DNA of 54,297 nucleotides. Source: an uncultured Flavobacteriales bacterium. GTDB lineage: Bacteria; Bacteroidota; Bacteroidia; Flavobacteriales_D; Crocinitomicaceae. Made by a program: the position numbers and the translations under genes. Within the stretch, counting starts at the first letter, position 1. Each line of letters opens with the position of its first letter. Below are positions 1 to 54,297 of this stretch, piece after piece. The notes under the pieces are model-generated. The model saw only the letters and a list, made by a program, of their open reading frames with translations, was not told the origin of the DNA and did not search any database. Where the stretch lies: positions 1 to 54,297 of the forward strand of contig CAJQJL010000130.1 in assembly GCA_905478665.1 (NCBI GenBank), in the 5' to 3' direction.

Positions 1-344
1 CAGGAAGTGCTGATGAGTTGACAAGTGCATTGGATTTAATCAATGTCGTACCGAATCCATATTATGCATACTCAGAATATGAGAACAACAGACTGGATAC
101 ACGTGTGAAGATTACGAATCTACCAGATATCTGTACGGTGAAAATTTACACTGTGAACGGTAAATTGGTGAAGACATTTAAGAAAGACAGCCCGATAACA
201 TCATTGGATTGGGACTTGAATAACCACAAAGGTATTCCAGTTGCAGGAGGTGTCTATCTGATCCACGTTGATGTACCCGATATTGGAGAACGAGTTCTCA
301 AGTTCTTCGGTGGTATGAGACAAATTGACTTACAGGGTATTTAA
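1..344 (+). CDS. C-terminal end of a large secreted protein (5' partial)
   Basis: The reading frame is open from the window edge (first full codon at base 3) to TAA at 342-344, so only about 113 C-terminal residues are visible. They begin GSADELTSALDLINVVPNPYY and hold a beta-sandwich-like segment of the FlgD-Ig/sorting-domain style: PNPYYAYSEYE, then a KIYTVNGKLVKTF strand, then GGVYLIHVDVPDIGERVLKFFG. From memory of Bacteroidota genomes, this ending is characteristic of very large surface proteins encoded directly upstream of a PorV/PorQ-family gene, which is the arrangement here (21-base gap). The tail is not the usual type A T9SS ending. It could be a T9SS substrate or a T9SS-linked envelope protein; the visible part does not decide. 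Confidence 0.7.
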   Translation, partial: GSADELTSALDLINVVPNPYYAYSEYENNRLDTRVKITNLPDICTVKIYTVNGKLVKTFKKDSPITSLDWDLNNHKGIPVAGGVYLIHVDVPDIGERVLKFFGGMRQIDLQGI

Positions 345-364
345 TAAGACTAAAACTAGTTGAA

Positions 365-1432
365 ATGAATAATTCAATGTTTAAAATAAGAAATGCATTT
401 ATCGTTGGTGCGGCCATTTTATCTGGCTTCGCTGCAAATGCAGGAAATGAAGATCGTGTTGGTTCTGCAGGTGCTTCGCACATGTTGGTTAACCCATGGG
501 CACGTAGTACGGCAATCGGTAATGCTGGTGTTTCGAGTGTAAACGGTCTTGAGGCTACATTTATCAATATTGCAGGTTTAGCATTTACTGATAAGACACA
601 GATCAAATTCAATTATACAAATTGGATGGGGTCTGCTGGTATCTCGTTGAATAGTGCAGGTATCGCACAACGTGTTTCAGAGTCTGATGTAATCGCGATT
701 AGTATCCAATCAATGAGTTTTGGAGACATTCCAATTACAACGGTAGCTAACCCTGAAGGAAATATTGGTTTCTTCTCTCCTAGAGCAAACGTATTCAATA
801 TTGGATATGCGAGAACTTTCTCAAGCTCAATTTACGGTGGTGTTAACATTAAGGTGATTTCAGAGAACATCTCTAACCTTAAGGCAACAGGAATGGCGAT
901 TGATGCAGGTATTCGTTATGTAACGGGTGAGCAAGATCAAATTAAGTTTGGAATTGCACTGAAGAATGTTGGACCAGTCATGAAGTATAAAGGTGATGGT
1001 TTGGCAAATCAGATTAACTATGTATCTACAGGAGAGGTGGCAACGTTGGAGCAGCGTTCTGCAACTTACGAATTGCCTTCATTATTGGTGATTGGTGGTT
1101 CATACGATTTCATTGTTAATGAGAAGAATAGAATTAATCTTGCACTAGGTTTTGTTGCCAACTCTTTCTCTTCCGATCAATATTCAATTGGCTTGGATTA
1201 TGGATTCGCAGCAGAGAAGGTTGCTTTTAACCTTCGCGGAGGATACATTTACGAGAAGGGTCTATGGAACGTAGAGAATCGTTCGAATGCACTTATCGGA
1301 CCTACAGCTGGTTTCTCAGTAGACGCCTTAGTTGGTGAAAACAAGAGTGCTTTAGGAATTGAATATGCAGCGCGTTTCGCTGGTGTATTTGGTATCATTC
1401 ATACAATCGGAGCAACGATCGACCTGAAGTAG
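365..1432 (+). CDS. PorV/PorQ-family outer-membrane beta-barrel protein
   Basis: The 355-residue protein has an N-terminal signal peptide (hydrophobic stretch to about residue 26, FAANAG). The mature start, AGASHMLVNPWARSTAIGNAG, and the following EATFINIAGLAF segment match the PorV/PorQ (UPF0164-like) family, whose members begin with 'ARS/D-A-GNAGV' followed by 'NPAGLA'. The rest is alternating amphipathic beta strands ending in a barrel-like C terminus. PorV is the outer-membrane shuttle that receives T9SS cargo for the PorU sortase; PorQ and other paralogs have related roles. The length fits the family (about 330-400 residues). It lies 21 bases after the large secreted protein and probably shares its transcript, which ends at the hairpin at 1461. 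Whether this is PorV itself or a paralog cannot be settled by eye. Confidence 0.82.
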   Translation: MNNSMFKIRNAFIVGAAILSGFAANAGNEDRVGSAGASHMLVNPWARSTAIGNAGVSSVNGLEATFINIAGLAFTDKTQIKFNYTNWMGSAGISLNSAGIAQRVSESDVIAISIQSMSFGDIPITTVANPEGNIGFFSPRANVFNIGYARTFSSSIYGGVNIKVISENISNLKATGMAIDAGIRYVTGEQDQIKFGIALKNVGPVMKYKGDGLANQINYVSTGEVATLEQRSATYELPSLLVIGGSYDFIVNEKNRINLALGFVANSFSSDQYSIGLDYGFAAEKVAFNLRGGYIYEKGLWNVENRSNALIGPTAGFSVDALVGENKSALGIEYAARFAGVFGIIHTIGATIDLK

Positions 1433-1446
1433 AAGAAAAAAATTAT

Positions 1447-1454
1447 TATATTTG
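1447..1454 (+). promoter_or_regulatory. Candidate -7 box for greA (TATATTTG)
   Basis: TATATTTG matches the Bacteroidota -7 consensus TAnnTTTG exactly. No TTG lies at the expected -33 distance. The start site would fall near 1460, just before the hairpin at 1461, leaving a leader of about 48 bases before the greA ATG. Confidence 0.45.
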
Positions 1455-1460
1455 AATATC

Positions 1461-1491
1461 CAAGAGAGTCCATTAGGGCTCTCTTGTTTTT
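1461..1491 (+). terminator. Hairpin with T-rich tail between porV-like gene and greA
   Basis: CAAGAGAG (1461-1468) and CTCTCTTG (1479-1486) form a perfect 8-bp stem, with a further CC/GG pairing possible inside the loop, and TTTTTATTT follows. It is placed to end the PorV/PorQ transcript. It also falls at the 5' end of any transcript made from the box at 1447. Confidence 0.75.
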
Positions 1492-1507
1492 ATTTAAACT
1501 TACCACT

Positions 1508-1984
1508 ATGTCAGAACAAGTCAGTTATTATACAAAGGAGGGGTTACAAAAATTAAAGGATGAATTGCATGAAATGGAAACAGTTCAGCGCCCTTCTATT
1601 TCTGCCCAAATAGGTGAAGCAATTGATAAGGGAGATTTGTCAGAGAATGCGGAGTATGATGCCGCAAAAGAAGCCCAAGGTATTTTAGAAACGAAAATAG
1701 CAAAGCTGAAGAACGTTTTGGCTCTTGCACGAATAATAGACGATTCTGAAATAGATCCAACGAAGGTGTTCATTCTTTCTAAAGTGAAAATTAAGAATGT
1801 TGCAAATGGTGCTGAGTTAGAGTATACGTTAGTTGCTGAAAATGAAGCAAACCTGAGAGAGAAGAAAATTAGTGTTGACTCACCTTTTGGAAAGGGATTG
1901 CTAGGGAAATCTGTTGGCGAAATAGCAGAAGTTGAAGCGCCGAATGGTATAATGAAGTTCGAAGTGATTGAAATTTCACGCTAA
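1508..1984 (+). CDS. greA: Transcription elongation factor GreA
   Basis: The 158 residues starting MSEQVSYYTKEGLQKLKDEL match GreA throughout. The N-terminal antiparallel coiled coil (about residues 5-75) carries the loop acidic residues in DLSENAEYDAAKEAQ, which reach into the RNA polymerase secondary channel and stimulate cleavage of backtracked RNA. The C-terminal FKBP-like domain ends SPFGKGLLGKSVGEIAEVEAP. An upstream in-frame start at 1484 would add eight residues but lies inside the terminator hairpin, so ATG 1508 is preferred and gives the usual family length. The stop shares one base with the next start (TAATG at 1982-1986), implying translational coupling to the HIT protein gene. 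The leader hairpin raises the possibility of attenuation. Confidence 0.96.
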   Translation: MSEQVSYYTKEGLQKLKDELHEMETVQRPSISAQIGEAIDKGDLSENAEYDAAKEAQGILETKIAKLKNVLALARIIDDSEIDPTKVFILSKVKIKNVANGAELEYTLVAENEANLREKKISVDSPFGKGLLGKSVGEIAEVEAPNGIMKFEVIEISR

Positions 1985-2373
1985 TGGCAAGCTTATTTTC
2001 AAAAATTGTTGCAGGCGAGATTCCATGTCATAAAGTAGACGAGTCGGATGAATTTCTGGCTTTCCTTGACATAATGCCTTTGAGAAAAGGTCATGTTCTT
2101 GTTATCCCAAAAACTGAAGTAGACTATATCTTCGATATCGAAGATGAAATGCTCGGAAGAATGATGGTCTTTGCTAAGGTTGTCTCAAAAAAAATTAAAA
2201 CCGTTTTCCCATGCAATCGAATAGGGGTAACCGTAATTGGTTTGGAAGTACCTCATGCACACATTCATTTGATTCCGATTGACCGTCTTCTAGACATGGA
2301 CTTCACGCAAGAGAAGTTATCTTTGAGTCATGATGAGTTGGCAAAGATTGCAGCTGACATCTCAGAGGCATAA
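1984..2373 (+). CDS. HIT-family protein (nucleotide hydrolase/transferase)
   Basis: This 129-residue histidine-triad protein has the catalytic motif HAHIHLIP near residues 90-97, the H-x-H-x-H-x-x form in which the middle histidine attacks the alpha-phosphate of nucleotide substrates. The N-terminal FSKIVAGEIPCHKVDESDEF and the 'LDIMPLRKGHVLVIPK' stretch are typical of bacterial HIT proteins of the HINT branch, which hydrolyse adenosine phosphoramidates or dinucleoside polyphosphates. The length is normal. It overlaps greA by one base, a greA-HIT order I recall from other Bacteroidota. The exact substrate is unknown. Confidence 0.93.
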   Translation: MASLFSKIVAGEIPCHKVDESDEFLAFLDIMPLRKGHVLVIPKTEVDYIFDIEDEMLGRMMVFAKVVSKKIKTVFPCNRIGVTVIGLEVPHAHIHLIPIDRLLDMDFTQEKLSLSHDELAKIAADISEA

Positions 2374-2450
2374 TATCATAAAAAAACATTGATCCATACA
2401 ATTTTGGATTGAATTTTGAGGTTATATAAGTGAATCTTAAAACCATCAAT

Positions 2451-3551
2451 ATGCTAAAATGTAAAAAACTGTCGGATGTTCTCGTCAGAGGGCTTTGCAT
2501 TTTGTTGATTCCTTTTCTCTTTTCAGCGTCTGCCTTTGCCTCTAAAAACGCAAGAGTTAAGCCAACTAGAATCCTCTTTATAGGGAATAGTTATACGCAT
2601 ATGAATGATATGCCTTCAATCTTTGAGAAGATGGCTCTAGCGGCAGGAAAAAAGGTTAAGGTTGAAAAGAACACACGTTCGGGCGCTTCATTTCGCATAC
2701 ATTCTGAAAGAGAAGACATGTATGAGGCGATTAAGAGTGAGCAATGGGATTATGTCATCTTACAAGGATATAGTCGAGAATTCAGTCACATCCCTGGATA
2801 TATGGATACAGCGACAGTTCCATTTGTACAGCGTATTACAGATTCAATCTATGCGAACAATCCATGTACCAACGTTCTTCTCTATATGACATGGGGCTAT
2901 GAAGATGGTTATAAGGAACGGGAAGAGGTAGATAATTACGAGAAGATGGCTGATAGTATAGAGCGAGGATATCAGTACGTTGGGAACATGTTTCAAGTTC
3001 CTGTAGTGCCTGTTGGGATGGTCTGGAAGCAAGTGAAATCTTCTAGTTCTATAGATCTTTATGCCGAAGATCGCGCGCATCCAAGCATTGATGGGTCTTA
3101 TTTGATCGCGAGCACTTTTTTTAACGCAATCTTTGATGAATCAAATGAGAAAATATTCACTTCTACTGTAAAGACGGAGAATGCGGAGGTGATAAAAAAA
3201 GAAGCTGCATCCTTTGTTCAAGAAAACCGTCATAGGTATAAGTTGGATGTCAATAGGTTTGATCTAAAGCCTTCAATCACGAGTGCAGGAGAATACATGT
3301 TGAAAGTAACAAGTACGTTTTCAAATGCAAGTTCTGTTGTTTGGTCTTTTGGCGATGGAAGTAATTTGAATGAAAGCTCTGGAATTCACAAGTACAAAAG
3401 GCATGGGAAGTACGTTGTTCGGATACAAATCGAGGATAAATGTGGAATCCGAGTACATGAGCGAATTGTTAAATTTGAGAAGCCTAAGAAACCGAAACGT
3501 CGCAAAAGAAAGGAGCCAAAATACAATGTTGGCAACGAGAAGAAAATTTAA
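2451..3551 (+). CDS. Secreted SGNH-like (DUF4886) hydrolase with C-terminal PKD domain
   Basis: The 366-residue protein starts at ATG 2451; an in-frame GTG at 2430 would add seven residues before the signal peptide and is less likely. A signal peptide covers about residues 1-30 (CILLIPFLFSASAFA). The hydrolase domain begins ILFIGNSYTHMNDMP, with Ser47 in the GNSYT motif as the expected nucleophile. The downstream block AEDRAHPSIDG supplies the Asp/His pair of SGNH esterases. A PKD domain follows near residues 270-345 (VVWSFGDGS, then GKYVVRIQ), and the last 25 residues are very basic (KPKRRKRKEPK). Family members act as esterases or carbohydrate-related hydrolases; the substrate here is unknown. 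No T9SS sorting domain is present. The 3' end overlaps the convergent gene by four bases. Confidence 0.8.
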   Translation: MLKCKKLSDVLVRGLCILLIPFLFSASAFASKNARVKPTRILFIGNSYTHMNDMPSIFEKMALAAGKKVKVEKNTRSGASFRIHSEREDMYEAIKSEQWDYVILQGYSREFSHIPGYMDTATVPFVQRITDSIYANNPCTNVLLYMTWGYEDGYKEREEVDNYEKMADSIERGYQYVGNMFQVPVVPVGMVWKQVKSSSSIDLYAEDRAHPSIDGSYLIASTFFNAIFDESNEKIFTSTVKTENAEVIKKEAASFVQENRHRYKLDVNRFDLKPSITSAGEYMLKVTSTFSNASSVVWSFGDGSNLNESSGIHKYKRHGKYVVRIQIEDKCGIRVHERIVKFEKPKKPKRRKRKEPKYNVGNEKKI

Positions 3552-4735
3552 GCTTCTTCGGATTTCGATTTTCTAAAAACTCCCGTGATGCGCTGTTTAA
3601 TGCCATCGAAGAATTCAAAATACTTAATGAATAGTACGAATGCAAAGATGAATATAGCGGCACCGATTACAGACTGCCATCCACTCAGTGTTCGTGTACC
3701 AATGATGTCTTTGAGTCCATACCCGAAGAATCCATTGTACAATATCATCACATGAATGATGTAAATGGGCAGTGTATTTTGTCCTATTTTCAGAAAAAGC
3801 TGACCTTTAAAATCCCAGAGCTTGTCGATAAGCATAAGGATTCCCAGTGCCATAAATATTTGCCCTAGTCGACCATACAACCAAGCATTAGCAACAAGAT
3901 GGATATCATCACCAACAAACCATTCGGTTACATCATCTAAAAACAAACCGATAGGACGTCCGAAGAGGTTGAGTATTGCTCCAGCCAAAATGAAGACCAT
4001 CGGAAACCAATACTTTTTTACATGATCCTGAAAGCGGACAACAAGCGCGCCGACCATACCACCATATAAAGTAAAGGCCATCCAGGGAATAATATTAAAG
4101 ACTGAATTAGGCCCTAGGATTACGTTTTGAACTATTTCGGGTGCGTTAGTTGGTAGGTATGTACCCGACGGTAAACTCTTTACGTATGGGTAGAAGCAGA
4201 ACACGACTGTTCCTCCGATAAAATAGTAGAGCCAAAGCGGACCTATCTTTAGCAAGCGATAAAATCCGAAGATGACCAATAAAGCCGCTATACCGATACC
4301 AATGGATTGGAGTACGTGAAATGCAAATAGCCATGGATGCTCGTGGTTAAGTGAGTTGCTCAAGTATCGTAAATTAACTTGCAATGCATAGCCCCAGAAA
4401 AGTAATTCAAGTACACGTCGGAATCCTTTTTTTACACGGGGGTTTCTTCTGAATCGTGCGTCTTTATTACGTGCGAGTAGGTACACGAAAACGAGTCCTG
4501 TCACAGTGAAGAAGAGCGGCGCCGTAAAACCTTTCATAAAATACCACCAATCAAAGAAGATGTATCCTGAAGTACCATTTTCTTTTACCGCCGCAATCAT
4601 CGGCTTGAAATTCTTGAAAGTATGCTCAATGAAATGACCTTCCAGCATCATAAGAATGGCAATGGATCTTGCCATGTCGATGAATTTTAAACGAACTTTT
4701 GGTTTCGCAATTATTTCTACCGGTTCTTCTGTCAT
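3548..4735 (-). CDS. Membrane acyltransferase, HGSNAT-like (DUF1624) family
   Basis: The 395-residue polytopic protein has about ten hydrophobic segments. Its first block, RLKFIDMARSIAILMMLEGHF, is the signature region of the heparan-alpha-glucosaminide N-acetyltransferase-like family: an Asp-x-x-R motif in the first helix with a downstream His. The family transfers acyl groups across the membrane, often to sugars. A short basic C-terminal tail (GVFRKSKSEEA) is cytoplasmic by the positive-inside rule. It is a single gene on the minus strand, 56 bases from the next gene and converging on the SGNH hydrolase. The acceptor is unknown. The broader acyltransferase-3 family is an alternative label. 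Confidence 0.75.
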   Translation of the reverse strand: MTEEPVEIIAKPKVRLKFIDMARSIAILMMLEGHFIEHTFKNFKPMIAAVKENGTSGYIFFDWWYFMKGFTAPLFFTVTGLVFVYLLARNKDARFRRNPRVKKGFRRVLELLFWGYALQVNLRYLSNSLNHEHPWLFAFHVLQSIGIGIAALLVIFGFYRLLKIGPLWLYYFIGGTVVFCFYPYVKSLPSGTYLPTNAPEIVQNVILGPNSVFNIIPWMAFTLYGGMVGALVVRFQDHVKKYWFPMVFILAGAILNLFGRPIGLFLDDVTEWFVGDDIHLVANAWLYGRLGQIFMALGILMLIDKLWDFKGQLFLKIGQNTLPIYIIHVMILYNGFFGYGLKDIIGTRTLSGWQSVIGAAIFIFAFVLFIKYFEFFDGIKQRITGVFRKSKSEEA

Positions 4736-4791
4736 TGAGCCTTTTGAGAGGGTAAAAGTACAATATTCTCCATATTCATGAGAAAGAAATA

Positions 4792-7029
4792 CTATTTGAT
4801 TTCAGTGGAGATGTAAAGTCGGAGCTCTTCTTCGCTGTCTTTCAATTTAACATAAATCGATTTTACAGTGAATCCGATAAGGTGCTCTGTATCAATAGTC
4901 ATTGTGATTTTAGCTTCTTCTCCAGGAGCAAGAGTCGTCTTGTCACTTTCTGCTGTCGTGCAATCACATGGAATTCTGTAACCGTCTAACTCTATCGTTT
5001 CATTCGACTTATTCTTAACAGTAAAGGTTTGTTTTAGCTTGTCCCCTTGCTTAGTTGTACCTAAATCAATCACTGGTTTAGCCGTAACCAATGCAAACTC
5101 TTTGTCATCTTCAAGATAGCTAACACTTTGAATTTCAATTTTACGCTCGATTGCTGCGGCTCTTGAGTACACCGAATTCTGAACATCATTTGGATTGTCA
5201 CTGGTCAATTGGTTGGCAGTATATTCTCCAAAAGGAACTTGCGAGAAGACAACCTTTCCTCCGTTTTCGGCATTGTCATCCAAGTATTTCACAAATATTC
5301 CGTTGTCATATTCGCGCATGTAATTCACAAGTGAGTTAATTCTTCTTTTCGTAAGGTTTACGTTGTAATCTGTTTTCGCTAGTGGACTTGCAAATCCTTT
5401 CACCGTGATATTGATCTTTGCGCCGCGATCAAGTTCTTTTAACAACAGATCCCTAAATAATTGAAGATCTGAAACACCTTTATCTACATATTCGATAAAG
5501 AAGGTCTCAATTTCTTCTTTGGCAAAATCCGCTTTATCTCCACTAAGACCGTTGGCATACTCTTTTTTGTATTGATCGAGCATTGCCGTATAATCGTCGT
5601 ACGAATCAATGTAGTTTACGCGTGTAGTCGTGTCACGGGTCTTCGGGTTTGGTACGTCATTGTGAAAGTAGAGTGTGACAGGCAGGCGTTTGTTTAGGTC
5701 TGCAAGTGTTTCTTCGGGTGTTGGAGGAATAATTTTCTCAGGTGGAATCAATGCAAAAATATCGCTACAACATGTTGGGTTCTTACTGTACAAAACACCA
5801 ATCCTGTTCGAGGTAACGTAGGACGTGTCTCCTTGCCAGAAGAAATACAAATCATTCGCACTACTGTTAACTGGGAGTCCAGCATTGACAGGTGGTCCAA
5901 ATTTCCCTTTGTATTCGGAGTAGAAAACGTCATATCCTCCGAAGCCGTTGTGCCAAGAAGATGAAAAATACAAACGTTGCGTTTTATTGTCCCACCAAGG
6001 CGTTACTTCGTTGTCGAGTGAATTGATGGCTTTAATCGAACGTACTCTACCATATTGGTTGCCATTTTTTATGGGACTGTAGAAGATATCCAATCCTCCT
6101 TTTGAATCTTCGCGATCAGAAGCAAAAAACAATGTTTCTACTCCATCCATTTCTGCAATGCTTGGCATGGTTGTATTCGTTCCAGGCTCATTAATTATTT
6201 CACCCAATGAATCGATAAAATTCCATTCACCGTTGGAATACTGAGCGACCATGATTTTGCAGGTGTAATTATAGCCTTGTTCTCTACATTGGCTGTAATA
6301 GAAGCGACTCCCGTCTATGGAAAATGAGCCATTTCCAGCGTTTAGCTTTTCCTTAAAAAGTGCTTTGACCTGTTCGGATGCGTTGAAATTTTTGTTTTCA
6401 ATAACGCTTCTATAGATTGACGTTTTATATTCCGTCCCATAAACTTCTTCTGCAGCACTTATGGAATCTGCTCTTAAACTAGAGAAGAACAGTGTTCCAT
6501 TGTAAATCCCATGACCAAATTCTGAGTTTTTCGTGTTTACTGTTTCCGGTAGCCGTTCAAAGGAAACGTTGGCCGTATCTATTAGCGCCGATTTCACCCA
6601 AACCAAACTGGCTAGTTCACGTTTCGATTTTTGGTATAAATAGCCTTTTTTGTCTTTATAGTATTTCTTTTTTGCTTTTTTGAAAGTAGCAAGCGCTTCT
6701 TCATATTTACCGTTTTGCTTCTGCATTAAGCCCCATTGCAAAAGACTGCTCGGATAAATCCTCGCTTCCTCACGATCATACACCTTCGCATAATAAAATT
6801 CAGCTTTTCGGTAATCTTTGTAAGCTCTTAGTGTTTCTGCATAATTCCACAAAATATCTACGGTCTGAGAATCGAGTTCCATGGCCTTTTCATAATATTG
6901 GGCGGCATAGAAGAAATCTCCTTTATCGTGTTGTTCTTTTGCAAAGTCCAGAAATTTCTTCAGATTATTCTGACCGAAACCCGATACTGCGAACCCACAA
7001 AAAATGACGATTAAATATAATCTGGACAT
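4792..7029 (-). CDS. PorE-like envelope protein: TPR, PD40 propeller, OmpA-like and DUF1573 domains
   Basis: The 745-residue protein has a signal peptide ending near FGQ (residue 20) and no convincing lipobox. In order: TPR repeats (about 20-150, QYYEKAMELD and similar); WD40-like PD40 blades (about 165-435, including LFFSSLRADS, LFFASDREDSKGGLDIFYS and RLYFSSSWHNGFGGYDVFYS); an OmpA-like peptidoglycan-binding domain (about 500-630, VKGFASPLAKTDYNVNLTKRRI); and a C-terminal Ig-like DUF1573 domain (about 650-745, PVIDLGTTKQGDKLKQTFTV and IPCDCTTAE). The first three recall PorE, the T9SS protein that anchors the complex to peptidoglycan. It overlaps the upstream PorP/SprF gene by 19 bases, so the two are one operon. 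The DUF1573 end in place of the usual layout is unusual. Confidence 0.82.
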   Translation of the reverse strand: MSRLYLIVIFCGFAVSGFGQNNLKKFLDFAKEQHDKGDFFYAAQYYEKAMELDSQTVDILWNYAETLRAYKDYRKAEFYYAKVYDREEARIYPSSLLQWGLMQKQNGKYEEALATFKKAKKKYYKDKKGYLYQKSKRELASLVWVKSALIDTANVSFERLPETVNTKNSEFGHGIYNGTLFFSSLRADSISAAEEVYGTEYKTSIYRSVIENKNFNASEQVKALFKEKLNAGNGSFSIDGSRFYYSQCREQGYNYTCKIMVAQYSNGEWNFIDSLGEIINEPGTNTTMPSIAEMDGVETLFFASDREDSKGGLDIFYSPIKNGNQYGRVRSIKAINSLDNEVTPWWDNKTQRLYFSSSWHNGFGGYDVFYSEYKGKFGPPVNAGLPVNSSANDLYFFWQGDTSYVTSNRIGVLYSKNPTCCSDIFALIPPEKIIPPTPEETLADLNKRLPVTLYFHNDVPNPKTRDTTTRVNYIDSYDDYTAMLDQYKKEYANGLSGDKADFAKEEIETFFIEYVDKGVSDLQLFRDLLLKELDRGAKINITVKGFASPLAKTDYNVNLTKRRINSLVNYMREYDNGIFVKYLDDNAENGGKVVFSQVPFGEYTANQLTSDNPNDVQNSVYSRAAAIERKIEIQSVSYLEDDKEFALVTAKPVIDLGTTKQGDKLKQTFTVKNKSNETIELDGYRIPCDCTTAESDKTTLAPGEEAKITMTIDTEHLIGFTVKSIYVKLKDSEEELRLYISTEIK

Positions 7030-8012
7030 ATTCGATGTACGATTTTTTTCGGTTTAAATCTATGAAGGATGTATCGTATAGCTATTTCAAAGCCTCCTCG
7101 TGCTCTACTTGCAGGGACAAGTTTTGAGAAATTCACGTCATAACTGAGTCCTACAAACCAACTTTGATAATCCATTCCTACAGATATAAACGCAGCATCT
7201 TTGTTTCGGTACCAAAGTCCCGCATAAAGAGCTCTGTATTGCCCAAGTCGATTAATCAAAGTGTATTTCACAGAGGAACCAATGTTGAATTCTCGGTACT
7301 TTCCTTGAATCGAAAGATTGATTCCAGGTACCAAATCCCAGTCGTAATTGAGTTTAAAAAGTCCTTTACCAAACAGAGAGGTGCGAATGTCGCGTTCGAT
7401 TACACTGGTGTAAAATCCTTGGTTTGGTCTGTTCAAATTATACGCTCCAACCCCAACTGTAAACTTGAATCGATCATTTTTATAGTATTCGTAAACAGAT
7501 CCAATACCCACAGATACATTGCTTTTTCTGTCCGTTTGAATATTTTCATTTGTTGACAGCGCTGGATTGTAGGTGATTCCATCATATTGATTATCGAAGT
7601 AAAACTGATCAAAATTCAATTGACGATGATTGAGACCAACATTAATTCCTGGGCGGACGCTGTGCATGGAATCTGCAGAGAGTTTTATGAGGTAAGAGGC
7701 ATTGGCTTGAAGTTCGATTGTTCTGAATTGTCCATCACCAACAACGTCGTGAAAAAACAGGATTCCATAACCGAAATTCTTATGCGAATAGAGGTTACCA
7801 TCACCAGAAATTGAAAAAGTGCTGTACGGAACAGTTACACTACGCCATTGATCACGGTAGTTTCCAACAAACCGCATGTCTCCATTAAAATGACCTGCAT
7901 TTCCTGGGTTTTGAAAGATGGGATTGTCGTTGAATTGTGACCAATGAATATCTTGCCCTGAAGCACTATTGGCAAGCAGAATAAAGATAGCAAGATGTAG
8001 TAATCTCTTCAA
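7011..8012 (-). CDS. PorP/SprF-family type IX secretion outer-membrane protein
   Basis: The 333-residue beta-barrel protein has a signal peptide (LLHLAIFILLANSASGQ). The mature N terminus DIHWSQFNDNPIFQNPGNAGHF and the following block MRFVGNYRDQWRSV are hallmarks of PorP/SprF. The start is TTG at 8012: an in-frame TAA lies two codons upstream and no ATG is available before the signal peptide. Family members pair with PorE or with type B cargo, anchoring them in the outer membrane. Here it directly precedes, and overlaps by 19 bases, the PorE-like gene, a common pairing in the phylum. Confidence 0.92.
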   Translation of the reverse strand: MKRLLHLAIFILLANSASGQDIHWSQFNDNPIFQNPGNAGHFNGDMRFVGNYRDQWRSVTVPYSTFSISGDGNLYSHKNFGYGILFFHDVVGDGQFRTIELQANASYLIKLSADSMHSVRPGINVGLNHRQLNFDQFYFDNQYDGITYNPALSTNENIQTDRKSNVSVGIGSVYEYYKNDRFKFTVGVGAYNLNRPNQGFYTSVIERDIRTSLFGKGLFKLNYDWDLVPGINLSIQGKYREFNIGSSVKYTLINRLGQYRALYAGLWYRNKDAAFISVGMDYQSWFVGLSYDVNFSKLVPASRARGGFEIAIRYILHRFKPKKIVHRICPDYI

Positions 8013-8069
8013 TGGTTAGAATTAATCACATGAAATTACGAAAAAAAGGAGCTGAACGCAAGGGTGAGA

Positions 8070-8276
8070 TTATGACTCCATGAACATAAGAAACAAAACA
8101 AGCCCTATAATGAACAAAAGCATAAATAGCTTAGGGTCTCTGTACAATGGTTTTTTTCCGCGTTTTGTCAACTTTTCATATTCGTGGTGTAGGCGCGCAA
8201 AGTCCTTCTGACGTTTAATTTGCTCGTCAGTTGGCGATGTTTTCTTTTTGTCCGTATTTACACTGAACTTTCTCAT
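8070..8276 (-). CDS. Small single-pass membrane protein downstream of ECF sigma factor
   Basis: This 68-residue protein has a highly charged N-terminal half (KKKTSPTDEQIKRQKDFARLHHEYEKL, helical) and one C-terminal transmembrane helix (LFMLLFIIGLVLFLMFM). It overlaps the sigma factor gene by four bases (ATGA at 8273-8276), so the pair is translationally coupled. Genes in this position often encode anti-sigma factors, but no ZAS zinc motif or FecR-like domain is present, so a regulatory role is only inferred. The protein is too short to classify further. Confidence 0.75.
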   Translation of the reverse strand: MRKFSVNTDKKKTSPTDEQIKRQKDFARLHHEYEKLTKRGKKPLYRDPKLFMLLFIIGLVLFLMFMES

Positions 8277-8839
8277 TTGCTACTGTTCCACTTTTTCCCT
8301 ATTCGCTCTAATATACGATAAGTTCTCATTTTAGCATTTGCCTCTGTAATGCCATAAATTTCGGCAATTTCTTTGAAACTCAATTCCTGAAAAAATCGCA
8401 ATTCTATTAAATCAAGGTGATCACTTTCTAGGCCGTTAAGCATCTCAATCAATTGAGATTGATCATCCATTGACATATAGGTCGATACCTTTGCTTCCGA
8501 CGCGAGGTCTTGAATTCTGTTTTCATCAACAGCTACTGTGTAGTTTTTCTTTTGCTTTCTGAAGAACATCGAAACCTCATTTTGAGCAATTCGATAAAGC
8601 CAACTGCTGAATGGCAAACCACGATCTTCGTATTTGCTCAAGTTGGCCATTGCCTTAATAAACACCTGTTGAGTTACATCACCCGCTACATCTTCCATTC
8701 CTCCCAAACGCTTAAAACTAAATCTAAAAATTTGCTCGAAGTACCGATCGTATAACTCACCAAAATATACCTTGTCCTTTTTCGCCATAGCGACGATTTC
8801 AGACTCGGTCATGTTTTTGATATTTTGGCGTTTCTTCAA
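8273..8839 (-). CDS. ECF-type RNA polymerase sigma-70 factor
   Basis: The 188-residue sigma factor shows region 2 (FGELYDRYFEQIFRFSFKRLG, then DVTQQVFIKAMANL and LPFSSWLYRIAQNEV) and region 4 (ELRFFQELSFKEIAEIYGITEANAKMRTYRILERI), the helix-turn-helix that reads the -35 element. There is no region 1.1 or 3, as expected of the extracytoplasmic-function group. ATG 8839 is used; an in-frame ATG ten codons later (MTESEIV) is possible. It is followed directly by the small membrane protein gene, a candidate regulator. The target genes are not evident. Confidence 0.92.
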   Translation of the reverse strand: MKKRQNIKNMTESEIVAMAKKDKVYFGELYDRYFEQIFRFSFKRLGGMEDVAGDVTQQVFIKAMANLSKYEDRGLPFSSWLYRIAQNEVSMFFRKQKKNYTVAVDENRIQDLASEAKVSTYMSMDDQSQLIEMLNGLESDHLDLIELRFFQELSFKEIAEIYGITEANAKMRTYRILERIGKKWNSSK

Positions 8840-8922
8840 AGAAGGGGTTTTATAAATAGGTAATGTTGATTACTTGCAAAGTAACACGAATTCTTGAAAA
8901 GAATTTAGAAATGAAAATTTCA

Positions 8923-9609
8923 CTATGGATTGCTGAGTGAAACAGGAATGATTTTTCCATTCATCCATTGATCTGCTGTAAGCGCAAAATTGACAATGTA
9001 TTCAGCCATTTTTTCTGGAGAAACAGGTGCTTCATACCCCGGGAAAGCTTCTTCCAACATTTCCGTTTGAACAGCACCTAAGCAAAGGCAGTTTGTTTTA
9101 ATGTCAGTGTCCTTGTATTCTTCAGCAAAGAGTTCAGTAAAACTGCACAAGGCTGCTTTTGATGTCGAGTAGGCACTCAAACCCGGGAATTTCATACTCC
9201 CTTGGAATCCACCAACAGAACTGATGTTCACAATGTGCGCCTTTTTCATTTTTGCAACAGCGGCTTGGGTTGTTTCCATCACGCCAATAATATTCACGTT
9301 GTAACACCCTTCAAGATCTTCGCGTGTCAGTTCAGTAAATGGTTTATTTACCAACTTACCTGCATTGTTTATCAGAACATCGATGGAATCTATAGTCTGA
9401 AAGATCTCTTCACAGTGTGCTCGTACATTTGACTGATTTAAATCCAATGCATGGCATTCAACATTGGGATATTTCCCGAATGAGGCATTCATCTTTTCAA
9501 GATTCCGAGACAAAGCAAGAATTTTGTGTTCAGCATTTTGTGCGAGCAAGTCAACTACCGCCTTTCCAATACCTCTGCTGGCTCCGACAACAACGATTGT
9601 CTTAGGCAT
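8923..9609 (-). CDS. Short-chain dehydrogenase/reductase (SDR)
   Basis: The 228-residue classical SDR has VVVGASRGIGKAVVDLL as the Rossmann TGxxxGxG-type motif (residues 5-20), NNAG near residue 86, a catalytic Ser in NISSVGG, and the YxxxK pair in SAYSTSKAAL near residues 150-160. It starts inside the end of the upstream paaE-type gene (8-base overlap, 9602-9609), so it is the last gene of the minus-strand paaE operon. That context suggests a role in aromatic or acyl-CoA catabolism, but the substrate cannot be read from the sequence. Confidence 0.9.
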   Translation of the reverse strand: MPKTIVVVGASRGIGKAVVDLLAQNAEHKILALSRNLEKMNASFGKYPNVECHALDLNQSNVRAHCEEIFQTIDSIDVLINNAGKLVNKPFTELTREDLEGCYNVNIIGVMETTQAAVAKMKKAHIVNISSVGGFQGSMKFPGLSAYSTSKAALCSFTELFAEEYKDTDIKTNCLCLGAVQTEMLEEAFPGYEAPVSPEKMAEYIVNFALTADQWMNGKIIPVSLSNP

Positions 9610-10675
9610 CGTAGGAGATTGTTAGTTCTTCACTTGCTGGATGTGCTTGGCATGTAAGGACGTATCCTTCTTCGATATCTTTATCAGTAAGCGAATAGTT
9701 CATCGTCATTGTGGCCTTACCCTTCAATATTTTGGCTTTGCACGTACTGCATACACCACCTTTACACGAATAAGGAACGTCAATTCCTTCTTTGCTTGCT
9801 TTGTCAAGAACGCTTAATCCAGTTGAAGCCAATTCAAAAGTTTCTTCTTCATCGTCAAGGATGATTGTCACTTTAGATTTTCCTTTGAAATCGGAAGAAT
9901 CCCCCTTTTTATCTTCTGTTTTAAGAAGAACAGGCGTCGTGAATAGTTCAAACTTGATTTTTTCTTTGGCAACTCCAAATAATTCAAGAACTTCAGCTGT
10001 GTTCATTATCATTTGTTCTGGACCGCAGATAAAAAAGCAATCAGCTTTCAATAAATCTAAATCTGCTTTAACAATAGCTGAAAATGCCTCTTTGCTGATT
10101 TGACCTTTTTCGTGGTCTTCATGAGGAACATCACTCAAATAATACGTACACTTCGTTTGTTGAAGAGCATCTATTTCCTCCTTGAAAATTGTGGTTTCCA
10201 ACGACCTGTTTCCGTAAAAAAGGCGTAGATTTTTCCCTGACTCTTCACAGTCTTTGGCGATAGCCATAATAGGTGTAATTCCACTTCCTGCGGCAATTGC
10301 GACAATATTTCTAGCGTCTCTTGGAGCAATAAAGTTTCCTTCAGGTTTGGAGACTAAAATTTTCATTCCTACTTCGGCTGTTTGGTTGAACCAGGTAGAA
10401 ACTGTTCCGTTTTCGACTTGTTTGACAACAACAGCCAATGGTGTGTTTGTGCCAGAGCAAATTGAATAAGACCTTCTATATTCTTTACCCTCTAGTTCAA
10501 TGCTGAAGTTCAAATATTGTCCAGGAATGAAGGCGAAATTATCGGTCGTTGCGTCTAAAACAATTTTCACTGCTTCAGGTGTTACACGGTCAATTGCGAG
10601 AATCGCTACCTCACTAAATCCTTTAGGGGATTTTGATTTGTCCTTTTTTCCAAATATGTTTTTAAATAATGCCAT
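9602..10675 (-). CDS. paaE: PaaE-type ferredoxin:NAD(P)H oxidoreductase, copy 2
   Basis: The 357-residue protein combines an FAD-binding domain (YRRSYSICSGTN near residue 65), an NAD(P)-binding domain (AAGSGITPIMAIAKD and CGPEQMIM) and a C-terminal plant-type [2Fe-2S] ferredoxin domain. The cluster cysteines are CKGGVCSTCKAKI, then LTCQAHP. This is the architecture of PaaE, which passes electrons from NADPH to the PaaA diiron centre. It lies eight bases after a second PaaE-type gene, with an extra basic N-terminal stretch (FGKKDKSKSPKG). Because two copies exist, one may serve a different oxygenase; this one is the more distal of the two from paaA. Confidence 0.85.
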   Translation of the reverse strand: MALFKNIFGKKDKSKSPKGFSEVAILAIDRVTPEAVKIVLDATTDNFAFIPGQYLNFSIELEGKEYRRSYSICSGTNTPLAVVVKQVENGTVSTWFNQTAEVGMKILVSKPEGNFIAPRDARNIVAIAAGSGITPIMAIAKDCEESGKNLRLFYGNRSLETTIFKEEIDALQQTKCTYYLSDVPHEDHEKGQISKEAFSAIVKADLDLLKADCFFICGPEQMIMNTAEVLELFGVAKEKIKFELFTTPVLLKTEDKKGDSSDFKGKSKVTIILDDEEETFELASTGLSVLDKASKEGIDVPYSCKGGVCSTCKAKILKGKATMTMNYSLTDKDIEEGYVLTCQAHPASEELTISYDA

Positions 10676-10683
10676 AAGTTCTG

Positions 10684-11754
10684 TTATTCGTCAAATGAAA
10701 TGACAAGTTTGTCACTTGTTGGGTGAGATTGACAGGTTAAGATGAAACCTGCTGCTACTTCGTCTGGTTCCAATGCATAATTGACGTCCATGGAAGCTGT
10801 TCCTTCAAGAATTTTTCCTTTGCATGTACAACAAACACCTCCTTTACAAGCGAACGGTAAATCTGCACCAGCCGCTTGTGCTGCATCCAAAATATTTTGT
10901 CCATTAGAATCAAGGCTCAAATCATATGTGTCCCCGTCAACGATAATGGTAACGTTCGAATCGATTTGAGGCTGCTCGCTAACCTTTTCAAGGGGTTCGC
11001 TTTTTGCTGTAGGCGATGTAAATAATTCAAAATGTATTTTCGATGCATCAACCCCTTTAGCTATCATGCTGTCTTTAGCTTCAAGAATCATTGATTCTGG
11101 TCCACACAGATATACGGCATCCACCTCAGTGTTGCTTAAAAAGGCATCGTACAATTGTTCTACTTTTTCACCGTCAATCCGACCTTTTTGAATGTCGTTA
11201 CCCAAAGCTTCACGTGAGAATATATGTACGATACGTAATCGATCCATATGCTGATTTTTCAACGCTTCCAATTCCTCTCTGAAGATGACAGAAGCAAACC
11301 CTTTGTTTCCATAAAACAAGGTGACATCACTGTTGGGTTCGTTAATCAATGCTGATTTAGCAATGGAAAGCACAGGTGTGATACCACTTCCAGCAGCAAT
11401 AAGAACGTATGATTTTTTATTTTCTGGACTCGTTTCCAAAACGAAATTTCCAGTGGGCGTCATCACATCCATGCTCATTCCCTTTTCTAGAGACGAATTT
11501 GCGTAAGTTGAGAACTTACCTTCAGGAACTTGTTTTATCGCAACTCTCCATTCATTTTCATAAGGAGCTGAACAAAGCGAATACGACCGTCTAACTTCTT
11601 CTCCGTTAATGTCCGTTTTAAGCGTCAGATACTGACCAGAGACAAAAGCGTAGTCCTTTTGTAAATCCGAAGGAATGTCAAATGCAATTGAGACAGTATC
11701 TTCAGTTTCTTTCCTTACATCATTGATTATTAGAGAATGAAATTTAGGTGTCAT
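10684..11754 (-). CDS. paaE: PaaE-type ferredoxin:NAD(P)H oxidoreductase, copy 1
   Basis: The 356-residue protein has the same domain order as its neighbour: FAD site VRRSYSLCSAPYE, NAD(P) site AAGSGITPVLSIAKS and CGPESMILEAKD, then a [2Fe-2S] domain with CKGGVCCTCKGKI and LTCQSHP. It is the first gene of the minus-strand operon and diverges from paaA, with 128 bases between the two starts, so the two operons probably share a control region. In known systems PaaE is the reductase of the phenylacetyl-CoA 1,2-epoxidase. All cluster cysteines and nucleotide motifs are intact in both copies, so neither looks decayed. Confidence 0.87.
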   Translation of the reverse strand: MTPKFHSLIINDVRKETEDTVSIAFDIPSDLQKDYAFVSGQYLTLKTDINGEEVRRSYSLCSAPYENEWRVAIKQVPEGKFSTYANSSLEKGMSMDVMTPTGNFVLETSPENKKSYVLIAAGSGITPVLSIAKSALINEPNSDVTLFYGNKGFASVIFREELEALKNQHMDRLRIVHIFSREALGNDIQKGRIDGEKVEQLYDAFLSNTEVDAVYLCGPESMILEAKDSMIAKGVDASKIHFELFTSPTAKSEPLEKVSEQPQIDSNVTIIVDGDTYDLSLDSNGQNILDAAQAAGADLPFACKGGVCCTCKGKILEGTASMDVNYALEPDEVAAGFILTCQSHPTSDKLVISFDE

Positions 11755-11773
11755 GCTTCTATTTATTTGCCTG

Positions 11774-11781
11774 CAAAGTTA
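11774..11781 (-). promoter_or_regulatory. Candidate -7 box for the paaE operon
   Basis: On the minus strand the bases read TAACTTTG, a TAnnTTTG match 20 bases upstream of the ATG at 11754. No TTG is seen at the -33 distance. Confidence 0.45.
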
Positions 11782-11835
11782 CTCATTTTCTTAGTTAATT
11801 GAATGAATTGACAATCATGAATCTTGTATAACAAA

Positions 11836-11861
11836 TTGCTTATCGAATTTTAGTAAATTTG
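11836..11861 (+). promoter_or_regulatory. Candidate promoter for paaABCD
   Basis: TAAATTTG at 11854-11861 matches the -7 box. A TTG at 11836-11838 lies 15 bases upstream, shorter than the usual 17-23, so the -33 half is weak. The leader to ATG 11883 would be about 15 bases. Confidence 0.45.
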
Positions 11862-11882
11862 TGTGAGCTATTTTTAAAGCAA

Positions 11883-12830
11883 ATGACAGAACTAAATATT
11901 TCAATTCTTGAACAAAAATTTCAAGAAAAAATTGACAACGATATAAAGATCGAACCGCGTGATTGGATGCCAGATAATTACAGGCAAACATTGATTCGTC
12001 AGATCTCTCAGCATGCGCATTCTGAAGTGGTAGGAATGTTACCAGAAGGCAATTGGATTACACGTGCACCGAATTTACGTCGAAAGGCAGTTTTGTTAGC
12101 AAAAGTTCAGGATGAAGCGGGACATGGATTGTACCTATACAGTGCCACGGAAACACTAGGGGCAGATCGCGAACAAACCATTGATGATTTACATTCAGGA
12201 GTAGCAAAGTACTCTTCCATTTTCAATTACCCTACTGTTTCTTGGGCTGATATGGGAGCGATCGGATGGCTCGTCGACGGTGCAGCGATTATGAATCAAG
12301 TTCCGTTGTGCAGATGTTCTTACGGTCCTTATGCACGTGCGATGGTTCGTGTTTGTAAGGAAGAATCATTTCATCAACGACAAGGATTTGAGATCATGAC
12401 AACCTTGGCGAAAGGTTCTCCCGAACAAAAGGAAATGGCGCAAGATGCATTGAATCGTTTTTGGTGGCCTTCTTTAATGATGTTTGGTCCAAATGATGCA
12501 GAGTCAAAGCACACCGAGCAATCCATGAAATGGAAAATTAAGAGACACACGAATGACGAATTGCGTCAAATGTTTGTGGATGCAACGGTTCCACAGGCTG
12601 AGTTGATTGGCCTAACAATTCCAGACAAGGATTTGAAGTGGAACGAAGAGACTGGTCACTATGAATTCGGAGCAATTGATTGGGCTGAATTTTGGGAGGT
12701 TGTTAAAGGAAACGGACCGTGCAATAAAGATCGAATTGATACGCGACGAAGAGCAAAAGAAAAAGGTGCATGGGTGCGCGAAGCAGCAAATGCATATGCT
12801 GAGAAACGTCGTAAGCGAAAAGCATCATAA
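11883..12830 (+). CDS. paaA: Phenylacetyl-CoA epoxidase catalytic subunit PaaA
   Basis: The 315-residue protein starting [13 protein letters not shown] is PaaA, the ferritin-like diiron oxygenase subunit that epoxidises the ring of phenylacetyl-CoA. Iron-ligand motifs are visible: ExxH at Glu78-His81 in QDEAGHG, and ExxH at Glu161-His164 in EESFHQRQG. The surrounding blocks ([38 protein letters not shown] and NDAESKHT) are strongly family-like. An in-frame TTG at 11859 would lengthen it but overlaps the -7 box, so ATG 11883 is used. paaB follows 18 bases later. The length is typical (about 310-330). Confidence 0.97.
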
Positions 12831-12848
12831 CACTAGAATTTAAAGAAA

Positions 12849-13136
12849 ATGGCAAATAAAGAATGGCCTCTTTGGGAGGTTTTTATCAGAAGTAAGCAGG
12901 GCTTGAGTCACAAGCATGTTGGAAGTTTACGCGCAGCAGATGCTGACATGGCAATTGAAAACGCACGCGATGTATACACGCGAAGATCAGAAGGTGTGAG
13001 TATTTGGGTAGCTGAGTCAAACAACCTTTTTGCATCAAATCCAAACGATGCGGACTCATTGTATGAGCCATCAGATTCGAAAGTATACCGTCATCCCACT
13101 TTTTACGAAGTGCCAGATGGAATTGAACACATGTAA
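12849..13136 (+). CDS. paaB: Phenylacetyl-CoA epoxidase subunit PaaB
   Basis: The 95-residue protein reads EWPLWEVFIRSKQGLSHKHVG, LRAADADMAIENARDVYTRR and SIWVAESN, the conserved core of PaaB, a small non-catalytic subunit that bridges PaaAC heterodimers. The length matches the family. It sits between paaA and paaC with 18- and 12-base gaps, the canonical order. It probably depends on the shared transcript from the promoter before paaA. Confidence 0.96.
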   Translation: MANKEWPLWEVFIRSKQGLSHKHVGSLRAADADMAIENARDVYTRRSEGVSIWVAESNNLFASNPNDADSLYEPSDSKVYRHPTFYEVPDGIEHM

Positions 13137-13148
13137 ATTCGAAAGTGA

Positions 13149-13898
13149 ATGAATGCATTATTTGAATATTTAATTAGGCTCGGAGACGACAGCCTGATCA
13201 TTGGGCATCGACTTTCTGAGTGGTGTGGTCATGGACCTGTTTTGGAAGAGGATATCGCAATGACTAACTTATCGCTTGATTTTATTGGTCAAACGGCGTC
13301 TTTGTTAAAGTATGCTGGTGAAGTAGAAGGGAAGGGGAGAACAGAAGATGACCTTGCTTATCTTCGCTGTGACAGAGAGTATAAGAATATACTGTTGGTT
13401 GAACAGCCAAACGGCGATTTCGGAATGACTATGATGCGTCAGTTTCTTTTTGATGCCTATCGCAAATTACTTTTCGAAAGATTGGTGAATGCGAAGGACG
13501 AAACTATTGCGGCAATTGCTGAAAAGTCATTGAAAGAAACGAAGTATCATTTTAAACATTCATCTGAATGGATAATTCGTTTGGGCGATGGTACCGAAGA
13601 GTCAAATCGACGTGTTCAGGATTCTCTTGATACCTTGTGGAGATATACTTCTGAGTTGTTTTATACCGATGCTGTTGATGCAGAACTAATTGCTGCCGGA
13701 ACAATTCCTTCGATGGAAGGCTTGGAAGAAGATTGGGAGAAAAGTGTTGGAGAAGTGCTCTCTGAAGCAACCTTGACAATTCCAACCAATAACTGGAAAC
13801 AAGAGGGAGGAAGAAAAGGAATGCACTCAGAGCATTTGGGATATATATTAGCAGAATTGCAGTACATGCAACGCGCTTATCCAGGATTAGAATGGTAA
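13149..13898 (+). CDS. paaC: Phenylacetyl-CoA epoxidase structural subunit PaaC
   Basis: The 249-residue ferritin-like helical protein pairs with PaaA. Recognisable blocks are YLIRLGDDSLIIGHRLSEWCG, EEDIAMTNLSLDFIGQ, LAYLRCDREYKNILLVEQPNG and KYHFKHSSEWIIRLGDGT. PaaC is homologous to PaaA but acts as a scaffold; the density of iron-ligand motifs is lower here, as expected. Its 3' end overlaps paaD by seven bases (13892-13898), implying translational coupling. Confidence 0.96.
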   Translation: MNALFEYLIRLGDDSLIIGHRLSEWCGHGPVLEEDIAMTNLSLDFIGQTASLLKYAGEVEGKGRTEDDLAYLRCDREYKNILLVEQPNGDFGMTMMRQFLFDAYRKLLFERLVNAKDETIAAIAEKSLKETKYHFKHSSEWIIRLGDGTEESNRRVQDSLDTLWRYTSELFYTDAVDAELIAAGTIPSMEGLEEDWEKSVGEVLSEATLTIPTNNWKQEGGRKGMHSEHLGYILAELQYMQRAYPGLEW

Positions 13899-14377
13899 CA
13901 GAAAAACAAATATGGGCATATCTTGAGGAGGTCTTTGATCCTGAAGTTCCTGTATTGACGGTCGTTGATTTGGGCGTTGTGCAGAAAGTGGAACTTAAGG
14001 ATGATGGATGTAAAATCGTCATTACACCTACGTATAGTGGATGCCCTGCAATGAAACGAATCGAGGATGATATCCACGAAAAATTGGCAGAGAAGGGAAT
14101 AGAAAAAGTTGAAGTAGAACTTGTTCTTTCTCCAGCTTGGACAACAGATTGGATTACTGAAATCGGCAAGAAAAAATTGAAAGAATACGGTATTGCCCCA
14201 CCAGAAGATGAAGTGGATAAAAGTGTACTGTTTGCTGATCCTACGGTTGTTCCTTGCCCTAAATGTGATTCACGTAATACTAAATTGATTAGTCAATTTG
14301 GGAGCACAGCGTGCAAGGCCCATTATCAGTGCAACGATTGTCTGGAGCCGTTTGATTATTTCAAATGTCTTCGCTAA
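13892..14377 (+). CDS. paaD: PaaD/PaaJ-type protein, epoxidase maturation (MIP18 fold plus zinc ribbon)
   Basis: The 161-residue protein has an N-terminal MIP18/DUF59 domain (DPEVPVLTVVDLGVVQKVEL, then PTYSGCPAM with the conserved Cys). A C-terminal zinc ribbon has two CxxC pairs (CPKCDSRNTKLIS and YQCNDCLEPFDYFKC). This two-domain form is PaaD (also called PaaJ), thought to assist iron-sulfur or diiron assembly of the epoxidase. It is the last clear member of the plus-strand paa operon. No paaG, paaZ, paaK or other ring-cleavage genes appear in the window, so the rest of the pathway must be elsewhere. Confidence 0.93.
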   Translation: MVTEKQIWAYLEEVFDPEVPVLTVVDLGVVQKVELKDDGCKIVITPTYSGCPAMKRIEDDIHEKLAEKGIEKVEVELVLSPAWTTDWITEIGKKKLKEYGIAPPEDEVDKSVLFADPTVVPCPKCDSRNTKLISQFGSTACKAHYQCNDCLEPFDYFKCLR

Positions 14378-14390
14378 ACAGATCTAATTT

Positions 14391-14948
14391 GTGAAACGCC
14401 CAGTTGTTTCTGCATTCTTACTTACTTGCATTCTCTTTGCTTGTTCTTCTGATCCTATTGCAGAAATTTCAGTAGATGATGAGATTGAGCATTTTTCGCT
14501 AGAGGAAGTTATTGCAGAGGATAGCTTATTTTCAATTGGCGTACTAGCGAATATGAAGTCAACTCGATCGTTGAATGATTGGGCTTCTATTCAATACAGT
14601 GATTTACTTCGGTCTCGTTATTTAGTCGTGTCAAGCTTTAAGAAAAATGAAATCGACTTTGAAGATTTTCAGTCTTTTGCTAAACAAAAACTAGAAGCTT
14701 TTTGTGGGAGCAAAGAAATCATAAAGGAATCGTCACAGGTTGGGTTATCTATCAATGATCTTGACGCAATAGCAAAAGCTGTCGATATAAAAGAATATGG
14801 CTCGCCAAAACCATTGAGTTATTGGCTTTGCTGCATCAGTGGAAAGAAGGACGTCTACATTGTGAAGTTGTGGACGATCCATGAACGAAAAGAGTTCTTT
14901 GAGAAGGAGGCGAATGCAATTTTACGTTCCTTTAAAGAGTTGAATTAA
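14391..14948 (+). CDS. Putative lipoprotein of unknown function
   Basis: The 185-residue protein starts at GTG 14391. A short signal peptide ends in a lipobox-like ILFACSS (Cys near residue 18), so a lipidated, inner- or outer-membrane-attached protein is likely. The mature part is acidic and carries two Cys-containing segments (KLEAFCGSKE and YWLCCISGKKDVY). I recognise no family. It starts 14 bases after paaD and could ride on the paa transcript, but nothing ties it to phenylacetate. It converges on a membrane protein gene. Confidence 0.75.
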   Translation: MKRPVVSAFLLTCILFACSSDPIAEISVDDEIEHFSLEEVIAEDSLFSIGVLANMKSTRSLNDWASIQYSDLLRSRYLVVSSFKKNEIDFEDFQSFAKQKLEAFCGSKEIIKESSQVGLSINDLDAIAKAVDIKEYGSPKPLSYWLCCISGKKDVYIVKLWTIHERKEFFEKEANAILRSFKELN

Positions 14949-14970
14949 ACGCTTTGCTTTAATTGTCAAG
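14939..14970. terminator. AT-rich hairpin spanning two convergent stop codons
   Basis: AATTAAA and TTTAATT form a 7-bp stem around CGCTTTGC, extended by TTGA/TCAA past a 2-base bulge. It overlaps both stops. No T-run follows, so termination is weakly supported. Confidence 0.3.
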
Positions 14971-15642
14971 GAGTTCATCATTTGGAGGATTTGCTGTCAA
15001 TTCCCGTTGACGCTTTATTTCATTGGCAATATGCTTTCCTTGAAAGACGATATAAGCCAAAATTCCGTACCGCATAACAAGAACAATTGTGCTAGCGAAA
15101 CTCGTCATGATATATGATTCAGAAACTGTTGCGAATAGTGTAGTTGCCAAATACAAGGCCCCTCCAATAAAGTATGCCCATGCTTTCTTCTTCTTGAGTA
15201 AAAATACCGTGGAACTATATGTGGCAATAATGACTAAGTCAACGATTACGAGTACTAAAACTAATGGGTTTTGAAGATCGAATTCTGCCAATCCAAGTAA
15301 AATTAGTAACCCAATAGCAGCGAAAACAGCCAAAGTCGTAAAAACAGCAATCAATCCGCCAAAATCGTATCCTAGTTTGATTTTATTGACCGTTTTATAC
15401 TTCTTTCGATTTACTTTGATCTCCAATTTTCTGGGGCGTTCAACGGTGAACTTAACCGAAATTTTTCCAAGCTCTTCATCCTCAATGATTATTCCATCCA
15501 GCAATGAGCTTGGCAAGGAAATGACATGTACTAATCGCTCCTTATGATAAATCTGAACATTGCGATAACCCATTTCCCATGTAACAGAAAGGTATTCGCT
15601 TTTGTCTTTTGGTGAATAGTAGTTTTTCGAAAAGTTGCTCAT
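14959..15642 (-). CDS. Four-helix membrane protein of unknown function
   Basis: The 227-residue protein has an N-terminal soluble beta-rich region (about 1-105; VTWEMGYRNVQIYHKERLVHV and ISVKFTVERPRKLEIKVNRKK). Four hydrophobic helices follow (about 112-220, for example LIAVFTTLAVFAAIGLLILLG and IVLVMRYGILAYIVFQ), ending in a short polar tail. The soluble part resembles a small binding domain facing the cytoplasm. I do not recognise the family. It is monocistronic: pruA lies upstream in the same orientation but is separated by a terminator. Confidence 0.75.
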   Translation of the reverse strand: MSNFSKNYYSPKDKSEYLSVTWEMGYRNVQIYHKERLVHVISLPSSLLDGIIIEDEELGKISVKFTVERPRKLEIKVNRKKYKTVNKIKLGYDFGGLIAVFTTLAVFAAIGLLILLGLAEFDLQNPLVLVLVIVDLVIIATYSSTVFLLKKKKAWAYFIGGALYLATTLFATVSESYIMTSFASTIVLVMRYGILAYIVFQGKHIANEIKRQRELTANPPNDELLDN

Positions 15643-15661
15643 GGATTAAATTTGGTAGGAT

Positions 15662-15697
15662 AAAAAAAATGCCACGCTATTGCGCGGCATTTTAAAA
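15662..15697 (-). terminator. Rho-independent terminator after pruA
   Basis: On the minus strand AAAATGCC pairs with GGCATTTT, with an inner CGC/GCG pairing, and an unbroken run of eight T follows. It lies just past the pruA stop at 15710. Confidence 0.85.
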
Positions 15698-15709
15698 TAC
15701 ACGTATTTT

Positions 15710-17338
15710 TTATCCTAAAAACGGATATCTGTAATCCGTAGCGGGAATAAATGTTTCCTTAATTGTTCTCGCTGAAACCCAACGTAGCAAGTTCATCGGT
15801 GCTCCTGCCTTATCGTTAGTGCCAGAACCTCTTGCACCACCAAATGGTTGCTGTCCAACAACAGCTCCTGTTGGCTTGTCATTAATGTAGAAGTTACCAG
15901 CCGCATTTTCTAATTTCTTCATAGCAAGATTAATCGCATATCGGTCATTCGAAATGATTGATCCAGTTAATGCGTAATCCGATGTTCCATCTACCAAATC
16001 CAATGTCTCTTCAAAGGCATTTTCGTCGTACACGTAAATCGTTAGAACAGGACCAAAGATCTCTTCGCACAACGTTCTGAATTTCTTATTTGTTGTAACA
16101 ACAACAGTTGGTTCAATGTAGTAACCGCTTGACTTATCATAATTTCCTCCAACAATAATTTCAGCGTCGGATTGTTCCTTAACGAAATCAATGTATCCAG
16201 CAATCTTATCGAAAGAACGCTCGTCGATAACAGCATTGATAAAGTTAGAAGTGTCTTCCGGAGTACCCATTTTAAACGAACTTACTTGATCGATAATGAT
16301 CTTCTTTGTTTCATCCCAAATGTTAGAAGGGATATAAGCTCGTGAAGCAGCAGAGCACTTCTGACCTTGGAATTCAAATGAACCTCGCGTACATGCTGTC
16401 GCAACTACATCTGCATCTGCAGATTTATGAACCATGATGAAATCCTTACCACCTGTTTCACCAACAATTCGTGGGTAGCTTCTATATCCAGCGATGTTTT
16501 CACCGATCTCCTTCCATAAGTGACGGAAAACAGCTGTTGATCCCGTAAAGTGCAAGCCAGCGAAATCTTTGTGTTTGAAAACTACGTCTCCCGCAACAGG
16601 ACCATCCACAGATACTAGATTGATAACACCGTCGGGTAAACCAGCAGCCTTGAATAATTCCATAATTACTTGTGCAGAATACATTTGTGATTCAGCAGGC
16701 TTCCAAACGACAACATTTCCCATCATAGCAGGAGCTGCACATAAATTAGCACAGATAGATGTAAAGTTGAAAGGAGTGATCGCAAAAACAAAACCTTCCA
16801 ATGGTCGGTATTCCAATCGGTTCCACATTCCTGGAAGTGAATCTGGTTGTTCCTTATATATTTGAGTTACGTATTGAACGTTAAATTTGAAAAAGTCAAT
16901 CAATTCACACGCTGCATCAATTTCTGCTTGAAAAACATTCTTTGATTGCGCTAACATTGTTGAAGCGTTCATTTTGTCTCTAAATGGACCAGCAAGTAAA
17001 TCAGCCGCCTTTAAGAAGATTGACGCGCGGTGCTCCCATGGAAGGTTTGCCCATTCCTCACGAGCTACCATTGCAGAGTCAATTGCATCATTTACATGAG
17101 ATGCATCTCCATAATTGAAATGACCTAGAATTTTTTTATGATCGTGTGGAGGAGACATAGGACGCTTCTCATTCGTACGAACTTCTTTTCCTCCAATGTG
17201 CATAGGCACATCAATAGGATCTTGGTTGTACATTTCTTTATACTTGGCAATCAAGCTAGTGTGCTCTGTTGAACCAGGAGCATAAGATTTTACAGGCTCG
17301 TTGACAGCTGTTGGAACTTTAAAAAGTGCATTTGACAT
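15710..17338 (-). CDS. pruA: L-glutamate gamma-semialdehyde (1-pyrroline-5-carboxylate) dehydrogenase
   Basis: The 542-residue aldehyde dehydrogenase is of the P5CDH type. It oxidises glutamate semialdehyde to glutamate with NAD+, the second step of proline breakdown. Motifs: the N-terminal block MHIGGKEVRTNEKRPMSPPHD, the cofactor-binding FAITPFNFTSICANLC, GETGGKDF with the general-base Glu, and the catalytic Cys in FEFQGQKCSAASRAY. Then EEIFGPVLTIYVYD and PTGAVVGQQPFGGARGSGTNDKAG close the enzyme. The length matches stand-alone P5CDH (about 540); there is no fused PutA proline dehydrogenase. A promoter (17355-17385) and a terminator flank it, so it is monocistronic. Confidence 0.97.
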   Translation of the reverse strand: MSNALFKVPTAVNEPVKSYAPGSTEHTSLIAKYKEMYNQDPIDVPMHIGGKEVRTNEKRPMSPPHDHKKILGHFNYGDASHVNDAIDSAMVAREEWANLPWEHRASIFLKAADLLAGPFRDKMNASTMLAQSKNVFQAEIDAACELIDFFKFNVQYVTQIYKEQPDSLPGMWNRLEYRPLEGFVFAITPFNFTSICANLCAAPAMMGNVVVWKPAESQMYSAQVIMELFKAAGLPDGVINLVSVDGPVAGDVVFKHKDFAGLHFTGSTAVFRHLWKEIGENIAGYRSYPRIVGETGGKDFIMVHKSADADVVATACTRGSFEFQGQKCSAASRAYIPSNIWDETKKIIIDQVSSFKMGTPEDTSNFINAVIDERSFDKIAGYIDFVKEQSDAEIIVGGNYDKSSGYYIEPTVVVTTNKKFRTLCEEIFGPVLTIYVYDENAFEETLDLVDGTSDYALTGSIISNDRYAINLAMKKLENAAGNFYINDKPTGAVVGQQPFGGARGSGTNDKAGAPMNLLRWVSARTIKETFIPATDYRYPFLG

Positions 17339-17354
17339 ATTAAGAGATTTTTTG

Positions 17355-17385
17355 CAAAAGTAAGCAATGTTGTTTATCCTTGCAA
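17355..17385 (-). promoter_or_regulatory. Promoter of pruA (TTG-N20-TACTTTTG)
   Basis: On the minus strand TTG (17383-17385) and TACTTTTG (17355-17362) are 20 bases apart, matching the Bacteroidota sigma-ABfr consensus TTG-N17-23-TAnnTTTG. The leader would be about 10-12 bases. Confidence 0.7.
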
Positions 17386-17401
17386 TGTCACAATTTAAAC
17401 C

Positions 17402-18646
17402 ATGCCGACCAAAACACTATTCACTAAAATATGTACCGCGTGTACGCTTAGCTTGTTTTTAAGTACTCAAGTCGTTGGGCAGCAGAGTTATGCAGATTTC
17501 CAGAACGAGAAGGATATTACGAAGAAAACGGAAATTGGGTACTATTTGTGGAATGAATACCTCCGAAACGATCTCGATTCTCTGAAAATCATGGCTGTTG
17601 AACTCATATTGAGTGCGGCAGAAGAGAAAAGCACATTTGCACGTGCGGTAGGAAATAATTCTCTAGGGAGTTATCTAATCCGAAGCGGAGATGTTCCTGG
17701 AGGAATTAAACACCTCGAAGAAGCTGAAAAATATTTTGAGCATAAAGAGGATTATACACTCTTGTCTGAAACATATAATGAACTTGGTAATGGTCATTAT
17801 TTGGCAGGCGAATACAGTGAGGCAATTAAATCGTACCTCGCTTCTTTGCGCTACGGTAGCCTTTCTCCAGATCTCACAGCCGCATTTAATGGAAAACTTG
17901 GATTGGGACGTTCGTATTGCGCTATTGGAGATACGGCCGTAGGAATTTTTACCGTTGAGAAATATAAAGATGAAGCGGTTAAACACATGAAGTTTGAATC
18001 TGCCGCTGATGCCTATGCTTATCTGGGGATGATTGAAATGGATCGACAGAATATGGATTTGTCACGTGAATATTATAAAAAGAGCATCGTATTTAGTGGC
18101 AAGTCAAATTCAAAGGCTCACCTTTCACATTCTTATAACAACAAAGCGATTCTACACTTCAATCTTGGCGAAACGGATTCGAGTTTAATGTACTTTGAAA
18201 AGTCCCTTCGATTAAGAGAACGCATAAATCACAAGAAAGGAATCATTGAGAGTTACTACAATATTGGCTTCTATTACATGGAGACAGGGGATGCTCACAA
18301 TGCCTATATCAATTTCAATAAGTCAGCTGAACTTGCGAAAAAATACGAGTTTAAAGGCGATGAATTGGATGCGTTACATGAATTGTTAGGCATTTGTGAA
18401 GAGCAGAATTATATAGAGGAATTTAAGCGAATAGAAAAACGACAGAAAAAGCTTAACGACTATTTAGAGGAGAAGAAAACGGCGGATGATGAAATTATCA
18501 CGTATGCTCAGAAAGTAATCAGCGAAGTAAAGATGCAAGAAGAAAAAGCCGAGCCTGAAGAGGCATCATCAAATCTTTTTCTTTGGATTATTGGTGCTTT
18601 TACAATGATTTTGCTTGTTGTTGCCTTCCGTAAAAGAAGACGTTGA
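17402..18646 (+). CDS. Exported TPR protein with C-terminal membrane anchor
   Basis: The 414-residue protein has a signal peptide (CTACTLSLFLSTQVVGQQ). About eight TPR units cover residues 60-340 (for example HLEEAEKYFEHKEDYTLLSET, AIKSYLASLRYGS and YYNIGFYYMETGDAHNAYINF). A charged helical stretch (about 345-385) follows, then one transmembrane helix (FLWIIGAFTMILLVVAF) ending in RKRRR. This is the front half of the TPR sensor histidine kinases or LuxR-type regulators common in the phylum, but the protein stops right after the membrane helix, without any output domain. It may be a scaffold or a truncated sensor. It starts 63 bases from the divergent pruA and converges on apaG. Confidence 0.8.
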   Translation: MPTKTLFTKICTACTLSLFLSTQVVGQQSYADFQNEKDITKKTEIGYYLWNEYLRNDLDSLKIMAVELILSAAEEKSTFARAVGNNSLGSYLIRSGDVPGGIKHLEEAEKYFEHKEDYTLLSETYNELGNGHYLAGEYSEAIKSYLASLRYGSLSPDLTAAFNGKLGLGRSYCAIGDTAVGIFTVEKYKDEAVKHMKFESAADAYAYLGMIEMDRQNMDLSREYYKKSIVFSGKSNSKAHLSHSYNNKAILHFNLGETDSSLMYFEKSLRLRERINHKKGIIESYYNIGFYYMETGDAHNAYINFNKSAELAKKYEFKGDELDALHELLGICEEQNYIEEFKRIEKRQKKLNDYLEEKKTADDEIITYAQKVISEVKMQEEKAEPEEASSNLFLWIIGAFTMILLVVAFRKRRR

Positions 18647-18647
18647 T

Positions 18648-19034
18648 TTAGTTCAACTTTCCTGGATGCTCCATTTTGAAAGTCGGTACAAATACTTGAA
18701 AAGTTTCGCCGTCTAACAAATTCTTAAAGGTATAGAACCCCTTCATTATGCCAATATCGGACTTCAATTCGCATCCACTTGTATAGGTATATCGTTCTCC
18801 TGATTTAAGAATTGGTTGCTCACCAATAACACCCTGTCCAGATACATAGCGAGAGTCATTTAGTGAATCAAATATATACCATTCACGTGTTAGCAGTTGG
18901 ACATCAAAATTGTTCGTGTTTTCAATGTCAATTTTGTAATTAAAAAAGTAGTTGGATTCTACAATATCGGACAAATCCTGTCTGAACTGTGTCTGAACGG
19001 AAATTTGGATTCCAGATGTGATTAATGTACTCAT
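18648..19034 (-). CDS. apaG: ApaG domain protein
   Basis: The 128-residue protein starts at MSTLITSGIQISVQ; a longer in-frame start at 19052 would add six residues but lacks family support. It has the ApaG (DUF525) Ig-like fold: FFNYKIDIENTNNFDVQLLTREWYIFD, then the signature GEQPILKSGERYTYTSGCEL and a terminal FYTFKN. In enterobacteria ApaG is linked to Co2+/Mg2+ efflux and lies near ApaH, and ApaG can bind nucleotides; its function in Bacteroidota is not established. One base separates its stop from that of the convergent TPR gene. Confidence 0.93.
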   Translation of the reverse strand: MSTLITSGIQISVQTQFRQDLSDIVESNYFFNYKIDIENTNNFDVQLLTREWYIFDSLNDSRYVSGQGVIGEQPILKSGERYTYTSGCELKSDIGIMKGFYTFKNLLDGETFQVFVPTFKMEHPGKLN

Positions 19035-19136
19035 AACGTTGTTTAACAGCACCTAAATTAATAAAACCTATTCAACTCAGATGCACTTCTACTAACCTAG
19101 ACGAAAATTTCAGAGTTTAGGATTGTTAAGAATTGT

Positions 19137-19159
19137 TAATTTAGAACCATTCTAAATTA
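19137..19159. repeat. Perfect 10-bp inverted repeat upstream of nqrA
   Basis: TAATTTAGAA (19137-19146) and TTCTAAATTA (19150-19159) are exact reverse complements with a CCA spacer. The repeat is about 90-110 bases before the nqrA ATG and about 55 bases upstream of its -7 box. No T-run follows. It fits a dimeric regulator site better than a terminator. Confidence 0.6.
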
Positions 19160-19213
19160 GTTGCATTATTCATCTTCCTATTGACGAACCTTAACACATG
19201 CTATCGAATTTTT

Positions 19214-19221
19214 TATTTTTG
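19214..19221 (+). promoter_or_regulatory. Candidate -7 box for the nqr operon (TATTTTTG)
   Basis: It is a TAnnTTTG match ending 27 bases before the nqrA ATG at 19249. A TTG occurs at 19181-19183, 30 bases upstream, which is further than usual. Confidence 0.5.
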
Positions 19222-19248
19222 CCACTGTATTTTAAAACGCTTTAATGC

Positions 19249-20610
19249 ATGTCTAAAACAGTAAAGCTTAGAAAAGGTCTGGATATCAGACTTGTAGGTG
19301 TTGCTAATAAGGTTAAGTCCGAGTTAGTACTCCCAAAGACTGTGTCGATTAAGCCGACTGATTTTCATGGTATGACTCCAAAAATGGTTGTCAAGGAAGG
19401 AGATCAGGTGAAGGCTGGTAGTATCATATTTTTCAATAAGTATAGCGAGTCAATCAAATGTGCTTCACCAGTTAGTGGTAAAGTAGAGGCGATTGTTCGT
19501 GGAGCGAAGCGAAGAATAATGGAGGTTATCATTTCAACAGATGGTGATATTCAATTCGAGGGGGACTCTCCTCTTGACCCAGTTTCAATGTCTTCCGAAG
19601 AGGTAAAAGCCAAGATGCTTGCTTCTGGATTATGGATGTACATAAAGCAACGTCCATTGGATATTATTGCAGATCCAGCAAATGAACCAAAGGCGATTTT
19701 TGTATCGGCTTTTGATAGTTCACCTCTGGCTCCCGATTTCGATTACGTATTGCACGGAAAGAATGAAGAGTTCCAAGCAGGGTTGAATGCACTCGCGAAG
19801 TTGACGAAAGGCACAGTTCATTTGTCATTGAATGGCAATGCACCAGCAGATGCAACATTTACAGCTGCAAGTGGAGTTCAGATCAATAAGATTCACGGGA
19901 AACACCCAGCAGGAAATGTTGGAACGCAAATGCACCACATTGATCCAATCAATAAAGGTGAGTTTGCATGGTCTGTGAATGCGCAAGATGTGGCTATAAT
20001 TGGACGCTACTTCTTGACTGGAAAGTATGACGCACGTAAAACGATCGCATTAACAGGCTCTGAAATTAAGGATCCGCATTACTTCGAAGTAATTGCTGGA
20101 AGTAATGTTTCGAGTGTTCTTGAAGGGCAGATTACAACAGATAATGTTCGTGTTATCAGTGGTAATGTGTTGACAGGAGACAAGATTGAACAAGATGGAC
20201 ACCTCGGTTTCTATCACAATCAAATCACTGTAATTCCAGAAGGGAACCAGTTGAAGTTTGTCTTAACAAAAGGATGGATGGGACCTGGATTTGATAAATT
20301 CTCAAATTCACGTTTGTTCCCAACTTTCTTGTTAGGTAAAAAACGATTCCGTTTGGATACCAATACAAATGGTGAAGAAAGAGCATTTGTTGTTACAGGA
20401 GAATTGGAGAAAGTATTCCCATTTGACATTCTGCCAATGCAATTGGTAAAGGCAGCAATCACAGATGATATTGATGGAATGGAAAATCTTGGAATCTACG
20501 AAGTAGCTCCTGAAGATTTCGCATTGTGTGAATATGTGTGTACGACAAAAATTGACATTCAAGATAAAATTCGTGAAGGCCTTGACCTTATCGGAGAAGA
20601 GTGCATGTAA
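19249..20610 (+). CDS. nqrA: Na+-translocating NADH:quinone reductase subunit A
   Basis: The 453-residue protein begins KTVKLRKGLDIRLVGVANK, then DFHGMTPKMVVKEGDQVKAGS and SGKVEAIVRGAKRRIMEVII, the biotinyl-lipoyl-like N-terminal region of NqrA. Later blocks are NVGTQMHHIDPINKGE and GFYHNQITVIPEGNQLKFV. NqrA is a cytoplasmic subunit near the quinone site of the Na+-NQR complex, which moves electrons from NADH to quinone while pumping Na+. It is the first gene of a six-gene operon with tight spacing (24 bases to nqrB). The length agrees with the family (about 445-455). Confidence 0.97.
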   Translation: MSKTVKLRKGLDIRLVGVANKVKSELVLPKTVSIKPTDFHGMTPKMVVKEGDQVKAGSIIFFNKYSESIKCASPVSGKVEAIVRGAKRRIMEVIISTDGDIQFEGDSPLDPVSMSSEEVKAKMLASGLWMYIKQRPLDIIADPANEPKAIFVSAFDSSPLAPDFDYVLHGKNEEFQAGLNALAKLTKGTVHLSLNGNAPADATFTAASGVQINKIHGKHPAGNVGTQMHHIDPINKGEFAWSVNAQDVAIIGRYFLTGKYDARKTIALTGSEIKDPHYFEVIAGSNVSSVLEGQITTDNVRVISGNVLTGDKIEQDGHLGFYHNQITVIPEGNQLKFVLTKGWMGPGFDKFSNSRLFPTFLLGKKRFRLDTNTNGEERAFVVTGELEKVFPFDILPMQLVKAAITDDIDGMENLGIYEVAPEDFALCEYVCTTKIDIQDKIREGLDLIGEECM

Positions 20611-20634
20611 TAGTTTATTTAAAATCAGATTACA

Positions 20635-21855
20635 GTGAAATTCTTAGAAAATATAGTTCATAAAATGGAGCCAAAGTTTGCCAAAGGAGGTAAACTAGAG
20701 AAATGGAATCCACTATTTGAATCATTTGCAACGCTAGCATTTACCCCAGCACATGTTACCAAAAAGGGAGCGCACATCCGTGATGGTGTAGATTTAAAGC
20801 GTACCATGATGACGGTAATCATCGCAATGATTCCATGTTTGTTGTTTGGTATCTACAATACTGGACATTGGGAAATGGTTGCTGCAGCAGGAGATAGAGG
20901 CCTTGATTTCTGGGCGAGCGGTGGAACGAAGTTCTTACTTGGACTTAAAGTTGTTTTGCCATTAATCGTCGTTTCCTACGGGGTCGGTTTGGCAATAGAA
21001 TTTGTTTTTGGATTCCTTCGTGGGCACTCGTTACATGAAGGATTTCTTGTTTCTGGAATGCTAATTCCTTTAATCATGCCAGCCGATGTTCCTTTGTGGA
21101 TGGTTGGTGTTGCAACAGCGTTTGCGGTTATTATTGGGAAGGAAGTTTTTGGAGGTACAGGAATGAATATTTTGAATGTAGCCTTAACGGCAAGAGCATT
21201 CTTATTCTTCGCATATCCAACATCAATGTCTGGAGACAACGTTTGGATGTCTGGTGCTGAAACGGATGGTTTTACAGGATCAACGGTGCTTGGAGATTTA
21301 GCAACATTTGGTGGTGACAAACCAATGGTCGCAGGTGTTGAGGCCTTGGACAACATGGACTCATCTGGCTTGCTGGAATCCACCTATTCTGTTTGGGATA
21401 TGATGATGGGAGCAATTCCAGGATCTATTGGTGAAACATCAGTAATCGCTATTGGAATTGGAGCATTGATATTGCTTATGACTGGCGTTGGTTCATTGAG
21501 AATCATGTTGTCATTTGTTGTTGGTGGATTTGTTGGTGGTTTATTGATGAATGCGATAGGTGGAAATGCTTATTTAGAAATGCCAGCCTTCCATCACCTG
21601 TTGATTGGAGGATTTGCATTTGGTGCTGTGTTTATGGCTACTGATCCAGTAACAGCAGCACAAACGGCAACAGGGAAAATTATTTACGGTTTCTTAGGAG
21701 GGGTAGTTGCTATCCTGATTCGTGTGCTGAACCCAGCTTACCCAGAAGGTGTCATGCTGGCAATTCTATTCATGAATGTTATGGCGCCAATTATTGATCA
21801 CTATGTGGTTCAGGCAAATATCAAGAGACGATTAAAACGAGTTAAAACTGCATAA
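20635..21855 (+). CDS. nqrB: Na+-translocating NADH:quinone reductase subunit B
   Basis: The 406-residue integral membrane protein starts at GTG 20635. The covalent FMN site is D211-G-F-T-G-S-T217, where Thr217 is the expected flavinylated residue of the D-x-x-[ST]-[GA]-[AS]-T motif used by ApbE. Other family blocks are GFLVSGMLIPLIMPADVPLWM, GKEVFGGTGMNILNVALTARAF and FMATDPVTAAQT. NqrB also carries riboflavin and forms part of the sodium channel. No apbE is encoded in the window, so the flavin transferase must be elsewhere. Confidence 0.97.
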   Translation: MKFLENIVHKMEPKFAKGGKLEKWNPLFESFATLAFTPAHVTKKGAHIRDGVDLKRTMMTVIIAMIPCLLFGIYNTGHWEMVAAAGDRGLDFWASGGTKFLLGLKVVLPLIVVSYGVGLAIEFVFGFLRGHSLHEGFLVSGMLIPLIMPADVPLWMVGVATAFAVIIGKEVFGGTGMNILNVALTARAFLFFAYPTSMSGDNVWMSGAETDGFTGSTVLGDLATFGGDKPMVAGVEALDNMDSSGLLESTYSVWDMMMGAIPGSIGETSVIAIGIGALILLMTGVGSLRIMLSFVVGGFVGGLLMNAIGGNAYLEMPAFHHLLIGGFAFGAVFMATDPVTAAQTATGKIIYGFLGGVVAILIRVLNPAYPEGVMLAILFMNVMAPIIDHYVVQANIKRRLKRVKTA

Positions 21856-21857
21856 TT

Positions 21858-22595
21858 ATGGCGATCAATAAGGATAGTAATGGTTATACGTTTGGTTTCG
21901 CAATTACCATGGTGGTAGTTGTTGGAGCCATCTTGGCGGGAGTTGCAATGGCGACCAAGCCGTTCAAGGATAAGAACGATGAGGTCAAAAAGAAAATGGA
22001 TATCGTAAAGGCATTAATGGATACGCAAGAAGAAAAGGATGCGATAACCAGAGCAAATGCTGCTGACGAGTTCAATAAGTATGTGAATCTAGAGGATGCG
22101 ATCGTTATCAACATGAATGGGGAGATTCAGGATGATGTTGAGGCATTTGATGTTGATATTCGAAAGGAAAATCGTGATAAGACACTAGCGGATATCGATA
22201 AGAACTACCCATTGTATATTGCAGAAGTGAACGGTAAGAAAGCCTATGTAATTCCTGTTGTAGGAAAAGGACTTTGGGGACCAATTTGGGGTAACATCTG
22301 TTTGGATGAAGACATGAATACCATCAAAGGTGCAACCTTCGATCACAAAGGAGAAACACCAGGTCTTGGAGCTGAAATCAAGCAAGCTTTCTTTATCAAT
22401 GGATGGTTACAAGAAAAAGTAGCTGATGAAAACGGTGATTTCCAGAAGTTCGAAGTTGTAAAAGACAAGTCTGGTACGAAAGATAAAAAAGTAGACGGTA
22501 TCACAGGTGGTACAATTACGTCTAAAGGAGTTGAGGAAATGGTAAACCGTTGCCTCCAGCCATACATGTTGTACTTTAAGCAATTTAAAAATTAA
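21858..22595 (+). CDS. nqrC: Na+-translocating NADH:quinone reductase subunit C
   Basis: The 245-residue protein has one N-terminal transmembrane helix (AITMVVVVGAILAGVAMA) and a periplasmic FMN-binding domain. The covalent site is D213-G-I-T-G-G-T219-I-T, with Thr219 as the flavin attachment. The family blocks GKGLWGPIWGNICLDEDMN and FDHKGETPGLGAEI are present. Two bases separate it from nqrB and six from nqrD. The G-G-T variant of the more common S-G-A-T is still within the motif range. Confidence 0.96.
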   Translation: MAINKDSNGYTFGFAITMVVVVGAILAGVAMATKPFKDKNDEVKKKMDIVKALMDTQEEKDAITRANAADEFNKYVNLEDAIVINMNGEIQDDVEAFDVDIRKENRDKTLADIDKNYPLYIAEVNGKKAYVIPVVGKGLWGPIWGNICLDEDMNTIKGATFDHKGETPGLGAEIKQAFFINGWLQEKVADENGDFQKFEVVKDKSGTKDKKVDGITGGTITSKGVEEMVNRCLQPYMLYFKQFKN

Positions 22596-22601
22596 GGAGA
22601 G

Positions 22602-23285
22602 ATGAGTGAAGAAAAAGCAAAAAAGCCTAGTGAGCCTCTATTCTCAAAGAAGAATAAGAAGCTAGTAACAGATCCCTTAACTGATAATAATCCAATTACT
22701 ATTCAGGTATTGGGAATTTGTTCTGCACTCGCAATTACAGTTCAAGTTGAGCAAGCCGTCGTGATGAGCGCGTCTGTATTGTTTGTACTTGTATTTGGTA
22801 ATATTATCATCTCTATGATGCGTAATCTTATCCCATCTCGTATTCGTATCATCGTTCAGTTGGTCGTTGTTGCTTCATTGGTAATTATCGTAAATGAATT
22901 GTTGGCAGCTTTCCTTCCTGATGTCTCCGAGAAATTATCGGTATTCGTAGGGTTGATTATTACGAACTGTATTATTATGGGACGTTTTGAAGCCTTCGCA
23001 ATGGCGAATAAGCCTTGGCCTTCATTTATGGATGCACTTGGTAACTCATTCGGTTATGCATGGATTTTGATCGCCGTGGCATTCTTTAGAGAGCTATTGG
23101 GGTCTGGAACACTTTGGGGAAAGCAAATTCTTGGAAGTGCCATCCCAGGAGAAGAGTGGGGACTTTATACAATGGGATATGCAAACAACAACATGATGAT
23201 TTTGCCTCCAATGGCTTTGATCGTTGTTGGAATCATTATTTGGATTCAACGCTCTCGTAATAAGTCATTAATTGAAGAACATTAG
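22602..23285 (+). CDS. nqrD: Na+-translocating NADH:quinone reductase subunit D
   Basis: The 227-residue membrane protein has about six helices and the NqrD/RnfE signature (DNNPITIQVLGICSALAITV, NCIIMGRFEAFAM and SFGYAWILIAVAFFRELLGSG). NqrD and NqrE coordinate an intramembrane iron centre through conserved cysteines; here Cys residues occur in LGICSAL and TNCIIMG. A clear purine-rich ribosome site (AAGGAGAG) lies a few bases before ATG 22602. Confidence 0.96.
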   Translation: MSEEKAKKPSEPLFSKKNKKLVTDPLTDNNPITIQVLGICSALAITVQVEQAVVMSASVLFVLVFGNIIISMMRNLIPSRIRIIVQLVVVASLVIIVNELLAAFLPDVSEKLSVFVGLIITNCIIMGRFEAFAMANKPWPSFMDALGNSFGYAWILIAVAFFRELLGSGTLWGKQILGSAIPGEEWGLYTMGYANNNMMILPPMALIVVGIIIWIQRSRNKSLIEEH

Positions 23286-23308
23286 GATCATATTTTAAAA
23301 GAAAGACA

Positions 23309-24040
23309 ATGGAAAGTACTTTAGATATATTCATAAAAGCAATTTTCTCCGAGAATATGATCTTCGCATATTTCTTGGGAATGTGCTCCTATCTTGCCGT
23401 ATCAAAAACGGTAAAGACAGCAGTAGGTCTTGGAGCAGCTGTAATTTTCGTATTGGTGGTTACGGTTCCCGTAAACTACTTGTTAGAAAACTTCTTATTG
23501 AAGGAGGGAGCATTAGAATGGATTAACCCAGCGTGGGCAGCAGGTGCTGTTGATGCAAATGGAGTTTCTACAACCATAGATCTTAGCTTCTTGTCATTCA
23601 TTATGTTCATTGCTGTTGTAGCCTCAATTGTACAATTGGTAGAAATGCTGGTTGAGAAATTCGCTCCAGCTCTTTACGGTGCTTTAGGAATCTTCTTGCC
23701 ACTTATTGCCGTTAACTGCTCTATCCTTGGTGGTGCATTGTTCATGCAAGAACGTCAGTATTCAACAATTTTGGATGCTACTGCGTTTTCATTGGGATCT
23801 GGTATTGGATGGTTCATTGCCATTGTAGCAATTGCGGCCATTAGAGAAAAGATTCGTTACTCGAATGTACCTGCTCCATTGAGAGGATTAGGAATTACAT
23901 TTATCATTACTGGTTTGATGGGAATCGCATTCATGAGTTTCATGGGAATCAAGTATGGAAAAGATAAGCCCAAAGAGGATAAAAACGCATCTTCAGTTGT
24001 TATAACTGTTGAGGAAATTAACACTATTAAAATCGGATAA
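23309..24040 (+). CDS. nqrE: Na+-translocating NADH:quinone reductase subunit E
   Basis: The 243-residue membrane protein opens with ESTLDIFIKAIFSENMIFAYF and FLGMCSYLAVSKTVKTAVGL, and has LPLIAVNCSILGGALFMQER in the middle, the NqrE/RnfA family pattern with two cysteines that contribute to the shared iron site. It is longer than enterobacterial NqrE (about 200) because of a loop after residue 60 (WINPAWAAGAVDANG) and a polar C-terminal tail, features I recall from other Bacteroidota copies. It lies between nqrD and nqrF, two bases before the latter. Confidence 0.95.
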   Translation: MESTLDIFIKAIFSENMIFAYFLGMCSYLAVSKTVKTAVGLGAAVIFVLVVTVPVNYLLENFLLKEGALEWINPAWAAGAVDANGVSTTIDLSFLSFIMFIAVVASIVQLVEMLVEKFAPALYGALGIFLPLIAVNCSILGGALFMQERQYSTILDATAFSLGSGIGWFIAIVAIAAIREKIRYSNVPAPLRGLGITFIITGLMGIAFMSFMGIKYGKDKPKEDKNASSVVITVEEINTIKIG

Positions 24041-24042
24041 AA

Positions 24043-25341
24043 ATGGGATTGACAATAGGTATAACAATTGCAGCATTCTTAATCGTAGTACTGGTACTTG
24101 TCGGAATGCTATTGTTCGTAAAGGCAAAGCTTTCTCCTTCAGGAAAAATCACCATTGATATCAATGATGGTGAAAGAGTAATTGAAGTTGACGGGGGTGG
24201 AACATTGTTGAGTACTTTGGGAAGCAACGGAATCTTCTTACCATCTGCATGTGGTGGAGGTGGAACTTGCGTTCAATGTACATGTCACGTTCTTGAAGGT
24301 GGTGGTGGAATTCTTCCTACGGAAGAGCCTCACTTCTCACGTAAAGAAATAGCTGCTCACATGCGTCTTGGATGTCAGGTGAAGGTGAAGGAAAACATGA
24401 AGATTCATGTTGAAGAAGAGGTTCTTGGAATTAAAGAATGGGAAGCTGAAGTTGTCTCGAATTATAACGTTGCGACTTTCATTAAAGAGTTTATCGTTGA
24501 GATTCCAGAAGATATGGATTACAAGGCTGGTGGATATATTCAAATTAAAATTCCAGTATGTGAGGTGAAGTATTCGGATATGGATATCTCAGCACATCCA
24601 CAAGATCATCCAGGTGAACCTGATAAGTTTAAAGCTGATTGGGATAAATTTGGATTGTGGCCTTTAGTTATGAAGAATGACGAAGAAGTTGTTCGTGCTT
24701 ATTCAATGGCTTCTTACCCTGCTGAAGGAAGACGTGTTATGTTGAATGTGCGTGTTGCTACTCCGCCTTGGGATAGAGATCGTAATGCGTGGATGAACGT
24801 TAATCCAGGAATTGCATCATCTTATATCTTTAACTTGAAAGTTGGTGATAAAGCAGTTATCTCAGGACCTTATGGTGAATTCTTCATCAATGATTCTGAT
24901 GCTGAGATGTTATACATCGGTGGTGGAGCTGGAATGGCGCCAATGCGTTCGCACTTATACGAATTATTCAGAACATTGAAGACAGGACGTAAAGTATCAT
25001 ACTGGTACGGTGGTCGTTCTAAAGCTGAGTTGTTCTACATTCACTACTTCCGTGATTTGGAAAAAGATTTCCCGAATTTCAAGTTTTTCCTTGTATTGTC
25101 TGATGCGTTGCCTGAAGATAACTGGGTAAATAAGAAAGATGTTAGTGATCCAGAAGGAGATGGTTTTACAGGTTTTGTGCATCAAGTTGTAATTGATGAA
25201 TACCTTTCAAAGCATGAATCACCTGAGGATATTGAATTTTACTTCTGTGGACCTCCATTGATGAATCAGGCTGTCATTAAAATGTGTGACGAATGGGGAG
25301 TTCCAGATGAAAATGTTCGATTTGATGATTTCGGTGGTTAA
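24043..25341 (+). CDS. nqrF: Na+-translocating NADH:quinone reductase subunit F
   Basis: The 432-residue electron entry subunit comprises an N-terminal transmembrane helix (5-27), then a [2Fe-2S] ferredoxin domain with Cys70, Cys76, Cys79 and Cys111 as ligands (ACGGGGTCVQC and LGCQVK). An FAD-binding domain follows (VRAYSMASYPAEGR), then an NADH-binding domain (YIGGGAGMAPMRSHLYELF, FYFCGPPLMNQAV) ending FDDFGG. It oxidises NADH and hands electrons to the flavins of NqrC and NqrB. It is the last gene of the operon, followed within 20 bases by a strong terminator. Confidence 0.97.
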   Translation: MGLTIGITIAAFLIVVLVLVGMLLFVKAKLSPSGKITIDINDGERVIEVDGGGTLLSTLGSNGIFLPSACGGGGTCVQCTCHVLEGGGGILPTEEPHFSRKEIAAHMRLGCQVKVKENMKIHVEEEVLGIKEWEAEVVSNYNVATFIKEFIVEIPEDMDYKAGGYIQIKIPVCEVKYSDMDISAHPQDHPGEPDKFKADWDKFGLWPLVMKNDEEVVRAYSMASYPAEGRRVMLNVRVATPPWDRDRNAWMNVNPGIASSYIFNLKVGDKAVISGPYGEFFINDSDAEMLYIGGGAGMAPMRSHLYELFRTLKTGRKVSYWYGGRSKAELFYIHYFRDLEKDFPNFKFFLVLSDALPEDNWVNKKDVSDPEGDGFTGFVHQVVIDEYLSKHESPEDIEFYFCGPPLMNQAVIKMCDEWGVPDENVRFDDFGG

Positions 25342-25360
25342 TCCACAATCTATATAATTG

Positions 25361-25393
25361 AAATCCCGACCGACAGGTTGGGATTTTTTTTTT
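25361..25393 (+). terminator. Rho-independent terminator of the nqr operon
   Basis: AATCCCGACC (25362-25371) pairs with GGTTGGGATT (25376-25385) through ten positions with one G-U pair and a GACA loop. A run of ten T follows (25384-25393). Confidence 0.93.
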
Positions 25394-25478
25394 GCTCTAT
25401 TCCCGTGAAGATATTACACTTTGCATTTTTTAATTAGGTTGAGTCTGTGTATATTGGAAGTAACTTAAAGCCACGTGA

Positions 25479-25955
25479 ATGAAAAAACTACTAACCGGCC
25501 TTGCAGTGTTATCGGTCTTTGGTATCTCTGCGCAATCGGCCTCTCCAGATGTCATCTCATCAGCTGGGAATGATTTCTCAAATGCAAATTTGCAAGTGAG
25601 TTGGACGATGGGAGAGCCCATAATTACAACAATCACTGATGGAAATAGTATTCTCACACAAGGATTTCACCAGAGTCATCTATCAAGTGTGTCCATTCTT
25701 GATTTGAATTCAACAATTGTATTTGAAGCCTTTCCAAATCCTGTGATCCATGAGTTAATCATCGAGAATTCTGATGAAGCGATTGGACATATGATGCAAA
25801 TAAATGACGGAAATGGTCGCGAAATTTGGTCAAGTGCGGTGACGAAAAACAAGGAAACAATTGATTTCTCTTCGTATGCATCAGGAACATATTTCTTATC
25901 ACTTTCAAAAGACGGAAGTGCGATTAAAACATTTAAAATTCTAAAAACCAACTAG
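25479..25955 (+). CDS. Small secreted protein with T9SS type A sorting domain
   Basis: The 158-residue protein has a signal peptide (LLTGLAVLSVFGISAQ) and a short mature core (SPDVISSAGNDFSNANLQVSW and GEPIITTITDGNSILTQGFHQ). Its type A C-terminal sorting domain begins at FEAFPNPVIHELII and ends FKILKTN. This compact layout is a recurring Bacteroidota secreted protein whose function is unknown. It stops two bases before the next secreted protein, and the two are probably co-transcribed. Export and sugar-linked surface attachment by T9SS is inferred from the sorting domain. Confidence 0.87.
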   Translation: MKKLLTGLAVLSVFGISAQSASPDVISSAGNDFSNANLQVSWTMGEPIITTITDGNSILTQGFHQSHLSSVSILDLNSTIVFEAFPNPVIHELIIENSDEAIGHMMQINDGNGREIWSSAVTKNKETIDFSSYASGTYFLSLSKDGSAIKTFKILKTN

Positions 25956-25957
25956 TC

Positions 25958-26875
25958 ATGAATAAAATTTTAACCATCATATTTGCCTTCATAGGCATTA
26001 CGACTTTCGCACAAGCACCAGAAGGAATCAATTATCAAGCGGTGATTCGCGATAATACAGGAACTGTTATTGCTTCTACATCAGTCGGAATTAGCATTAC
26101 CATTTATCAAACCTCACCTACGGGAACATTAGTTTACGAGGAAACCTTTGCACCTACGACGAACGGTTTTGGATTAGTTAATTTGGTTATTGGACAGGGT
26201 ACAGTTGTTTCTGGAACATTCTCTACCATTGATTGGGGAAATGGACCTTACTATGCTGAAATATCAGCCGATGCTGGAGGAGGAACAACGTACACGCTCT
26301 TAGGAACTCAACAGTTGATGAGTGTTCCTTACGCATTGTATGCAAAAGAGGCAGAAAATGCATTTAGTGGAGATTACAATGATTTGACAAATCAGCCGAG
26401 CATTCCAACCAATACATCAGATTTGATAAACGATTCTGGGTTCATTACAAGTCCAGATGATGCTGACGCGGATCCAACGAATGAGATTCAGGCACTTAGT
26501 ATTTCTGAGGATACCATTTCACTGTCTTCCGGTGGTTTTGTTGTGCAAGCTGCTCCAGTTGTTGAAAGTACAGGAGGTAGATCAGAAATGTGCTCTGGTA
26601 ATACTGCTGCTGGGACTGGATGGAATGTTTATGATCCAAGTACGATCTACTTGAGTGTGAATACTTCGGGATGTGGATTTTCGTCGACCCCTCGATATTT
26701 TACAAGTGTAGGGGGACTCGGTTCACATTTTGAATTGGTTGGTGCTTCCGCAATATATAGTCCTACTTCCACAGGATTTAGTGTGTACGTGCAAAAAAAC
26801 GACGGTACACCGTTAACCCCAGTTGATGCAGCCAATGGAGGTTGGTTTATTAATTGGACAGCTGTTGGACAATAG
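25958..26875 (+). CDS. Secreted protein: fibre-like N-terminal region plus C-terminal GWxINW domain
   Basis: The 305-residue protein has a signal peptide (IIFAFIGITTFAQ). The region at about 20-130 (PEGINYQAVIRDNTGTVIAST, then TNGFGLVNLVIGQG and LLGTQQLMSVPYALYAKEA) is the usual start of Bacteroidota fibre or adhesin-like proteins. A linker holds DYNDLTNQPSIPTNTSDLIND. The C-terminal 100 residues (GTGWNVYDPSTIYLSVNTSGC, HFELVGASAIYSPTSTGFSVY and NGGWFINWTAVG) look like a separate compact domain that, from memory, also recurs in algal and oomycete proteins. No T9SS sorting domain is seen. It may be a surface-recognition protein; this is inference. Confidence 0.8.
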   Translation: MNKILTIIFAFIGITTFAQAPEGINYQAVIRDNTGTVIASTSVGISITIYQTSPTGTLVYEETFAPTTNGFGLVNLVIGQGTVVSGTFSTIDWGNGPYYAEISADAGGGTTYTLLGTQQLMSVPYALYAKEAENAFSGDYNDLTNQPSIPTNTSDLINDSGFITSPDDADADPTNEIQALSISEDTISLSSGGFVVQAAPVVESTGGRSEMCSGNTAAGTGWNVYDPSTIYLSVNTSGCGFSSTPRYFTSVGGLGSHFELVGASAIYSPTSTGFSVYVQKNDGTPLTPVDAANGGWFINWTAVGQ

Positions 26876-26891
26876 AAAGAAATTACAAATG

Positions 26892-26901
26892 ATGACGTCA
26901 T
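26892..26901. promoter_or_regulatory. Palindrome ATGACGTCAT upstream of the sigma-54-type promoter
   Basis: It is a perfect 10-bp palindrome in the intergenic region, about 140 bases before the -24 element at 27031. That distance is typical for an enhancer-binding protein site, but one palindrome alone is weak evidence. Confidence 0.35.
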
Positions 26902-27008
26902 TGCGATTTTTGCAGTGGCGTTTCTCATTATTTGGAAAGTCGATTTTGTAGTGATCTTTTGGATTGTTTTAAGATGAAACCGTAATGAAAAAACATTGGG
27001 AACCCCTT

Positions 27009-27024
27009 ACTAAATCAGTTTAGT
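27009..27024. repeat. Inverted repeat ACTAAA-TCAG-TTTAGT next to the -24 element
   Basis: Perfect 6-bp arms with a 4-base spacer end six bases before the -24 element. It could be a regulator site close to the polymerase footprint, or chance in AT-rich DNA. Confidence 0.4.
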
Positions 27025-27029
27025 ACTAA

Positions 27030-27046
27030 TTGGCACGCAATTTGCA
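27030..27046 (+). promoter_or_regulatory. Sigma-54 (RpoN)-type promoter for the VWFD gene
   Basis: The bases read T-TGGCACG-CAAT-TTGCA. This matches the sigma-54 consensus YTGGCACG-N4-TTGCW at all fixed positions, with GG (27032-27033) and GC (27044-27045) ten bases apart. The start site would fall about 12 bases after the GC, near 27057, some 20 bases before ATG 27078. Confidence 0.75.
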
Positions 27047-27077
27047 ATTCGTTGGGTCGAAAACAATACTTCAGGAT

Positions 27078-28625
27078 ATGAAAATATATTACGCACTCAT
27101 CGCACTTTTACTCACTTCATTCTCAACCGAGGCTATCGCACAAGATAAAGCGGTTCGGACAAATGACTTTGCACCTATTGAGCAAGAGCTTAAGAATTGG
27201 GACCCAGTTCGGGGACCTTGGCTTTCGTCTAGTCTTCAATCAATGGCAAATAATCAACCAATTCCAGATCGTAACTTCCCAGAGAGGTTTACACCACATC
27301 AAATGCTTGGAATGGTTCCTTATGAAACGCGTAGCAACATGCTGAGAATCGCTAAGACAGCAAGAAACAATGGAGGTGATGCTGAATTTTGGTCTGATAT
27401 GACACGTTATATTTCCGCTCCTAATTGTCAATCTACAAGCGGTCGAACGTATGGAGATCCACATTTGGTTTCGTATGATGGCGCACGGAATTCGTTTCAA
27501 ACAGTAGGTGAGTTTGTATTGTCAAAATCCAATAATGGCGAGATGGAGGTTCAAACGCGGCAACGTCCTGTTGGAGATGACTTCTCATTAAATACTGCTG
27601 TAGCAATGAATGTTGCTGGAGATCGAGTTTGTATTTATGGACGTGATTATCCGGATGGAGATTACTCCACACCAATCCGTTTAGATGGTAGACCACTTCA
27701 TTTGAATGCAAGTACGTATTTCTTAGGGCATGGAGGAACCATCAAAAAATCAGGAAAGAACTATATCGTTTATTGGCCGACGGGTGAAAGCGTAAATGTA
27801 GAAATGAGAAGTTCACGTAACTCTGAGTTCATGAATGTTACAGTAAATGTACACGATTGCGCAGAAGGGAATTATGGTGGCTTACTCGGAAATGCAAACG
27901 GGAATAGCCGTGACGATTTTAACGGGCCTGGTTTGTCTCCTGCACCTTCGTTCGGTGGATGGGGAGATGATGATTACCTCAATCGTCAGCGACAAGCTTA
28001 TATGGCCAAAGATTTTGCAGAATTACACCGTGTTCAGCACCAGACAACTTTGTTTGATTACACGATGGGCAGGAATACTGACTCATACACGAATAGATCT
28101 TATCCACGTGTTTACAGAGATTTCAACGACATTAACAGTAGAAGAATTGATCGTTCAAGAAGACATTGTCAAGAACAAGGGGTTGACAGAAGAGATATGC
28201 AAGGATGTATTTATGACAATGCTTATTTAGGTATTGATCCGAGTCCAGCTCCAGTGATTCCAGATCCAACAAAAGGTACTGTACTTCGTCCAACAACAGG
28301 AAGAATTGAAAACGTTAACCCACCAAAGCCTGCACCAAGACCAACTCCTGGAAGAGTGGATGATGTGCGTGGAATTGGAGGGAATGGAGACAGAACGGAT
28401 AAGGATACGCCGAGCAATCCGCGGCCAGCAACTACGAGACCGAGTACGCCACGTCCTACAACATCTCCGACGCCAAGACCGCCAAGGCCAACACCACCGC
28501 CTAGAACGCAGCCAACGCCGCGTCCAGCACCAACGCCGCGTCCGGCTCCAACGCCAAGACCAAAACCCACTCCGAAACCAACACCAGCACCGACACCTCG
28601 TCCGTCTGGAGGTAGAGGACGTTAG
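27078..28625 (+). CDS. Secreted VWFD-domain protein with Pro/Arg-rich TPRP tail
   Basis: The 515-residue protein starts at ATG 27078; an in-frame TTG at 27030 overlaps the promoter and is rejected. A signal peptide ends at IAQ (residue 22). The N-terminal helical region (about 23-115) is followed by a von Willebrand factor D-type domain from about residue 122: TYGDPHLVSYDGARNSFQTVG and EFVLSKSNNG, then CAEGNYGGLLGNANGNSRDDF, with the typical GDPH opening and GLLGNANG closure. The last 110 residues are low-complexity, very rich in Pro, Arg and Thr (repeated TPRPAP), ending SGGRGR. No T9SS sorting domain is present. Pro/Arg tails may sit in peptidoglycan or acidic surface polymers; this is inference. 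Control by sigma-54 is suggested by the upstream promoter. Confidence 0.85.
   Translation: MKIYYALIALLLTSFSTEAIAQDKAVRTNDFAPIEQELKNWDPVRGPWLSSSLQSMANNQPIPDRNFPERFTPHQMLGMVPYETRSNMLRIAKTARNNGGDAEFWSDMTRYISAPNCQSTSGRTYGDPHLVSYDGARNSFQTVGEFVLSKSNNGEMEVQTRQRPVGDDFSLNTAVAMNVAGDRVCIYGRDYPDGDYSTPIRLDGRPLHLNASTYFLGHGGTIKKSGKNYIVYWPTGESVNVEMRSSRNSEFMNVTVNVHDCAEGNYGGLLGNANGNSRDDFNGPGLSPAPSFGGWGDDDYLNRQRQAYMAKDFAELHRVQHQTTLFDYTMGRNTDSYTNRSYPRVYRDFNDINSRRIDRSRRHCQEQGVDRRDMQGCIYDNAYLGIDPSPAPVIPDPTKGTVLRPTTGRIENVNPPKPAPRPTPGRVDDVRGIGGNGDRTDKDTPSNPRPATTRPSTPRPTTSPTPRPPRPTPPPRTQPTPRPAPTPRPAPTPRPKPTPKPTPAPTPRPSGGRGR
28512..28565 (+). repeat. Three tandem 18-bp repeats encoding TPRPAP
   Basis: Units at 28512, 28530 and 28548 each begin CCAACGCC. 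The first two differ at two positions and the third is more diverged. They lie inside the VWFD protein's Pro-rich tail and are a candidate for length variation by slippage or recombination. Confidence 0.8.
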
Positions 28626-28649
28626 TTCATAGTATACATAGTTTTAGTT

Positions 28650-28688
28650 AAAAGGCTGATTTCGCAAGATTTCAGCCTTTTGTGTTTT
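28650..28688 (+). terminator. Terminator after the VWFD gene
   Basis: AAAAGGCTGA (28650-28659) pairs with TCAGCCTTTT (28672-28681) and GTGTTTT follows. The stem is symmetrical, with A-runs and T-runs at both sides. Confidence 0.8.
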
Positions 28689-28710
28689 CAATTGAATTAG
28701 AGTATTTTTG
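28680..28710 (+). promoter_or_regulatory. Promoter for the type B cargo gene (TTG-N20-TATTTTTG)
   Basis: TTG at 28680-28682 and TATTTTTG at 28703-28710 match the Bacteroidota vegetative consensus. ATG 28721 lies ten bases after the -7 box, so the leader is very short. Confidence 0.6.
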
Positions 28711-28720
28711 GTAAAACGCC

Positions 28721-30472
28721 ATGATGAAGAAACTACTTTTTATACTTGTACTCCTCCTAACTAGCAAATTGCATGCAGCTCATATCATTGGGGGAGAAGT
28801 ATATTATGATTATCTCGGAAATGACCAATACAAAGTTACGTTTGAAATTTACCGTGACTGTAATGGTGCAGGCGCCCCGTTTGATAATCCGTTAAGTTAT
28901 ACGGTCTTTTTAGACAATGGAACTGTGTATCAAGAGTATTTTGTTTCACCAGTAATCGATACATTACCTATAGTGTATGATGATCCATGTGTGACGCCTC
29001 CAACAGATATTTGCGTTGAGAGAGGGATTTATATTGATACAATTACATTACCTCCATCGACGGAAGGATATTACGTTTCTTATCAAAGGTGTTGTTGGTC
29101 ATCAAGTATTCAGAACATTACTAGTCCTGTAGATTGGGGATTGACCATTACGACTGATATTCCTGGTTCAAACCTAATTGCTACTCCCAATAATTCAGCG
29201 AGGTTTGACAATTATCCCCCCATTGTTTTGTGTTCTGGTCAAACGCTAGATTTCGATCATGTCGCGACAGACCCTGACGGAGACTCACTCGTCTACTACA
29301 TGTGTGATCCATTGACAATAAGTGTGAATGATCCAGCTGGTTTGGTTCCAAGTCCAGAGACAGCGGAACCATATGCAATTGTACCTTGGGAGGTCGGTAT
29401 GACAGGTCTTCAGCCATTTGGACCTGGCGGGAATGTTCAGATTGATGGACAATCAGGCTTTATGAATTTGACGCCTGATCTTACAGGAATGTACGTCGCT
29501 GCCGTGTGCGTTGAAGAGTGGAGAAATGGTGTTTTGATCAACATGAAATCCAGAACTTTTGGATATCGAATTGTAAATTGTGAGGTAGAGACACCTATGC
29601 AAGTTGACGTGATTGGGGATGCTATTTTGATAGAAGATTGCGGTTCGGCGGGATTCATCGTGATTCGCGACGATACGACAGAGAGCGTAGTTCTTGAAAT
29701 TCTTGTTTCGGGTACGGGAACAAATGGTACTGATTATAATTATTTGGCGGATAGCTTAGTTCTTCCTATTGGTGTTTTCACGGATACAATCACGATTACA
29801 CCATTTTTAGATGGAATAATAGAAGGAAACGAATCAGTTGAGTTTAGCATTATTGTAGAGAATATATGTGAAGGAACATTTGACACAACAACCGCAATAA
29901 TTACAATTCAGGATTATATCAATATGTCCATTACATCGGAGGATAGTATTAATGTTTGTGATGAATTTGGAGAAACGGGAATGGTATGGTGTTCAGTCAC
30001 CAATGGAGTGCCAGATTACAATTATTACTGGGAACCGCTTTCGTATGTCAATAATGATACCTTAACGTTTCCAGCCACGGATTTAAATGAAAATTTGAAT
30101 ACCATGTTTGTAACGGTAACAGATGCCTGTGGGAAAATGATCCAATCGGATCCAATTGAAGTCTACAATCAATGTAAACTCATTGTGCCAAATATTATCA
30201 CGGCAAATGGGGATGGTGCCAATGATTATTTCGTGATCGACAACCGCTCCAATTACGACAAAGTTAGTTTGACAGTTACCAATCGCTGGGGGAACGTTGT
30301 TTATGAAAGTGATGATTATAAGGATGATTGGTCTGGAATAGATAAAGGAGGACAGCCATTAACAGAAGGAGTTTACTATTATTTAGTAACACCAGAAAGT
30401 TTGAAATTCGAATACGATGATCAGGAGAAGACCCTTTATACGCTCCACGGTTTCTTTTACATAGTGAAATAA
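28721..30472 (+). CDS. Secreted protein with T9SS type B (CHU/gliding) C-terminal domain
   Basis: The 583-residue protein has a signal peptide ending near LHA (about residue 19). The N-terminal domain opens AHIIGGEVYYDYLGNDQYKVT and has EIYRDCNGAG, then RCCWSSSIQNITSP. The same opening occurs in the minus-strand protein at 31963-35247. A Calx-beta-like segment lies near 300-395 (GTNGTDYNYLADSLVLPIGVF). The type B sorting domain starts at IVPNIITANGDGANDYFVID and has VTNRWGNVVYESDDY, ending LHGFFYIVK. Type B cargo is usually exported with a PorP/SprF partner; the nearest such gene in the window is at 7011. The role is unknown, probably a surface or matrix protein. Confidence 0.88.
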   Translation: MMKKLLFILVLLLTSKLHAAHIIGGEVYYDYLGNDQYKVTFEIYRDCNGAGAPFDNPLSYTVFLDNGTVYQEYFVSPVIDTLPIVYDDPCVTPPTDICVERGIYIDTITLPPSTEGYYVSYQRCCWSSSIQNITSPVDWGLTITTDIPGSNLIATPNNSARFDNYPPIVLCSGQTLDFDHVATDPDGDSLVYYMCDPLTISVNDPAGLVPSPETAEPYAIVPWEVGMTGLQPFGPGGNVQIDGQSGFMNLTPDLTGMYVAAVCVEEWRNGVLINMKSRTFGYRIVNCEVETPMQVDVIGDAILIEDCGSAGFIVIRDDTTESVVLEILVSGTGTNGTDYNYLADSLVLPIGVFTDTITITPFLDGIIEGNESVEFSIIVENICEGTFDTTTAIITIQDYINMSITSEDSINVCDEFGETGMVWCSVTNGVPDYNYYWEPLSYVNNDTLTFPATDLNENLNTMFVTVTDACGKMIQSDPIEVYNQCKLIVPNIITANGDGANDYFVIDNRSNYDKVSLTVTNRWGNVVYESDDYKDDWSGIDKGGQPLTEGVYYYLVTPESLKFEYDDQEKTLYTLHGFFYIVK

Positions 30473-30477
30473 TAAAA

Positions 30478-30978
30478 ATGATTGAAGTAGTTCAACTCAA
30501 TAAAGATGATGTATTTGTCGTGAACCATCTTGCGCACGAAATCTGGCCACATACGTATGGTGAGATCTTAAGTAAGGACCAACTCGATTACATGTTGGAG
30601 TGGTTATACAACATAAATACGCTTCAGGAAAAAGTGCAAATTGGGCACTTATTCTATCTACTCAAGGAGAATGGAGTGGCAAAAGGCTATATGGCACTTG
30701 AGCCGAATTATCCTGATGCTGGCTTTCTGAGAATCCATAATTTGTATGTTTCTCCAGAGCGTCAGGGCAAAGGAATGGGAAGAACATTACTTAACCATGC
30801 CATTGATACAGCTTTTGATCTTGACTTGAATATCTTACATCTAAATGTTAACCGATTCAATAAGTCGAAAGAGTTCTACGAACATGTAGGATTTAAAGTT
30901 ACCGGAGAAGAGGATATTGATATTGGGAAGGGCTATTTGATGGAGGATTTCATCATGGAACTCGAATTATTGAAGTAG
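30478..30978 (+). CDS. GNAT-family N-acetyltransferase
   Basis: The 166-residue protein has the acetyl-CoA binding motif A in NLYVSPERQGKGMGRTLLNHA (Q/R-x-x-G-x-G/A pattern, residues about 88-108). The motif B region is LNVNRFNKSKEFYEHVGFKV, with the typical 'N..A..FYE..GF' closure. The substrate is unknown; this branch resembles small-molecule or protein amino-group acetyltransferases. It starts five bases after the type B cargo gene and may share its transcript. Confidence 0.9.
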   Translation: MIEVVQLNKDDVFVVNHLAHEIWPHTYGEILSKDQLDYMLEWLYNINTLQEKVQIGHLFYLLKENGVAKGYMALEPNYPDAGFLRIHNLYVSPERQGKGMGRTLLNHAIDTAFDLDLNILHLNVNRFNKSKEFYEHVGFKVTGEEDIDIGKGYLMEDFIMELELLK

Positions 30979-30996
30979 TTGATTGATCTAATCAAC
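30978..30996. terminator. Small hairpin between convergent genes
   Basis: GTTGATT and AATCAAC form a perfect 7-bp stem with a GATCT loop across the two stop codons. No T-run follows, so only weak support for termination. Confidence 0.3.
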
Positions 30997-31947
30997 CAAT
31001 GAAATCTCCCCGCACTTAAAATGCTCTTTTGGACATTCCTTATGTCCGTGTAATCCACATGGTCGGCAGTCAAGTCCTTTAACTTCTTTAATTTGCGAAT
31101 CATCTGATAATGGTCCAAATCCGAAGTCAGGAATGGTGGAGCAGAAGAAAGCTGTGACATTGGCGTTCATCGCAGAAGCGAGATGCAGTGGTCCCGAATC
31201 ATTAACGTAATTTCGCTTTGCTGTTTTCATGAGTGCCGCGGATTGCAACAATGACAATTCTCCAGCTAGGTTAATAACCGTTTGTGAACCTGCATCTTGA
31301 ATGATTTTAGCACAAAGATCTTTGTCGTCTGGTCCACCAAGTAAGTAAATAGTCTTGTCGCTAAGTGATTGAATCAATTCTACCCATTTGTGTGCAGGTA
31401 ATTGTTTTGTAAACCAAACAGATGAAGGAGCCATGCAGTAATACTTATCGCTTAAGTACTTTTCAATCTTTTTGAAATCTTCATTGGATGGATAGAGTGA
31501 GGGACGTGCACTTTTTTTCGCGCCAAACTCTTGAATCATAGAAAGGTTCCGTTCAACTTCGTGCGTGCCATCACCAATTGTGTGTTCAAACGTTTTTGAA
31601 AAGAGAAAAGAAAGCCGATGTTTTTTGAAACCGTATTTTTTCTTGCCTTTCGAAAATCCAGTCAAAATACCAGAACTTCCAAAGCGATGTAGGTTAACAA
31701 CAAGGTCATATTGTTCTTTCCGAAATTGGTTAACCAATTTTCGAATCGATTTCAGTTTCCCTATCGTTTTATCAAAAACATAAACCTTATTCAAATCAGG
31801 GCGATTACTCAAAAGCGACTCATTGCCTTTTTTTACGACAAAGTCAATTTGCGCATCTGGAAAACAGCTTTTGAGTTCTGAGATCACAGGTGTAGCCAGA
31901 ATGACATCTCCGAGAAAGGCTGTTTGAATAATCAGGATTCGCTTCAC
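30988..31947 (-). CDS. Glycosyltransferase family 9 (heptosyltransferase-like)
   Basis: The 319-residue protein starts at GTG 31947, five bases after a TATTTTTG box on the minus strand (31952-31959). It has the GT9 N-terminal signature QTAFLGDVILATPVISELKSC and FPDAQIDFVVKKGNESLL, the middle block CMAPSSVWFTKQLPAHKWVEL, and the sugar-nucleotide site region NDSGPLHLASAMNANVTAFF. The C-terminal cysteine-rich part (GLDCRPCGLHGHKECPK) is common in family members. GT9 enzymes transfer heptose or related sugars to lipopolysaccharide core; the sugar here is unknown. It follows the large type B cargo gene on the same strand. Confidence 0.92.
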   Translation of the reverse strand: MKRILIIQTAFLGDVILATPVISELKSCFPDAQIDFVVKKGNESLLSNRPDLNKVYVFDKTIGKLKSIRKLVNQFRKEQYDLVVNLHRFGSSGILTGFSKGKKKYGFKKHRLSFLFSKTFEHTIGDGTHEVERNLSMIQEFGAKKSARPSLYPSNEDFKKIEKYLSDKYYCMAPSSVWFTKQLPAHKWVELIQSLSDKTIYLLGGPDDKDLCAKIIQDAGSQTVINLAGELSLLQSAALMKTAKRNYVNDSGPLHLASAMNANVTAFFCSTIPDFGFGPLSDDSQIKEVKGLDCRPCGLHGHKECPKEHFKCGEISLVD

Positions 31948-31962
31948 ACGACAAAAATAAAC

Positions 31963-34900
31963 TTATTTCAGCAAGGTGACGTGACCACGTTTTATGATTT
32001 CAATCCCATCTCCATCATGAAGAGTGATCATATAGACATACGTGTCATTGGTTGCCATTTTTCCAGAAAGCTGGATTGTTCCATCCCATCCTTCATCTGG
32101 TTGATTGGTTTGGAAAATTACCTGTCCCAATCGGTCATAGATACTGAAATCATAGTTGGTTGGATCAAAGTCAGAAATAACTGGAATAAATATAGAATTG
32201 ATTCCTCCAGGCATGAAAGCATTCGGAACATAGATAAGTGGCGGCAAAGTAATGCAGCGTTCATTCGATTGACTCGTTTCGGCAAAGCTGTAGACGTTCA
32301 TCGATTCTAACGCTTCGACATAGTAACAAACGCGACCAGTTGAAACAACATTATTTACATCATCGGTGAAATACAATTCACTGGAAGCTAGGGTTGCAAT
32401 CGGTCCTCCTGTGAAGATTCCGTCATAGCCTCGATAAATATTGTACCCGACTATTGATCCATTGAATTCCTGATAAGGACTCCAGTGAAGATAATTCAGC
32501 TTAAGAACATCATCATTGTCAACAGAAAGGAGAATAGAACGGGCTTCATTGGAAATTTCTCCAGGTCGACCACAGCTATCAATTACCTGCACACGATAAG
32601 TATAGGTGTTGGCATTGACGTCTACATCAGTATCTACATAGTTCAATTGGTTTCCAGTAACAGGAATGCGATCAATCTCCTGAAATTGCCCATCGATCAA
32701 CCGTTGTATGGAAACTTCCGAAACGGATATTGAAGCATCGATAAGGTGGCGTAAATGAACTTCTTCACCTACAACGGTCGCCACTTGTAAATAATTGAAT
32801 GCTGGTTGTCCAGGCGTCTCGATAAAAATGGTCGATGAGTTTGAAAATGATGTTTCGCCAGAAGCCGAAATTGCCTGTATGACAAAAGTGTACGTTTCTC
32901 CTTCAATGACATCTACTAAGAAGTTCGAGGCGGTCGTAGCACCAAAGTTACCCCATGGTTGACTGTCACTCTTTCCATAGATTTCATAATGATCGAAATC
33001 GTTCCATCCAACATAATCTGACCATGTAAGGTCGACAGTTCGATTGCAGACGTTAAGTGAAGATGTAACAAAAGTTGTAGTGTGTATCTCACCCTTTGCC
33101 GATGTTTGGTACGTGGGCGGAACGGTGGTTGTCCAACATGAATCAAATGCTGCCACCGAATAGGAGAGGGGACCAATGCTCACATCGGGACTATACGTAT
33201 ACGTCGTTGTTCCAATTCCGAATACCTGATCAAGCTCTACGATGGCACCGCCGATTTCCACGTAAATTATATATCCATACGTGTCAGGTTGTGCATTTTG
33301 ATTCCATGAAATAGTCACCTGGTTGGTCAGACTGTCAATGGTTACAAAATTAAGAATGGGTATATCAGGTGAAATCATATCCTCGAAATCGTCCCCAGAA
33401 ATATTGGATGTATAATCACAGGGCTGATTGGGAAGGACAATTTGATAATTTAAGAAAACGGAACAAATGTCTATTGTATCAAGGTAGAAATGGGTTCCAT
33501 ATGAAACACTATCATACAATGTCCATGTTCCTGCAGGGTACTCGCGATAAATGTGATAATACGCCCCCATTCCGCTTAATGCAGGGTCGATAGGGTCATT
33601 CCATTGCAATAGTGCGGTCCCATTCGCAGGATTATTTAAATCCAGATAGATATTAGAGATTGTATCCGAGTGTTTGAGTGAATTACCATTGCATCCTGAA
33701 GCAGAGGCAATGTAATATTCATTCTGTTGTCCAACACCAGGATCTGTAAATGTCGTTGTATTAATATTTGGGATTGTTGCTAGCAGTCCACCTTGCAGTG
33801 AATAAACTCTATATTCTGTAAAGGTTCCAGCAGGATCAGCAACTGGAGACCAATTAATCGTAACGTCACCTGTGGCATTCGTTTGAATACAATCAATTAC
33901 AGGCGCTGCTACAATTCCAGGATTTAATATGTTGATCGTAACAGTTGCATAACTGACTTTAGGCACGGAACAATAATTGTCCTGAACTTTGAAAACGAAA
34001 TGATAGGGAATCATGGCGGCCTCATTACCAAATGGGTTTACCAAATGATCACATGAAGTCTGCCAGTTAAAAGTAGTTGTTACGCCTTGCGGAGCGACAA
34101 TAAGTGGCGTTGCATCTAACGTCGCACAAGGAGCAATGGCACAACCTGCAGCGGGGTTAGTATAATTCGATCCAAACATTAATCCTGTTGCCGAAAGCAT
34201 ATTGTCTTGTGGGCTTCCGTCTTGAAGTAATTCTACGTCTGTTGAAGTCAAATTGAAATTGACTAAATCTCCAGCATTGATGGTTGTTTCAAACAATCCA
34301 CCGAATGGTCCAGTAATCGAAGGTGCCGAATTCACGCCACTACAATTCACTACGATGAGCTGCATTTCACGAACTACTTCTGCTATTAATACGCCATCTC
34401 GGAATGATTGGGCGACAATTTTCACCGTAAAATTCCCAGAGTTATTCGTTAAAAACGTAAGGTTTCCACTACTTGGATCAACTTGCGCCGCTACATTCCC
34501 AGCATTCATTCCTGGTCCAGGAGTGGGAGAAGTCGGCGAAAATCCGGGTTCATACGGCACGGCTGCAGGATAGTTTGGTGGATCCCAAACTTGCATAGGA
34601 AAATGATCTAAGGCTGTTCCAAAAGAAATATTGAGCGAATCCAAGTCAGGATCTACAGCATTCATGTTGTATTCATATTGATCTCCTACACAACTCACGA
34701 AGTAAGGCTCCTGAAGAAATTGTGGAGAATTATCAACACAACCACCTGGCGAATTTGGGATCGCAAACATTTTTGCTGTCAGCGTCATTCCATAAGTCAA
34801 TGGATCGGTAAGGTTTGTGACAGATGTACTTCTTGAAAAATTCTGATAGGTAAACACCCAACCGCCAACAGGTGGTGTTCCTGGTAAAGCAATAGGCGCA

Positions 34901-35247
34901 CTTCTATAAATTGCTTTTTCGATGGCTCCAACTCCATTTCCTCCGCCTTGTCCAACACCACAATCAAGGGCTAATGGTCCTCCAGCAACTTCAGTACACA
35001 AAGGTGAAACATCAGAGCTAGAGATAAAATCAAGTTGAATTGAAGAAATTGTTGGATGTCCCCAAACGTCAAGGTTTTCAAACGCTGTATTAATAACAGC
35101 TCCATTACAATCGCGGTAGAAAACCAGCTGAAAGACATAATTCCCTCCCTGACAAGTCCATGTAATATCTCCCCCCATAGTATGCGTAGCACGTCCCAAA
35201 AAGGACATACTTGTCAGCATCAGAAGTAATAAAAATGACCGAATCAT
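31963..35247 (-). CDS. Large secreted protein with Fn3-like domains and T9SS type B C-terminal domain
   Basis: The 1094-residue protein has a signal peptide (LLLLMLTSMSFLGRA). The N-terminal domain opens THTMGGDITWTCQGGNYVFQL and has VFYRDCNGAV, matching the opening of the plus-strand protein at 28721. Several Fn3/Ig-like repeats follow in about 430-1000 (for example VTINWSPVADPAGTFTEYRVY, LTWSDYVGWNDFDHYEIYGKS and KLNYLHWSPYQEFNGSIVGYN). The type B sorting domain starts at LIYVPNAFMPGGINSIFIPV, has YDRLGQVIFQTNQPDEGWDGT and ends KRGHVTLLK. Surface adhesion or matrix functions are typical for such repeats but are not shown. It is followed by the GT9 gene 15 bases away. Confidence 0.9.
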   Translation of the reverse strand: MIRSFLLLLMLTSMSFLGRATHTMGGDITWTCQGGNYVFQLVFYRDCNGAVINTAFENLDVWGHPTISSIQLDFISSSDVSPLCTEVAGGPLALDCGVGQGGGNGVGAIEKAIYRSAPIALPGTPPVGGWVFTYQNFSRSTSVTNLTDPLTYGMTLTAKMFAIPNSPGGCVDNSPQFLQEPYFVSCVGDQYEYNMNAVDPDLDSLNISFGTALDHFPMQVWDPPNYPAAVPYEPGFSPTSPTPGPGMNAGNVAAQVDPSSGNLTFLTNNSGNFTVKIVAQSFRDGVLIAEVVREMQLIVVNCSGVNSAPSITGPFGGLFETTINAGDLVNFNLTSTDVELLQDGSPQDNMLSATGLMFGSNYTNPAAGCAIAPCATLDATPLIVAPQGVTTTFNWQTSCDHLVNPFGNEAAMIPYHFVFKVQDNYCSVPKVSYATVTINILNPGIVAAPVIDCIQTNATGDVTINWSPVADPAGTFTEYRVYSLQGGLLATIPNINTTTFTDPGVGQQNEYYIASASGCNGNSLKHSDTISNIYLDLNNPANGTALLQWNDPIDPALSGMGAYYHIYREYPAGTWTLYDSVSYGTHFYLDTIDICSVFLNYQIVLPNQPCDYTSNISGDDFEDMISPDIPILNFVTIDSLTNQVTISWNQNAQPDTYGYIIYVEIGGAIVELDQVFGIGTTTYTYSPDVSIGPLSYSVAAFDSCWTTTVPPTYQTSAKGEIHTTTFVTSSLNVCNRTVDLTWSDYVGWNDFDHYEIYGKSDSQPWGNFGATTASNFLVDVIEGETYTFVIQAISASGETSFSNSSTIFIETPGQPAFNYLQVATVVGEEVHLRHLIDASISVSEVSIQRLIDGQFQEIDRIPVTGNQLNYVDTDVDVNANTYTYRVQVIDSCGRPGEISNEARSILLSVDNDDVLKLNYLHWSPYQEFNGSIVGYNIYRGYDGIFTGGPIATLASSELYFTDDVNNVVSTGRVCYYVEALESMNVYSFAETSQSNERCITLPPLIYVPNAFMPGGINSIFIPVISDFDPTNYDFSIYDRLGQVIFQTNQPDEGWDGTIQLSGKMATNDTYVYMITLHDGDGIEIIKRGHVTLLK

Positions 35248-35310
35248 TGATTTATATAACGGGTTTTCCTTATACGTAGTATAAAGACGGAAAGTTATTC
35301 TATTTCGTTG

Positions 35311-36570
35311 CTACCCAAATGCAACAATAGTCATGTCTTCCCACTTCAAGTATTTCACTGCCAATGCTTGAATACGTTCTGGAGTAATTTCATGAATTGC
35401 CTTTAAGGCATCATTGTAGAATTCGAGTCCCATACCTTGAAGTTCAGCACCAAGAAAAAGATCTGTCATGGCATATGGACCGTCAGCACTTTTGAGTAAC
35501 TGACCGAGCATGTAACTTTTAACCAATTCTAATTCATCATTGGGAACGAGTTCAGTGCGCAAACGATTAAATTCAAATTTAATCTCATTCAATGTTGCGT
35601 CGCGAACATCTTTTCGTACTTCTGTTGCCGTTAAAAAATGTCCCGTCTCACTCAATTCAGAAAGAGCTGTCCCAATACCATAAGTATAGCCCTTGTCTTC
35701 CCGAATGTTGGACATGAGACGACTTCCGAAATAATCGCCTAGGATTGTGTGGAGGATCAGGAAATCGAGAAAATCAGCATGCTTTTTATTGAAAAGCGTT
35801 CGCCCAACTCGAATGGCAGTTTGCATAGCCCCCTCTTTCTCATGAATAAATTCTCCCGAATCATTTCTTAATAGATCAACATGTTTTGCGGTCGATTGAA
35901 TTGCCATTGGTTTGCATGCTTCAGAAATTTTCTCGACTAAATTTTGTTCAATATCTCCTACGATTACAACTTTTGAAAGGCCGTTTAGGTAATGGCGCTT
36001 ATGAAAAGATTTAAGATCATTTATGCTGACATTGTCGAAATCTTCCAATTCAGTAACTGATCCGTAGCTTTCATTAGAAGCGAATAGTTTTTTCTGAAAT
36101 TCACGTTGTGCAAGAAAACTAACTTTTTCTTGACTGATGTTAAATTGTTGTTTCTTGTCGGCAAGAAATTCTGCAACTTCTTGTTCATGAAAAGAAAGGT
36201 TTTGAATAGCGTCCATCAAGGTTGTGAAAATCGCATCAAGGTTTTCTCTTAAGCAGTAGATACTCACCACTGAATTCTCAACGGAAAGACCCGTTTCAAA
36301 AAATCCGCCGAGCCCGTTAATTATGTCATGTATTTCAGTAGAAGACTTGGCGTCCGTACCAGACAATAGAAGTCCACTAACAAATAACGGGATTCCATTT
36401 GTGCCTTTGCATTTTCCAGCATCAAAATAGAGATCCAGACGAGCTGTTTCGTTCGGAACACTCTTCATGTGGTACAAGTTCACATGCGCATTGATAGCAT
36501 GTTTTTCAGGTGCTACGAAATCAATTTTTTCAATTTCCTTTAACGATGGTTGTACAGTTCTATTCAGCAT
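35311..36570 (-). CDS. M16-family peptidase-like protein, non-catalytic partner
   Basis: The 419-residue protein has the two-domain M16 (insulinase/MPP-like) fold. In the position of the zinc motif the text is SGLLLSGTDAKS, so HxxEH is missing. The family's second conserved region is present (EDKGYTYGIGTALSELSETGH, the R/Y-containing segment of the substrate cleft). It starts 11 bases inside the end of the catalytic M16 gene, so the two are co-translated and likely form an active/inactive heterodimer like other bacterial M16B pairs. The function is probably peptide degradation; location is unclear, since no signal peptide is seen. Confidence 0.9.
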   Translation of the reverse strand: MLNRTVQPSLKEIEKIDFVAPEKHAINAHVNLYHMKSVPNETARLDLYFDAGKCKGTNGIPLFVSGLLLSGTDAKSSTEIHDIINGLGGFFETGLSVENSVVSIYCLRENLDAIFTTLMDAIQNLSFHEQEVAEFLADKKQQFNISQEKVSFLAQREFQKKLFASNESYGSVTELEDFDNVSINDLKSFHKRHYLNGLSKVVIVGDIEQNLVEKISEACKPMAIQSTAKHVDLLRNDSGEFIHEKEGAMQTAIRVGRTLFNKKHADFLDFLILHTILGDYFGSRLMSNIREDKGYTYGIGTALSELSETGHFLTATEVRKDVRDATLNEIKFEFNRLRTELVPNDELELVKSYMLGQLLKSADGPYAMTDLFLGAELQGMGLEFYNDALKAIHEITPERIQALAVKYLKWEDMTIVAFG

Positions 36571-37807
36571 TGTTCGAGGCTTTAACTTTTAACAATGAAC
36601 AATTCGTCTTCTGCAAAGTGCTCTGTGCAACACGTTGAATGTCCTCACTTGTAATTCGGTGATAAATTTCACTTTCTTGGTTGACCATCTCTGCATCTCC
36701 CAAAAGTTCGTAGTTGCATAATTGCATGGCACGATTGAGGATTCCCTGATCTTGGAACTCTTTCGCCGTAAGAACCTTATTCATAATACGTGAACGTTCA
36801 TCCTCAGATAAAACGGTCGATTGAATTTTCTCAATTTCTTTCCAAAGTGCACTATCGAATTTTTCAAAAGATACACCTTCATTCAGTTTTCCAGAAATAA
36901 CGAGTAAGCCAGCATCAATGGAGCCTGTAACGTATGCACTGATGTTTGAAACAAGGTTTTGTTCTTTTTTAAGGGTGACGTAGAGTCGTGAACTTTTGTC
37001 TCTTCCCAAGGCGTCAGATAATGCATCAACTGTGAAATAATCGTCATGTCGGCGATCAACCATTTTAAAAGCATAATAGAATGCATCTGCGGGTACTTTG
37101 CGCTCGATGGTTTTTTCTCTAAATTCCTTTTGAATAGGTTCAACTGGGAGATTTCTTTTAGGTTTGGCTCCAGACGGAATTGAAGCATACCATTTTTCAA
37201 CTAGTCGGCGCACTTCATCAAGCTCAAGGTTTCCTGCAATACATAAAATAGCATTGGAAGGTACATAGTGCTTCGCGAAGAACGACTTCACATCTTCCAT
37301 CGTGGCATCTTCAATGTGGGAAATTTCTTTTCCAATTGTTGCCCAACGATAAGGGTGTTCTTTATATGCCAGTGGGCGTAGTTCCAACCAAACATCTCCG
37401 TACGGTTGATTTAGGTAGCGTTGTTTGAATTCTTCTATCACAACACTGCGTTGTACCTCCAGACTTTTATCTGTAAATGCCAACGAAAGCATTCGATCGC
37501 TTTCTAACCAAAGTGCAGTTTCAATATTTTGAACAGGCAGAACATCATAATAGTTTGTAATATCATTCGATGTAAATGCATTGTTTTCTCCACCAGCGCG
37601 CTGCAGCGGCGTGTCGAATTCAGGAATATTGATAGACCCGCCAAACATGAGGTGCTCAAATAAATGTGCGAATCCTGTTTTGTCTTCGGACTCATCACGA
37701 GCTCCCACATCGTACAGGGTATTCACAACAGCCATGGGGGTTGTAATTTCCTTATGAAACAGAACCGTTAGTCCGTTTTCTAAGGTAAATCGATCAAATT
37801 TTAGCAT
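36560..37807 (-). CDS. M16-family zinc metallopeptidase, catalytic subunit
   Basis: The 415-residue protein carries the inverted zinc motif H48-L-F-E51-H52 in GFAHLFEHLMFGG. The downstream Glu ligand is in VQRSVVIEEFKQR, about 75-80 residues later. The C-terminal half has the M16 repeat fold. It lacks a signal peptide, suggesting a cytoplasmic peptidase, although some relatives are periplasmic. It begins one base inside the stop of the flavin oxidoreductase gene (37807) and overlaps its non-catalytic partner by 11 bases. The three form an operon read leftwards. Confidence 0.93.
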   Translation of the reverse strand: MLKFDRFTLENGLTVLFHKEITTPMAVVNTLYDVGARDESEDKTGFAHLFEHLMFGGSINIPEFDTPLQRAGGENNAFTSNDITNYYDVLPVQNIETALWLESDRMLSLAFTDKSLEVQRSVVIEEFKQRYLNQPYGDVWLELRPLAYKEHPYRWATIGKEISHIEDATMEDVKSFFAKHYVPSNAILCIAGNLELDEVRRLVEKWYASIPSGAKPKRNLPVEPIQKEFREKTIERKVPADAFYYAFKMVDRRHDDYFTVDALSDALGRDKSSRLYVTLKKEQNLVSNISAYVTGSIDAGLLVISGKLNEGVSFEKFDSALWKEIEKIQSTVLSEDERSRIMNKVLTAKEFQDQGILNRAMQLCNYELLGDAEMVNQESEIYHRITSEDIQRVAQSTLQKTNCSLLKVKASNNAE

Positions 37808-38760
37808 TAAAACTGGTATTTGTCATTTTGTTGTTCAGCAAGCGCTGAGCGGTATTCCAAGATAATTTCTTCTACGATCTCTGCCGCAGGTTTAATAGAA
37901 TCTATCAATCCAGAGATCTGTCCGATTTCAAGTTCGCCTTCTTCAAGATCACCTTCAAACATTCCTTTTTTGGCTCTGCCTCTTCCTAGAATTTCTTTTA
38001 ATTCTTCAGTAGTAGCTCCGTCATTATAGGCTGATTGTAGCCGTTCAAAAAATGGATTCTTCACCAATCGAACAGGGGTGAGTTCTTTCAAAGTAAGCAA
38101 GGTATCTCCTTCTTTTGCATCTACAACAACATTCTTGAAATTCAGATGTGCACTCGATTCTGTACTTGCAACAAATCGACTTCCGATCTGCACTGCGTCC
38201 GCGCCAAGATTCAAAGCTGCAAGCATTCCGCGACCAGTTCCAATTCCACCTGCTGCAATAACAGGAATTGTTAGTTCTTTGGCAACCATTGGTATCAAAC
38301 ACATTGTTGTAGTTTCATCTCGTCCATTGTGACCTCCTGCTTCAAAGCCTTCTGCAACTATTGCATCCACGCCAGCTTCTTCGGATTTCTTTGCGAATTT
38401 TACACTGGATACAACATGAACAACTTTAATTCCGTGTTCTTTCAAATGTCCAGTCCATGTTTTTGGATTTCCAGCTGAAGTGAAAACAATGGGGACCTTA
38501 TGTTTGATAATTGTTTCGATGTGCTTATCAATATCTGGGTAAAGCATTGGAAGATTGACGGCAAACGGCTTGTTGGTTGCCTGTTTACATTTGATAATTT
38601 GTTCTTCAAGAACTTCAGGATACATAGAGCCTGAGCCAATAATTCCTAGTCCACCAGCGTTTGAAACAGCGGAAGCAAGTCTCCATCCAGAGCACCAGAT
38701 CATTCCTGCTTGAATTAATGGATACTTTATATTAAAAAGGGTTGTAATTCGATTTTTCAT
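37807..38760 (-). CDS. NAD(P)H-dependent flavin oxidoreductase / nitronate monooxygenase family
   Basis: The 317-residue TIM-barrel FMN enzyme has the N-terminal ITTLFNIKYPLIQAGMIWCSG, the phosphate-binding AAGGIGTGRGMLAALNLGADA and VQIGSRFVASTES. A middle block has VDAIVAEGFEAGGHNGRDETT, with the catalytic His region (GGHNG). These match the nitronate monooxygenase/enoyl-ACP reductase II superfamily. Whether nitronate is the real substrate cannot be told. It leads the operon with the two M16 genes. A -7 box TAAATTTG lies on the minus strand at 38778-38785. Confidence 0.9.
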   Translation of the reverse strand: MKNRITTLFNIKYPLIQAGMIWCSGWRLASAVSNAGGLGIIGSGSMYPEVLEEQIIKCKQATNKPFAVNLPMLYPDIDKHIETIIKHKVPIVFTSAGNPKTWTGHLKEHGIKVVHVVSSVKFAKKSEEAGVDAIVAEGFEAGGHNGRDETTTMCLIPMVAKELTIPVIAAGGIGTGRGMLAALNLGADAVQIGSRFVASTESSAHLNFKNVVVDAKEGDTLLTLKELTPVRLVKNPFFERLQSAYNDGATTEELKEILGRGRAKKGMFEGDLEEGELEIGQISGLIDSIKPAAEIVEEIILEYRSALAEQQNDKYQF

Positions 38761-38777
38761 TGGATTTTCGATCTAGC

Positions 38778-38785
38778 CAAATTTA
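38778..38785 (-). promoter_or_regulatory. Candidate -7 box for the flavin oxidoreductase-M16 operon
   Basis: On the minus strand the bases read TAAATTTG, 17 bases before the ATG at 38760. No TTG is seen at the -33 distance. Confidence 0.4.
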
Positions 38786-38859
38786 ACTGTTTTAGTAAAC
38801 TTCTCAGTGCTTTTTTGCGTCTTACTTGAAATTCACTAATTTAGAGTAACCTTCTTGCT

Positions 38860-41800
38860 ATGAAAACTGGTTTCTTATTCATTTTTTTTACCCTTCTTTC
38901 ACTCTGTGGATCAGCACAGGAGGTTAATCATTCACATTCTATTCACCACGCATTTGTAGAAAACAAAGGCCAGTGGCACAATGAAATTTTATTCAAAAGT
39001 CAGTTTGAAGGAGGGAATCTGTGGGTACAACAAAAGAAAATGGTGTTTCACTTGCAAGATTTTTCTGTCGTGCATGCTATTCATACAGCCTCGAAAGATG
39101 CGTATGTTGAGCCAACAATAGAACAGACGGTGGTGCATCTTAATTTCTTAGGTGCAAATGAGGTTACTGAAATTGAAAAAGCTGAACCAACGGAGAATTA
39201 CTATAATTACTTCATAGGAAATGATGAGTCAAAATGGGCTTCAAATGTAAAAGGGTATGGCGAGGCTGTTTTGAAAAATTTATACGATGGAATTGATTTA
39301 AAACTGATCGAGGAATTGGAACAATTGAAATACGAGTTTCATGTTGCGCCACGTGTTGATCCAAATCAAATTTTGTTAGAATATGCAGGGCAAGAGAAAC
39401 TAAAAATTGACAAAAGAGGGAACTTGGTTGTTCAAACGCGATTGGGCGAAATCATCGAGCAAAAGCCATATGCATATCAAATAGTAAACGGTAATATCAG
39501 AGAGGTCTCATGTAGTTTTGCCTTGGAAGGTGATAAGGTTTCATTCTTGCTAGGTGCGTACAACCCAAATGCAACTTTGATTATTGATCCAGTATTGGTA
39601 TTCGCGACTTACTGCGGTTCTATAACAGATAATTTCGGAATGACAGCCACGTACGGTTACGATGGTACAGCATATTCTGGAGGTATGATATATGGAAATG
39701 CATACCCGACTCCAGATCCTTCCGCTTATAATGTAACGTCGAACTTCACAGTTGCGAACAATGCTACGTATGGAATCACAGATGCCTTTATTTCTCGCTA
39801 TGCACCAGATGGACAAACAATGATTTGGACGACATTTTTAGGGGGCGGAGATGGAACGCAAGGAACAGAGACTGCACAGAGTATGATTTGCGATAAGTCG
39901 AACAACTTATACATCTATGGCGCGACTTCAAGTACTGATTTTCCAATTCAAAATGGATATCAAGGAAGTCATGGTGGTGGTGCCGCGAATTCGAATTTTT
40001 ATTACAACGGTGTCTATTTTGGAAATCAAGGAACAGATATTTATGTAGCGAAGATTAGTGCAAATGGACAAGATCTAATGGCATCTACATATATCGGTGG
40101 AAGTTCAAATGATGGTGTGAACTATAAAGTGACTTCAGGAATTTATAATTCAGTAGCGGCTTATGATTCATTGACCTTAAATTATGGCGATCAATTTAGA
40201 GGAGAGATAATGTTAGATTCGGTTGATAATTGCCTCATTGCCTCATGCACACGCTCTACAGACTTTCCAACACAGTCACCTTTTCAAGCGTCCAATGCTG
40301 GAATGCAAGATGGTGTGATTTTTAAATTGAACTCGGGTCTATCCACCTTGCAATGGTCAAGCTACTACGGTGGAAGTGATAATGATGCGTGTTACTCGTT
40401 GAAGGTAGATTCTTCACAAAACGTCGTTTTTTCTGGTGGAACAAGTTCAATTGACCTCCCGAATATGGGAAGTGGCTGGCAGAACTCTTATAATGGAGGT
40501 ATAGCAGATGGGTTTGTTGCCAAACTCAACACAGCTGGAACAACTGTAACGAATGCATCATATGTCGGAACTTCGAACTATGATCAAGCCTTCTTTGTAG
40601 AAATTGACCGTGATGACAATGTATTTTTACTTGGGCAATCCGAGGGAGGAAGTTTCCCCGTTATCAACGCAACGTTTGTAAATCCAGGAAGTAGCCAATT
40701 TGTAATTAAACTGAACCCTGATTTGAATTCAGTTTTTAATTCTACCGTATTTGGAAATGGAAGTGCGTCAATAAATATTTCGCCAGCTGCGTTTCTTGTG
40801 GATATCTGCGGGAACATTTACATCAGTGGTTGGGGGGCAAATATCTTACAGGCAACGCCGCTTTCTGGAATGCCAGTTACTCCAGATGCATATCTTGGAA
40901 CCGCACCAAATGGGTTTGATTTCTATTTGCTCGTAATTGAACGCGAAATGGCTGGAATTCTTTATGGAACATACATGGGAGGCGGATCAGCACAAGAACA
41001 CGTGGATGGAGGAACTTCTAGGTTTGATAAGAATGGTGTAGTTTATCAATCGGTTTGTGGTGGTTGCGGTGGTAATAGTGATTTCCCAACAACGCCAGGC
41101 GCATGGTCAGATTCAAACCTAAGTACCAATTGTAATAACCTTGTATTCAAGTTCGACTTTGAATTGATACCGAATGCGGAATTTAGCGTGGACGATAATA
41201 TTGGATGTTTACCGTTTACAGTCACCTTTGAAAACTTCTCGACGGATTCTGATTCGTACCTCTGGGAATTCGGAAATGGGGATACTTCATCGGTCATTTT
41301 TGAGCCAGTGGTTACCTACGATTCAGTGGGCGTGTATACTGTCTTTTTGTACGTGACCGATAGTATTTGTTTATTGACCGATACCGCCGAAATAACCATT
41401 ACCGTATATGATTCCTTAAACTTATCGGTAACAACAGATCAGGAGCTTTGCGTTCCGCTTCCGATTGATCTTACTGCCTTTACAAATGGTTCGGCAACAC
41501 AGTTTGTTTGGTCAAGTAATTCGTCGTTTTCAGATACATTGAATCCCAATATTGCCGATTCAATTTTCACTGTCACACCTCCTGGTCCAATGACATATTA
41601 CGTCGAGGCAAGCAATGGCGGTTGTTCCGTCATAGATAGTGTCGTCGTCGATTTTATAGGATCCGCACTGGTGCTGTCTGGTAATGATTCTATTTGCGCA
41701 GGAGAGAGTACCGTTATAACAGCAACAAATTCGAATCCATCAATATCGTTTACGTATGTTTGGTCGCCAGATTCTGTGATTGTGAATCCGACTACAGCCA

Positions 41801-42429
41801 ACAGTGTTGAAGTAAATCCATTTACGACTCAATATGTATACGTAACCGCATCTTCTTCTAATGGATGCGTGGTAAATGATTCAATCCAGGTTTACGTAGG
41901 ATATATTCCAGATAATAGTGTTTTAGCAACAGCATCGGAATATACAGTGCCTCAAGGAGGTGAAGTTGTATTGACAGGACAGCCTGCTGGCTACACATAC
42001 CTTTGGGTTCCTCAAACGGGAGTGGCAAGTCCAACATCCTTGCAAACGGATGCTACAATTGATGAGACTACATTATTTACGTTCATAGTTTCAGACGGCA
42101 TATGCTTGAAGCAGGACACTGTTTTGGTTAAGGCGTACGAATTCTTGTGTGAAGAGCCATACTTATACGTGCCGAATGCGTTTTCACCAAATGGAGATGG
42201 AGAGAACGATATTCTCTATGTGCGTGGTGCCTTGATCAAAGAAATGGAATTTAGAATTTACGATCGTTGGGGAGAATTAATCTTTGAATCCTTTGATCGT
42301 TCTAGCGGATGGAATGGTCAATTCCGTGGTAAACAAATGGATCCTGACACTTATGACTATTATCTTAGAGTAACATGTCTTGACGACATTGAGAATATCG
42401 TTAAAGGAAATATCACTCTGTTGCGCTAA
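38860..42429 (+). CDS. Large secreted protein: DUF7948, SBBP propeller, PKD and T9SS type B domain
   Basis: The 1189-residue protein has a signal peptide ending at GSAQ (residue 20). A DUF7948-type N-terminal region begins HHAFVENKGQWHNEILFKSQF, with YNYFIGNDESKWASNVKGYG further in. SBBP-type beta-propeller repeats cover about 250-760 (WTTFLGGGDGTQGTETAQSM, MASTYIGGSSNDGVNYKVTSG and WSSYYGGSDNDACYSLKVDSS). A PKD domain lies near 770-860 (YLWEFGNGDTSSVIFEPVVTY), then further Ig-like stretches. The type B sorting domain opens YVPNAFSPNGDGENDILYV, has RIYDRWGELIFESFDRSSGWN and ends KGNITLLR. This is a standard Bacteroidota giant surface protein; the ligand is unknown. Confidence 0.93.
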   Translation: MKTGFLFIFFTLLSLCGSAQEVNHSHSIHHAFVENKGQWHNEILFKSQFEGGNLWVQQKKMVFHLQDFSVVHAIHTASKDAYVEPTIEQTVVHLNFLGANEVTEIEKAEPTENYYNYFIGNDESKWASNVKGYGEAVLKNLYDGIDLKLIEELEQLKYEFHVAPRVDPNQILLEYAGQEKLKIDKRGNLVVQTRLGEIIEQKPYAYQIVNGNIREVSCSFALEGDKVSFLLGAYNPNATLIIDPVLVFATYCGSITDNFGMTATYGYDGTAYSGGMIYGNAYPTPDPSAYNVTSNFTVANNATYGITDAFISRYAPDGQTMIWTTFLGGGDGTQGTETAQSMICDKSNNLYIYGATSSTDFPIQNGYQGSHGGGAANSNFYYNGVYFGNQGTDIYVAKISANGQDLMASTYIGGSSNDGVNYKVTSGIYNSVAAYDSLTLNYGDQFRGEIMLDSVDNCLIASCTRSTDFPTQSPFQASNAGMQDGVIFKLNSGLSTLQWSSYYGGSDNDACYSLKVDSSQNVVFSGGTSSIDLPNMGSGWQNSYNGGIADGFVAKLNTAGTTVTNASYVGTSNYDQAFFVEIDRDDNVFLLGQSEGGSFPVINATFVNPGSSQFVIKLNPDLNSVFNSTVFGNGSASINISPAAFLVDICGNIYISGWGANILQATPLSGMPVTPDAYLGTAPNGFDFYLLVIEREMAGILYGTYMGGGSAQEHVDGGTSRFDKNGVVYQSVCGGCGGNSDFPTTPGAWSDSNLSTNCNNLVFKFDFELIPNAEFSVDDNIGCLPFTVTFENFSTDSDSYLWEFGNGDTSSVIFEPVVTYDSVGVYTVFLYVTDSICLLTDTAEITITVYDSLNLSVTTDQELCVPLPIDLTAFTNGSATQFVWSSNSSFSDTLNPNIADSIFTVTPPGPMTYYVEASNGGCSVIDSVVVDFIGSALVLSGNDSICAGESTVITATNSNPSISFTYVWSPDSVIVNPTTANSVEVNPFTTQYVYVTASSSNGCVVNDSIQVYVGYIPDNSVLATASEYTVPQGGEVVLTGQPAGYTYLWVPQTGVASPTSLQTDATIDETTLFTFIVSDGICLKQDTVLVKAYEFLCEEPYLYVPNAFSPNGDGENDILYVRGALIKEMEFRIYDRWGELIFESFDRSSGWNGQFRGKQMDPDTYDYYLRVTCLDDIENIVKGNITLLR

Positions 42430-42448
42430 ACAAGTTTCATTACATTTG
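42421..42448 (+). promoter_or_regulatory. Promoter of the M42 aminopeptidase gene (TTG-N17-TACATTTG)
   Basis: TTG at 42421-42423 and TACATTTG at 42441-42448 fit the Bacteroidota consensus with N17. The TTG overlaps the end of the upstream gene. ATG 42469 lies 20 bases downstream. Confidence 0.65.
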
Positions 42449-42468
42449 ATTTTTGAAATTTTGTATCC

Positions 42469-43548
42469 ATGAAGAAGATAATAACGAAAGAGTCCCAAGA
42501 GTTTCTAGAGAAGTATTTGAATAACGCCTCACCAACAGGTTTTGAATCTGAGGGACAGCAATTGTGGTTAGATCATATTCGTCCCTACATCGATGAGTAT
42601 TTTACGGATAACTATGGCTCTGTTGTTGGCGTGGTAAACCCTACGGCGAAGTATAAAGTAGTAATCGAAGCGCATGCCGACGAAATTTCATGGTTTGTAC
42701 ATTACTTAACCAAAGATGGGTTCATTTATCTTCGTAGAAACGGTGGTTCAGATCATATGATTGCACCATCAAAGCGCGTCAATATTCATACGGATAAGGG
42801 GATCGTGAAGGCTGTTTTTGGTTGGCCTGCAATTCACATGCGTCAGAAAAAAGAAGAAACGCCTAGTCTGAAGAATATATTTCTGGATTGCGGGTGTTCG
42901 ACAAAAGAAGAAGTAGAAGAGTTGGGAGTTCATGTTGGTTGTGTTGTTACCTTCGAAGATGAATTTATGACCTTGAATAAGAACCGCTATGTTGGTCGTG
43001 CAATTGATAACCGCATGGGCGGTTTTATGATTGCTGAGGTATTGCGTCTTCTAAAGAAGGAGAAAAAGAAGTTTCCATATGCTTTGTATATAGTAAACGC
43101 CGTTCAAGAAGAAGTCGGTCTTCGTGGTGCACAAATGATTGCACAAAAAATTAAACCAGATATAGCTATTATAACTGATGTATGCCATGATACCCAAACG
43201 CCAATGGTTAACAAGATCGAAAATGGTGATTTGAGTTCTGGTGAAGGTCCAGTGTTGACGTATGGGCCAGCTGTTCAAAATAATTTACTGAAGAAGGTAA
43301 TTAAAACAGCAGAAAAGAATAAAATACCGTTTCAACGTGCTGCAGCTTCACGAGCAACAGGCACCGATACTGATGCATTTGCATATTCAAATGAAGGTGT
43401 GCCAAGTGTTTTAATCTCTTTACCGCTTCGTTATATGCACACTACAGTTGAGATGTGTAGAAAAGAGGATGTGGAGAACACAATCCGATTAATATTTCAC
43501 ACACTTGCCGAAATAAAAAGTGGAGAAGATTTTAGATACATCAAGTAG
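42469..43548 (+). CDS. M42-family metallo-aminopeptidase
   Basis: The 359-residue protein has the M42/M20-like metal motifs in order: VIEAHADEISWF (first His/Asp), VGRAIDNRMGGFMIAEVL (bridging Asp), VQEEVGLRGAQM (Glu-Glu, with the first Glu as general base), ITDVCHD (Asp) and RYMHTTVEMCRKED (last His). The family includes glutamyl and deblocking aminopeptidases and the TET-type peptidases, which trim peptides in the cytoplasm as large oligomers. No signal peptide is present. It is likely monocistronic, with its own promoter and a separate candidate box before the next gene. Confidence 0.94.
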   Translation: MKKIITKESQEFLEKYLNNASPTGFESEGQQLWLDHIRPYIDEYFTDNYGSVVGVVNPTAKYKVVIEAHADEISWFVHYLTKDGFIYLRRNGGSDHMIAPSKRVNIHTDKGIVKAVFGWPAIHMRQKKEETPSLKNIFLDCGCSTKEEVEELGVHVGCVVTFEDEFMTLNKNRYVGRAIDNRMGGFMIAEVLRLLKKEKKKFPYALYIVNAVQEEVGLRGAQMIAQKIKPDIAIITDVCHDTQTPMVNKIENGDLSSGEGPVLTYGPAVQNNLLKKVIKTAEKNKIPFQRAAASRATGTDTDAFAYSNEGVPSVLISLPLRYMHTTVEMCRKEDVENTIRLIFHTLAEIKSGEDFRYIK

Positions 43549-43569
43549 AATCGCAAAAGATAATATTTG

Positions 43570-43577
43570 TATCTTCG
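43570..43577 (+). promoter_or_regulatory. Candidate -7 box for the type A cargo gene (TATCTTCG)
   Basis: TATCTTCG is a common variant of TAnnTTTG, 21 bases before ATG 43599. No TTG lies at the -33 distance. Confidence 0.4.
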
Positions 43578-43598
43578 TGTAAACTAAAACTAATTCGT

Positions 43599-44564
43599 AT
43601 GAAAAGAATTCTACTTTCTGCACTCGCTGCGGTGCCTTTATTTGCGATGTCGCAAACAACAATTTTTACAGAAAATTTCGATACTTACAATGATCAGGAC
43701 TGGGCTGGAGACGTATCTTCAGTAATGTCAACTTGGTCAGGAGTGACGGGTGCTGGTAGTTCAGATGATGTACCTGTTACATCTGCAGAATCAAGCAGTC
43801 CATCAAACTCAGTTCAGGTTACTGGTCCACAGGCTGGTGGTTCTCAAGATGCGATGGTTGTTTTTCCATCAAATTACACAGCCGGTCGTTATGAGTTCTC
43901 AATGAAATACAAAGTTGCTTCTGGAATGGGAGGTTACTTTAATCTTCAGTCGGATGGAGCTGTTCCTGGAACTGCTTGGTTAGCTGAGATTTATTTCGAC
44001 GCTGCTGGTGCTGGTTATGTTGCTGCTGCTGGACAACAGTATACATTCAACTATACTAACGGTGCATGGATTGATGTTGTATGTGTTGTTGATATTGATT
44101 CTGATATGGGTAATATCTGGATTGAAGGTGTTCAAGCAGGATCTGGATTCGTATTGTCACTTGAAGCTGACGGTACTGGAACTGGAGCTAACATGTCTTT
44201 CGGAGGAATTAACTTGTATTCAGCATCTGGAGATGCAACAGCTGCGTGTGAGTACTACGTAGATGATTTAATGCTTGTTGAAACAACTGGTGTTGGGCTT
44301 GAGGAAGAAGTGTTGAACGCTTCAATGAACGTTGTTCCAAACCCTTCAAACGGAAACTTCGTATTGGATTACACAGATATGTCTATGGAGAATGCAACTG
44401 TTACGTTGGTTGATATCCTAGGTAAGACTATCTATTCAAAGAAAATGAGTGTTGTAGGAAATGCTAGCTTACCATTCAATATGAATCTTCGCAACGGTGT
44501 TTACTTTGTTACGGTTACAGATGGTACATCTAAATTGACGAAGAAGATTATCGTTAAGAAATAA
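43599..44564 (+). CDS. Secreted protein with T9SS type A sorting domain
   Basis: The 321-residue protein has a signal peptide (ILLSALAAVPLFAMSQ). A jelly-roll-like region covers about 20-230 (FTENFDTYNDQDWAGDVSSVM, GGYFNLQSDGAVPG and CEYYVDDLMLVE), resembling concanavalin/LamG-type beta sandwiches. A type A sorting domain begins MNVVPNPSNGNFVLDYTDMS, has VDILGKTIYSKKM and ends KLTKKIIVKK. It is likely exported by T9SS and attached to the surface or released. The strong terminator after it makes it a single-gene unit. The ligand is unknown. Confidence 0.9.
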   Translation: MKRILLSALAAVPLFAMSQTTIFTENFDTYNDQDWAGDVSSVMSTWSGVTGAGSSDDVPVTSAESSSPSNSVQVTGPQAGGSQDAMVVFPSNYTAGRYEFSMKYKVASGMGGYFNLQSDGAVPGTAWLAEIYFDAAGAGYVAAAGQQYTFNYTNGAWIDVVCVVDIDSDMGNIWIEGVQAGSGFVLSLEADGTGTGANMSFGGINLYSASGDATAACEYYVDDLMLVETTGVGLEEEVLNASMNVVPNPSNGNFVLDYTDMSMENATVTLVDILGKTIYSKKMSVVGNASLPFNMNLRNGVYFVTVTDGTSKLTKKIIVKK

Positions 44565-44584
44565 GAAAATACATTAATCATGTT

Positions 44585-44628
44585 AAGGGTGACTTCCGAT
44601 AATTATCGGAATGTCACCCTTTTCTTTT
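44585..44628 (+). terminator. Terminator after the type A cargo gene
   Basis: AAGGGTGAC..CCGAT pairs with ATCGG..GTCACCCTT in a long two-part stem (9 bp, short internal loop, then 5 bp) with an AATT loop, followed by TTCTTTT. Confidence 0.88.
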
Positions 44629-44656
44629 GCATCAAGCATAGAAAAAGATAATTTTG
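44627..44656 (+). promoter_or_regulatory. Promoter for the 187-residue membrane protein gene (TTG-N19-TAATTTTG)
   Basis: TTG at 44627-44629 and TAATTTTG at 44649-44656 are 19 bases apart, an excellent consensus match. ATG 44661 is only four bases past the box, so the transcript is predicted to be leaderless or nearly so. Confidence 0.65.
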
Positions 44657-44660
44657 TCCC

Positions 44661-45224
44661 ATGAAATGGATTGGAGAACGCATTAGCTTCGTTGATGACA
44701 AGAATAAATCAACTATTGTTATTTATCCTGAGAACGTAACTTGGTTAAAAGCTGTGCTCGGTGCTTGGGTAGGGATGTGGTTTGCAATAGGGGCAACTGT
44801 AGTGTGGTCTTTGTTCGTAATGACTTTTACCGAGCAAGAAACCATTATTCTCATTGTCTTCTTAACCTTCTGGTCGTATTACGCATTTCGCGTAACTAGA
44901 TCCTTTTTCTGGCTCCTGTGGGGTAAAGAACTTATTAAGATTGATGAAGTTTCATTGACTTACAAAAAGTCAATTAAAAAATATGGAAAAGCCGCTCCGT
45001 ATTATTTAGAGAACATTTCAAAGATCAGAGTCTTTCAGCCCAAAGAGCGTTCTATTCAATCGGCATGGGAAAAATCACCATGGATTCGCGGAGGAGAGCG
45101 AATTGAATTTGATTATATGGGCAAAGTGATTCGATTCGGAAAGAAATTAAATGAGAAGGATACAACACTCCTTTTCAAATATGTCACAAAAAAGATGGAT
45201 GATCGTCTTCGAAAGTTGAAGTAA
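44661..45224 (+). CDS. Two-helix membrane protein with PH-like cytoplasmic domain (unknown)
   Basis: The 187-residue protein has two central transmembrane helices (WLKAVLGAWVGMWFAIGATVVW and IILIVFLTFWSYYAFRV), followed by a basic beta-rich domain (KELIKIDEVSLTYKKSIKKYG, then NISKIRVFQPKERSIQSAWEK). The tail pattern recalls small bacterial PH-like membrane proteins. I do not recognise the family. It abuts the convergent GNAT gene with no gap. Confidence 0.78.
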   Translation: MKWIGERISFVDDKNKSTIVIYPENVTWLKAVLGAWVGMWFAIGATVVWSLFVMTFTEQETIILIVFLTFWSYYAFRVTRSFFWLLWGKELIKIDEVSLTYKKSIKKYGKAAPYYLENISKIRVFQPKERSIQSAWEKSPWIRGGERIEFDYMGKVIRFGKKLNEKDTTLLFKYVTKKMDDRLRKLK

Positions 45225-45659
45225 TCAATATATTTTTTCCATCAGAAAGTGCTGAAGCACACCGAATAGCTTGTGACTTTTCTCAACGAGAGTATAATCC
45301 ATTCTGAGATAAAAATCTACAGCATAGTCTCTAGCATGCAAAATCATTTTAGAGTTTCCATTTTTTATGGAGTCTTCCTCTGTTGCTTCCATAATCAGTC
45401 TTCCGTAGCCCTTGCCTTGTGAGTTTTCATCAACAGCGACAAAGCGAACTTGTGATACATCCTTTTCTGCTTGATCTAATCGTGCGATTGCTTTTAGAAC
45501 ATTATCATTATAGAGTGCGAAGTGCTTGCCTGTTAGGTCTCCGTCATTCTTTTCACTACCGCGTTCTTTTCCCAGAGGTTCCCGTAGAACCTTATAGCGT
45601 AGTTCGTAATATGCATCCCATTCAGTTTGGTTCTTGGGAGTTCGGATTTCGATCATCAT
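45225..45659 (-). CDS. GNAT-family N-acetyltransferase
   Basis: The 144-residue protein contains QVRFVAVDENSQGKGYGRLIM, the acetyl-CoA loop (Q/R-x-x-G-x-G), and KMILHARDYAVDFYLRMDYTL, the conserved 'A..FY...GF'-like closure. Its overall form (YELRYKVLREPLG opening) resembles ElaA-like acetyltransferases. Two adjacent ATGs (45659 and 45656) are possible. It overlaps the upstream CoA-transferase by a few bases, indicating one transcript. The substrate is unknown. Confidence 0.9.
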   Translation of the reverse strand: MMIEIRTPKNQTEWDAYYELRYKVLREPLGKERGSEKNDGDLTGKHFALYNDNVLKAIARLDQAEKDVSQVRFVAVDENSQGKGYGRLIMEATEEDSIKNGNSKMILHARDYAVDFYLRMDYTLVEKSHKLFGVLQHFLMEKIY

Positions 45660-46708
45660 TTAAAAACAAGTGAGGTGATACGTTTCGTCTCCTGTGAATC
45701 GATTGTCTCTGTTCGAATAAGACTTTTTGCCGCCTCATCCTCAAATACTTCTTTAAGATTTTTCACTTTTCCTGCTGGAACATTTAGTAACTGTAATTCT
45801 TCCAGAAGTTCTTTTGCAACCAGCGGTTTTATTTTCTCCTGAATCAACACTTGTAGCTCCGATCGATGGACTACGCGCTGTTGATTGCTTGCAAACCGAA
45901 CGTCATCTATCAATTCTTCTAACTTCAGAACCATACATAGCTTCGAAAAATGTACGTCTGAACCAATGGCGAAGGTAATGAGTGCATTATCCTTGGTTTC
46001 AAAGAGTTCTCCGTACGGTGCGATATTAGGATGTAGACTCCCAATTCGCTGTGGAACGCGATTACTCATTAGGTAATTAGAGGCTTGATTCGTAAGACTG
46101 CTTATTGCAGCATCATACAGGGAGACACTTACAGATTTGCCTTTCCCAGAAGTGGTGCGTTCATACAGAGCCAATAATAGAGCTTCTTTTAAATGATGAG
46201 CAGAAAGAACATCGATTAGTGCGACGGGCATTTTAACTGGACCGCTTTCGGGAGTACCATTAATGGACATAAATCCAGATTCAGCCTGTAAAATTAAATC
46301 ATAAGCAACTCGATCACTTTCTTCACCATAACCATTTATTTTTCCAATGATCAACCGCGGGTTCATTGCTCGAAGCGCATCGTCTTCAATTCCAAACTTC
46401 TTATCGTCACCTTTTTTGAAATTGGTAATTAAGATGTCTGCTGTTTCGACAAGTTTCAAGAATTCAGCGTGATCATTCGATTGGCGTAAATCCAGTTTTA
46501 CATATGTTTTCTTAAAATTGATGCTGCTGAAATAAGCTGAGATAGAACTTTCAGGATCCTCCGTTGGTAATTTCCAGCTACGTGTTACATCACCATAACG
46601 TGGATGTTCAACTTTCGTCACCTTGGCACCCAATTCAGCAAAAAAAGTTCCAACTGATGGTCCAGCCAGCACGGTGCTGGCATCAATAACTACCAAATCA
46701 TTTAGCAT
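45656..46708 (-). CDS. CaiB/BaiF (class III) CoA-transferase family protein
   Basis: The 350-residue protein starting MLNDLVVIDASTVLAGPSVG has the class III CoA-transferase features: AELGAKVTKVEHPRYGDVTRS, YFSSINFKKTYVKLDLR, ADILITNFKKGDDKKFGI and NPRLIIGKINGYGEES. The catalytic Asp is expected in AYDLILQAESGFMSING (Y-D-L-I-L-Q). An in-frame start at 46723 would add five residues but overlaps a TATCTTCG box (46713-46720), so 46708 is favoured. The family moves CoA between acyl groups; its substrate is unknown. The length is slightly below the family norm (about 380-400). Confidence 0.9.
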   Translation of the reverse strand: MLNDLVVIDASTVLAGPSVGTFFAELGAKVTKVEHPRYGDVTRSWKLPTEDPESSISAYFSSINFKKTYVKLDLRQSNDHAEFLKLVETADILITNFKKGDDKKFGIEDDALRAMNPRLIIGKINGYGEESDRVAYDLILQAESGFMSINGTPESGPVKMPVALIDVLSAHHLKEALLLALYERTTSGKGKSVSVSLYDAAISSLTNQASNYLMSNRVPQRIGSLHPNIAPYGELFETKDNALITFAIGSDVHFSKLCMVLKLEELIDDVRFASNQQRVVHRSELQVLIQEKIKPLVAKELLEELQLLNVPAGKVKNLKEVFEDEAAKSLIRTETIDSQETKRITSLVFK

Positions 46709-46712
46709 TAAC

Positions 46713-46720
46713 CGAAGATA
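46713..46720 (-). promoter_or_regulatory. Candidate -7 box for the CoA-transferase/GNAT pair
   Basis: On the minus strand the bases read TATCTTCG, only four bases before ATG 46708. No TTG at the -33 distance is seen. Confidence 0.4.
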
Positions 46721-46807
46721 CAAAAAGAAGACAGTTTAGTTATAGAATATGACTTTATTCATCAACGCTCTTCTATTAGAATTCAATTAAAATTTTTCGT
46801 CAAATAA

Positions 46808-47122
46808 TCAATGATTCCCTAGTTCCCAATCAATATAGAGCGCTACCTGTCTTCCTTCTTCCATATTGAGTTTTGCAGCCTCTATCATTTCGGGTAATAT
46901 GGTTGCCCATTGTATTGATGAGTACGATTTGATGTTCTTTGCTTCGTGACAACCAATGCACTGATTCCCATAGATTTTTTTTCCTGTTAAAGCGTCAGGT
47001 GACATTGAGCTAACATCGGTGGTTGGTGGAATTGGTTCATTAGTCGTTGGAACAACTTTGGGTGAACACGCAAAAAAAGTCACGCCAAATAAGAACAGAA
47101 TTCCAATTAAGTATTTATTCAT
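46808..47122 (-). CDS. Small lipoprotein with a c-type heme motif
   Basis: The 104-residue protein has a lipobox-like signal (LFGVTFFACSPKVV, Cys near residue 19) and a Pro/Thr linker. A mini cytochrome-c region holds GKKIYGNQCIGCHEAKNIKSY, with the CxxCH heme-attachment motif. The C terminus is short (YIDWELGNH) and shows no obvious distal Met ligand in the usual M-P-x-M context. It may be a small electron carrier or a remnant; the motif is clear but the function is not. It has no co-directional neighbours. Confidence 0.8.
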   Translation of the reverse strand: MNKYLIGILFLFGVTFFACSPKVVPTTNEPIPPTTDVSSMSPDALTGKKIYGNQCIGCHEAKNIKSYSSIQWATILPEMIEAAKLNMEEGRQVALYIDWELGNH

Positions 47123-47175
47123 ATAAACAGTAATTTATTTGATTCGAAAAGTAATTATCAATGAAGGAGAACCAG

Positions 47176-47215
47176 GTAAATCAATGTAAATTGATGTAAA
47201 TCATCGTCAATCATC
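47176..47215. repeat. Four tandem 10-bp repeats upstream of tex
   Basis: The units GTAAATCAAT, GTAAATTGAT, GTAAATCATC and GTCAATCATC follow each other without gaps, one helical turn apart. The first two also give an inverted repeat (ATCAAT-GTAA-ATTGAT). They end about 32 bases before ATG 47248. Confidence 0.7.
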
Positions 47216-47247
47216 TAGGATTTAATTTGGATGGCTATTTTTACGGA

Positions 47248-49361
47248 ATGCAACAGGATAAATTTATACAGCAACGAACTTCATTGAACGAAAAAGGCAT
47301 TCGAAGCGTCATTGAGTTATTGAAGGAAGGAGCTACAGTTCCGTTTATTGCCCGCTATCGAAAGGAGAGGACTGGTGGATTAGATGAGGTGCAAATTGCC
47401 TCGATTCGTGATGAAGCTAAAAAACATGAGGATCTAATCAGTCGACAGAAGACAATTATTTCTGCGATTGGTGAACAAGAAAAATTGACCGATGATTTAA
47501 GAACGCAGATCGAGTCGTGCTTTGATCCTGTGCAGTTGGAAGATATTTATTTGCCGTACAAACAGAAACGTCAAACCCGAGGCGAGAAAGCGCGGAAGCT
47601 GGGGCTGGAGCCTTTGGCTAAAATGATAATGTCCCAACGCGGAGGTGATCCCGAAAGAATGGCTGAGCGATTTGTTAAAGGAGATGTCGTTGACGAAGAA
47701 ATGGCTATCGAAGGAGCAAAGGATATCATCGCTGAATGGATCAATGAAAATGCAACTTCACGGGCGCGTTTGAGACAATTGTTTGAGCGAAGGTCTACGG
47801 TAAAATCGAAATTGGTAAAGGGGAAGGAAGAAGCAGGGGAGAAGTACAAAGATTATTTTGATCATTCGGAGTCTTTAAATAATTGTGCTTCACATCGGTT
47901 TTTGGCATTATACCGTGCGGAACGAGAAGGGATTATTTCATTGAAAGTGCGCCCCGATGAAGAGTCAGCGCTTGAATTCTTGGAACGCTTTTTTGTTAAG
48001 GGAAATGAAGAATGTTCTGATCTCGTTTATGATGCTTGCAAGGATGCATACAAAAGACTTTTGAGACCTTCTTTGGAGAATGAGATTATGAATGTGGCTA
48101 AGGAGAAAGCTGACAAAGAAGCAATCAATGTTTTTTCTAAAAATCTACGACAGTTGCTTTTATCTCCACCGCTTGGATCGAAGCGAATTCTGGCCATAGA
48201 TCCTGGTTTTAGACAGGCTGCAAAGTCGTATGCATAGATGAAAATGGTAATCTAATCACGAATGCAACCATTTTTCCGCACCCACCTCAGAAAGAAGAAT
48301 CAAAGGCAAAAGCGAAAATTGCTCAGTTAGTTCAAGCGTATAAGATGGAAGCTATCGCAATTGGTGATGGAACTGCAGGCAGAGAAACAGAACGAATGAT
48401 AAAGCATATTCACTTCGACCGAGATCTTGAGGTGTTTGTTGTTCGTGAAGATGGAGCATCAATTTATTCGGCGAGCCCTATAGCAAGAAAAGAATTTCCT
48501 GATTACGATATCACTGTTCGTGGAGCTGTTTCTATTGGACGTCGATTAATGGATCCTTTGGCAGAATTAGTGAAGATTGACCCAAAATCGGTAGGTGTTG
48601 GACAATACCAACATGAAGTAAATCAAAGCATGTTGAAGGAATCCTTGGACGATGTTGTTATCTCTTGTGTGAATAAAGTTGGAGTGGATGTGAATACAGC
48701 TTCGCCATATTTATTGAGTTATGTTTCGGGATTGGGACCTACATTAGCAGAGAACATTGTAGCCTACAGAAAGGAAAATGGAAGAATTGGATCACGTGAT
48801 GAGTTGAAGAAAGTGAAACGCTTGGGAGGAAAGGCATTTGAGCAATCAGCTGGATTTATCAGAATTCGCAATTCGAAGAATCCTTTGGACAACTCATCTG
48901 TTCACCCTGAAAGTTATGTTCTCGTGGAGAAAATGGCAAAGAAGATGAACATGCGGGTTGAAGACTTGATGGGAAATACCGAGGTCTTGTCAGCAATGAA
49001 GCAAACTGATTTTCCAGAAATTGATGCATATACCTTTGTAGATATCATTGGCGAATTAAAGAAGCCTGGACGAGATCCTAGAAAGAAAGCAAAAATGTTG
49101 GAGTTTGATGGAAGGATTAAGACCATCGAAGATTTACAACCAGGAATGGTACTGACAGGAATTGTGACTAACGTAACCAACTTTGGTGCATTCGTAAATA
49201 TTGGGATTAAGGAAAATGGCTTGATTCATAAATCGAACTTAGCTGATGAATACGTTGAAGACCCTTCCGAGTACATCTCCTTGCACGAACATGTGGAAGT
49301 GCGGGTGATGGAAGTTGATATTTCTAGGAAGAGAGTTGGGCTGAAAAGAATGCTGAAGTAA
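47248..49361 (+). pseudogene. tex: tex-type RNA-binding transcription accessory protein, split by a one-base frameshift
   Basis: The first segment (47248-48213, from MQQDKFIQQRTSLNEKGI) has the Tex N-terminal part: VPFIARYRKERTGGLDEVQI, FDPVQLEDIYLPYKQKRQTRG and RILAIDPGF. At about 48213 the frame shifts and runs into a stop at 48235-48237. In the next frame, codons from ACA at 48213 give TGCKVVCIDENGNLITNATIF and continue to 49361 with IAIGDGTAGRE (YqgF-like), the helix-hairpin-helix VNTASPYLLSYVSGLGPTLAE and the S1 domain GMVLTGIVTNVTNFGAFVNIG. Adding one base near 48213 (GF-R-TGCK) would restore a protein of about 704 residues, the normal Tex size. This is a one-base deletion or a read error. 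Confidence 0.9.
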
Positions 49362-49385
49362 ATTGTATAAAATGTAAGCTGATGT

Positions 49386-49412
49386 TGTAGGTTGAGGCTC
49401 TCGAAACCTACA
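49386..49412. terminator. Hairpin between convergent tex and menC
   Basis: TGTAGGTT (49386-49393) and AACCTACA (49405-49412) form a perfect 8-bp stem next to the menC stop at 49413. No T-run is present on either strand, so it is a weak terminator candidate. Confidence 0.4.
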
Positions 49413-50417
49413 TTAGCTCCTCAAAAAAATCTCCCCACGCTCAACCGTCAAAGAACTTGGAATATTATCAGTATACAGTGATCCTGTGCCAAGTCCTTGT
49501 GGCAGGGGATTATCAAATTCAGCAGTGAATTGACAGATTGCGTTAAGTCCAATATTAGATTCTAATGCAGATGTCATCCACCAACTTATGTTGTATTCTT
49601 CCGCTAATTGAATCCATTCTCTTGAACCAGAAATCCCTCCATGTAAACTGGGCTTCAAAATGATGTATTGCGGTCGAATGGTTTTGAGCAATTTTCTTTT
49701 CTCATCAAGTGAGTTGATCCCAATCAATTCTTCATCGAGAGCTATGTCTAACGGTGTTTGCTTGCACAAATCATGCATTGCATTCCATTGTCCAGCTCGA
49801 ATAGGTTGTTCGATTGAGTGGATCTCGAGTGCGGCAAGTTGGTGTAGTTTCTCCAAGGCGTCTTCAGGTGAAAAACCACCGTTTGCATCCACGCGCAAAG
49901 TGATTTCATCAGCACTATACACATCACGAATTGATTTCAAAAGTTTGAGTTCCGCATCAAAGTCAATAGCACCGATCTTCATTTTTATCGTGGAAAATCC
50001 CTGAGACAATTTTTCTTGAATTTGTTCACGCATAAATACTTCATCGCCCATCCAAACTAGTCCATTGATCGCAATGTGTTTTTCACCTCTAACGAATTCA
50101 TTCGCGAAGATGACCCCTTCGCCACCATTTTTCAGATCGAGCAAAGCTGTCTCGACGCCGAATTTAAGGGAAGGCCAGTCCTTAAGGTCTTGTGATAAGT
50201 CTGCGCAAACTTCAGTTAATTTGGATTCGTAGGAATCAAAATCGTTGAAATCAGGCGAGAGCCCTGGAATCACACTGCATTCTCCAGTTCCAATTATTTC
50301 TGGTTTTCCAGATTCCCAAACCTCGATAAACCATGCATGTTTTTCTGTTAGAATGCCTCGACTTGTGCCACTCGGGCGTTTAAAATGAAAAGTCTTTTTA
50401 TAGAAACGCGCTTCCAT
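49413..50417 (-). CDS. menC: o-Succinylbenzoate synthase (enolase superfamily)
   Basis: The 334-residue protein has the OSBS layout: capping N-terminal domain, the barrel motif TIKMKIG with the two catalytic lysines, metal ligands in LRVDANGGF (Asp), SIEQPI (Glu) and IALDEEL (Asp), and the later lysine in YIILKPSLHGG. OSBS dehydrates SHCHC to o-succinylbenzoate in menaquinone synthesis. It shares one base with menA (50417), which supports the menaquinone assignment over other enolase superfamily members such as dipeptide epimerases. menA is translated first. The remaining men genes are not in the window. Confidence 0.93.
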   Translation of the reverse strand: MEARFYKKTFHFKRPSGTSRGILTEKHAWFIEVWESGKPEIIGTGECSVIPGLSPDFNDFDSYESKLTEVCADLSQDLKDWPSLKFGVETALLDLKNGGEGVIFANEFVRGEKHIAINGLVWMGDEVFMREQIQEKLSQGFSTIKMKIGAIDFDAELKLLKSIRDVYSADEITLRVDANGGFSPEDALEKLHQLAALEIHSIEQPIRAGQWNAMHDLCKQTPLDIALDEELIGINSLDEKRKLLKTIRPQYIILKPSLHGGISGSREWIQLAEEYNISWWMTSALESNIGLNAICQFTAEFDNPLPQGLGTGSLYTDNIPSSLTVERGEIFLRS

Positions 50418-51319
50418 TAGACCAAAATCAAACCAATTGTAACAAAAAGCGAAATAGCAAAGGTTGAAAGCGCGACCTTTTTTAGTTCTGGGTCAAAATC
50501 CTTAGGGTTTGTGGTTTTCATAACCTTATACATATGCCATATTAGAATCACAGAAGGTATTAGAGCAATTAATAATTCCTCTTCTCCAAGTTTTTTGATA
50601 AACACAACTAAAGAAATCAATGCGACCAAAATGAGAAGCATATGATAGAACTTGGCGAGATCTGGTCCCATTTTAACCACAAGTGTGTTCTTCCCAGAGC
50701 GTTTATCGTTGTAATAGTCGCGCATGTTGTTAAGGTTCAAAACAGCAGTGCTCAGTAATCCAACAAAAATAGCTAGATTGATGTTTTCCCATAAAAAGGA
50801 CTTCGCGTAGAGTGAATAAACACCAAGAACGCTCACTCCACCAAAGAAAATGAGTACCATAAGATCGCCCATACCGTGATAACCGTATGCTTTTTTTCCA
50901 ATGGTATAGGTGATTGCCGCAAGAACACAAGCGATTGTCAGTCCGATGTATACCCAGATGACATTCATTGGCATTCCGCGTCCACCCAAATAGATTAGAA
51001 AGAATGCCGAAATAAAACTGAGAATGGATGTGAGAATTACAGCACGTTTCATCTCCTTTCGGCTAATCGCACCTGATTGAACAGCTCGTTCTGGTCCAAC
51101 GCGTTGTTTGTTGTCTGTTCCCTTTACACTATCACCCAAATCATTCGCGAAATTCGAGAGAACTTGAAAAAGAACGGTAGTTACAAGCGCAAGAATAAAA
51201 ATAGATGTATTCCAGTATCCTTGATGATGAGCAACACCAGAACCAAGAATAATTCCCGATAAAGAGAGAGGCAGGGTTCTCAATCGCATTGCCTGAATCC
51301 ACACTTTTGTTTTGCTCAT
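50417..51319 (-). CDS. menA: 1,4-Dihydroxy-2-naphthoate polyprenyltransferase
   Basis: The 300-residue UbiA-superfamily membrane protein begins MSKTKVWIQAMRLRTLPLSLS. The two prenyl-diphosphate/Mg2+ Asp-rich motifs are FANDLGDSVKGTDNKQRVGPE and NLNNMRDYYNDKRSGKNTLVV. About eight or nine hydrophobic helices are visible. MenA adds the isoprenoid tail to DHNA to make demethylmenaquinone. A longer start at 51397 would add 26 residues and run into the divergent gene's promoter, so ATG 51319 is preferred. It is the first of the menA-menC pair. Confidence 0.95.
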   Translation of the reverse strand: MSKTKVWIQAMRLRTLPLSLSGIILGSGVAHHQGYWNTSIFILALVTTVLFQVLSNFANDLGDSVKGTDNKQRVGPERAVQSGAISRKEMKRAVILTSILSFISAFFLIYLGGRGMPMNVIWVYIGLTIACVLAAITYTIGKKAYGYHGMGDLMVLIFFGGVSVLGVYSLYAKSFLWENINLAIFVGLLSTAVLNLNNMRDYYNDKRSGKNTLVVKMGPDLAKFYHMLLILVALISLVVFIKKLGEEELLIALIPSVILIWHMYKVMKTTNPKDFDPELKKVALSTFAISLFVTIGLILV

Positions 51320-51389
51320 AAAACAAATGTAACTAGAAAAAGCTATCGGGTGTATTTCTTGGCTAAAACAAATATTAGTTGAGAAATAA

Positions 51390-51421
51390 TTGTGCATACA
51401 TAGTAAAAAATTCTATCTTCG
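51390..51421 (+). promoter_or_regulatory. Promoter for the second flavin oxidoreductase (TTG-N21-TATCTTCG)
   Basis: TTG at 51390-51392 and TATCTTCG at 51414-51421 are 21 bases apart. ATG 51426 is four bases after the box, again predicting a leaderless or near-leaderless transcript. Confidence 0.6.
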
Positions 51422-51425
51422 CTTC

Positions 51426-52397
51426 ATGATTCCAGATCCAAAAAACTGTGCATTAAGTCAAATGTTGGGAATTGACTTTCCAGTCATTGTGGCACCAATG
51501 TTCCTTGTTTCAAATAAGAAAATGATTGTTGAGGCAATAAAAGCTGGGGCAACAGGTGCAATACCTGCAATGAACTATCGAACAGTTGAAGAGTTGAGGA
51601 CGGTGATTCGAGAAATAAAAAATGAAATTGGTGGACCTTTCGGGATTAATTTAATTGTGAATAAATCGAATTTTAATTTCAAGGAACAGTTAAAGGTTTG
51701 CTGTGAGGAGAAGGTTGATTTCATTATCACATCACTGGGATCCCCTGAAGAAACAATCCGCAGTGCGAAGACAGCTGGGGTGAAAGTGTTTTGTGATGTG
51801 GTGGATGCCAAATACGCTAAGAAAGTAGAGGAATTGGGGGCAGATGCAATTATTGCTGTCAACAAAGAGGCGGGTGGACATGCTGGGCCGATGTCGTTCA
51901 AAGAGTTGATTCCTATGCTTAAAAAGGAATGTTCGATTCCTGTTATTTCGGCAGGTGGAGTTGGAAATGGGTTTGAAATCCGTGAAATGATTGAGCATGG
52001 TGCGGACGGTTGTTCTATGGGAAGTGTTTTTATTGCTTCTGAAGAATCAGATGTGTCTGAAGGGTATAAGCAAGCTTGTGTAGATTACGGAAAGGATGAT
52101 ATAGTCCTGACGACAAAATTGTCTGGAACTCCGTGCACAGTAATCAATACTCCGTATGTTCAGAAAGTAGGAACAAAGCAAAATTGGTTTGAGCGATTTC
52201 TCAATAAAAACAAACGGATCAAGAAATGGTTTAAAGCTTTCACTTTTCTAAAAGGAATGAAAAGTCTTCAGAAAGCGGCATTTAGTTCTACGTATAAAAC
52301 AGTTTGGTGTGCCGGACCATCAATTGAACATGTTAAGGACATTCGACCATTGGGAGAAATCATCAAACAAATGAGAGCAGAGTATGAGCAAGGGTAA
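51426..52397 (+). CDS. NAD(P)H-dependent flavin oxidoreductase / nitronate monooxygenase family (second copy)
   Basis: The 323-residue FMN TIM-barrel protein starts MIPDPKNCALSQMLGIDFPVI. It has VAPMFLVSNKKMIVEAIKAGA, GADAIIAVNKEAGGHAGPMSF with the GGHAG region, and ISAGGVGNGFEIREMIEHGAD, followed by MGSVFIASEESDVS. The order is the same as in the copy at 37807-38760, but the two differ clearly and have different neighbours. An in-frame start at 51390 would overlap the promoter and is rejected. Its 3' end overlaps the DUF4442 gene by 14 bases. Confidence 0.9.
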   Translation: MIPDPKNCALSQMLGIDFPVIVAPMFLVSNKKMIVEAIKAGATGAIPAMNYRTVEELRTVIREIKNEIGGPFGINLIVNKSNFNFKEQLKVCCEEKVDFIITSLGSPEETIRSAKTAGVKVFCDVVDAKYAKKVEELGADAIIAVNKEAGGHAGPMSFKELIPMLKKECSIPVISAGGVGNGFEIREMIEHGADGCSMGSVFIASEESDVSEGYKQACVDYGKDDIVLTTKLSGTPCTVINTPYVQKVGTKQNWFERFLNKNKRIKKWFKAFTFLKGMKSLQKAAFSSTYKTVWCAGPSIEHVKDIRPLGEIIKQMRAEYEQG

Positions 52398-52863
52398 AGA
52401 AATCTCGATTGGCAAGATGCGCAGGCAGCTTTTTCTTTTGGGATTGGTGAAAATACCAATGATCGGGTTCGTTCGTCCTCGATTACTCACGATGAATGAG
52501 AACGATGTTGAGGTAAAAATCAAATTGCGAAGGCGTTCAAAGAATCACTTGAAGTCTATGTATTTTGGAGCATTAGCTGTTGGAGCGGATATAGCAGCGG
52601 GGATTCAGGCATTCTATTTTGCAGAGAAAATGGGGAAGCCAGTTTCATTGGCTTTTAAAGGAATCAAAGGAGAGTTTCATAAACGTGCAGAAACAGACAT
52701 CATCTTCAAAAGCAACCAAGGAGCTTTGGTGAAAGAAGCCATGGAACGATCAGTTAAAAATCAAGATCGTCAGAATCAAGCAATAGAAGTCGTGGCCTAT
52801 GATTTAAATAACGAGGTTGTTGCTACATTTGAAATGATTTTGTCGGTTCGCGTTAAGGGTTAA
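52384..52863 (+). CDS. DUF4442 (hotdog-fold, thioesterase-like) protein
   Basis: The 159-residue protein matches DUF4442, a member of the hotdog-fold thioesterase superfamily. It reads LGLVKIPMIGFVRPRLLTMNE, then KIKLRRRSKNHLKSMYFGALA and VGADIAAGIQAFYFAEKMG, with the central helix of the hotdog fold. The PaaI-type HGG motif is not obvious. It overlaps the flavin oxidoreductase gene by 14 bases, so the two are co-translated. The substrate is unknown; an acyl-CoA is a guess based on fold. Confidence 0.8.
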   Translation: MSKGKEISIGKMRRQLFLLGLVKIPMIGFVRPRLLTMNENDVEVKIKLRRRSKNHLKSMYFGALAVGADIAAGIQAFYFAEKMGKPVSLAFKGIKGEFHKRAETDIIFKSNQGALVKEAMERSVKNQDRQNQAIEVVAYDLNNEVVATFEMILSVRVKG

Positions 52864-52874
52864 ACCGATTGCGC

Positions 52875-52903
52875 TTGTTCATCGAATGAACTTTCTATAT
52901 TTG
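52875..52903 (+). promoter_or_regulatory. Promoter of rhodanese-DUF368-aroE operon (TTG-N18-TATATTTG)
   Basis: TTG at 52875-52877 and TATATTTG at 52896-52903 match the Bacteroidota consensus with N18. ATG 52925 is 21 bases downstream of the box. Confidence 0.75.
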
Positions 52904-52924
52904 TTTTTTCAAATTTAATGGTGA

Positions 52925-53242
52925 ATGGAATTTATTACCGCCGTTGGGCTAAAAGAGAAGTTGAATAACAATGAGTCTGTTTCAATCATTGATATTCGTG
53001 AGCAATACGAATTGGACATCTGTAAAATAGATGCTGTACATATTCCAATGGCGGATGTTCAAGAACGAATTAATGAACTCCCATTGGATATTCCAGTGGT
53101 TATTCTTTGTAGATCTGGTAAGCGTGCGAGTGCGCTTGGAAACTTGCTCATCGCAGAACACGAGATGAAAAACATCTTTGTTTTGGAAGGGGGGATTCTT
53201 GCTTGGATCAAAGATGTAGATAACAAATTAGAAGCGTATTAA
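52925..53242 (+). CDS. Rhodanese-like domain protein
   Basis: The 105-residue single-domain rhodanese has SIIDIREQYELDICKIDAVHI and the active-site loop VVILCRSGKRASALGNLL, with Cys as the persulfide-carrying residue in CRSGKR. Small rhodaneses shuttle sulfane sulfur or act as sulfur carriers. The stop codon shares one base with the next start (TAATG at 53240-53244). No partner sulfur gene is nearby. Confidence 0.93.
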   Translation: MEFITAVGLKEKLNNNESVSIIDIREQYELDICKIDAVHIPMADVQERINELPLDIPVVILCRSGKRASALGNLLIAEHEMKNIFVLEGGILAWIKDVDNKLEAY

Positions 53243-54165
53243 TGGAAAAGCGTTCACCTTTTAAATTAGCCTTACTGACAATGAAGGGAATGGCAATGGG
53301 TGCGGCAGATGTCGTTCCTGGTGTTTCGGGAGGAACAATTGCCTTCATCTCAGGGATCTATGAAGAACTCATTGAAAGTATCAATAAAATAAGTTTTGGA
53401 GCACTTAAAGTCTGGAAAAATGAAGGCTTTAAAAAGTTCTGGGAGCATATCAACGGAACCTTTTTTGTTTTTCTTTTTGCAGGAATAGGAATCAGTATAG
53501 TTTCATTAGCAAAAGTGGTTACACACTTTTTGGAAACACAGCCGATCTTGCTTTGGAGTTTTTTCTTCGGATTGATAATAGCGAGTGTTTGGTTAGTGTC
53601 AAAGTCTGTTAAAAAATGGTCGGCTGGAGCCATCGTAGCACTTCTTATCGGGATAGGTGTTGCTTTTTATATTACAACTATTCAAAGTGTTGCAGCTGTA
53701 GATACCAAGTGGTTCATTTTGTTAAGTGGAGCTTTGGCAATTTGCGCAATGATTCTTCCAGGAATTTCTGGAGCCTTCATTCTCTTGCTTCTTGGAAGTT
53801 ATGACAATGTATTGGCTGCGATCACTGAGAGAGACTTTGGAACAATTGGTTTGTTTGCTGTTGGCTGTTTAATTGGTCTTCTTTCTTTTGCACGTGTTTT
53901 AAAATTCTTGTTTAACAAGTTCAAGAATGTGACGGTCGCTCTATTGACAGGATTTATGATAGGCTCTCTTAATAAGGTGTGGCCTTGGAAAAAAACATTG
54001 TCAATGCGTGAGAATTCACATGGAGAAATGGTTCCGTTTATTCAGGAAAACGTTTTACCATCTGATTTTATAGGTGATGCACAGTTATTATTGGCAACTG
54101 TTAGTTTGGTGATCGGATTCCTTCTCATTGTCGGTCTAGAGAAATTTGCTCCAAAAGAGAAATGA
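53242..54165 (+). CDS. DUF368 membrane protein (putative undecaprenyl-phosphate translocase)
   Basis: The 307-residue protein has about eight transmembrane helices and the inverted-repeat signature of DUF368: GAADVVPGVSGGTIAFISGIY in the first half and MILPGISGAFILLLLGSYD in the second. DUF368 proteins (PopT group) have been described as undecaprenyl-phosphate flippases that recycle the lipid carrier for cell-wall synthesis; that role is taken from the family. It overlaps the rhodanese gene by one base and aroE by four (ATGA). There is no signal peptide other than the first helix. Confidence 0.93.
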   Translation: MEKRSPFKLALLTMKGMAMGAADVVPGVSGGTIAFISGIYEELIESINKISFGALKVWKNEGFKKFWEHINGTFFVFLFAGIGISIVSLAKVVTHFLETQPILLWSFFFGLIIASVWLVSKSVKKWSAGAIVALLIGIGVAFYITTIQSVAAVDTKWFILLSGALAICAMILPGISGAFILLLLGSYDNVLAAITERDFGTIGLFAVGCLIGLLSFARVLKFLFNKFKNVTVALLTGFMIGSLNKVWPWKKTLSMRENSHGEMVPFIQENVLPSDFIGDAQLLLATVSLVIGFLLIVGLEKFAPKEK

Positions 54166-54297
54166 AAAGGTATGGCTTGATTGGTCGTTCACTGGGGCAC
54201 TCTTTTTCGAAGTCTTTTTTTGAAAAATATTTTCATGAGCATTCATTATCGGCATGTTATGAAAATATTGAGTTAGTGTCGGTTGATCAAATCACAG
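54162..54297 (+). CDS. aroE: Shikimate dehydrogenase (3' partial)
   Basis: The frame from ATG 54162 is open to the window edge and gives about 45 residues starting MKRYGLIGRSLGHSFSKSFFE. The G-x-x-x-x-H-S-x-S/K-x-x-F-x pattern (LGHSFSKSFFEKYF) is the shikimate-binding N-terminal motif of AroE. The enzyme reduces 3-dehydroshikimate with NADPH in the aromatic amino-acid pathway. It overlaps DUF368 by four bases and continues beyond the window. Confidence 0.88.
   Translation, partial: MKRYGLIGRSLGHSFSKSFFEKYFHEHSLSACYENIELVSVDQIT

Follow-up and report, generated by a model that had tools for sequence, protein, structure and literature searches.

A predicted sigma-54 promoter conserved ahead of the gene of an exported VWFD protein in Crocinitomicaceae

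To our knowledge, experiments have defined few sigma-54 regulons in Bacteroidota. In Flavobacterium psychrophilum the sigma-54 (SM4) regulon was mapped, with its -24/-12 promoters, and according to the accessible part of that report (PMC9723704) it is a protein-quality and envelope regulon whose list includes Lon and in which the control of exported proteins is already mapped. The same source gives three PF00158 proteins and a putative regulatory RNA, Rfp36, for this species, places a sigma-54 regulator near groESL in a table, and describes SM4 promoters that responded to blood agar, osmotic pressure, plasma and freshwater. For Flavobacteriia, TonB was predicted as a sigma-54 target in the accessible text of another study (PMC12316311), where this is unconfirmed. 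On a wider scale, Francke et al. 2011 (PMC3162934, accessible text) proposed sigma-54 as the controller of the bacterial exterior, a pan-bacterial theme.

The locus described here shares with the accessible account of F. psychrophilum the -24/-12 promoters, the three PF00158 proteins, Lon and a putative small RNA. It differs in that the main text of that report names no VWFD protein (0 occurrences of 'willebrand'), and in that the starts were mapped experimentally there, whereas the present promoter is known from sequence alone. Regarding the theme of Francke et al., the likeness lies in the envelope and exterior genes that are under sigma-54 across phyla; however, the main text has 0 mentions of Bacteroidetes, 'bacteroid' or 'flavobacteri'. 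The earlier note on this DNA had taken the link between a VWFD protein and RpoN for undescribed. No paper among the matches listed in the open-access literature ties a VWFD protein to sigma-54, so its absence from print is weakly supported; but sigma-54-controlled exported proteins are known in F. psychrophilum (PMC9723704, accessible part), and therefore the kind of control is known and the VWFD member is new.

The window, that is, the whole stretch of 54,297 nucleotides that was analysed, reads TTGGCACGCAATTTGCA at positions 27030-27046, with GG at 27032-27033 and GC at 27044-27045, thus GG-N10-GC. This agrees without mismatch with TGGCACG-N4-TTGCW, which we take to be the sigma-54 promoter consensus, and 31 bases separate its last position, 27046, from the ATG at 27078. 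In the usual sigma-54 geometry the transcript starts about 12 nt after the -12 box. The features around the motif are the following:
27030..27046, plus strand: predicted sigma-54 promoter, -24 box (GG 27032-27033) and -12 box (GC 27044-27045); exact consensus, footprint in homologues
27057..27057, plus strand: predicted transcript start, 12 nt past the -12 C, from the usual sigma-54 geometry
27078..28625, plus strand: gene of an exported VWFD protein of 515 aa; open frame, PF00094, homologues
26894..26922, plus strand: weak terminator-like hairpin following the upstream gene
27008..27025, no strand: inverted repeat TACTAAATCAGTTTAGTA shortly before the -24 box, also in the closest relative (L031); role doubtful
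28703..28710, plus strand: TAnnTTTG box ahead of the next gene; this pattern is about as frequent in the window as chance predicts

We consider the VWFD gene to be sigma-54 dependent with a probability of roughly 0.92, a judgement made on sequence comparison, and the promoter would be active and yield a transcript that begins near 27057.

With up to 2 mismatches to TGGCACG-N4-TTGCW, 5 matches were found in the window against 6.5 expected, and the one at 27030-27046 is the sole match with fewer than 2; an exact match is expected 0.005 times per window under an order-1 Markov model. What had been called a near-perfect motif, GG-N10-GC before an ATG, is actually an exact match and the only one in the 3.9-Mb genome. 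Dropping the final W adds one genome match (C9:27366, 92 nt before an ATG), which makes 2 sites for this strict pattern versus 0 for the reversed one. Looser searches gave 18 sites versus 13 for the pattern read backwards (at most 1 mismatch) and 80 versus 60 (relaxed pattern), and in the relative G009 there were 33 sites against 33. These genome-wide counts, which show no clear excess over reversed patterns, were set aside as evidence: the position of the motif and its conservation carry the case, and not the counts.

Counts near chance are also the first point in favour of a chance motif, in which case the VWFD gene would be transcribed from elsewhere, for instance from the upstream gene. 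That gene ends at 26875, and the terminator-like hairpin after it is only weak evidence of a separate unit, because 5 such sites occur in the region where 2.7 are expected. Nevertheless, the footprint described below is found in homologues even where the upstream gene differs, and we regard chance as hardly credible. The inverted repeat at 27008-27025 was considered as an enhancer and rejected, since its exact copy occurs only here and in the closest relative (L031); genome-wide the repeat was found in 3 places versus 2 for a control pattern, which is near chance.

The footprint was read from 111 regions upstream of homologous genes, mainly from Crocinitomicaceae, made up of a first set of 69 and 42 further ones. 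The latter came from 80 loci, after 35 that were already in the first set and 3 that could not be used had been left out; one region without a start (L035) was dropped from the first set. Among the 111 regions are some of paralogues (L087, L088) and others whose start was misjudged, e.g. L039. Many Crocinitomicaceae/Fluviicola are in the homologue set, the cultured Fluviicola chungangensis among them, as well as several other taxa.

In the last 80 nt before the start, 61 of the 69 first-set regions agree with at least 9 of the 13 consensus positions, compared with 5, 4, 5 and 6 of 69 in the controls (two upstream regions, reverse complement, shuffles). The further regions gave 33 of 42, versus 1 and 2 of 42 in controls. 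Without any selection by score, [TC]GG-N8-TTG is present in the last 80 nt of 99 of the 111 regions, whereas [TC]GG-Nx-TTG at the other spacings from 3 to 13 is present in at most 8; control regions contain the form with N8 in 2, 2 and 1 of 111, and they reach 13 at other spacings. The stricter form GG[CTA]A[CT]-N5-TTG was found in 89 of 111 regions (70 of 86 after redundancy reduction), against 0 with N4 and 1 with N6. In the column table, information is concentrated in the boxes and is low in the flanks, in the first two spacer bases and in most of the 4-nt spacer; this table was built from the 94 rows (of 111) that agree in 9 or more of the 13 positions, and hence leans towards the motif, while the spacing counts are unselected by score. 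The C of the -12 box is variable in these 94 score-selected rows (C 40, T 38, A 9, G 7). Boxes held at one spacing, with flanks that vary freely, are expected of a sigma-54 promoter, and not of a sigma-A promoter or a coding constraint. The RpoN control claimed in the earlier note is supported by -24/-12 boxes at one fixed spacing ahead of most homologues, and the predicted promoter of the VWFD gene has an unusually clear footprint.

Outside the genus, the gene neighbours differ in four genomes (L154, L155, L157, L158) and the boxes are kept (L070, L090, L082, L074); in L082 they stand 74 nt ahead of the chosen start. By eye, an apparent response-regulator gene immediately precedes the VWFD gene in several relatives, with the boxes right past the stop codon of the former. 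Such an upstream gene lies at 5360-6031 of L158 (G083), and L074, L078, L211, L232, L237 and L241 have similar upstream ends.

The boxes stand at various distances from the ATG, mostly 19 to 43 nt, with 28 nt in Fluviicola chungangensis (L212), and in all three frames, and the intervening sequence is little conserved. This bears on the reading in which the conserved bases would be coding, as a frame of 531 aa is indeed open from a TTG at 27030, or would form an operator rather than a promoter. Variable distances in all three frames argue against the former and the fixed GG-N10-G geometry, which an operator does not need, against the latter, so that we give this reading next to no weight.

The loose form [TC]GG-N8-TTG is absent from the last 80 nt of 12 of the 111 regions, and the stricter form from 22. 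A coupling of promoter loss to rpoN loss was examined and discarded: rpoN is nearly universal, and it is present in the genomes of L056, L060, L076 and L098, where the boxes are missing.

Another question is whether the conserved box has no more than a resemblance to -24/-12 and is read by a different sigma factor (vegetative with TAnnTTTG, like SM5 of F. psychrophilum with TAnnTTGY, or of the ECF type). There is a TTTG within the -12 box, and 14 of the 111 regions have TAnnTTTG in their last 80 nt, versus 2, 9 and 7 in the controls. However, GG and TTG keep the same spacing in 99 of the 111, the conserved pair is that of -24/-12 and not that of -33/-7, and upstream of the VWFD gene there is no TAnnTTTG. 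Actually this pattern has no match on either strand from 24653 to 28702, so that a vegetative -7 box of that form is missing just upstream of the gene. Another sigma factor is therefore very unlikely, and we retain sigma-54 as the factor that very probably reads the boxes. The earlier note had also assigned the other promoters of this DNA to the TAnnTTTG type, which says little, because the pattern occurs at chance level (48 found in the window, 53 expected). Given the box at 28703..28710, the next gene may have its own promoter.

The genome contains rpoN, complete with the activator-interacting (AID), core-binding (CBD) and DNA-binding (DBD) domains, and the gene was found in 77 of 80 relatives tested and in 61 of 61 among the good-quality genomes. 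Regarding activators, three proteins match Sigma54_activat strongly and five more weakly. Of the checks proposed in the earlier note, those for rpoN and for activators gave a positive answer. The three strong activators, whose loops were partly read by eye, are as follows. C104 has no receiver, a Fis-type HTH and a GSFTGA loop, and lies near groESL (by eye). C48 (L160:7279-8469) has receiver, AAA+ and lid domains with GAFTGA, and adjoins an Hpt-like protein and apparent kinases, as named by eye. C8 (L161:7783-8961) has the same three domains with GAFTSA in place of GAFTGA. Pfam gave no DNA-binding domain in C48 and C8, both of which stop a short way past the AAA+ lid, and none was seen in the three frames just downstream of them.

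Activators without a DNA-binding domain exist elsewhere, namely FlgR of Helicobacter and CtcC of Chlamydia. C48 and C8 resemble them, since in each Pfam found a receiver, an AAA+ and a lid domain but none for DNA binding; C8 differs from them in its GAFTSA. Since two of the activators are of this type and no shared upstream palindrome or enhancer was found across 61 regions, activation from solution, as in FlgR of Helicobacter, without an enhancer, is a fair guess by analogy. We lean towards a receiver-type protein as the activator that would serve the promoter.

As a different possibility, the sigma-54 promoter would be served by C104 from a drifted enhancer, and expression would track the level of C104 or that of an as yet unknown partner, and not a kinase. 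C104 is the only activator with a DNA-binding domain (the Fis-type HTH) and has no receiver, its loop being GSFTGA; moreover, its place near groESL recalls the sigma-54 regulator near groESL in the F. psychrophilum table (PMC9723704, accessible part). Against it, the 61 regions have no common upstream palindrome, and it is C48 that has the canonical GAFTGA. We therefore hold service by C104 to be possible and rather unlikely, and continue with a receiver-type activator. The claim of a separate, enhancer-dependent regulon is supported as far as RpoN control is concerned; regarding its enhancer part, no enhancer common to the regions was found, and Pfam gave no DNA-binding domain in two of the three activators.

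The features of the protein itself, all on the plus strand, are these:
27078..27143: export-type hydrophobic N-terminus of 22 aa, read by eye
27444..27920: VWFD domain, residues 123-281; PF00094 with 34.5 bits against a cut-off of 22.9, and fold
27453..27464: GDPH motif, residues 126-129; two overlapping alignments keep it without change, in 16 of 16 and in 28 of 28 sequences
28278..28622: basic, Pro-rich tail that begins at residue 401; the 15 homologues read end in a tail rich in Pro or in Lys/Arg

Matches to the protein were found in 67 of the 149 genomes searched, its own included, 66 of them in the family of the window and one in another family of the order. The N-terminal part of the protein is conserved and helical. 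The AlphaFold model of residues 1-407, built from 28 sequences, has a mean pLDDT of 83.3 and a pTM of 0.82, and its Foldseek matches are MUC2, VWF, MUC5AC/5B and FCGBP; the best one, MUC2, has an E-value of 4.4e-10 and a probability of 1.00, with a query TM-score of 0.42 and an rmsd of 6.5. In the profile search FCGBP came first (4.8e-19). The protein is therefore of the VWFD type, nearest to FCGBP in sequence and to MUC2 and VWF in fold. The description of a secreted VWFD protein with a Pro/Arg tail is supported by PF00094 and the basic Pro-rich tail, export being judged by eye from the N-terminus.

With FCGBP, MUC2, MUC5AC, MUC5B and VWF the protein has the VWD domain in common by Pfam, profile and fold, including GDPH, and self-cleavage at GDPH has been described for some mucins and FCGBP. 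The bacterial protein differs from the mucins, FCGBP and VWF in having one VWD domain only, a helical N-terminal region and the basic Pro-rich tail. No type IX sorting domain of the Por_Secre_tail or CHU_C type was reported for it, VWD being the only Pfam match at E <= 0.001; the same scan found Por_Secre_tail and CHU_C in the proteins at 25479 and 28721. We propose that the protein has a role at the surface or in the periplasm. The same genome has a second, divergent VWFD paralogue of 444 aa (C8:119166-120221; L162:5957-7291, L087) with VWD above the cut-off, and only a weak sigma-54-like site precedes it.

In order to describe the wider regulon, 25 loci of the genome were sampled, 20 of the 80 relaxed sites picked by eye and 5 of the 18 loci from the list with at most 1 mismatch, and 30 of the 33 sites were taken in the comparison genome G009. 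Five sites keep motif and place in both genomes: those of the VWFD gene, of Lon (76 nt before the ATG in this genome and 75 in G009), of two TonB_C proteins (35/36 and 50/39 nt before the start as called, this genome/G009) and of a non-coding stretch. A sixth common match (L135/L254) lies inside a coding frame and was not counted. Other sites, sampled in this genome only, stand 25-45 nt before genes of lipoprotein-like, unknown exported, LysM and rhodanese-domain proteins. The recurrent matches TTGGCACACGAGTTGCT and TTGGCACATGAGTTGCT were set aside as probably coding, because their spacer is conserved too; in G009 that site lies inside a frame of 352 codons (L270). As a positive control groES, which is sigma-54 dependent in F. 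psychrophilum, was dropped, since by eye it has only a weak site in this genome. Regarding the claim of a separate regulon, the regulon as sampled resembles the protein-quality and envelope regulon of F. psychrophilum, Lon being in both (PMC9723704, accessible part).

The non-coding stretch contains a candidate small RNA of about 85 nt with a sigma-54-like promoter, in which a conserved unpaired 5' block is followed by a terminator hairpin:
C138:757-861, minus strand: small RNA of this genome (L277, L149), site kept in G009
C15:231764-231874: small RNA of G009 (L275, L272), match to the copy of this genome

Matches were found in 61 of the 149 genomes, this one included, many of the more distant ones being short. 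Some genomes have several copies (5 matches in G007, 4 each in G022, G028 and G032). Sigma-54-like boxes precede 41 of 50 copies (30 loci), 33 of them at one distance. In an alignment of 34 hand-chosen copies out of 48 distinct ones, 10 of the 11 hairpin pairs have changes on both sides. Rfam gave no match to the small RNA in L149 and L272, and one unrelated match at E 0.16. The first copies in L299, L300, L301, L302, L303 and L304 have no sigma-54 boxes and share another upstream block around GTATTACATATAACAATAC, which is perhaps a second promoter or a regulator site.

The block GUUUUCAUAAGUA of the small RNA is complementary to UACUUAUGAAAAC, that is, to the start codons of ATGAAAA genes. 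Of 51 genes of the window, those at 43599 and 38860, both with export-type N-termini, pair best (-23.9 and -22.6 kcal/mol), with z-values of -4.1 and -4.0 against base shuffles and of -3.5 and -2.2 against two-base shuffles. The 43599 gene was compared with nine relatives, whose proteins share no more than 29-39% identity with its product along part of their length: 4 hold TACTTATGAAAA and 2 more CTTATGAAAA, so that 6 of the 9 have a match of 10-12 nt over ATGAAAA. For 38860 no common pairing site was found, as its 10 homologues had one match of 11 nt and two of 9 nt in different places. The pairing is a lead and not a result, because ATGAAAA starts are common in these genomes. A small RNA that regulates the VWFD gene itself was discarded, as this gene ranks 33rd of the 51 in pairing energy.

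We can now suggest how the locus most likely works. RpoN-RNA polymerase would bind the -24/-12 boxes at 27030-27046 and wait there as a closed complex. An AAA+ activator, most likely of the receiver type, would be switched by a kinase in response to a signal from the envelope or surface, and would open the complex with ATP. The product of the mRNA from near 27057 would be exported and combine a VWFD domain like that of mucins and FCGBP with the basic Pro-rich tail, and its place of action may be the cell surface or the periplasm. The VWFD gene would belong to a small envelope-related sigma-54 regulon with Lon, two TonB-like proteins and the small-RNA family. A promoter kept family-wide before one exported protein suggests production on demand, and offers a way into the surface biology of these aquatic bacteria. 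Furthermore, the small-RNA family without Rfam match and the activators without DNA-binding domain make sigma-54 switching in this family directly testable.

A far bolder version, which we regard as a speculation with little chance of being right as a whole, is a sigma-54 envelope programme of Crocinitomicaceae with two arms. One would be a VWFD protein that cleaves itself at GDPH and becomes covalently tied to the surface; the other, multi-copy small RNAs that silence the mRNAs of other exported proteins through an anti-start-codon seed. The activators without DNA-binding domain would act on both from solution, free of enhancers.

Finally, G100, a 1.5-Mb genome of the same order and another family, contains 14 exact matches to TTGGCAYR-N4-TTGCW versus 0 to the reversed pattern, the next best of 60 genomes having 4, and this small genome probably has a large sigma-54 regulon.
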